In this document: piece after piece, positions 1 through 32,621 of the stretch
Layout: each line of letters begins with the position of its first letter
Position numbering within the stretch: the stretch's first letter is position 1
Origin: Promethearchaeota archaeon
GTDB lineage: Archaea; Asgardarchaeota; Lokiarchaeia; Sigyniarchaeales; SOKP01
Length of the DNA stretch: 32,621 bases
Assembly (NCBI GenBank): GCA_016839765.1
Contig: JAEOTP010000044.1
Coordinates: 1-32,621, forward strand
Reading direction: 5' to 3'
Notes under the pieces: generated by a model
Seen by the model: the letters and a program-made list of their open reading frames with translations, nothing else
Database searches by the model: none
What the model was told of the DNA's origin: nothing
Position numbers and translations under genes: made by a program

Positions 1-300
1 ATATTCAATGAAATTAAGTTTTTTCATCTAACAACTAATTTGAGAAATATTATCTAATACATATTTACTCTTATTTAACACCGTTTAATTATGATCAAAA
101 TCTTGGAATGAAACCAAATTTTTATTTAAAATGCAAAAATTAATGGAATTAACTCAAGAACTCTCATCCACACTATATTAGAATATCATTTATCATTATT
201 TAAATATGAATAGTGTCTATTATTAATTAAAGAAAAACTTTACCAAAAATAAATAAGGAAATTAATCAAAATATAAAACCAGTAAAGGAGGTATAGAATT
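1..300. other. AT-rich non-coding lead-in
   Basis: I see no convincing gene here. The stretch is almost entirely A and T with stop codons in all frames. A TATA-like run lies near 198-206, but it is about 100 bases before the next start and I cannot tie it to a transcript. The only clear functional element is the ribosome binding site at its right end. The window begins inside this stretch, so a gene to the left may end just outside. Confidence 0.5.
284..292 (+). promoter_or_regulatory. Strong Shine-Dalgarno site
   Basis: AAAGGAGGT sits 8 bases before the ATG at 301. It is one of the best matches to the 16S anti-Shine-Dalgarno sequence in the window and fixes the start of the following gene. 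Confidence 0.8.
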
Positions 301-756
301 ATGAGTAAACAAGAAAAAAAGGCAAAAAAAGTACAATTAACGCTTGATAATATGAAAGCAGGTATGACTATGAAAGATTTACACGGTAAGGACGTACAAA
401 TAGACGATGACTTAATAGAGCAGATGAGAAGATATGAGCAAGAATCAAATAAAAATGCTATTTGGAAAAACAAGATTACAGGACATTTCATTCATTACAA
501 GTGGATTGAAGAACATCCAGAGTATTTAGTAGAAAAAGAGAAATCCAAAGCTGAAAGAATGGAGAAAAGGAGAAAAGCAAGAGAAAGCAAGAAAGAAAAT
601 AAAGTAGAAACCGAAATTGAAAAAGAAATGATAGACGAAGAAAATTTAATGCTTGATTGTATAGCCGATTATCAGAAAGAATTTGGAGTTAAAAAAGTAA
701 ACACCAATACGAAGAAATTCAAAGCCTTTTTCGAAGAATGGAAAAATTCTAATTAA
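301..756 (+). CDS. Charged hypothetical protein, 151 aa
   Basis: I do not recognise this protein. It is very rich in Lys and Glu. The middle (about residues 70-115) should form a long charged helix or coiled coil. The more ordered parts are the stretch around 53-70 (AIWKNKITGHFIHYKWIEE), with several aromatics and two His, and a C-terminal helix with FGVKKVNTNTKKF. There is no signal peptide, membrane segment or metal motif. The start is secure because of the strong ribosome binding site 8 bases upstream. The size, charge and isolated position would fit a nucleic-acid-binding or mobile-element accessory protein, but nothing in the sequence proves that. Confidence 0.75.
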   Translation: MSKQEKKAKKVQLTLDNMKAGMTMKDLHGKDVQIDDDLIEQMRRYEQESNKNAIWKNKITGHFIHYKWIEEHPEYLVEKEKSKAERMEKRRKARESKKENKVETEIEKEMIDEENLMLDCIADYQKEFGVKKVNTNTKKFKAFFEEWKNSN

Positions 757-802
757 TTTTTTTTCTTCTGTAAAAATTATTTAAAAATTACTTTTAATTG
801 TG

Positions 803-825
803 AGCGTTGTTTTTTAAACAACGCT
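803..825. repeat. Perfect 10-bp inverted repeat (hairpin)
   Basis: AGCGTTGTTT and AAACAACGCT are perfect reverse complements separated by TTT. The element lies 46 bases after the stop of the charged protein and 48 bases before the start of the next gene. It could be a transcript-end hairpin or an operator; there is no clean T-tract directly after it. It is notably GC-richer than its surroundings. Confidence 0.7.
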
Positions 826-873
826 AAATATTATTTATTTAAAGACAATAATAATATCTTCAATGAAAAAATT

Positions 874-2601
874 ATGAAAAATCCTGAGAATATTGATAAT
901 ATGTTATATCAATATAATGTAGGAGTAAGAGAAATTATACAAAGTGTAAGAGTTTCTGATGAAATAGCTTTAGGTATTTATAATAGAACTGAGCGTTACC
1001 TTCAGTCATCAAATGAGGAAAAAATTTATGACGATCGTGCAAATCTGTTAGAATATATTAATAATTGGTTAACTGATGGTGTTTTAGTCAGAAAAGAATT
1101 AAAAAAATTTTTTGATTCAATTGTTAAATATTTTAGAACTAAATCTGCTGAAGTGAGTAGAAACATTATTGCTTTTTTCTCAAAAGAAAAAGAATTGTTT
1201 CTAATTCACACAAGAGAAGATGTAAGAATAATTAATGTAACCTTCGATGAGATTGTAACAGTTGGTTTAAGTAAAGAAAATATTCTAAGAGCTTTTAAAT
1301 TTTATTTTTCAGATGAATTAAATGAAATAGCGCTCAGATATAGAGAAAAACATAGAGCAAAAGTACTTTTGCGACTTTTTAACATCGAGAGCATTACATT
1401 TGATTATTCATCTATAATAAGGATAAGTTGTACAAATTCTAATCGAAATATGACTTATCAAATAAGTTTATCACCCATGAGATTTATGGAATATTATAAG
1501 GATGGTGTTATTGAAATTAATCCTACTAACCAAACTATTATACCACCACAGGAATTGATGGATATTGTATCATTAAAGGTCAAAAATAAGACTTTTAGTA
1601 AAAAAAATATTAGCGATTTTTTAACAGCAATTAAAAAAGAGTTTGATAATCCTATTATTGAGAAGATTGAAGAATATCTCACAGAGTATAAAGCAAAAAG
1701 GATTGAGTTAAAAATTGATTTAGAAAAATATGGTTTAGAGAGGTTTATTACTGAAGAATCTCAAGATTATAAAATTATAGAGCATTCAGAGAGAATTGAA
1801 TTTATAGTAAATGAAAAACATGAATTTATAGCTAAACCAAGAGTAGATTGGGGTACTCTAATTATGTTAGATGAAGATATTAATTTATCAAATAAATTTT
1901 TAGAGTCTTTGGAATATGAGATTTTAAAAGGATCAAGTATAAGGAGAATCAATTTTGTGCAATTAATGTATATGCCAGAACCCCTAAAAATTGGAAATTT
2001 TTTAATATTTAATTTATCTGATTTAAAATATTCAACAAATTTGATACAAATATTACAAAATGAATTTGAAACAAAATATGATCCTTCTTATAAAGTAATT
2101 ACTTTATTAATTCAGCTTAGTCTCTTAAAAACATCCGATATTTTCCAATATGAGTATTTAGCTGATAATTTAATTAAAAAAATAATTAGTAAAGAAAGAA
2201 TTATATTAAATCGTGGTATTGAAGAGGACTTTATTTTAGAATTCAAAGGTGGGGAATTTTTTAATACTCATAGTAGACAAGATGAAATAGCACACTATAT
2301 TACTGAAAAAATCCAACCAAAATTAACTAATTCTAATATTGTGGCAATTATATTTGGTTATGATGAAGTTTCTGATACAATTCAACCAATTAGTTATAAT
2401 AATTATAAAAACGAAGAAAGAGATGAATTACAACAAAAAATAAAAGAAATTCTAAGAGAGGAATATACTTTCAATGTGGAACATTTAATTATCAACATAT
2501 ATCTACTTAATCAAAATGAAGAAGAAGGTTTACTTTTGGTAGTTTCTGGTAATTCTGCTATAGATAATGGAGTGTATTTAGAGTCATTATTTACTCAATA
2601 G
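874..2601 (+). CDS. 575-aa protein with probable C-terminal AlbA_2-like domain
   Basis: Residues 1 to about 440 are unfamiliar: a helical N-terminus, then alternating strands and helices, with no membrane segment. From about residue 447 the pattern resembles the AlbA_2 domain of Schlafen-type proteins. It has ILEFKGG, a helix around DEIAHYITEKI, then IVAIIFGYDE followed by QPIS, and later a strand ending LLLVVSG. In that family the E-x-F-K strand and the hydrophobic I-I-F-G strand are the hallmarks. Some members bind nucleic acid or are nucleases, and they recur in defence and regulatory genes. The start lacks a ribosome binding site, but an AT-rich TATA-like stretch at 832-846 would fit a nearly leaderless transcript. 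The domain call is tentative; the reading frame is certain. Confidence 0.6.
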   Translation: MKNPENIDNMLYQYNVGVREIIQSVRVSDEIALGIYNRTERYLQSSNEEKIYDDRANLLEYINNWLTDGVLVRKELKKFFDSIVKYFRTKSAEVSRNIIAFFSKEKELFLIHTREDVRIINVTFDEIVTVGLSKENILRAFKFYFSDELNEIALRYREKHRAKVLLRLFNIESITFDYSSIIRISCTNSNRNMTYQISLSPMRFMEYYKDGVIEINPTNQTIIPPQELMDIVSLKVKNKTFSKKNISDFLTAIKKEFDNPIIEKIEEYLTEYKAKRIELKIDLEKYGLERFITEESQDYKIIEHSERIEFIVNEKHEFIAKPRVDWGTLIMLDEDINLSNKFLESLEYEILKGSSIRRINFVQLMYMPEPLKIGNFLIFNLSDLKYSTNLIQILQNEFETKYDPSYKVITLLIQLSLLKTSDIFQYEYLADNLIKKIISKERIILNRGIEEDFILEFKGGEFFNTHSRQDEIAHYITEKIQPKLTNSNIVAIIFGYDEVSDTIQPISYNNYKNEERDELQQKIKEILREEYTFNVEHLIINIYLLNQNEEEGLLLVVSGNSAIDNGVYLESLFTQ

Positions 2602-2966
2602 ATTTAATTCCTCTTTCTTATTACTGGCTCTATTAGAATACCTTATTTATTTTGGAGGAAAAATGATACTGTGTTTATTTGCTATCTTTTTTGTATCCAG
2701 AATTAAAGATTGATAATTATAAATAAAAATATTATCTATCATTAAAATTGCGATCAAGTTTAATTCTATAATTTTTGAGAAGTAAATTATGAAATCTAAT
2801 TGGAAATTATTTATTTTTGCCGAAACGGAATTTTTTGAATCATCAAATTTTAAAAAATAAAATCATTTTATCTCAAAGAAAAAGTATGATTTGATTTTTA
2901 TTAACATTCAAAAACTTGAGTAATTTTTAACTTCAAAAAAATATTATATTATTTCAATTATAAAAT
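2602..2966. other. Intergenic stretch with one possible micro-ORF
   Basis: This 365-base gap has no normal gene. It contains a 16-codon ORF behind a good ribosome binding site (2663-2713, listed separately). It also has a 23-codon ORF at 2789-2860 without a good ribosome binding site, which I do not believe. TTTTTGCCGA at 2814-2823 recurs inverted after the next gene. A TATA-like ATATTATATTATTT lies at 2941-2954, about 20 bases before the likely start of the next gene. Confidence 0.5.
2663..2713 (+). CDS. Possible 16-aa hydrophobic micropeptide
   Basis: TTGGAGG at 2652-2658 precedes an ATG at 2663 that opens MILCLFAIFFVSRIKD and then TGA. The peptide is a short hydrophobic stretch ending in basic and acidic residues, like a tiny membrane peptide. 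A strong ribosome binding site in the middle of an intergenic gap is the only reason to list it. It could equally be chance, or a remnant of a longer decayed gene. Confidence 0.25.
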   Translation: MILCLFAIFFVSRIKD

Positions 2967-3830
2967 TTGGATTATTATATTAATTTGGTGGCACAAAACA
3001 ATAATTATTTCTGGTACGTCATCGAAACTTTTAATAAATTAATGAAAGCTGCAATTAAGGGTCCTGATTGTACTAATCCTAATAATTGTAATGGTGCTTG
3101 TTGTTCTATAAAAATTGATGTTCCTAAAGTCTTAGCAGAGGAATATATTAAAAGAAATTATGCGACTAAGGATGATTTTATTAGAAGTAATGTTTTCTCG
3201 TTTGAGTTAAGATTTGATAATAAAACTGGAAAATGTTTTTTATTCGATAAAGAATTAAATGGATGTAAGGTTCATAAGTCTGGAATAAAGCCACCTCAGT
3301 GTTGGATTTATCCTACTAAATTTTCAAATCCAAGAAAGGAGTTAATTAGTTGCAAGGAACTATCAGGTTGGGAGATCAAAACTCCTCTGGATGCTTTAAA
3401 GGCGGAAAAGTTATTAGAAAAATACAATTTCTTATGTAAAGTTGAAGCTAAAAGAGAAATAAAAGAAATAAAAAAACGATTAGGCAATAACTTTTTACTT
3501 GAAAATATTGAAATTTTGAAGCAATCAATAAAAACTACTGCACCAAGTAAGTTAGGAGGTATTATAGACAAATGGGATAGTTTTGATATTCTCCTAGCTG
3601 AAGGCTTTTCCTTACAAATGAAAAAATTTTGTCTTAAACATAATAAGGATTGCAAATATCTTCCAAGTAACTTCATAGAATGTAATTCTATATGCAATAC
3701 AATTGCAGACCAATTAATTTTATACCTACAACTTAATCTACCTAACTTTATAAAACAAGAGGGATCTGATGTCAATGGTGAATATCCGCTGTTTAAAATA
3801 TTTAAAAGTTCAAAAATCGTGAATATTTAA
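2967..3830 (+). CDS. YkgJ-type cysteine-cluster protein
   Basis: The N-terminal half carries the YkgJ/UPF0153 pattern: C35, C41, C45 and C46 in the NCNGACCS segment, then C90, C100, H103 and C112 in KPPQCWIYP. In this family these residues bind a metal, probably zinc or an Fe-S cluster; the biochemical role is generally unknown. The C-terminal part adds C222, C229, C239 and C243, which could form a second metal site. The start is uncertain. The longest frame begins with TTG at 2967, with a TATA-like element about 20 bases upstream, which would suit a leaderless message. GTG at 2988 is also possible. Neither has a ribosome binding site. It stands alone between intergenic gaps. Confidence 0.8.
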   Translation: MDYYINLVAQNNNYFWYVIETFNKLMKAAIKGPDCTNPNNCNGACCSIKIDVPKVLAEEYIKRNYATKDDFIRSNVFSFELRFDNKTGKCFLFDKELNGCKVHKSGIKPPQCWIYPTKFSNPRKELISCKELSGWEIKTPLDALKAEKLLEKYNFLCKVEAKREIKEIKKRLGNNFLLENIEILKQSIKTTAPSKLGGIIDKWDSFDILLAEGFSLQMKKFCLKHNKDCKYLPSNFIECNSICNTIADQLILYLQLNLPNFIKQEGSDVNGEYPLFKIFKSSKIVNI

Positions 3831-3899
3831 TAAGCACTATCAATCTATGGTTTTTGTCGGCAAAAAATTAAGATTTAATTCAAATTTTTTATTAGATAC

Positions 3900-3922
3900 A
3901 TGGGCATATTATGGGCATATTA
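3900..3922. repeat. Tandem 11-bp direct repeat upstream of nuclease gene
   Basis: ATGGGCATATT occurs twice head to tail (3900-3910 and 3911-3921). The 11-base period is about one helical turn, so both copies face the same side of the DNA. That is typical of, but not proof of, a regulator-binding site. It lies about 90 bases before the next gene. Confidence 0.6.
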
Positions 3923-4010
3923 CATATTTTTATGATGGTTGGCGAGAATTATACAAATAACATTTAAATAGTACATAAACGATCTATTTAAGTAAAAAAT
4001 TCGTGATTTC

Positions 4011-4379
4011 ATGATAATAGGAGATATCCCTTTAGCTGAATTAGCAGAGAAAGTATTCTCTGAAAAATATAAGTATGTTAATAATCCTCAAAAGTTAAAA
4101 GGCCAATCAGGAAAATTTTGGGACTTCAATGCTGTTGTAGATAACGGAAAATATGGAAAGTATGGAATATTCATTCGTGATTGGAAAAGGGAAATCTCTA
4201 TAACCCAATTACGGCAACTTCATAAGGCTTGCATTGATATTCCTGAAATTGAGGGCGGTATTATGGTTTGTAATATCGCAACTGATTTTGCCCGAGATTA
4301 TTCTACTCAATTTGGAATTCAGCTCCTCAGCAGAGGCCACTTAGTATCAAAATTAAGAAATCGAGAATTTCAGTTTTAG
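4011..4379 (+). CDS. Small PD-(D/E)XK (Mrr-like) nuclease-fold protein
   Basis: At 122 residues this is about the size of a single restriction-endonuclease-like core. The pattern is a helix with E10 or E13, then D38 in FWDFNAVVD. Next comes a strand ending R56-D57-W58-K59, which supplies a (D/E)xK motif, then a helix, a strand (GGIMVCNIA), a helix, and a final strand-helix (GIQLLSRGHLVSKL). This matches the order of Mrr-like and archaeal PD-(D/E)XK proteins, whose catalytic residues coordinate magnesium for DNA cleavage. There is no DNA-recognition domain, methylase or helicase next to it, so it is not an obvious restriction system. A TATA-like TTTAAATA at 3963-3970 and the tandem repeat lie upstream. 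The fold call is from motif pattern only. Confidence 0.65.
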   Translation: MIIGDIPLAELAEKVFSEKYKYVNNPQKLKGQSGKFWDFNAVVDNGKYGKYGIFIRDWKREISITQLRQLHKACIDIPEIEGGIMVCNIATDFARDYSTQFGIQLLSRGHLVSKLRNREFQF

Positions 4380-4562
4380 AATAAACTCTTTTTTAACAAA
4401 TTTACGCAATTTCTAAATGCCACAATAATGTGATTATTAAATTGTTTATAGTATTAGACTGGAAAAAGTAATATTTTCTAACTTAAACCCAATAATAAAC
4501 TTCTTTAATTTTAGAATATATTTACTTCAAAATAATTTCTTTAATTGCAATGGTGAATTTTA

Positions 4563-5747
4563 TTGGTTTCTCGGAGAGTAAACGATATTGAATATGCAAT
4601 AAGGGATATTGCTTTAATCGCAAATGAAGTTAAAAAGAGTGGGAAAGAGGTTCTTTCTCTAAATATAGGGGATCCTGTATTATATGATTTTAAAACTCCA
4701 GATTTTATTTCTAATGCACTTGCAAAAGCTAGTTTGGATGGAAAGAATTTTTATGCTGATTCATTAGGTGTATTAGAATTAAGAGAAGAAATTAGTAAAT
4801 ATCTAACCAATAGACACAATCTTGAAATAAAAAGTGATAGTATTGTTATTACTACAGGCGTAACGGAAGCAATCTATTTTCTCTTAGCAGCTTTGATTGA
4901 GAAAAATGATGAGTTTCTTATACCTGGTCCAACTTATCCTTTATATATTAATAATACGAAATTTTATGATGGAATACCTGTAGAATATGAACTAGATGAG
5001 AAAGATGATTGGGATCCTAATATAGATGACTTAAGAAAGAAAATTACTGAAAAAACTAAAGGTATTTTAATATGTTCTCCAAATAATCCTACTGGAGTAT
5101 TATATAGTGAAAAGAGAGTAAAAGAAATCATTGATTTAGCAGGTGAATTTAACTTACCTATTTTATCTGATGAAATTTATGAACAAATAACTTATGAAAG
5201 AGATTTTGTATGTCCAGCTTCTCTAAGTAAAGATGTACCAATAGTAGGTATGAATGGTTTTTCTAAAGCACATCTCATGACAGGTTGGAGGTTGGGCTAT
5301 ATTTATTATCATGATCCAGAAAATAAATTATCTGAATTAAAAGAAGGAATTGCTAAGATGGCAAGAGCTCGTCTTTCTGCTAGCACTATTGCTCAATATG
5401 CAGCAATTGAAATTTTTAAAACAAAAAGTAATCATACACGGGAAATGGTTAATAAATTAAGAGAAAGACGTGATTACTCATATAAGAGATTGAGACAAAT
5501 TGAAGGGATTAATTGTGTTAATGCTAGTGGCGCTTTTTATTTATTTCCTAAAATAGAACTTGAGGAATTCAATAAGTGGAAAGATGATAAAGAATTTGCC
5601 ATCGGTTTACTTAAAGAAAAAGGGGTTTGTAGTGTTTTTGGTTCGGGATTTGGAGAATTTGGAAGAGATCATATTAGATTAACCTTTTTACCTAATGTGG
5701 AAATCCTTGAGAAAGTATTTAATCACATTGAAGATTACTTAAAGTAA
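4563..5747 (+). CDS. Class I/II PLP-dependent aminotransferase
   Basis: A fold-type I aminotransferase of normal length (394 aa). Visible landmarks are the phosphate-binding TTGVTEA region near 97, N175 in SPNNPTGV, D203 and Y206 in SDEIYEQ, the Schiff-base lysine K235 in NGFSKAHLMTGWR, R243, and the substrate-carboxylate arginine in DHIRLTF near the C-terminus. The closest style is the archaeal alanine/aspartate aminotransferase group; the exact amino donor cannot be read from sequence. TTG at 4563 is used as start: an in-frame TGA lies just upstream (4554-4556) and no ATG or GTG follows before the conserved core. It converges on the next gene with only three bases between stop codons. Confidence 0.9.
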   Translation: MVSRRVNDIEYAIRDIALIANEVKKSGKEVLSLNIGDPVLYDFKTPDFISNALAKASLDGKNFYADSLGVLELREEISKYLTNRHNLEIKSDSIVITTGVTEAIYFLLAALIEKNDEFLIPGPTYPLYINNTKFYDGIPVEYELDEKDDWDPNIDDLRKKITEKTKGILICSPNNPTGVLYSEKRVKEIIDLAGEFNLPILSDEIYEQITYERDFVCPASLSKDVPIVGMNGFSKAHLMTGWRLGYIYYHDPENKLSELKEGIAKMARARLSASTIAQYAAIEIFKTKSNHTREMVNKLRERRDYSYKRLRQIEGINCVNASGAFYLFPKIELEEFNKWKDDKEFAIGLLKEKGVCSVFGSGFGEFGRDHIRLTFLPNVEILEKVFNHIEDYLK

Positions 5748-5750
5748 AAG

Positions 5751-6278
5751 TCAGACTCTATTATCCAAAGCTATTCCACAATTAAAACAATATCTTTTCA
5801 AAACATCTGGATAATGAAATTTCTTAGTATTAATATAACGTTTTAAACTTCTATTTAAATTAGTATAAATATCTGAAAACATATAATTCTCTATAGACAT
5901 CAACTTTAATTTAGCCTTTTTGTATAACTTGATTTTTTCCTTTTTTCTTTTCAAATAATTTTTTCCATGGAAGCCCCAGTACTCGATATAAATGTTATAA
6001 TCTGGCAGATACCAGTCACATTTGACTTGGTTTTTCAGGATCTTTATTTTCTTTTCATAGATATGGTTAAAACCAAGGATATACAAGTAATTATCAATGA
6101 TTAATTCACCCTTAGATCTTACGACATGACCATCAAGAGTTTTAAATTTTGATATTGAGTCTTCTTTTCGAGATTTCTCATTCTTTTTTATGATTTTTTT
6201 TACACTATAATAAACTAATATAAAAATTAATACGAGAATTATTCCGACAAAAATGAAATAACCCCAAATACTATTCAT
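5751..6278 (-). CDS. Membrane-anchored PD-(D/E)XK nuclease-like protein
   Basis: Residues 6-25 form one strong membrane span, followed by a basic linker. From about 43 to 150 the protein resembles the small nuclease domain often found beside helicases or as a Vsr/DUF559-like protein. E58 lies in RSKGELIIDNYL, D88 in CDWYLPDY and E99 in IEYWG, followed by a Lys-rich helix and a predicted strand-helix. These are the expected acidic residues of the fold. The extreme C-terminus has C164-x-x-C167, half of a zinc knuckle, so the protein may have lost a longer zinc-ribbon tail. A nuclease fold tethered to the membrane is unusual. Activity is not shown, and it may act on incoming or extruded nucleic acid, or have been repurposed. 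Confidence 0.7.
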   Translation of the reverse strand: MNSIWGYFIFVGIILVLIFILVYYSVKKIIKKNEKSRKEDSISKFKTLDGHVVRSKGELIIDNYLYILGFNHIYEKKIKILKNQVKCDWYLPDYNIYIEYWGFHGKNYLKRKKEKIKLYKKAKLKLMSIENYMFSDIYTNLNRSLKRYINTKKFHYPDVLKRYCFNCGIALDNRV

Positions 6279-6485
6279 AAGTCAATTATCCCCTTATATT
6301 GAATTTCAAATGATTTCTATTTTGATCATGGTCTTCCAGTATTTAAATGTAGCGAGTGAGGGTATAGTGATAATTTTTTAGATTTTGCGTTAGAAAACAA
6401 CAATTCTGAAATATAAACGATTATTTCAAATCCATAATAAATAAAGTATTTAGATATTAAATTTAAAAAAATTTGATGATAAGTT

Positions 6486-7514
6486 ATGTTTTATAAAGAA
6501 AAATGTACAGTCTGCGGAGAGTGTTTATCAAATTGTCCTTATTTATCATACTCAGAAGAGAAAGCGAAAATTGAATTTGAAAAATTAATAAATGGCAATG
6601 AATCTCTAGTGACCTCAGAATGTATTACATGTGCTGCTTGTAATATGTTTTGTCCTGAAGGTGCAAATCCTTTCGATTTAATTAATCAAAGGCAAGAAGA
6701 AACGGGTACTTTTAAAACCACAGATGAATGGTTAGGTATGATGAAAATGGCTTCCCGAATGCCATCCAAAGTGATAAAAGGTGATCCTAATAAACCAACT
6801 TTAAGTTTATGTACTGTTGGTGATATATTACCCGGAGTCATTACAGGTCAGTTATTTAAGGGGTTAACAATCCTAAAAGGGGGAGATTATTTCTGTTATT
6901 TTGGATGGATTCATGGAGGGAAACCCAGTGAGGTAGAAAAGAATGCTCAAAAATTTGTAGATAATCTTGCTAAAACTGGTGCAAAAGAGATAATATTATA
7001 CCATGATGATTGTTATGCAATGTTGGCAAGCAAAGTAAAAGAATTTAACATACAATTACCATTTAAACCAATTCATATTATTGAATATTTAAAAGATTAT
7101 GTTATTGAAAACGAAGATCGGGTAGAAAAATTAGATCTCAAAATTGCTTACCAGCAACCATGTGCATCAAGATATAATTTTGATAAAAATAGAGTATTAG
7201 ATGAGCTTCTTGAACTAATTGGAGTTGAAAGAGTAGATAGAAAATATGATAGAGAGAATGCACTTTGTTGTGCTGGTGTTATTGCATCAATGACTAATAA
7301 ATCAAAAGAAGAAGCGAATGAGTGGAAGATGAAAAATATATTTGATGCGAAAGAAAGTGGCGCTGATGGTTTTGTTTTTCTATGCCCAATATGTGTCCTT
7401 AACCTTAGGACCAGAGCTAAAACCCAGGGGATGGAACCATATATACTGAGTAATCTTGTAAGGTTAGCGCTAGGAGAAACATTAACTCATGGAGGAGCAG
7501 GAAAAATATATTAA
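6486..7514 (+). CDS. HdrD-like iron-sulfur protein (4Fe-4S plus CCG domain)
   Basis: The N-terminus has two classic ferredoxin motifs: C7-C10-C13-C17 and C46-C49-C52-C56, each followed by Pro after the last Cys. The C-terminal half carries a cysteine-rich CCG-type domain: C226 in QQPCASR, C261-C262 in LCCAG and C300/C303 in CPIC. A weaker first half has C176 in YHDDCY. This is the layout of heterodisulfide reductase subunit D and related (Fe-S) oxidoreductases, which pass electrons between ferredoxin, quinol or flavin partners and a thiol or disulfide. No HdrA, GlcD-type flavoprotein or cytochrome is adjacent, so the partner is unknown. The last four bases overlap the end of rad50 on the other strand. 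Confidence 0.85.
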   Translation: MFYKEKCTVCGECLSNCPYLSYSEEKAKIEFEKLINGNESLVTSECITCAACNMFCPEGANPFDLINQRQEETGTFKTTDEWLGMMKMASRMPSKVIKGDPNKPTLSLCTVGDILPGVITGQLFKGLTILKGGDYFCYFGWIHGGKPSEVEKNAQKFVDNLAKTGAKEIILYHDDCYAMLASKVKEFNIQLPFKPIHIIEYLKDYVIENEDRVEKLDLKIAYQQPCASRYNFDKNRVLDELLELIGVERVDRKYDRENALCCAGVIASMTNKSKEEANEWKMKNIFDAKESGADGFVFLCPICVLNLRTRAKTQGMEPYILSNLVRLALGETLTHGGAGKIY

Positions 7515-9622
7515 ACTTGTTCCCTTTTCACTTTTGTCTGATGATTAATTTTTTGGAAGTTGTAGATATCTGTTACAAATGAATCGAGATTTCTATCGTG
7601 AGATATGATAAACATTTGAGTTGTATTGAGTTTCTCAAATATATCTTGCATTTTATTTATTTGTTCTTGGCTAAAACCATCTGTAGGCTCATCTAAAATT
7701 AACAAATCTTTTGTTTTTACTTCCCGATATCTTTCATTGATTATTTTATCTAATGCAAGTCTATATGCCAAAGATAAAGCACTTTTTTCTCCTCCTGATA
7801 GGTCTCTAAATGGTGAGTCATATCCATTTATAATAATAATTGGTTCAAAATCATCCAATCTAATCTCTACTTCTATATTGTCCTCCTCAACTAAGATTCT
7901 AAACCACTCTTTGAAGTGGTCGTTAAATTGTCGCGCACTGGCAGAAATTATTTCTCTTTCAATGTCTCTTATAAGAATTTGAAATTCGTTGGTAATCCAA
8001 CTTCTTAGATTACTTAGATATTCAAGTTTATCTTTAAGGATCTTTCTCTTATTTAGAGCCTTATTTAGCGTTTCTATCTCAGATTTTAATAATTTTAACT
8101 TAGCTTGTTCAATACTTAATTTTTTTTCAATTTCAGATTTTTCTGATTTCACTTTTTTTATGAGTGTTTTTTGAGATACCAATCGAGAATTTAAATTATT
8201 TTCAAATTCTCTGAATTTTTTTAAATCTGTTATATTATATTTTTTTAGTATAGATTTTATTTGTTCTTGATTATTTTCAATTTTATTTTTTAATTGATTA
8301 ATTAGATCTTTTAATTTTGCTTCTCTCTTTCTTTTTTCCTCAATTATTTTTGTTAAAGATTCCTTCTTTGATTGATTAATACTAAAATCTCTTAAATTTT
8401 TTAAATATAATTCAAATTTGCTAATTCTGGAAATAAGGTCTTTAATTTCTTTTGAAAATTGTCCTATTCTTTCATTTATTTCTTTAAGTTCAGAATTAAA
8501 CCTCTCTTTTTCATGTATTTCTTGTCCACATAAGGAACACTTTCCTTCTTTAAGAAGTTTATTGAAATCATTTACTTTTTCATCTAAAATCGCTTTTCCC
8601 TTCTCTTTTTCCGATTGGATTTTTCGAAATTTTCTAATTTGAGTTTCAAGTTGTTCTTCTGTAAAATCACTCTCAAGTTTTATCTTTGGTAAAGTTTTTA
8701 TTTCTTCTTCTGATTTTAAAAATTCATTTTTCAAACTTTGTAAAGATTCGTCATTTTTTTCTTTAGAGAGAGTAGATTCATCAATAATTTGCTGATAATT
8801 ATCTATTTTTACTATTTTTTTTGAATATTCATTTAATTCTGATTGAACTGCCTCAGAATTTCGTTCCCCTATTTCAATTTCCTTTTCCTTATTTTTAACC
8901 ATTTGTTCTATTTCTTTAATTTTTTCTTTTTGCTCATCTTTTTCATTTTCTTTTTCAGGAATCAATAATTCTGGTTCTCCGACAGACTCTAGATAAATTT
9001 TCGTTTCTTTTATCCTGTTGTAAAGGTATTCATTTAAAACACCGACATTCTTAAGGGCAATCTCATATTTTTCTATACCAAAAACTTCTTTTAAGATTTC
9101 AAATCTCTCGTCTGGTCTTGCCTGAAGTATTTCTTTTACCTGTTCTTGGGGCGTATATACAGTATATCGGAATAAGGGAATTTTTTGGGCGTTTTCATAA
9201 CGAGTTATTGAGTAATTTAAAAGTTTCAATATATTTCTTCTCAAATCAGTAGGTGCATATGATATTTCTGAAATATCGTCGCCTAAATATTCAATAATTG
9301 ATCCTTCTTCCTGAGAAATAGTACTTTTTTGATTTTTAATTGTTCTCTTCAAATTCCGTTTGATTGTGTATTTCTTATTGTCAATTGAAAAAGTTAATTC
9401 TACTGATCCTCTATTTTCACCTCTTCTTAGTAACGAATCACCACTTAAATCAGCTGCAGTTAAAGTCCCAAATAATCCAAATTCTATTGCTTTTAAAACT
9501 GAAGATTTACCACTTCCGATATCTCCATAGAAAAGCATCGTTGAAGCAGGGAATGCTAATTCTAAGTGTTTTATGCTTCTGATATTCTCGAGTTTCACAG
9601 ATTCAATAATCATATTAATCAT
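7511..9622 (-). CDS. rad50: DNA repair ATPase Rad50
   Basis: Walker A is GDIGSGKSS (33-41), the ABC signature is LSGGEKSALSLAYRLALDKI near residue 600, and Walker B is DLLILDEPTDGFS. Between them are two charged coiled-coil arms meeting at a zinc hook, C362-S-L-C365. With Mre11 it forms the double-strand-break sensing and resection complex. At 703 residues it is shorter than many archaeal Rad50 proteins, mostly because of shorter arms. It is last in the nurA-herA-mre11-rad50 operon. The first ATG (9622) overlaps the end of mre11 by 8 bases. A second ATG three codons in (9613) fits the family N-terminus (MIIESVKLEN) better. GGAGGG at 9625-9630 is a little too close for the first and a little far for the second, so the start is open. 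Confidence 0.97.
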   Translation of the reverse strand: MINMIIESVKLENIRSIKHLELAFPASTMLFYGDIGSGKSSVLKAIEFGLFGTLTAADLSGDSLLRRGENRGSVELTFSIDNKKYTIKRNLKRTIKNQKSTISQEEGSIIEYLGDDISEISYAPTDLRRNILKLLNYSITRYENAQKIPLFRYTVYTPQEQVKEILQARPDERFEILKEVFGIEKYEIALKNVGVLNEYLYNRIKETKIYLESVGEPELLIPEKENEKDEQKEKIKEIEQMVKNKEKEIEIGERNSEAVQSELNEYSKKIVKIDNYQQIIDESTLSKEKNDESLQSLKNEFLKSEEEIKTLPKIKLESDFTEEQLETQIRKFRKIQSEKEKGKAILDEKVNDFNKLLKEGKCSLCGQEIHEKERFNSELKEINERIGQFSKEIKDLISRISKFELYLKNLRDFSINQSKKESLTKIIEEKRKREAKLKDLINQLKNKIENNQEQIKSILKKYNITDLKKFREFENNLNSRLVSQKTLIKKVKSEKSEIEKKLSIEQAKLKLLKSEIETLNKALNKRKILKDKLEYLSNLRSWITNEFQILIRDIEREIISASARQFNDHFKEWFRILVEEDNIEVEIRLDDFEPIIIINGYDSPFRDLSGGEKSALSLAYRLALDKIINERYREVKTKDLLILDEPTDGFSQEQINKMQDIFEKLNTTQMFIISHDRNLDSFVTDIYNFQKINHQTKVKREQV

Positions 9623-10910
9623 TTCCCTCCTTACCTAATTGAAAGATCTTTTTAAAATTGATTATTAATTCTTCGTCATAGTCTTTTACTTTAGTTCCTT
9701 CTTCTCTTTCCTTACCTAATATCGATAATAAATCATGAGTTTTATTCTCTAAATCTTTTTTATTGATATCTTTAATTTTTATTTTTTGAACATGCTCATG
9801 AATAAGCGTATTTTCTATCTCTTCATTAGTTTTCCCAATAGAAACTCGAATAGAGGTATATTCCCTAGAAGAAAGCGCTACTTTATTAATTAAAACTTCA
9901 TAAGCACCTTTTTGTTTGAGTAATTGGATAATTTCATTAGTTTTAATTTCATATGGTTTGCCAGATGATAAAGTTCCATAAATACGTAGAGTGACAATTT
10001 TGTCTTTCACATTTAGATTATCTATCTTATCTTTCAAAATATTTTTTACTTGTATTGAAGTCTTATTATCACAATTGAAGTCGATACTAATTATTTCTTT
10101 AATTTTTAAGGGAATAAATTTGACATTAAAATCAGCTTCTTGAGTATTATGATTTATATCTCCAGAAATAATGCAAAATCCACCATATTTGTATTTTTCT
10201 AGTTCTCTAAAATTAGTAGGGGTTAATGCTCCAGGATAGATAACTTTAGTTTTTTCTGAAATCCTAATAATAGTTTTTTCTTTTCTTAATTCTGTAGGAA
10301 CAGTTTTGTGAAGATGCCCTCCAGCATAATAATGAAAATTAGATGGCAATAAGGATTTAGGAGCAGATTCCATATCTTTGAATTCAATTGGTTTTAATTC
10401 ATTTAACATCGTGTGCAAGATAAATATCTTAATTCCTTTTTCTTCCTCTAGATTCTTTTTATCTAATATTTTATAATCTTCAATCTCTAGACTACGCTTT
10501 CTTGCTCTTAATCCGGTCAGTTTAATATTAGTTTTCTGATCTAAGGTAAAATTAAGTATTAAATTATCTTCTGGTTTTTCTCCCTGAGAAACATCATTAA
10601 ATAATCCTGCTGTTATTAAAGGTCTAAGCATTGACTTATTTGAAGGAGAAAAATCATGAGAGCCCATAACACCATATACGGGAATTTCATGGTCTCTTAA
10701 TTTTTTTAACTCCTTAACTGCTAAATCTATAACATCTACTTTTGGATTACTAACATCAAAAAGATCTCCACTAATTATTACAAAATCTACTTTTTCTTCG
10801 ATAATTTTGTTAATTGCGGTTTCAAAAGCAAAATACCCCAGGTTATTTAACTTTTCATTTCTCCAAGCACCTAGGTGGCAATCAGCTAAATGTGCAAATT
10901 TTACTTTCAT
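9615..10910 (-). CDS. mre11: DNA double-strand break repair nuclease Mre11
   Basis: This is a calcineurin-like phosphoesterase with the Mre11 motifs in order: D10 and H12 in LADCHLG, D49 in SGDLFD, GSHD at 83-86, the His in LHTMLNE, and GGHLHK. These residues hold the two manganese ions of the 3'-5' exonuclease and endonuclease. The motif usually written G-N-H carries Ser at 84 in place of the metal-binding Asn. The C-terminal part (about 260-431) is the capping and Rad50-binding region, with a helix-rich end. It precedes rad50 with an 8-base overlap, consistent with coupled translation, and follows herA by 49 bases. Confidence 0.96.
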   Translation of the reverse strand: MKVKFAHLADCHLGAWRNEKLNNLGYFAFETAINKIIEEKVDFVIISGDLFDVSNPKVDVIDLAVKELKKLRDHEIPVYGVMGSHDFSPSNKSMLRPLITAGLFNDVSQGEKPEDNLILNFTLDQKTNIKLTGLRARKRSLEIEDYKILDKKNLEEEKGIKIFILHTMLNELKPIEFKDMESAPKSLLPSNFHYYAGGHLHKTVPTELRKEKTIIRISEKTKVIYPGALTPTNFRELEKYKYGGFCIISGDINHNTQEADFNVKFIPLKIKEIISIDFNCDNKTSIQVKNILKDKIDNLNVKDKIVTLRIYGTLSSGKPYEIKTNEIIQLLKQKGAYEVLINKVALSSREYTSIRVSIGKTNEEIENTLIHEHVQKIKIKDINKKDLENKTHDLLSILGKEREEGTKVKDYDEELIINFKKIFQLGKEGND

Positions 10911-10959
10911 ATGTAATAACTTAAATAATATTTTGTTCTATATAAAGAAAAAAAAATAA

Positions 10960-12528
10960 TTATGAGAATCCAGGTGATATTTTCTTTATCTTTTTTTCAG
11001 GTTTTATACTAGCTTTTATCAAATCATCGAATAAAGGAATTATTATTGGTATTGCAAATTTTGTAAAATTAGAGGTAACTATTGCCTCACCGATATCTAA
11101 ACTTGCGATAGTTTGACTATCATCTGATAAATCTTGAGCAGAGCTTTCAATTAAAGTCCGTCGCTCGGGTCCCATTTCATTACCAAGTATTATTTTAGTA
11201 TTCATATTGGCAAGAATTTCTCTAGGTATTAGGCTTGGTAATTGAGTAATTCCAATTAAGCCAATCTTAAATTTCCTCCCCTCTCTAGCAATTTTGCCAA
11301 AGACATTTTCTTTAGCTTCTAATGCTTTAATACCAATAACTCGAGGAGCTTCCTCAAGTATAATTGTTATTACAGGTTTATCTTCTAATCGATCATTAAA
11401 TTTATAATTCTTATATCGATTAAAAATACTCTCAACAATAATAGTAGCAATAAAAATTTCTTCCCTCCCGGAAAATAAGGAGCTATCAATAATTACAGTT
11501 TTTCCATCAATCAAGAAATTAATAATATCTTCAATTGTAGATTCATACCCATTAAGGTAATATATACCATTTTCAATTATATTATCATTATCATCAAATC
11601 CAAAATCAAGTAATAGAGCCAATTTTCTACGTAATACCGATAAAGTAATCGGATTTATTCCATTAGGTAATAGTTCATTTTTATCAAAAATCTTTTGTAT
11701 CCATTCTTTTTTATATAATCTATAATATAAAATAAGGGCATCACTTTGAGGCTGAGAAAGGTCTATACTACCTAAAACATGGCTAGGATAAAGATATTTT
11801 GTATTAAATTTCAAATCAAGTTTTCCAGAAACATTCCTTAATGTATAATATTTTATGAATTTATTACTATTAAGATGTTCCTTAAGACCCTTGACCTTTG
11901 GAGTTCCATAATACTCATTATGAGGATCAAAAACTAATTTTCCACAAGAATCATTTTCAATAATATTATAGAGAATAACCTTAACTAAATTTGATTTACC
12001 TCTACCAGTAGTCGCAGGTATTAAGACATGATGTCGTAGAATTTCAGAAGCGCTAACATTAACATCTATATCTAATGTTTTAGAACCAGACCTAACTTTT
12101 CCTAAAGTAATTGGATCTTCAATACTCATTTCTTTAAAAAAATGTAAATGCTCTTCTCTAATTTCAAATAGATCTCCAAAGAATTGAGGGAGCTTTTTTG
12201 GTAAATATAATCCATTATCTCTAACTTTTATTAGAGGTTTTGCTAATGCTAAAATATAATTTCTCAATTCTGGCTCATATATCTTAAGATCTACACCTTC
12301 TCTCTCTAAACCATATCCCGCAATTAATTCTAAAGAGGTATCTGGAATTTGGCTACCATAATATAGATCCTTAATTTGATATATTGAATAATCATCCTTG
12401 TCCTTTCCAGCTACAAATAATTGCCCTAATTCAAATTCTTCATCAGATTTTTGTCTTAGTATAAGTCTAACAAAAGAACCAGAAACGAAACTTCCGATTT
12501 TTTTTCCTAAATTGGTCATATTAATCAT
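10960..12528 (-). CDS. herA: HerA hexameric DNA translocase/helicase
   Basis: FtsK/HerA-type ATPase. The N-terminal HAS-barrel region covers roughly residues 1-130. Walker A is ATTGRGKSN (172-180) and Walker B is [12 protein letters not shown] near 390. A C-terminal arginine-finger region follows, with [13 protein letters not shown] near 455-470. In archaea HerA forms a hexameric ring that works with the NurA nuclease to resect broken DNA ends downstream of Mre11-Rad50. It follows nurA by only 7 bases, so the two are surely co-transcribed. The first ATG gives MINMTNLG; an in-frame ATG three codons later is also possible. The length is normal for the family. Confidence 0.95.
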
Positions 12529-12535
12529 ACATCTC

Positions 12536-13666
12536 TCATTTTCTTATTTTATTTAGAATATCATGAGCATCTACGGAGCGTAGACGTGGTAATATGAATT
12601 TGTTGAAAATATCCTTGTCAAATTCAATTAATAATTGTATTTTGTAAGATTCGACTTCCTTTTTTGAGATTCTTGCTAATTGGTCTACTTTTATCAAACC
12701 ATATGGATAACCTAAAAATGTAGGATCATTTGAATTATTAGTAATATTAGATATTATAATTTCTCTTTCTTGTTTACTTAAATTGTTAGATTGCTCAATA
12801 TAAATATCAAATCGAAAAGAATAAGGTGAATCCTTATTAAATTTGACAAAGAAAAGATCTGCTTGATTATCAACCCTTGTAATTTTTTTAATCGGGTAAT
12901 AATACCATGGATCTTTAGGAAATTTTGAATTACCTATTAGATTTATTTGGAAATTTAAGGAATCTCCACTTTGGTTTAATAAGCGACATGATTTTGAAAG
13001 TCCTGTGATATAAACATTTTTATTAATCCCTGCGGAATAAACTTCATTAGCTAATCTAATCTCTTTAGGGTAACCAGTTTGTAATGATCCATCTCGAATA
13101 AAAATATCTCCTTTACCCAATTCATTGAGAATAAAGTGTTTTGCATATGTCCACTCAGTAAAGCGCATTGCTATTCCACCATGATTTTCTATCGGCATCA
13201 AAAACTTACCTTGCATTCTAATTGAAGGATCTTTTAAGGGAATCAGTATATCTTCTTGAGGTAGATAATTGCTATAACTACTTTCTTTTGGAAAAAGCGA
13301 AGTTCTAAAAATTATTTCGCCATTACCATTCTTTTCAGAAATGGTTGCTGAATAAAATTCAATAATAGGTGGTAATTTTTCTGGGGCATTTAATTTTTCT
13401 GAATCCAAAATAATTCCAGCAACTCGGCAGATACTAATATTAAAATCAGAACCCTTTATTATAGGTTCAGTACCGCCATCTACAAAACCTAGTTTTCGGT
13501 AATCTTTTACTTCAGGTATTTTGAAAATCCTATCATCAGAAATGACAAAGGCCTTTTCGCCATCTTCAATAGTTAAAGCGGATTCTTCTTCCTTAAAATC
13601 TTTTTTATGATTTTGTATAAATCTTATACAATTACGAAGAGCAGAGAATTTTTCAGTTGTTTTCAT
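12536..13666 (-). CDS. nurA: NurA 5'-3' nuclease
   Basis: This is an RNase H-like-fold nuclease recognisable by D63 in FVDGGTEPI, the [11 protein letters not shown] segment with E171, D192 in [11 protein letters not shown], and the GLSKSCRLL segment. The metal-binding acids of NurA lie in these motifs. It docks on the HerA ring and digests both strands during end resection. It is the first gene of the four-gene repair operon and has its own upstream control region with two TATA-like boxes and an inverted repeat. The length (376 aa) is typical. Confidence 0.93.
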
Positions 13667-13713
13667 CTTAAAATTATGAATTTTCTGAGATTTTCAATTT
13701 AACTGTTATTCAC

Positions 13714-13722
13714 TTATATATT
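13714..13722 (-). promoter_or_regulatory. TATA-like box for the nurA operon
   Basis: On the minus strand the sequence reads AATATATAA, about 48 bases before the nurA ATG. That would put transcription start roughly 20-25 bases before the gene. A second TATA-like run at 13752-13760 could be an alternative promoter. No ribosome binding site is evident. Confidence 0.45.
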
Positions 13723-13727
13723 ACAAT

Positions 13728-13746
13728 AAGATTTGTTCAAAATCTT
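13728..13746. repeat. 7-bp inverted repeat in the nurA control region
   Basis: AAGATTT and AAATCTT are perfect inverted arms around a 5-base spacer. On the transcribed strand the element sits immediately upstream of the proximal TATA-like box, where TFB contacts DNA, so a bound regulator there could block initiation. In AT-rich DNA a 7-bp palindrome can also arise by chance. Confidence 0.45.
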
Positions 13747-13920
13747 TAAAGTTATATATTATAATCTTAATAATGTATCAAACATCTGATTTTTAAAGCT
13801 AATGGAGTGTTGAAATTTAAAAATTTTTATAATCACCTAAAAGATTATTGAATTAGAGTATCTGTTTCTAAATAATAGGTTAATAAACTTAGGTTTGTTC
13901 TACTCGATATTATAAAAAAT

Positions 13921-13980
13921 ATATAAAAAAAAAGAGAAATTGATGTTTTTTTGTTTGACTGGAGAGAATAAATATTCTCT
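13921..13980 (-). terminator. Hairpin and T-rich tract after alba
   Basis: Six bases past the alba stop, AGAGAATA and TATTCTCT (13963-13980) form a perfect 8-bp inverted repeat with a 2-base loop. About 35 bases further on the minus strand is a run of nine T inside a pyrimidine tract (13925-13940). A hairpin plus a U-rich tract fits an archaeal transcription end, although archaeal termination relies mainly on the U tract. Confidence 0.5.
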
Positions 13981-13986
13981 ATTAGT

Positions 13987-14274
13987 TTACTTTGGAGGTG
14001 CTAATACGATCTCAATGCTTGAGACGTTATTACTTTGACCATTTTCACCTTCTAATTGTTCAGTGGAGAGCGTAATACCTTTGTATTCTGTACCTTTTAG
14101 GAATCTGTTTCTTAAAATCTCACATACATCTACTGCATGAGAGATTGCTCTTCCACGGGCCTTAACTGTGCAGTCTTCACCTTTGTTAAGGATCATCATA
14201 GTCGCCATTACATAATTCATTGTTGGGCGGCGACCAACAAAGACAGAATTTGCTTCTTTTGCTTCTCTTGCCAT
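13987..14274 (-). CDS. albA: Alba chromatin / nucleic-acid-binding protein
   Basis: A 95-residue Alba-family protein. The N-terminus NSVFVGRRPTMNYVMATMM matches the first strand and helix of Alba, the middle has KARGRAISHAVDVCEIL, and the C-terminus folds back to SSIEIVLAPP. Alba dimers coat DNA or RNA in many archaea. The loop residue equivalent to the acetylatable Lys16 of Sulfolobus Alba appears to be Arg (R15-R16). GAGAGG 7-12 bases before the ATG is a good ribosome binding site. It is monocistronic by layout: 232 bases after the signal peptidase gene, with its own upstream palindrome and its own downstream hairpin. Confidence 0.95.
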   Translation of the reverse strand: MAREAKEANSVFVGRRPTMNYVMATMMILNKGEDCTVKARGRAISHAVDVCEILRNRFLKGTEYKGITLSTEQLEGENGQSNNVSSIEIVLAPPK

Positions 14275-14348
14275 GTTTATAACCTCTCTGTTTTTTTTTG
14301 CTTTATTTTGTTTAATTATTAGTTTTTTTGTTTTTATGGATGTTTTAA

Positions 14349-14368
14349 TCGTAATTATTCAATTACGA
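14349..14368. promoter_or_regulatory. Palindrome upstream of alba (possible operator)
   Basis: TCGTAATT and AATTACGA are perfect 8-bp inverted arms around ATTC. The element is 75-94 bases before the alba start and contains the only CG dinucleotides nearby. The geometry (8-4-8) suits a dimeric winged-helix regulator, but the binding protein is unknown. Confidence 0.5.
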
Positions 14369-14506
14369 GTAATAACATTTCTTTTGAATATTTGGTATCA
14401 TAAAAATCTTATTATCTATTTAATAAGGATTTTTAATGCTATAATTCTGTAAAAATCAGTATTTATATAATTTTGAAGAAATAATAGTTAAGCGACTTTC
14501 TCAGTA

Positions 14507-15142
14507 TTAAGCTCTTTTTTTTTTTTCTTTTTTTTCCTTTTCGTCATCTTCCTTTAGAACATCTCGTATAATACTAATAATGAGAACTACGGAAATAATA
14601 ATAAGTAATGGTATCAATAAACCTGAATCAGTGAGAATAATTTTTACCCAACCGATCCAAGGTATTATTACCCGTACTACTCCATAGATCTTATAGTCTG
14701 GAACCCAATATTCAAGCGGGTAGCCATCAACATTAGGATTATTATCACCTTTGGTTTGAAATTCCCAGCGACTTTTGTTCACGTTATATGTTTTATTTAC
14801 AACTCGGTGTACTACGGGCTCGTCTGGTGGTGAGAGCCATACTCCATGAGCATCAAATACTATGATATCACCATCTTTATTTTCAACAGTACCAGTCCTA
14901 ATATCAGCAGGATTGATGCCTCTCACAAAAAGTAAATCTCCTTCGTTTAAAGTAGGCTTCATTGAACCAGACACTACAACAACAATTGGAGTTTCAGTAT
15001 TTAAGGCAACTTGTAGTATGAAATAGATTAGAAATGAGCCAAAAAAAGCTACACTAATCATAACTACCGCAATTATTACTTTCTTTTTAGAGACAGGTTT
15101 CTTTTCTTTCTTAGGAATTGTTTCTGAGCTGTTCTCTTTCAT
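14507..15142 (-). CDS. Sec11-type signal peptidase I
   Basis: The catalytic Ser is S60 in VVVVSGSMKPT. H112 in EPVVHRVV takes the place of the bacterial lysine, and D133 and D139 lie in KGDNNPNVDGY. This is the Ser-His-Asp arrangement of archaeal and eukaryotic Sec11. The protein has an N-terminal membrane span (about 22-46), an extracytoplasmic catalytic domain, a second span (about 162-190) and a very basic tail. It removes signal peptides from secreted proteins. The tail is encoded by a run of 12 T and then 8 T on the plus strand (14515-14535), so the last few residues are the most error-prone part. It is the first gene of the minus-strand block and has its own upstream region shared with the divergent zinc-ribbon gene. 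Confidence 0.93.
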   Translation of the reverse strand: MKENSSETIPKKEKKPVSKKKVIIAVVMISVAFFGSFLIYFILQVALNTETPIVVVVSGSMKPTLNEGDLLFVRGINPADIRTGTVENKDGDIIVFDAHGVWLSPPDEPVVHRVVNKTYNVNKSRWEFQTKGDNNPNVDGYPLEYWVPDYKIYGVVRVIIPWIGWVKIILTDSGLLIPLLIIISVVLIISIIRDVLKEDDEKEKKEKKKRA

Positions 15143-15452
15143 AATACAAATAATTTATATTTCCTTTGTCTAAATAAATAAATATGGAAATTTAAATTTT
15201 GTTTAAAAAGATAACAATTTTTCAGATTTTCTATAAAGTGTTATATTTCCGAAGAAAATAATCATAACATTAATTTCCTCTATGAGTTTTAGAGAAAATC
15301 AATTATTTTATTTCTACCAAAAAATATCAACAAAATTTTTTTAATTGAAAAAATAAAATTGAATTGATCAAAGTGAGATAGTATTTTATATAATCACATC
15401 TTAATCTTAAGATATTAGAAGATCGTTTCGATCATAGGTATTAATTTCTAGG
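15143..15452. promoter_or_regulatory. Divergent promoter region
   Basis: This 310-base gap separates the divergent signal peptidase and zinc-ribbon genes. For the plus-strand gene, TTTTATATAATC at 15384-15395 is a good TATA box. A 10-bp palindrome ATCTTAAGAT lies at 15404-15413, and GATCG-TTT-CGATC at 15421-15433 could form a short hairpin in the leader. For the minus-strand gene, TATA-like runs lie between 15150 and 15190. I see no gene in the middle. Confidence 0.55.
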
Positions 15453-15467
15453 GTGAGGTTGAAAAGT

Positions 15468-15983
15468 ATGTTTATGGAGAACCCTGTTTTAAAAGATTAT
15501 ATAATCAACGATATAATAAGAGAAATAGAAGATATTGGCTTTAAAATTGAGAAAGTGTATGTAGAACATTTTGTTGATAATTTTCAAGAAGAATATCATC
15601 GATTACCCAAAAAGAATGAAATAAATTCTATTGCAAAGAGTTATATTAAAATCTTGAAAGATGATGACAAGGATCAGTTTATTAAAGTACCATTTGAAAA
15701 AGAAAAAAGCCTTTCTGAGCAAATGGAACCTGTTATCAAAAATTTTGTACAAAAAAAGAATTTAATGAAATCAATTGCAAGTGAACCTATTTTTAAATTT
15801 TCTGGAGAAATACTAAAAATTCCTAAACCAGAAGGTCGAAGAGTATGCCCGATCTGTGGTGATGAAAGTTGGTTTAAAATTCACGAAACTATAGATAAAA
15901 GTTATATTATATGTCATTATCCACGTATTTATGGTAAAAAATATTCTTGTTCTGGTTGTGGATGCCAATGGAGGGAAGGATAA
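15468..15983 (+). CDS. Zinc-ribbon protein with TFIIS-like C-terminus
   Basis: Counted from the ATG at 15468, the first 120 residues are helical and unfamiliar. The last 50 carry C127-P-I-C130 and C161-S-G-C164, ending CGCQWREG. The pair spacing and the Y-x-C-x-x-C-G-x-x-W-R-E ending recall the zinc ribbon of TFIIS, RPB9 and archaeal TFS. The acidic D-E loop that reaches the polymerase active site in TFIIS is not visible, so RNA-cleavage stimulation is not supported. Extra C149 and H150 lie between the pairs. A GTG start five codons upstream (15453) is possible. GTGAGG at 15453-15458 would serve as ribosome binding site for the ATG at 15468, so I prefer the ATG. Confidence 0.65.
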   Translation: MFMENPVLKDYIINDIIREIEDIGFKIEKVYVEHFVDNFQEEYHRLPKKNEINSIAKSYIKILKDDDKDQFIKVPFEKEKSLSEQMEPVIKNFVQKKNLMKSIASEPIFKFSGEILKIPKPEGRRVCPICGDESWFKIHETIDKSYIICHYPRIYGKKYSCSGCGCQWREG

Positions 15984-16081
15984 AGTTTTCCTCTCATAAC
16001 TAGTATGCTACCTTTATTTAAATAAAGATTTAAATAGTTCAATATTTAAAATTATATTACTAAATAATCTTAGGTTTTTTT

Positions 16082-17062
16082 ATGGAAGCAGAACATGCGA
16101 TAGTCTATAATCCAATTGCTAATAAAGGTAAAGTAGGAACAGATATTGGAATCGTAACTAAATATTTAGATGATTTAAACGTTTTATACAAACTTTATTC
16201 AACTGAATATGCTGGTCATGCCATTGAATTAGCTAATAGACTTGCCAAAGATGGCTATAGAGTGATAGCTGCTGGTGGAGATGGAACTGCAAATGAGGTG
16301 TTTCATGGAACGATAACATCGAATTCAGGAGCGCTTTGTGGATTTATTCCGATGGGTTCTGGAAACGATATTCCTGCTGCGGTAGGATATAGAGCAGATA
16401 TTAAACGAGCATGTGAAATTATAGCTGAGGGATATTCAAGTAAATGTGATATTGGATTTGCTATAACTGATGATGAAGTCGAAAGATACTTCCTCGGGAT
16501 TGGGAGTCAAGGATTTGATTCTGAAGTTGCTCGAAGATCAAATGAAAATAAAGAAAAAGACTATAATTTGATACTTCTTGACTTATTAAGATCATGGGAA
16601 AATAAAGAAATTATCGTTAAAATGGATAATGATACCTTTGAAGGTGAAGCTAATCTTGCAGCTGTAGGACTTTCTGGAGCTTATGGGGGGGGTATGTTTA
16701 TTTGCCAAAGAGCTAGTATTGACGATGGCCTTTTTGATATAAGTATCGTAAATATTGATAAAGTTAAATTAGCTAGACAATTTAGAAGAATGTACAACGC
16801 CTCTCTTCTACCACATCCAAATATCGAGGAATATCAGAGTAAAAAAGTAAGAGTTGAAATGAGGAACCTTGAAGATGAGCCATACTCAAGTCAAGTAGAT
16901 GGTGAGGTATTGGGACCACTTCCCATCACTTATGAATGTATCCGAGATGGATATGAATTCATTCGGCCAAGAACAAATGAATTTGCTGAAGAATTTAAAC
17001 AAAGATACGGACATTACATGTGGGAATGTTGGGACGAATTAGAAAAACGTAAAAGCGATTAA
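16082..17062 (+). CDS. Diacylglycerol kinase-family lipid kinase
   Basis: The DAGK catalytic domain is clear: NPIANKGK near residue 10, the nucleotide-binding GGDGT at 65-69, then PMGSGND at 91-96, and the conserved C-terminal D-G-x-F-D-I and V-D-G-E segments. YegS/DgkB relatives phosphorylate a lipid alcohol using ATP. In an archaeon the acceptor could be an archaeol-type or other lipid alcohol, but this is not decided by sequence. The last 35 residues are unusually polar and aromatic (KQRYGHYMWECWDEL) and extend past the usual fold. A methyltransferase gene follows 49 bases later and may be co-transcribed. Confidence 0.88.
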   Translation: MEAEHAIVYNPIANKGKVGTDIGIVTKYLDDLNVLYKLYSTEYAGHAIELANRLAKDGYRVIAAGGDGTANEVFHGTITSNSGALCGFIPMGSGNDIPAAVGYRADIKRACEIIAEGYSSKCDIGFAITDDEVERYFLGIGSQGFDSEVARRSNENKEKDYNLILLDLLRSWENKEIIVKMDNDTFEGEANLAAVGLSGAYGGGMFICQRASIDDGLFDISIVNIDKVKLARQFRRMYNASLLPHPNIEEYQSKKVRVEMRNLEDEPYSSQVDGEVLGPLPITYECIRDGYEFIRPRTNEFAEEFKQRYGHYMWECWDELEKRKSD

Positions 17063-17111
17063 ATTTTTTTATTCAATTTTCTAGTTATAATAAAATAAAT
17101 AATTATTGATA

Positions 17112-17735
17112 ATGGACATTTGGAATTCTATTTTTACTGAAAAAGGTAAAGTATTCATAGAACCTCATCCTGACATGGAAAAAATTGTAGAAATTTTCCA
17201 TGAAAGAAAATTCAGAAAGATACTTGATCTTGGATGCGGTACAGGAAGACATTTAATTTATTTTTCTAAACATGGTTTTGAAGTATATGGGCTGGATGCT
17301 GCTCCTAAAGGTTTAGAAATTGCCCAACAGTGGCTAATTAAGGAAAATTTTAAAGCAAAATTAACTCAACATAGAATCGAGAATCAATTTCCTTTCGAAG
17401 ATAACTTTTTTGACGTTATTATTTCAATCCAAGTAATCCATCATAACTTAATGAAAGACATTTTATTTACAATAAAAGAAATCGAAAGGATTTTAAAAAA
17501 AGGGGGCTACATATTTATAACCTTTCCAATATTAAATGAAGGAACTAAAATAGATAAGTGGGAATTAAAAGAAATAGAAAAAGGGACATATATTCCTTTA
17601 ACAGGACCAGAAAAAGACTTACCTCACCACTTTTTTACTATAGAAGAAATTCATGAAGTCTTTAGATCTTTTAATTTATTAGAAGTATATACAGATAAAT
17701 CAAAACATCGAGCTATTTTAGGAGTGAAAAAATAA
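17112..17735 (+). CDS. Class I SAM-dependent methyltransferase
   Basis: Motif I is ILDLGCGTGRH near residue 40, motif II is VYGLDAAP near 62, and a post-core strand DVIISIQVIHH then FITFPI completes the Rossmann-like fold of methyltransferase domain 11/25. The target is not determinable. A TTG two codons upstream (17106) extends the frame, but ATG at 17112 is the natural choice. There is no clear ribosome binding site. A run of eight T begins 12 bases after the stop. Confidence 0.88.
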   Translation: MDIWNSIFTEKGKVFIEPHPDMEKIVEIFHERKFRKILDLGCGTGRHLIYFSKHGFEVYGLDAAPKGLEIAQQWLIKENFKAKLTQHRIENQFPFEDNFFDVIISIQVIHHNLMKDILFTIKEIERILKKGGYIFITFPILNEGTKIDKWELKEIEKGTYIPLTGPEKDLPHHFFTIEEIHEVFRSFNLLEVYTDKSKHRAILGVKK

Positions 17736-17746
17736 ATATTGTGAAC

Positions 17747-17754
17747 TTTTTTTT
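17747..17754 (+). terminator. T-tract terminator after methyltransferase
   Basis: Eight consecutive T begin 12 bases after the stop codon, between two convergent genes. A plain oligo-T run is the main archaeal termination signal. The tract reaches into the last codon of the convergent SCP2 gene. Confidence 0.45.
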
Positions 17755-18214
17755 AACCTAAATCATATTCAATGAATAATTTTTTAAAAAAAGTTTGCCA
17801 TCCGGCTAATTTTCCTAATTCTGTCGCTGCTTTAGAATATCTTATTATAATTCCAACATTTCCTTCAAATTTTAATCTACCCGACATTATAAATTGAGTT
17901 GGATTGATTCTTTTTGTACGCATCTCTTTCCAAATATTAAGTGGTGCTCTTAAGATTAATATAGAATTCCGTGGAGGATCTTCATTTGGAGCCAGTAATT
18001 TTATTCCCAAACATTTACCGTCTTTAAGGTCTAGATATATTCTAATATCATCTTTAATCTCACCACTAGCCCCCAGCACCCACAGTAGAAATCCCTCAAA
18101 TCCTACTCCCCACCCTTTTGCTGCTTGATTATATTCTAAGCTGTTATTAATAGTTTTACAAAATTCTTTTGTAAAATTGCCACTCAGTTTTAGCAGCCCT
18201 TCGTATTTTAGCAT
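17753..18214 (-). CDS. SCP2 sterol-binding-like domain protein
   Basis: A single-domain protein of 153 aa with the SCP2 pattern: an N-terminal helix, alternating strands (DDIRIYLDLKDGKCLGIKLL), then ILRAPLNIWKEM, and the signature segment INPTQFIMSGRLKFEGN. SCP2-fold proteins bind lipids or acyl-CoA in a hydrophobic groove. Here it may help present acyl-CoA substrates to the CoA enzymes nearby, but that is inference from neighbourhood. Its ATG overlaps a possible upstream ATG of the divergent exporter gene (the shared CATG at 18212-18215). Confidence 0.75.
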   Translation of the reverse strand: MLKYEGLLKLSGNFTKEFCKTINNSLEYNQAAKGWGVGFEGFLLWVLGASGEIKDDIRIYLDLKDGKCLGIKLLAPNEDPPRNSILILRAPLNIWKEMRTKRINPTQFIMSGRLKFEGNVGIIIRYSKAATELGKLAGWQTFFKKLFIEYDLG

Positions 18215-18257
18215 GGTTCAAAAAATTCTTATTCTTAAAATAACAATATCTCTTATA

Positions 18258-19070
18258 ATGGATTTTACGTGGGATATTATAATTATTTTATTATTATTAG
18301 GGTCTTTATTTGGGATACTCAGTACAATAACCGGAACAGGAGGAGGTGTTTTTTATGTTAGTTTTATTACTCTATTTTTCTTAATCCCAATTAATGTTTC
18401 AATTGACACCTCTAATTTTATTATCTTATTAACCTCTGCTTCAGGATTTATAATGTATTTGAAAGATAAAAGAACTAATTTAAAACTTTCCTTGATATTT
18501 AGTGGATTTTCAATAATTGGATGTTTATTAAGCACGTTATTATTGGTATTTGTAAAAATAGATATCACAATGCTAAAATTATTATTTGCCACTTTATTAA
18601 TCATTATTGGATTATATATGGTCTATAAAACTATTCATAAGCATAGAAATTCAAATAACGATAATAATAACAAGTTGTTTAATGAAGATCTTTCTTTTTT
18701 AAAAAGTATTGACTATAAAACTAAATTAAAGAAAACTATACCTCTTTTCTTATTAGCAGGTTTCGCTTCAAATCTCTTAGGAATTGGTGGTGGTGTGATT
18801 ATAACTCCTGCCTTAAATCTCCTCTTGAATTTTCCAATTCATTATGCTACAGCAGTTTCAACATCTATAGTATTCTTTTTAGCCATTTACAATTCACTAT
18901 CGAAACTACTATTTGGCCAGGTAGAACTAATATTAGGATTGTTAATGGGGTTAGGGTCCATTTTAGGTGCGATTATTGGAGCTAAGATTTCGAAAAAAAT
19001 GCCAAAATTTTATCTCAAGTTGTTTGTAGCAATAGTTTTAATAGGTTTAGCTATTAGAATGTATTTTTAA
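18258..19070 (+). CDS. TauE/SafE-type membrane exporter
   Basis: Eight or so membrane spans in two homologous halves. The first half contains TGTGGG shortly after the first span, and the second contains LGIGGGVIITPALNLL. These glycine-rich re-entrant motifs mark the TauE/SafE (sulfite exporter) family, which moves small anions, often sulfonates or sulfite. A short Asn-rich loop separates the halves. The frame is open upstream to 18177 inside the SCP2 gene, but ATG at 18258 leaves room for a promoter and begins just before the first span. The last 17 bases overlap the convergent peptidase gene. Confidence 0.85.
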   Translation: MDFTWDIIIILLLLGSLFGILSTITGTGGGVFYVSFITLFFLIPINVSIDTSNFIILLTSASGFIMYLKDKRTNLKLSLIFSGFSIIGCLLSTLLLVFVKIDITMLKLLFATLLIIIGLYMVYKTIHKHRNSNNDNNNKLFNEDLSFLKSIDYKTKLKKTIPLFLLAGFASNLLGIGGGVIITPALNLLLNFPIHYATAVSTSIVFFLAIYNSLSKLLFGQVELILGLLMGLGSILGAIIGAKISKKMPKFYLKLFVAIVLIGLAIRMYF

Positions 19071-20253
19071 TTTTTATTCTTGAATTGTTATCTTTTTTCT
19101 TAACATAAATTCTTCTGATTAGAAGAATTACTAATGAAGAAACTCCAATTATTGCAAAAAAAATGATAAGAAAAATCAATAATTCTGTATCTAATACATT
19201 GATATCTTGTTTCCATGGATAATTACCTTGGTAATCATTAGAAGGAATACCTAAATAATTATTATAGACAAATTGCTCGACAGTCCGACCTGTGATTTCA
19301 AGACTCATATTGGAAATATGAGAAAGATCATCTTGAGTAGTATGATGATAAGGCCATTCAGGATTATCCCAAAATTTTATTATTAAATCTGCAGAAGGAA
19401 TCCCAATATTGATAAAAGCAACATGATCGTCAGTAATAGTTGCCGAATAAGGATCTGTGGGAAATTGAGTTGTATATCCTAGTTGCCTTCCTATTTCAAA
19501 TAATTCTTCTAATAATGATGAGGTCGAGTGTTGCTCATTGATAAATTGTAAATTTTCACTTCCAACCATATCTAATAAAAGCATACAATCAAAGTACTCT
19601 TTTGAGGAATTATAGAAGTTATTGATATTATTTACAAAACTTCTTGATCCTTCACACCAATCCCATCCTTCTATTCCAGCAGCATAGTCATAACCCTGAT
19701 CTTCTGCATCAAAAAATAAAAACCAAATTTGACAACTTAAATTTATTCTTCTTTCATATAAAGCTCTTGCTAATTCGATTAATACGGCACAACCACTCGC
19801 ACCATCATTAGCACCTGGAACTGGCTTTGTTCTATTAGTAATTATTGGATCTTTTGTCGCTCTTGCTCTAGAGTCATAATGTGTACCTAAAATAACGATG
19901 TTGCTGAAATTTTCATTGAGTTTGAATAGAACATTTTGACATTCTATTGAATGAACTGTGAAATTATGTAATATATATGAAAAATTAGTAGTTATCTGCT
20001 GAAATTTTGTTATAAAATATTGAGCACATTGCTCTCTTCCTTGAGTACCAGGAATTCGAAAATGAGTTTGATTTATTAGAATTTGTTCCTCCACATGAAT
20101 ATATGCATTATCACCCTCAAATTTCAATTGTATGTCAATATTTTCTATATTAGTCCCTTTAATTAAAAGTAAAGGTAACAAAAATCCGCTAGATATTATT
20201 ACAATTAGTAGGATTATTACAAAGATTTTGTATGATTTCTTTATAGGCTCCAC
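19054..20253 (-). CDS. Membrane-anchored M28 zinc peptidase
   Basis: The protein has an N-terminal membrane anchor (about 10-31) and a C-terminal span (about 357-380), so the catalytic domain should face outside. The M28 residues are present: H125 and D127 in GTHYDSRA, D150 in GANDGASG, E184-D185 in FFDAEDQG, D228 in LLDMVG, and H303/H304 in PYHHTTQDD. They bind two zincs, with the Glu as general base. The W-x-E-G-S-R-S-F segment after E184 recalls the glutaminyl-cyclase-like branch, so the product could be an aminopeptidase or a cyclase. Its likely role is external peptide breakdown. The 3' end overlaps the exporter gene by 17 bases. Confidence 0.87.
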   Translation of the reverse strand: MEPIKKSYKIFVIILLIVIISSGFLLPLLLIKGTNIENIDIQLKFEGDNAYIHVEEQILINQTHFRIPGTQGREQCAQYFITKFQQITTNFSYILHNFTVHSIECQNVLFKLNENFSNIVILGTHYDSRARATKDPIITNRTKPVPGANDGASGCAVLIELARALYERRINLSCQIWFLFFDAEDQGYDYAAGIEGWDWCEGSRSFVNNINNFYNSSKEYFDCMLLLDMVGSENLQFINEQHSTSSLLEELFEIGRQLGYTTQFPTDPYSATITDDHVAFINIGIPSADLIIKFWDNPEWPYHHTTQDDLSHISNMSLEITGRTVEQFVYNNYLGIPSNDYQGNYPWKQDINVLDTELLIFLIIFFAIIGVSSLVILLIRRIYVKKKDNNSRIKIKNTF

Positions 20254-20329
20254 CTGAAAATTATTTGAATAATATTCTTATTTCTGTTAAAAAATTATAG
20301 AAAAAAATAAATAAAAAATGTAATGAAAT

Positions 20330-20752
20330 TTAATTAGGTTCAAATCCCAAATCTATTTTAGTTTCTCCCTTAATTTCAGTTTCTAGAAATTTGACTTTTA
20401 CTGGCATTCCAATATTAATGGTTTCTGGTTTACTTTCTTCTACACCAACAAGTTGTGCTGAAACCATAGGACCTTCTTTAAGTTTAATAATTGAAAAGCA
20501 ATAAGGTCTTTTTCTATCATATCCTTTTTCAATAAAATAAGGTGTTCCTACTGTAATACTTGTAAAAGCTGCCAATTCACCTTTTCCAGACATTTCGACC
20601 CATTCCATGTTAGATGTATTACATTTAGTGCATAATTTTCTTACTGGGACGTATAGTATACCACAATTTTTACATTTTGAGCCCATTAATTTTTTACTTT
20701 GTAAAAATTCTAAATAGCTTTGTATAGTAAAATCTTTATCCATTTCTGACAT
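20330..20752 (-). CDS. DUF35 zinc-ribbon/OB-fold protein
   Basis: Residues near 20-45 carry C-x-x-C (SKCKNCGILYVP) and C-x-x-C (KLCTKC), a rubredoxin-like zinc ribbon. The rest is an OB-fold with GKGELAAFTSI and GMPVKVKF. Proteins of this family act as partners of archaeal acetoacetyl-CoA thiolase, where the DUF35 subunit holds the CoA-channel together. Here it follows the thiolase gene by 16 bases, which strongly supports that partnership. Confidence 0.92.
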   Translation of the reverse strand: MSEMDKDFTIQSYLEFLQSKKLMGSKCKNCGILYVPVRKLCTKCNTSNMEWVEMSGKGELAAFTSITVGTPYFIEKGYDRKRPYCFSIIKLKEGPMVSAQLVGVEESKPETINIGMPVKVKFLETEIKGETKIDLGFEPN

Positions 20753-20768
20753 TTTTAAAATTTCACCT

Positions 20769-22028
20769 CTATTTCTGGTAAATGGTGACTACGCAAGTTC
20801 CACCAGATCCTCCTAAATTGTGAGTCATTGCTTTTTCAACATCAAATTTTACCTGTCTATTTCTTTCTGCAATACCCCTCATCTGTTTGAAAATTTCTAC
20901 TGCCATTCCTGCTCCACTTGCCCCTACAGGGTGTCCTTTACTTTTAAGCCCTCCGGAGGTGTTAATTGGTAGAGCTCCATCTCGTTTTGTTTCTCCATTT
21001 TTTATTGCTTCAACAGCTTTACCTTTTTCATAGAAACCTAAGTCTTCAAGAGCGACAATTTCAGCGATTGTAAAACAATCATGTACTTCACAGATTTCAA
21101 TATCTTTTGGTTTTAAACCAGACATCTGATATGCTTGCCTTGCTGACTCTTTTGTCGCAATAAAAGAGGTTAGTGAATCCCTATCATGTAATGATAAAGC
21201 AGCACTACCTTGACCTGTACCAGTTATCCATATAGGTGTGTCTGTAAAGTCTTTAGCTTTTTCTTCTGATGTTAAAAATAGACATGCCGCTCCATCAGTA
21301 ATTAAAGAACAATCAAATAATCTTAATGGATATGCTATGATTGGGTTAGCAGAACTTTTAAGAAAATCGAACTCATCCGACCAATCAGGAATCTCTCTTC
21401 CTTGTTCTTCATATCTTTTCCTTTTACTTATCATCATATCTTTAATTGATTGTTGCATTTGAGCGTAAGGATTCTCCGCACCATTCTCATGATTTTTAAT
21501 ACCAACCCTCATTAAATCTTCTGCAGTTGTCCCATATTTATGAAAATGTGCTGATGCTAGTGTAGCATATAATCCCGGAAACGTTGCCCCAGCAGGATAC
21601 TCAAATAAACTGTCGGAAGCTGTCGCTAATACGTCAGTAACTCCCGCTGTTGGGAGTTCTGTCATACATTCTACACCACTTACCGCTATTACATCATGTA
21701 TGCCTGAAGCAATTGCAATAATTGCCTGTCTTAATGCTATACCACTACTAGCACAAGCTCCTTCAAATCTAGGTGCTGGCTTTGGCGTTAAACCAACTAG
21801 ATTAGCCATTTGGGGTCCCAAATGTCCTTGATGATTAAATAAATCTGAAGAATAATTACCAACATAGCAGGCATCAATATCTTTTGGCTCAATTCCATTA
21901 TCCACTGACTCAACTGCATTAAGCCAAGCATCAATCCATAAATCAGGATTGCGTTTAACTGGGAAATGATTTCCAAATTTGGACATTCCCGCTCCTACCA
22001 ACGCAACGCCTTTAGCTAATTTTCCCAT
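20769..22028 (-). CDS. Thiolase (acetyl-CoA acetyltransferase / SCPx type)
   Basis: The nucleophile is C92 in EGACASSGIAL, a His lies in EVHDCFTIAE, H366 in GLKSKGHPVGASG, and the C-terminal GGSGGTCVV supplies the third catalytic cysteine. The length (419 aa) is normal. Archaeal members condense two acetyl-CoA at the start of the mevalonate pathway, usually in a complex with DUF35 and HMG-CoA synthase. No HMG-CoA synthase gene is present here. The neighbouring MaoC hydratase, SCP2 protein and CoA-transferases instead suggest use in acyl-CoA breakdown or synthesis. AAAAGGTAC about 6 bases before the ATG can serve as ribosome binding site. A 128-base divergent region separates it from the hydratase. 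Confidence 0.92.
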   Translation of the reverse strand: MGKLAKGVALVGAGMSKFGNHFPVKRNPDLWIDAWLNAVESVDNGIEPKDIDACYVGNYSSDLFNHQGHLGPQMANLVGLTPKPAPRFEGACASSGIALRQAIIAIASGIHDVIAVSGVECMTELPTAGVTDVLATASDSLFEYPAGATFPGLYATLASAHFHKYGTTAEDLMRVGIKNHENGAENPYAQMQQSIKDMMISKRKRYEEQGREIPDWSDEFDFLKSSANPIIAYPLRLFDCSLITDGAACLFLTSEEKAKDFTDTPIWITGTGQGSAALSLHDRDSLTSFIATKESARQAYQMSGLKPKDIEICEVHDCFTIAEIVALEDLGFYEKGKAVEAIKNGETKRDGALPINTSGGLKSKGHPVGASGAGMAVEIFKQMRGIAERNRQVKFDVEKAMTHNLGGSGGTCVVTIYQK

Positions 22029-22156
22029 TTTTTGTACCTTTTATTTGTTTTTAATTAATTTAAAAAAATTAATAAATTGAATTGTTGACTTTTTTTATTT
22101 CTTTTTCTTTCACTTAATAGTTAATATTTTTATCTATTTTTTCATTAGTTGAATTT

Positions 22157-22591
22157 ATGTCAAAATTAGAACTAGTTAAATGGGAAGATTATAAAGTAGG
22201 AGATTCAGCAGAATTTACTAAAACTATAACCGAAGAGGATGTAATGAAATTTGCAGAAGTGACTGGCGATTACAACCCTATACATGTTGATCCCGAATAT
22301 GCAAAAACTCAGATGTTTGGGAAACAAGTTGCACATGGTGCTCTAAGTTCTGGTTTAATTTCAGCTGTTTTAGGCACTAAATTGTTTGGACCAGGTATTT
22401 TATATGGTGGACAGACTGTTAAGTTTATTAAACCCGTGTTTTTTGGCGATACATTAACCGCTGTTGGCACAGTGAAAGAAAAGTTCACTAAAAAGGATGG
22501 TAAATTAAAATTCATTATATGTGATACAATAGTAAAAAACCAGAATGATGAAGTTGTAACATCTGGAGAAGGAACAATAGTATTTATGTAA
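22157..22591 (+). CDS. MaoC-family (R)-enoyl-CoA hydratase
   Basis: Hot-dog fold protein of 144 aa with the hydratase-2 motif: D38 and H43 in VTGDYNPIHVDPEYA, then VAHGALSSGLIS and the strand GGQTVKFIKPVFFGD. The Asp/His pair hydrates a 2-enoyl-CoA to the (R)-3-hydroxyacyl-CoA, or the reverse. It is divergent from thiolase-DUF35, so the three may share regulation and act on the same chain. No ribosome binding site is evident. Confidence 0.92.
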   Translation: MSKLELVKWEDYKVGDSAEFTKTITEEDVMKFAEVTGDYNPIHVDPEYAKTQMFGKQVAHGALSSGLISAVLGTKLFGPGILYGGQTVKFIKPVFFGDTLTAVGTVKEKFTKKDGKLKFIICDTIVKNQNDEVVTSGEGTIVFM

Positions 22592-22673
22592 TCTTTAGCT
22601 AAAAATTCATTAATTTTTATTAAGGTTAATTTATCTGAGTATCTCGATAAAAATATGATGTTGGAAAAAAATT

Positions 22674-24335
22674 CTAATAATCTACTTTTAAATCTTTTAT
22701 ATCAATGATTCTTTTCTCGCATTTTTTTAGGATTAAATCATGAATTTTATTAACATTTTCCTTAAATTTAAAAGGAACAAAATGTACTCCTAACCTTGAT
22801 TTTAAAAGCGGAGGTATATGATCTGGACTAAAGAACACAGGAATAATAGGTATTTCCATACTATCCGCCGCTGTCCATTCCTTTGTGACGGGTTTAGATT
22901 TTAATGCATGAGGAGAACAAAATAAGAGCATCACATCACATTTACCCAGATTCTCATCCATATATTCAAAAATATTATCTTTCATATCCTCTTGCCAATA
23001 AAGAACTTTTTTTATGTCATTATAAGTAGTCAGGATTTCTGAAATTTCTTTAATTTTAAACCAATCAGCATCTTTAGTTGCATAACTAACAAAAACTAGT
23101 AGCTCTTCACTAACCGAAATTTTAGATATACTAGGAGTTTCAGCGGTTTTGAATATAATTTCATTATTTTGAATTTCTGCATTTAGTTCTCCTTTAAGTA
23201 TCATCTCTTCAATTAGTTCTTCAATTTTTTTAAGTTCTAATCCAGTCTTTGAAGATAAATTATCAAATTTGATTCCTCTATGCGTTTGTAATATTCTGTT
23301 CTTAATATATTTATTAAACTCATTTTTAATAACAATATCTTTAAAAGGGAAATTCGGAACTTTCCACTCTGCAACTTCTAAGTCTTTAACATAATCGATA
23401 ATTTGGCTGGTATAACTATTATCATATAATATACTTCTTAAAGGTAAATAATTATAAACATAAAGAATGAAATCTTTCATTTTTCTTAAAGCGAAAGGAG
23501 CATTATTATAGATTTCTTTATCCATTAATTTAATAACTGGTCGAGATTCAAAATGTGCTATGCCTAATTCATAAAATACGTTTGGATCTGGGAATGTTAA
23601 GATTGCAATGCACAAATCCATGGTTAACATTGCCTCATACACTTGATCAGATAATAATTTTAGTCTTTGTTCTGATAATAATCTGAATGCTCGTTCAGAT
23701 AATAACCCTGGTTCTGATGGAGTCTCAGTAGATTTAAAATCAAAAATTGTGTAAGGGTTCATACCACACTTTTTCAATGCAGGTTTAATAATATAATTGA
23801 TAACATCATCAACATGATTTCTCAGATTTGATCCTTCATGTCCTATAGGCCTGATTATATAACATTTCTTCATATTTTCTTTTTGAAAAGGTTTTAAACC
23901 TTTTATTTTCTGGATTTTTTCGAAACTAAATGGTTGAGATGCTTCCCAATTGTTTTTTTCAACGTGCTTGACCCTTTTAACAATTTCTTTAATAACAGTC
24001 TCAACATTCAACTCAGTTACGTCATTTACATCGTAAATAACACTGTATTCATTATTGAGGTAAAAAGGAAGGGATTCTCCTTTTGCCTTCAGAAAAATAA
24101 GTGGTCTACCTGCACATTTGGCAATTGCAGTTTGGTAATATAATAATGGGTGTTTTCTTGAATGAACTATGATACATAAGTCATAGGTGGGTATTAAATT
24201 AAACACTTCATTAGTCATTTTAGGTGCTTGGAACGTTTCTATACCACATTCTTGTATTGCCGGCTTGATAATGTGATTAAAAACTTGATCATATCTATTT
24301 ACTCGGTATGGACTTATTACAAAGCATTTAGGCAT
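22674..24335 (-). CDS. Multidomain TIR protein with two deoxyribosyltransferase-like domains
   Basis: The domains are: residues 1-120, a nucleoside-2-deoxyribosyltransferase-like domain (CFVISPY, then YDLCIIVHS, LLYYQTAIAKCAGRPLIFL); 157-300, a second copy (CYIIRPIGHEG, then MDLCIAIL, PNVFYELGIAHFESRPVIKL); about 330-400, a winged-helix or PCI-like segment (RGIKFDNLSSKTGLELKKIE); 411-540, a TIR domain (LLVFVSYATKDADWF, VLYWQED, CDVMLLFCSPHALKS, and E486 in TKEW as candidate NADase glutamate). In the second copy D240, N252 and E256 match the family's active-site pattern. In the first the Glu is Gln68. TIR domains often cleave NAD or make NAD-derived signals in immunity. This architecture suggests nucleotide sensing or processing coupled to a TIR effector, but function is inferred. 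A 24-bp tandem repeat lies at residues 207-231. The gene is monocistronic by layout. Confidence 0.85.
   Translation of the reverse strand: MPKCFVISPYRVNRYDQVFNHIIKPAIQECGIETFQAPKMTNEVFNLIPTYDLCIIVHSRKHPLLYYQTAIAKCAGRPLIFLKAKGESLPFYLNNEYSVIYDVNDVTELNVETVIKEIVKRVKHVEKNNWEASQPFSFEKIQKIKGLKPFQKENMKKCYIIRPIGHEGSNLRNHVDDVINYIIKPALKKCGMNPYTIFDFKSTETPSEPGLLSERAFRLLSEQRLKLLSDQVYEAMLTMDLCIAILTFPDPNVFYELGIAHFESRPVIKLMDKEIYNNAPFALRKMKDFILYVYNYLPLRSILYDNSYTSQIIDYVKDLEVAEWKVPNFPFKDIVIKNEFNKYIKNRILQTHRGIKFDNLSSKTGLELKKIEELIEEMILKGELNAEIQNNEIIFKTAETPSISKISVSEELLVFVSYATKDADWFKIKEISEILTTYNDIKKVLYWQEDMKDNIFEYMDENLGKCDVMLLFCSPHALKSKPVTKEWTAADSMEIPIIPVFFSPDHIPPLLKSRLGVHFVPFKFKENVNKIHDLILKKCEKRIIDIKDLKVDY
23645..23716. 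repeat. 24-bp tandem repeat inside the TIR gene
   Basis: Three consecutive 24-base units (23645-23668, 23669-23692, 23693-23716) share the core GATAATAA and, on the coding strand, TTATTATC(A/T)GA(A/T)C. They encode the in-frame octads LLSERAFR, LLSEQRLK and LLSDQVYE. The unit is a multiple of three, so copy-number change would keep the frame and lengthen or shorten a helix before the second enzyme-like domain's core. Confidence 0.75.
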
Positions 24336-24384
24336 TTTATATCATCAATAATAAGTAAAATAATCTAGGGTTGACAGATTGAGA

Positions 24385-24392
24385 TTTATAAG
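24385..24392 (-). promoter_or_regulatory. TATA-like box for the TIR gene
   Basis: CTTATAAA on the minus strand, 50-57 bases before the ATG, is a plausible TATA box giving a leader of about 25 bases. The rest of the gap up to 24629 is AT-rich and holds the divergent promoter of the next gene. Confidence 0.4.
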
Positions 24393-24629
24393 AAATTAAC
24401 TTCTATATTTGATAAATTGAATTTTTTATTATTTAAAACTTACAATATTCTTGTTTTCGTATGGAATTATAGAGATACATATTTAATATCAATTACTAAA
24501 TAGGAAATTAGTCAATTTTATTCAATTTGATAATTAATTTTTTCGCTTAACAAAGGTAAATTTAAAATTATTATAAGTCATTATTATCTTTTAATTAAGA
24601 TTATTTCAAATGGTTATAAAGGAATCTAT

Positions 24630-25325
24630 ATGGTTTATTTGGATGTTATTAACATAGTTAAAGTAATTACTGCAATAATTACAATCATAATTGCATTTAG
24701 TGCGGGATTTATTGAGCTGCGTTTAAATTCAAAAAACTGGTTAAATAGATGGTTTGCCTTGTTTTTTTTATCTGCTTCCTTGGGATTTTTAGCATATACA
24801 ATTTACCATCTAATAACATGTAGCGGATGTGAACCTATTATTATTTCCATTATGATTACAGCACAGATTTTTTTCAATTTTATTCCTATATCCTTAGTAA
24901 TGACAGTTTTTATATTAGAAAAATCTCCGAAGATAGCTATGAGTCTAAAATATCTTGGAACAATGATAGCATTATTCATATCAATGAGTTTCGGGTATTT
25001 TATCTGGAAACCATGGGTGGATCCAGTTAAATATGCACAAAGTATTGTTGATACCAAAACCGAACCTATTTTACAAATTTTTGTGAATCTTCTCAGGATA
25101 GTATTAGCCGCTTATGTAGTGTATAAATATGCTATGATTACCAGAAAAACCGAGGGAGAAACTAAAAAAAGAATACAATGGTTTTTTGTAGGAGTATTTA
25201 TCGTCATTGTTGGGCTCATTATCAATTTAATTGGAGGTTTGCTCAAATTTCCTGAATTTGAAATTCTTGCCTTGATTCTGTTTAATATCGGGGCAATAAC
25301 AATAGTTAAGGGCTTTTTTATGTAA
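24630..25325 (+). CDS. Seven-span membrane protein of unknown function
   Basis: Seven predicted membrane spans fall near residues 5-25, 38-62, 70-95, 105-125, 147-167, 178-200 and 205-227, with short loops. The layout resembles the stand-alone 7TM sensor modules found ahead of histidine kinases, but no signalling domain is attached. A C-S-G-C segment (residues 69-72) lies in the loop after the second span. AAAGGA six bases before the ATG is a good ribosome binding site. It is divergent from the TIR gene across a 294-base gap. I do not recognise a specific family. Confidence 0.75.
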   Translation: MVYLDVINIVKVITAIITIIIAFSAGFIELRLNSKNWLNRWFALFFLSASLGFLAYTIYHLITCSGCEPIIISIMITAQIFFNFIPISLVMTVFILEKSPKIAMSLKYLGTMIALFISMSFGYFIWKPWVDPVKYAQSIVDTKTEPILQIFVNLLRIVLAAYVVYKYAMITRKTEGETKKRIQWFFVGVFIVIVGLIINLIGGLLKFPEFEILALILFNIGAITIVKGFFM

Positions 25326-25403
25326 TAAAATTTATTTTATTGCTCCGTATTTCTTATAAATAGTTATAATGAACTTATGGGAATAGATAGCTTAACAGAT
25401 GTA

Positions 25404-25946
25404 TTAATATTCTATACCTAATCGAGCATTTATTCCCTTAGAAGCATAATAATGCTTTATCATTCTCATTTCTGTTAATAGATCAGCCCTCTCTTTTATT
25501 TTCGGATGCATATTTGGTCCCCCAGTTAAAATTAATTCGACTTTTTCTGGCTTTTTTCTTATTAATTTTAATACTGCCTCAACTTCAAGTAATCCATACG
25601 TGATTGCAACACCTATCTCATCCAAAATGACAATATCATATTCATCACTCATAATTATTTTTTCTGCAAACTCTAAGGCTTTCTTAGCTTGCTCGTAATC
25701 GATATCCCTTGGTTCACTAATTAAATCTGGAGTACCAAATTGTTTCACTTCAAAATTAGGTGTATTTTTGATTGATTCTAACTCACCATACCGATAGTCA
25801 CCTTTCATAAATTGTACCATATATACTTTAAAACCATGTCCAATTGCTCGGAATCCTTGTCCTAAAGCGGCTGTAGTTTTACCCTTCCCCCTACCAAAAT
25901 ATACTTGAATAAATCCTTGCTTTAACCTTTTTCTATTGGAACTCAT
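25404..25946 (-). CDS. cobO: Cob(I)alamin adenosyltransferase, CobO/BtuR type
   Basis: The P-loop GRGKGKTTAALGQGFRAIGH follows the opening IQVYF strand. Also typical are VYMVQFMKG, then YDIVILDEIGVAITYGLL with the Walker B-like DE, and the closing LTGGPNMHPKIKERADLLTEM. The enzyme moves the adenosyl group from ATP to cobalt, giving adenosylcobalamin, needed by mutases and some ribonucleotide reductases. The length (180 aa) is normal. AAGGA six bases before the ATG fits as a ribosome binding site. It stands alone, with no corrinoid synthesis gene next to it. Confidence 0.94.
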   Translation of the reverse strand: MSSNRKRLKQGFIQVYFGRGKGKTTAALGQGFRAIGHGFKVYMVQFMKGDYRYGELESIKNTPNFEVKQFGTPDLISEPRDIDYEQAKKALEFAEKIIMSDEYDIVILDEIGVAITYGLLEVEAVLKLIRKKPEKVELILTGGPNMHPKIKERADLLTEMRMIKHYYASKGINARLGIEY

Positions 25947-26060
25947 AATTTTCCTTATCGTATATTTAATTAAATAGTGGAATATTCTATCATTTAATTA
26001 TTTTTTAATATCAGCTATTAAGGTTTAATTAATATCTAATGAAGATATAACTGTGATTAT

Positions 26061-26828
26061 ATGGGAAATTTTGAAGAATTAAGTAATAAAATAAATAAAT
26101 ATCTACGATTATCCACTTTTCCGGTGGGAGTAAAATTATTAGAAAATACAGAAGAGTTAAATACCATAAAATTCTTAAAAAACCCAGAAAAAAAACTAGC
26201 TATTTGTCAGATTTTCAGCTATGCCAGATATTATGGGTGGACTATGGGTTGCACTAAAGAAGATAATTTATGCCCACTCGCCGGAATATCTCTTGGGTTA
26301 GAAGAATCTTATAGATTATTTGAAGAAGGAGCTTTTTTCGTAGGTAGATATAATGAAACTAAAGAAGCCGCCATAAAAACAACAACCTCAATGCCTAAGT
26401 TACCATTTGGTAAATTTTCTGCTATTCTAGCTGGTGCTTTACACCGTATCGATTTCACACCAGATTTAATATTAATTTGGGGAAATTCTGCTCAAATAAT
26501 GAGAATTATTCAAGGATATCTATGGAAAAAAGGCGGGAGAGTCTCAATGTCAACATTCTGCGACGGAGTGTGTGCAGATACTATTTCAAATGCATTGATT
26601 ACAAAGGATTTACAAATAGCTTTTCCTTGCCTTGGTGATCGCCGATTTGGCATGGCATTAGATTCAGATTTAATAGCATCTATACCAATAGAACTTATTG
26701 ATGAGATATTAGAAGGAATAGAGAAAACCCACAAAGCAGGTACGAGATATCCAATACCATACCAAATATCAACTCCAGAGTTTTTTATGAAGTTGAAAGA
26801 ACAATTAGATAAGGTCGAAAAGAATTAA
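26061..26828 (+). CDS. DUF169 family protein
   Basis: The recognisable segments are FPVGVKLL near the start, CQIFSYARYYGWTMGCTKEDNLCPL with three cysteines, then PFGKFSAILAGALHRIDFTPDLILIWGN, and later CDGVCADTI and the end segment FPCLGDRRFGMALDSDLIASIP. This is the DUF169 pattern of archaea and anaerobic bacteria, of unknown activity. The conserved cysteines suggest a metal or redox role. It lies 90 bases upstream of the CoA-transferase-like cluster on the same strand, so it may belong to that operon. The length is typical. Confidence 0.85.
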   Translation: MGNFEELSNKINKYLRLSTFPVGVKLLENTEELNTIKFLKNPEKKLAICQIFSYARYYGWTMGCTKEDNLCPLAGISLGLEESYRLFEEGAFFVGRYNETKEAAIKTTTSMPKLPFGKFSAILAGALHRIDFTPDLILIWGNSAQIMRIIQGYLWKKGGRVSMSTFCDGVCADTISNALITKDLQIAFPCLGDRRFGMALDSDLIASIPIELIDEILEGIEKTHKAGTRYPIPYQISTPEFFMKLKEQLDKVEKN

Positions 26829-26887
26829 TTTAAATTACTTTTCTTAATAATATTAGTTTATAATTAAAATTTAAGATTAGATTTCAT

Positions 26888-26895
26888 GAGGGGAG
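26888..26895 (+). promoter_or_regulatory. Ribosome binding site placed far from the annotated start
   Basis: GAGGGGAG is a strong ribosome binding site, but the first usable ATG (26919) is about 25 bases on. Directly after it lies an ATC codon at 26901 in the gene's frame. It is also embedded in a four-codon ORF, ATG at 26886 to TAA at 26898-26900, in the same frame as the gene. Confidence 0.5.
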
Positions 26896-26918
26896 AATAA
26901 ATCAGAGAAAGCAAACTT

Positions 26919-27761
26919 ATGCCTTTAAGGGAGGCAATCTCTACTTACGTTCAAGATGGCGATTTGGTTGGATTAGGAGGGCTTTCTTTTTGGAGAAAAC
27001 CAATCAGCGCTTGTAGAGAGATAATTAGACAAGAAAAGAAAAATTTATCAGCATGTACATTTGTGGGCGGAATTGATATAGATATGCTTATAGCCGGAGG
27101 GTGCATCTCAGAAGTAAGAAGTTGTTTTGTAGGAATGGAAACATTTGGTATGGCTCCGCATTATAGAAAAGCTGTTGAATCTGGTAAGGTGAAGATTTCC
27201 GAGGAAAGTGAAGCTACGATTGCTTTAGGATTAAGAGCGTCTTATTTAAAAACACCTTTTATGCCTTTAAAGGGGATAATAGGAACTGACTTTCCTAAAG
27301 TAAGAGATGATATTAAACAAATAGAAGATCCCCTTGGGTCAGGAACTCAAGTAATGGCAGTTCCTAAAATAGATCTAGATGTTGCAATTTTGCACGTACC
27401 TTATGCTGATGAAATTGGAAACGGTAATATTGCCGGTGCTGTGTGGATGGATGATGATATGGCAAAAACAGCAAAAAAGACGATTATTATATGTGAAAAA
27501 TTAGTGGAAACTGAAGATATCCGATACTTACCTGGGAAAGCTCAATTACCAATGCAGACAACCACAGCTGTAGTAAAATCTCCTTTTGGAGCTCATCCTA
27601 CTAGTTGTTACCCTATATATACTTTTGATCCTCTTCATATTCAAGAATATCTTAAAATGGATTTTGAAGATTATAAGAATAAGTTTATTATAGATAAAAC
27701 TCCAGTACAATATCTTGAACAAACAGGTGGAATACAAACCATTTTTAACATATTATTATAA
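26919..27761 (+). CDS. CoA-transferase-like alpha subunit (GctA/IpdA family)
   Basis: Family I CoA-transferase fold, with MPLREAISTYVQDGDLVGLGG at the start and RKPISACREIIRQ and LSACTFVGG following. The middle has VGMETFGMAPHYRKAVESGKV with E95, E96 and E98 just after it, then LKTPFMPLKGIIGTDF. The C-terminus ends in the usual AHPTSCYPIYTFDPLHIQEYL. The family includes glutaconate CoA-transferase subunit A and the IpdA subunit of a ring-opening hydrolase. Upstream codons in frame (IRESKL) look like the usual family N-terminus but sit behind a TAA and lack ATG/GTG/TTG, so the true start is unclear. It is followed after 44 bases by the nitroreductase gene and then by the beta subunit. Confidence 0.87.
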   Translation: MPLREAISTYVQDGDLVGLGGLSFWRKPISACREIIRQEKKNLSACTFVGGIDIDMLIAGGCISEVRSCFVGMETFGMAPHYRKAVESGKVKISEESEATIALGLRASYLKTPFMPLKGIIGTDFPKVRDDIKQIEDPLGSGTQVMAVPKIDLDVAILHVPYADEIGNGNIAGAVWMDDDMAKTAKKTIIICEKLVETEDIRYLPGKAQLPMQTTTAVVKSPFGAHPTSCYPIYTFDPLHIQEYLKMDFEDYKNKFIIDKTPVQYLEQTGGIQTIFNILL

Positions 27762-27805
27762 TTATAATCAAATTTTCAAAAATTAAAATTAAAAAGTGTG
27801 GTTTT

Positions 27806-28603
27806 ATGAATGAAACTAAGAAAATGAATCAAACTTTAGAGATAATCGAGAAGAGAAGAACTATCCGTGCATATAACCCTACTCCATTAACTCCAGAAGA
27901 AATTAATACTATTATCCATGGAGCCATGAGAGCTCCCACAGCAGGTAATATGATGTTCTATTCTATTATTCAGGTAAATGACCAAAAAATGAAAGATAAA
28001 TTAGCATTAACCTGTGATAATCAGCCTCATATTGCTAAGGCTCCCTTAGTTCTGATTTTTTTAGCTGATGTGCAACGTTGGTGGGATTATCTTCAACTTA
28101 GCATGGTTCCTGATCTATGTGAAGAAAGGGGTATAGACCTTGAAACTCCACAAGAATCAGACTTGCTAATGGCATGTTGTGATGCCTTAATTGCTGCACA
28201 GAATGCAGTTATCACAGCTGAGTCATTAGGAATAGGTTCATGCTATATTGGTGATATTATGGAAAACATCGAAATACATCGCGAAATGTTTAATCTCCCT
28301 AAATGGGTATTTCCCATTACAATGGTCTGTTTTGGATACCCTAAAGGTGATAAAGAAAAGATACCATTAAAAGAACGATTCCCCAAGAAATTTATCCATT
28401 TTATCGATAATTACAATAGACTAAATAAGGAAGATTTTACTGAAATGTTTCATAATGTAAATAGGGATTTTAATATAAAATTTGCTAAGAATTTAGGACA
28501 ACAGTTTTATTTTGGGAAATTAGGTGCTGATTTTTCAAAAGAAATGCGTCGATCTGTTAAAATCGCTATTAAGGATTGGATTGCAAAAAATGGTGATTTG
28601 TAA
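27806..28603 (+). CDS. Nitroreductase-family flavoprotein
   Basis: The nitroreductase FMN-binding pattern is clear: EKRRTIRAYNPTPLTPEEI, then GAMRAPTAGN, and later the Ala-rich helix ALIAAQNAVITAESLGIGSCYIGDI with CFGYPKGD after it. Such enzymes use FMN and NAD(P)H to reduce varied substrates, including enones and aromatics. The C-terminal 70 residues are longer than the minimal family member. Its position between the two CoA-transferase-like subunits, 44 and 41 bases away, argues that it acts on the same pathway intermediate. Confidence 0.9.
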   Translation: MNETKKMNQTLEIIEKRRTIRAYNPTPLTPEEINTIIHGAMRAPTAGNMMFYSIIQVNDQKMKDKLALTCDNQPHIAKAPLVLIFLADVQRWWDYLQLSMVPDLCEERGIDLETPQESDLLMACCDALIAAQNAVITAESLGIGSCYIGDIMENIEIHREMFNLPKWVFPITMVCFGYPKGDKEKIPLKERFPKKFIHFIDNYNRLNKEDFTEMFHNVNRDFNIKFAKNLGQQFYFGKLGADFSKEMRRSVKIAIKDWIAKNGDL

Positions 28604-28644
28604 ATTTAATTATTGAAAGTATATAATGAAAGAGGTATAAAAAA

Positions 28645-29526
28645 ATGAGTGCAGATTCAGAAGATTATACTATAGATGAGATAATGACAGTTTTAATGGC
28701 AAGAGAAGTACGAAATGATGATGTTATGATTGTTGGAGTTGCAACTCCAATGGTATGGGCAGCATTTACATTAGCAAAATTAACCCATGCCCCTGATGCA
28801 ATTTATCATTACATTATGGGAAATACATTTGTCATGGAACCCCGACAAGTATCATTACTGTATTTTGAAATGAATACTGCAAGGGCTTATAGATTTCAAA
28901 ACTCAGTTGAATGTACATTAGAATCCCTTCCCTCTGATAAACTTACTACAATAGAGTTCTTTAGACCTGCTCAGGTTGATCAATATGGAAATACCAATAA
29001 TATCTGCATAGGTGATTGGTCCAAACCCAAAATTCGTCTCCCTGGATGTGCGGGAATAGCTGATTTTAGCATGTTTTATAAGCGAGGTTCTTTTTTATAT
29101 ATTCCTCGACATGATACTAGAACTTTTGTACCAACAGACAAACTTTTTTTTATCTCTGGTGTAGGATTTCCTGATGGTAAGCCTTCTATATGCGGTGGTT
29201 CCGGTCCTAAGTGTGTAATAACTAATTTAGCTTATTTAGATTTTGATGATGATACTAAAAGAATGAAATTAGGAGCTATTCATCCTGGCTTTGACCTTGA
29301 AACTGTAAAAGAATCAACGGGATTTGAATTAATTATCCCAGATAAGTTGAAAGAAACAGTACCACCAACATTAAAAGAAATTAAATTGCTAAGAAAAAAA
29401 GTTGATCCATTGAACATTAGGAAATTGGAAGTTCTTTCTGGGCCAGAGAGAGAGGAATTATTAGATGAAATAATTCAAAAAGAATTAAAAATGGAGATAA
29501 AATATCCTAAATTAATAATACAATAA
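28645..29526 (+). CDS. CoA-transferase-like beta subunit lacking the usual Glu
   Basis: The GctB/COG2057 fold shows in VGVATPMVWAAFTLAKLTHAP near residues 30-50, in QVDQYGNTNN, in IRLPGCAGIADF, and in the late IPRHDTRTFVP and HPGFDLETVKESTGF. In typical members the strand after THAP ends Y-E-S-G, whose Glu forms the CoA thioester. Here it reads Y56-I57-M58-G59, so the acid is missing at the position matching Glu54 of Acidaminococcus GctB. This resembles what is described for IpdB, whose complex hydrolyses a ring rather than transferring CoA. AAGAGGT before the ATG is a good ribosome binding site. It is last in the cluster. Confidence 0.85.
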   Translation: MSADSEDYTIDEIMTVLMAREVRNDDVMIVGVATPMVWAAFTLAKLTHAPDAIYHYIMGNTFVMEPRQVSLLYFEMNTARAYRFQNSVECTLESLPSDKLTTIEFFRPAQVDQYGNTNNICIGDWSKPKIRLPGCAGIADFSMFYKRGSFLYIPRHDTRTFVPTDKLFFISGVGFPDGKPSICGGSGPKCVITNLAYLDFDDDTKRMKLGAIHPGFDLETVKESTGFELIIPDKLKETVPPTLKEIKLLRKKVDPLNIRKLEVLSGPEREELLDEIIQKELKMEIKYPKLIIQ

Positions 29527-29762
29527 TTTCTTTCTAACTTTCTTGTTAAAAAGAATTGTTTATCAACATAATATTTCATGCTTGATAAATTTCATAATTA
29601 TTCTCAGAAGATAAATAATTGAACTTTCAATAATATTTTTCGATTTTTTATTTTCGAATACCTCCTTCAATATTATTAGGAACCATAAAAATGATATAAA
29701 ATATTTGAATAATTAGGTTATAAATAACTTTATATAAAGATTATGAAAAATAGGTAAGAATT

Positions 29763-30749
29763 ATGAAAAAATATAACTGGGGTATTGTCGGTACAGGGAG
29801 GATGGTAGAAAAATTTCTGAACTCCATACAAGGTATAAATCAAATTAATATTCTTGGTGCTGCATCCAGAGATAGAAATAGGTCATTTGAAATTAAAGAA
29901 AAATATTCTTTAACAAAACATTATGATTCTTATGATGATTTATTTCAAGATAAAGAAGTAGATGTTATATATATAGCAACTCCACACAACTCTCATTATA
30001 AATATACAAAAACCGCACTTGTACATAAAAAAGCAGTTTTATGCGAAAAACCTATAACAGTAAATTCAAAGGAATTAAAAGATCTAATTATTATATCTCA
30101 TGATAATGAGTGTTTTTTAATGGAAGCTATGTGGACTCGCTTCCTACCTGTTATTAATAAAATTAATCAATGGATTGATGAAAATAAAATAGGTGAAGTT
30201 AAGCAAGTAATAGCCGACTTTGGAGTCAATTTTGAATATGATCCAAACCATAGAGCATTCAATCCTCATTTAGCAGGTGGTGCTTTATTAGATCTTGGTA
30301 TTTATCCAATCTTCTTAGCATCAATGGTATTTAAAATAGAACCAATTAATATTATTTCACATGTTTTTAAAGTAGAAACAGGTGTTGATGGCATTACTAA
30401 TTTGATCTTTGATTATGGAGATGATAAAAGTGCTTTACTAACTTGTTGTAATTTATTCCAAACTCCTTGTGAAGCGACTATTATGGGTATGAATGGTATG
30501 ATTAAAATTCCAACTAGATTTGTCCAAGCTGAAAAAGCTATTTTAATGAATAATAATTTTAAGATATTAGATGAATTTAATCACCTAGAATATAATAAAG
30601 GATGGAAATATGAAGCAATTCATGTAAGTGAATGTTTAGAAAAAGGAAAAAAAGAAAGTGAAATCATGCCTTTAAAAGAATCTCTTAAAATTATGAAAAT
30701 TATGGATAGAATTCGAAAACTAATTAAGTTGAAATATCCTTTTGAGTAA
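29763..30749 (+). CDS. Gfo/Idh/MocA-family oxidoreductase
   Basis: The N-terminal Rossmann domain has WGIVGTGRM (6-14). Then come VIYIATPHNSHY near 70, the catalytic E95-K96-P97 in LCEKPIT, EAMWTRFLP near 121, and GGALLDLGIYPI at 172-183 with D177 and Y181. This is the dihydrodiol-dehydrogenase-like branch of the family, which oxidises sugars or cyclic alcohols with NAD(P). The substrate is unknown. A weak AGGT precedes the ATG. The gene stands alone on the plus strand, 236 bases from the CoA cluster; that gap holds no gene I can support. Confidence 0.9.
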   Translation: MKKYNWGIVGTGRMVEKFLNSIQGINQINILGAASRDRNRSFEIKEKYSLTKHYDSYDDLFQDKEVDVIYIATPHNSHYKYTKTALVHKKAVLCEKPITVNSKELKDLIIISHDNECFLMEAMWTRFLPVINKINQWIDENKIGEVKQVIADFGVNFEYDPNHRAFNPHLAGGALLDLGIYPIFLASMVFKIEPINIISHVFKVETGVDGITNLIFDYGDDKSALLTCCNLFQTPCEATIMGMNGMIKIPTRFVQAEKAILMNNNFKILDEFNHLEYNKGWKYEAIHVSECLEKGKKESEIMPLKESLKIMKIMDRIRKLIKLKYPFE

Positions 30750-30858
30750 ATTTTAATTATAATTAAATTTCAATTATAGAGCCTAATAAGCTAAAAATTG
30801 AACCGTGGAAGATTAAAACTATTAAATTTGGGACAGAATTTTAATTATCAATTATAAT

Positions 30859-31566
30859 CTATTCTTTAGGATATAATTGTATTTTTCGACCCTTTTTTTT
30901 AAAAAGAATTAAATCGTTCCCTGATAATTTATCGATGTGATATTTAACAGTATTGCGTGCGAGATTAATATTATCAGAAATCTCAGAAGATGTAATTCCT
31001 GGATTTTTCTGAATTAATTTGAAAACTTTGGTAGTAGTTTCTGATTTTGCTAATCCATTTTCGAACGATTCTAATGTTTCAATACTATTCATTAATGGAA
31101 AATATACCGAATATTGTCCAAATCTTTCTTTCCTAATAATATTATATTTCAAAAGCACATCTAAGTGCCACTGCAATTGTCCTTTTTGGATATTACATTC
31201 TCTCAATAATTCATTATGGTGAATTCCTGGACTTTCAAGAATAAATTTAATAAGATTTTTACGATTTTCATTTCCAAATATTTCTTTTAAGGTTAATCTT
31301 GATCTACCACTATAAAAGAATTGTTTGCGTGTAAATCGATTTTTGTACTCCTTAACAGAGATGACTGAAGAAAGAAACACTAAGATAATCGCGGTAATTG
31401 ATAGGATAATTATAAAAAACTTAATAACAGGATTTATTGGTTCACCAAATACATCTTCCAAGGAAAAAAATACATGAAGAGTTAAAATTAATAGAGTAAA
31501 AAAAATTGGGATTAATATAAGATTAATTAATAAAATCTTATTTAACTTAAGTTTATATTTTACCAT
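30859..31566 (-). CDS. Membrane-bound regulator with two winged helices
   Basis: Two membrane spans (about 10-33 and 47-70) are followed by a linker and then two winged-helix domains. The first (about 92-148) has IHHNELLRECNIQKGQLQWHL; the second (about 168-233) has ITSSEISDNINLARNTVKYHIDKL. The pattern matches archaeal membrane-tethered transcription factors, which are thought to read a membrane or lipid state and bind DNA from the membrane. It begins 6 bases after the end of the methyltransferase-like gene, so the two form an operon. It may autoregulate through the repeated element upstream of that operon; this is inference. Confidence 0.85.
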   Translation of the reverse strand: MVKYKLKLNKILLINLILIPIFFTLLILTLHVFFSLEDVFGEPINPVIKFFIIILSITAIILVFLSSVISVKEYKNRFTRKQFFYSGRSRLTLKEIFGNENRKNLIKFILESPGIHHNELLRECNIQKGQLQWHLDVLLKYNIIRKERFGQYSVYFPLMNSIETLESFENGLAKSETTTKVFKLIQKNPGITSSEISDNINLARNTVKYHIDKLSGNDLILFKKKGRKIQLYPKE

Positions 31567-31572
31567 TTGCTT

Positions 31573-32160
31573 CTATTCATCTTTTTTCTTGTTCAATCTC
31601 AAAACTGGAAACATAAAAAATACTTTATTTGCATATTTTAAATATTCATCCCTATATTTAGATTTTAATGCAATATCTTCAATTTTACCTAATACTATAT
31701 AAGCCAAAACTTCCCCTATCCAAATAAGTAGGATAATTGTATAGCTACTAATATTAAAAGGATTAAAATCTACAATTGGGTAAGTCTGAAATGCAACTAA
31801 AGTCATACCAAATGTCATTATTATAAAAGCTAAATATTGAGGATGTCTGACAAATTTATAAGGTCCATTACGAATTAACTGTTTCCTATGAGTTATTTGA
31901 AAAATTAGAGCGTATATGTAAAGAGTAAATCCAACTAATGCAATGTAGGTTCCAGGAATTCTAAACAAGAACCGGAGATCATATAGTAAAATTCCTGGAT
32001 TTTGAAAGAAGAGAGCTATGTATGAGATTATAGGAACACTCATAATACCAAACCATACAGCAGTACAAGGTACATATTGGAAAATTGGGATTAGAAATGA
32101 AGAAATGCTGGTTGAAATTGATACAAGTTTATTTTTAATTTTATATCCTTTTTGATTCAT
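31573..32160 (-). CDS. Isoprenylcysteine/phospholipid methyltransferase-like membrane enzyme
   Basis: About five membrane spans, with the ICMT/PEMT signature near the C-terminus: GPYKFVRHPQYLAF (99-112), then the late E161, and SKYRDEYLKYANKVFFMFPVL. In this superfamily the RHP-x-Y loop and the Glu bind SAM, and the methyl acceptor is a prenylated cysteine carboxylate, a phospholipid headgroup or another membrane lipid. Which one applies here is not known; a lipid acceptor seems more likely for an archaeon. AAAGGT 8 bases before the ATG is a good ribosome binding site. The next gene, the membrane regulator, follows after 6 bases. Confidence 0.85.
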   Translation of the reverse strand: MNQKGYKIKNKLVSISTSISSFLIPIFQYVPCTAVWFGIMSVPIISYIALFFQNPGILLYDLRFLFRIPGTYIALVGFTLYIYALIFQITHRKQLIRNGPYKFVRHPQYLAFIIMTFGMTLVAFQTYPIVDFNPFNISSYTIILLIWIGEVLAYIVLGKIEDIALKSKYRDEYLKYANKVFFMFPVLRLNKKKDE

Positions 32161-32213
32161 TTTTCTTTACCTTTTAATTTTTAATATTCCTTACAAAATA
32201 AGAAATAAATCGC

Positions 32214-32221
32214 TTTATAAA
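32214..32221 (-). promoter_or_regulatory. TATA-like box for the methyltransferase-regulator operon
   Basis: TTTATAAA (palindromic) lies about 54-61 bases before the ATG. A repeated element begins only 7 bases upstream of it on the transcribed strand, where a bound protein would affect TBP/TFB loading. Confidence 0.5.
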
Positions 32222-32227
32222 GGTTTA

Positions 32228-32246
32228 AGGTGCACTTTTCGAACAA
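32228..32246. repeat. Repeated element, copy 1
   Basis: AGGTGCACTTTTCGAACAA, directly upstream of the TATA-like box of the operon. It matches copy 2 at 32344-32362 at 16 of 19 positions. It contains GTGCAC and TTCGAA, both palindromic. Confidence 0.55.
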
Positions 32247-32343
32247 TTCAAAGATTTATAAAAGTTAAAACAAAAGCACAAACAAATAAAAAAATTAGTA
32301 TTTAGGGTTTTCTTAATCCCTTTTTTGCAAATATATGGTTTTT

Positions 32344-32362
32344 AGGTACACTTATTGAACAA
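32344..32362. repeat. Repeated element, copy 2
   Basis: AGGTACACTTATTGAACAA is a direct repeat of the element at 32228-32246 with three mismatches, 116 bases further on. It spans the stop codon of the LVIVD-repeat gene. Confidence 0.55.
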
Positions 32363-32621
32363 CCTTTCTTTTAACCATTAATCTATATATAACTGAAATG
32401 ATTAAAATTAAACCTGCTATACTAACAGTTATTATAACCGGTATTATAAAACTTGGATTTTGAATTAGTGGAATATTTGAAAGTTCGAGGATTTCTAAGC
32501 CATCATCTAAATCAGTTAAAAACACTATATTATTATCAACAAAGAGATTTCTCGTGTGACCTCCATCATTAAATCCACTTATCTTCCAAGGATTAGTAGG
32601 ATCACTTATATTAACGATTTC
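32352..32621 (-). CDS. LVIVD-repeat surface protein, C-terminal part (partial)
   Basis: The frame is open to the window edge and ends in TAA at 32352-32354, giving the last 89 residues. They contain one LVIVD-type beta-propeller repeat (INISDPTNPWKISGF, more exactly VNISDPTNP, then NIVFLTDLDDGLEILELSN). A membrane span follows (about residues 58-79 of the fragment), then a short basic tail, RLMVKRKVVQ. This is the usual end of archaeal cell-surface LVIVD proteins: propeller outside, tail inside. The missing N-terminus should carry more repeats and a signal peptide, and lies beyond the right edge. Confidence 0.85.
   Translation of the reverse strand, partial: EIVNISDPTNPWKISGFNDGGHTRNLFVDNNIVFLTDLDDGLEILELSNIPLIQNPSFIIPVIITVSIAGLILIISVIYRLMVKRKVVQ

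Follow-up and report, generated by a model that had tools for sequence, protein, structure and literature searches.

From the sequence, phylogenetic and genomic-context evidence assembled here, we propose that two neighbouring genes of a Lokiarchaeial genome encode the alpha and beta subunits of a heteromeric enzyme that has the class I CoA-transferase fold and most likely hydrolyses CoA esters in the manner of IpdAB; the pair probably constitutes a new sister family to IpdAB, in a clade of its own, and is of a known enzyme kind. Both genes lie in the window, by which we mean the whole 32,621-nt stretch analysed (Promethearchaeota archaeon, Lokiarchaeia; contig JAEOTP010000044.1 of assembly GCA_016839765.1, forward strand). 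The GctA/IpdA-like alpha subunit (280 aa) is encoded upstream, at 26919..27761 (+), and the GctB/IpdB-like beta subunit (293 aa), which lacks the nucleophilic Glu, at 28645..29526 (+); a gene for a nitroreductase-family flavoprotein (PF00881; 27806..28603, +) separates the two, and its recurrence beside such pairs suggests that its product may be their partner. The CoA_trans domain (PF01144) was found above the Pfam cut-off in both subunits, and in beta it is the sole domain, with a weak match that still exceeds that cut-off (E 1.5e-8, 34.7 bits); no NCBIfam model matched alpha or beta. No second PF01144 pair was found in the window genome, which is 96% complete. The closest solved relatives are those of glutaconate CoA-transferase (GctAB, 1poi), for alpha (1poi_A, 1.6e-40, against 1.8e-25 for IpdA 6co6_A) as for beta (1poi_B, E 1.1e-27), with IpdB and AibB also among the nearest structures of the latter.

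In true transferases of this fold, a Glu of the beta subunit attacks the acyl-CoA and is converted first to an anhydride, afterwards to a glutamyl-CoA thioester, with a Gln, Asn or His of the alpha subunit adjacent to it. The beta open reading frame of the window instead reads T47-H48-A49-P50-D-A-I-Y-H-Y56-I57-M58-G59-N60, so that the nucleophilic Glu expected of class I CoA-transferases after the THAP strand is absent and Ile57 (codon 28813..28815, +) stands there. The first-pass annotation, which had read Y56-I57-M58-G59 as the loss of the catalytic Glu, is borne out by this reading and by the pairwise, profile and multiple alignments, all of which place Ile57 on GctB Glu54; the same column holds CtfB Glu46 and AibB Cys56, the residue varied among the mutant structures 5n00-5n03. 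Its further proposal, that loss of this acid is a feature shared with IpdAB, agrees with the published correspondence of glutaconate CoA-transferase Glu54 to IpdB Gly57 (PMC5380842). Among the Asgard beta orthologs (53-89% identity; a sample of 82 pairs, in which certain loci were fetched twice), the site reads IMG, LMG or HMG and never contains Glu. Ile57 is thus no sequencing or assembly oddity, and the loss of the beta Glu is fixed in the Asgard orthologs sampled. Paralogs with an ordinary E-A-G or E-S-G motif were found in the same phylum, so the contrast at this position is real. Other beta residues are specific to the clade (T34, R107, N119, Y152), and Arg107-Pro108 (codons 28963..28968, +) replaces the G-G/A that transferases have in the strand preceding Q-x-D. 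A structure model of beta built from 43 relatives (pLDDT 90.5), which replaced a poor model from 11 close sequences (pLDDT 55.8), has a strand at 53-56 followed by a loop opening at Ile57, as expected of the nucleophile position; a Foldseek search with this model scored 1poi_B, IpdB and AibB about equally and did not separate the three. We also considered whether another Glu of beta might occupy the thioester position. As checked by sequence, a further acid near the site, Glu75, was set aside: its column, although the alignment nearby is gapped, is Asp in 34 of 41 beta-Glu transferases, so Glu75 does not resemble a moved nucleophile.

The alpha subunit departs from class I CoA-transferases in the complementary position. 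There residue 98 is non-acidic, mostly Asn, His or Gln, whereas the window protein has Glu98 (codon 27210..27212, +), which we propose as the catalytic base. Glu98 shares its column with the Glu of IpdA that was changed to Ala in the mutant chain 6coj_A (VREMDEG versus VREMDAG), and the role of IpdA Glu105 is presumed here from that mutant chain. According to chain numbering and alignment, the column also holds the Gln of GctA and Gln98 of Thermosipho CtfA. CtfA Gln98 hydrogen-bonds both the catalytic beta Glu46 and bound acetate (PMC12400318); given these contacts and the shared columns, alpha 98 and beta 57 lie opposite one another in this fold's active site. Both Glu95 and Glu98 had been singled out for inspection. 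Glu95 is ruled out as a relocated acid, being Glu or Asp in all classes, and Glu98 is the diagnostic one. Besides Glu98, the window alpha subunit shares with IpdA the residues P80, G104 and A147, which are rare in transferases (the G104 column is Arg in 32 of 41), as are P108 and R259, common to the window beta subunit and the IpdB orthologs.

The two diagnostic positions are mutually exclusive. Pairs were drawn from Asgard genomes, one bacterial/archaeal genome scan, three further phylum samples and plasmids, giving 246 pairs (207 non-identical) from four phyla plus plasmids. Among the 207, none has both Glu residues, 105 have the beta Glu only, 85 the alpha Glu only and 17 neither; alpha 98 in the beta-Glu pairs is Asn, His, Leu, Gly, Val or a gap, and Glu in 0/105. 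After dereplication at 62% identity, the 78 remaining rows (GctAB and AibAB references included) show the same exclusion, with 0 for both, 42 for beta only, 21 for alpha only and 15 for neither. The Fisher p of the exclusion is 1e-9, a figure that ignores kinship. On the tree, the residue labels need just a few changes, and an independent-branch coupling test had 2 pairs only; the coupling, though strong, goes back to a small number of events, and a clash between two facing Glu residues could suffice to produce it. One separate lineage (L194, L284, L052) likewise has the alpha Glu and lacks the beta Glu. Two bacterial pairs, from Nocardioides JS614 (L155:3944-5685) and Xanthobacter Py2 (L156:3899-5721), have Val in beta and Cys (SCC) in alpha and adjoin phosphosulfolactate synthase (coenzyme M) genes; by their residues they would form another class without the beta Glu. 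In L236-L240 and L250, which belong to the same phylum as the Bathyarchaeota locus L134, beta 57 is unaligned and alpha 98 is Cys, which likely makes them a further non-transferase class.

Phylogenetic analysis of the joined alpha and beta sequences, with both diagnostic columns masked, placed every sampled beta-Glu pair in one clade (100/100). The window pair belongs to a clade (96/89) that includes Lokiarchaeia, Helarchaeia, Jordarchaeia, Clostridia, Aneurinibacillus, Chloroflexota, Bathyarchaeota and a Simplicispira plasmid; the family spans Asgard archaea, Bathyarchaeia, Chloroflexota and Bacillota. This clade joins the IpdAB orthologs (from Novosphingobium, Vibrio and Burkholderia plasmids) at 94/92, and the resulting group is then joined by four further Asgard pairs at 98/96. 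A single clade uniting the window pair with the beta-Glu pairs is rejected (AU p = 0.0135), whereas one uniting IpdAB with the beta-Glu pairs is not (p = 0.17). The comparison with IpdAB that had been suggested at the outset therefore places the window pair with these orthologs and apart from the Glu-bearing transferases, but with an identity of only ~28% between the alpha subunits, a long IpdAB branch and the latter p value, kinship with IpdAB is likely rather than proven.

The resemblance to IpdAB, the COCHEA-CoA hydrolase of steroid C/D-ring catabolism (6co6, 6co9, 6coj, 6con), nevertheless has its limits. Both pairs lack the beta Glu, carry a Glu at alpha 98 and share the residues listed above. 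The window beta subunit, however, has a longer loop after residue 59 than the IpdB orthologs, the host is an archaeon and presumably an anaerobe, and ipdC, echA20 and steroid genes, all looked for around the window pair, were not seen there. The IpdAB loci L152 and L154 are flanked by genes for nitronate monooxygenase, enoyl-CoA hydratases and acyl-CoA dehydrogenase, which do not flank the window pair. From GctAB, with which it shares the fold, the length, the best E-values and the QxDxxGN motif, the window pair differs by Ile for GctB Glu54, Glu for the GctA Gln and R-P for the beta G-G. The acetoacetyl-CoA transferases CtfAB, AtoDA and SCOT have the same fold with matching columns at CtfA Gln98 and CtfB Glu46, but retain the beta Glu and the alpha Gln and are much more distant.

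The neighbourhood of the pair is that of acyl-CoA catabolism in Lokiarchaeia, with genes for thiolase, MaoC, B12 adenosyltransferase, MeaB, acyl-CoA mutase, acyl-CoA dehydrogenase and ETF. In the window, a DUF169 (COG2043) protein is encoded upstream of the pair (26061..26828, +), preceded by a CobO-type cobalamin adenosyltransferase (25404..25946, -) and by an acyl-CoA gene group (20330..22591) consisting of an OB/zinc-ribbon protein (20330-20752, -), a thiolase (20769-22028, -) and a MaoC hydratase (22157-22591, +). Each of 53 Asgard species genomes contributed one locus; alpha lies close to beta in 49 of these loci, and the pair is accompanied by the CobO adenosyltransferase in 28, DUF169 in 24, nitroreductase in 23, MeaB in 18, thiolase in 16, the OB partner of thiolase in 14, MaoC in 14, the B12-binding subunit in 12 and the acyl-CoA mutase in 12; synteny is common to related species, and these counts therefore overstate independence. 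The Lokiarchaeial locus L104 adds an AMP-ligase, an acyl-CoA dehydrogenase, both ETF subunits and an SDR. In Aneurinibacillus, the pair lies amid genes for an SDR, thiolase, 3-hydroxyacyl-CoA dehydrogenase, AMP-ligase and acyl-CoA dehydrogenase, and hydantoinase/carboxylase-like genes. The Chloroflexota loci have no acyl-CoA genes beside the pair and give no pathway clue, with a peptidase, transporters and a tRNA ligase there instead. The large subunit of an AdoCbl-dependent acyl-CoA mutase is encoded near Lokiarchaeial pairs (L105:7902-9578, -; L104:12567-14270, -), with three homologs in the window genome (one at G000:C79:4502-6172). Its nearest relative is 2-hydroxyisobutyryl-CoA mutase (4r3u), and the Arg characteristic of methylmalonyl-CoA mutase is missing from it (QNDILTMTVGY versus QNDILKEFMVR). 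Ten Lokiarchaeial loci (L098:6118-9997, L087, L094, L101, L102, L107, L114, L117, L118 and L123) contain, directly upstream of beta, a block of genes for an ACT-domain protein, homoserine dehydrogenase, threonine synthase and a HAD phosphatase; the block stands between alpha and beta in nine of them, and no alpha was found in L094.

With Ile57 in place of the beta Glu, beta cannot form a covalent glutamyl-CoA intermediate, and alpha Glu98 is the remaining candidate for an active-site carboxylate. It would act as a general base, either activating water or deprotonating C-alpha. The substrate would be a CoA ester, perhaps a cyclic one, that carries a keto group close by and is split at a C-C bond. 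IpdAB hydrolyses the ring of COCHEA-CoA, likewise cleaving a C-C bond (PMC5380842). General-base hydrolysis of a CoA ester is thus proposed on two analogies, with IpdAB and with the E46D variant of CtfB; water as the attacker and the type of substrate are inferred, and the bond broken is probably C-C rather than the thioester. Cleavage of the thioester itself, with water activated by Glu98 freeing CoA and the acid, appears rather unlikely. One carboxylate base does suffice for it in this fold, as CtfB E46D hydrolyses acetoacetyl-CoA while having lost transfer, and E46S is dead (PMC12400318); but the nearest characterised enzyme with the same arrangement of residues, IpdAB, cleaves a C-C bond (PMC5380842), and hydrolysing thioesters would presumably waste energy in an anaerobe. 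We consider it less likely still that the pair is a true CoA-transferase in which the nucleophile has moved, alpha Glu98 forming the acyl anhydride and glutamyl-CoA from across the pocket. Occupying the place of CtfA Gln98, which is in contact with the catalytic Glu as well as with the acid substrate, Glu98 could reach the thioester, and replacement of one carboxylate by the other would also give mutual exclusion. IpdAB, however, which has the same arrangement and no beta Glu, showed no transferase activity toward acetyl-, propionyl- or succinyl-CoA (PMC5380842), and the G-G/A of the beta strand is R-P in the window clade.

Of the readings that do without hydrolysis or transfer, a decarboxylase like AibAB (3-methylglutaconyl-CoA decarboxylase, 5mzw) is improbable. 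AibAB has also lost the beta Glu, has a similar fold score and is among the nearest solved relatives through AibB, and replacement of AibB Cys56 by Ala, Ser, Asn or Val keeps activity (PMC7756340), so that Ile could be tolerated in this column. Yet AibA has Gly where the window alpha subunit has Glu98, and AibAB lies beyond a supported branch (98/96), though its own branch is long. That the pair is catalytically dead, or has a regulatory or scaffold role, would accord with the loss of the defining nucleophile and is the least credible reading, given that alpha Glu98, like many further residues, does not vary among the archaeal and bacterial members and that the two genes are kept together in 49/53 Asgard loci. 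For the preferred reading, an IpdAB-type hydrolase, the initial suggestion of a hydrolase or lyase misnamed as a CoA-transferase stands in part: the missing beta Glu, the match of Glu98 to the IpdA Glu, the grouping with IpdAB and the neighbours acting in CoA-ester catabolism all speak for it, with cleavage of a ring as a mere possibility.

More speculatively, the pair may belong to an undescribed family of CoA-ester C-C hydrolases in Asgard archaea, Bathyarchaeia, Chloroflexota and Bacillota, now annotated as CoA-transferases, which in Lokiarchaeia could take part in a B12-mutase route of acyl-CoA degradation for branched, cyclic or isoprenoid-derived acids. Misannotation of the family as CoA-transferase is probably widespread. 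Metabolic models of Asgard archaea would take such genes as CoA-transferases and thus assume an activation step that costs no energy. Should the pair be a hydrolase, the reaction entered in these models is wrong, and a candidate step for breaking carbon bonds is added to the metabolism of Lokiarchaeia. With the columns of beta 57 and alpha 98, members of a large and easily mis-annotated family can be assigned to transferases, to IpdAB-like enzymes or to further classes, so that errors of annotation can be tested directly in many phyla.

Elsewhere in the window, a 553-aa protein encoded at 22674-24335 (-) has a TIR domain at its C-terminal end. Four genes form an operon-like run at 7511-13666 (-). 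Three encode a HerA-type helicase, a calcineurin-like (Mre11-like) phosphoesterase and a Rad50/SMC-like ATPase; the product of the other (12536-13666) has no Pfam match and, from its position alone, could be a NurA-type nuclease.
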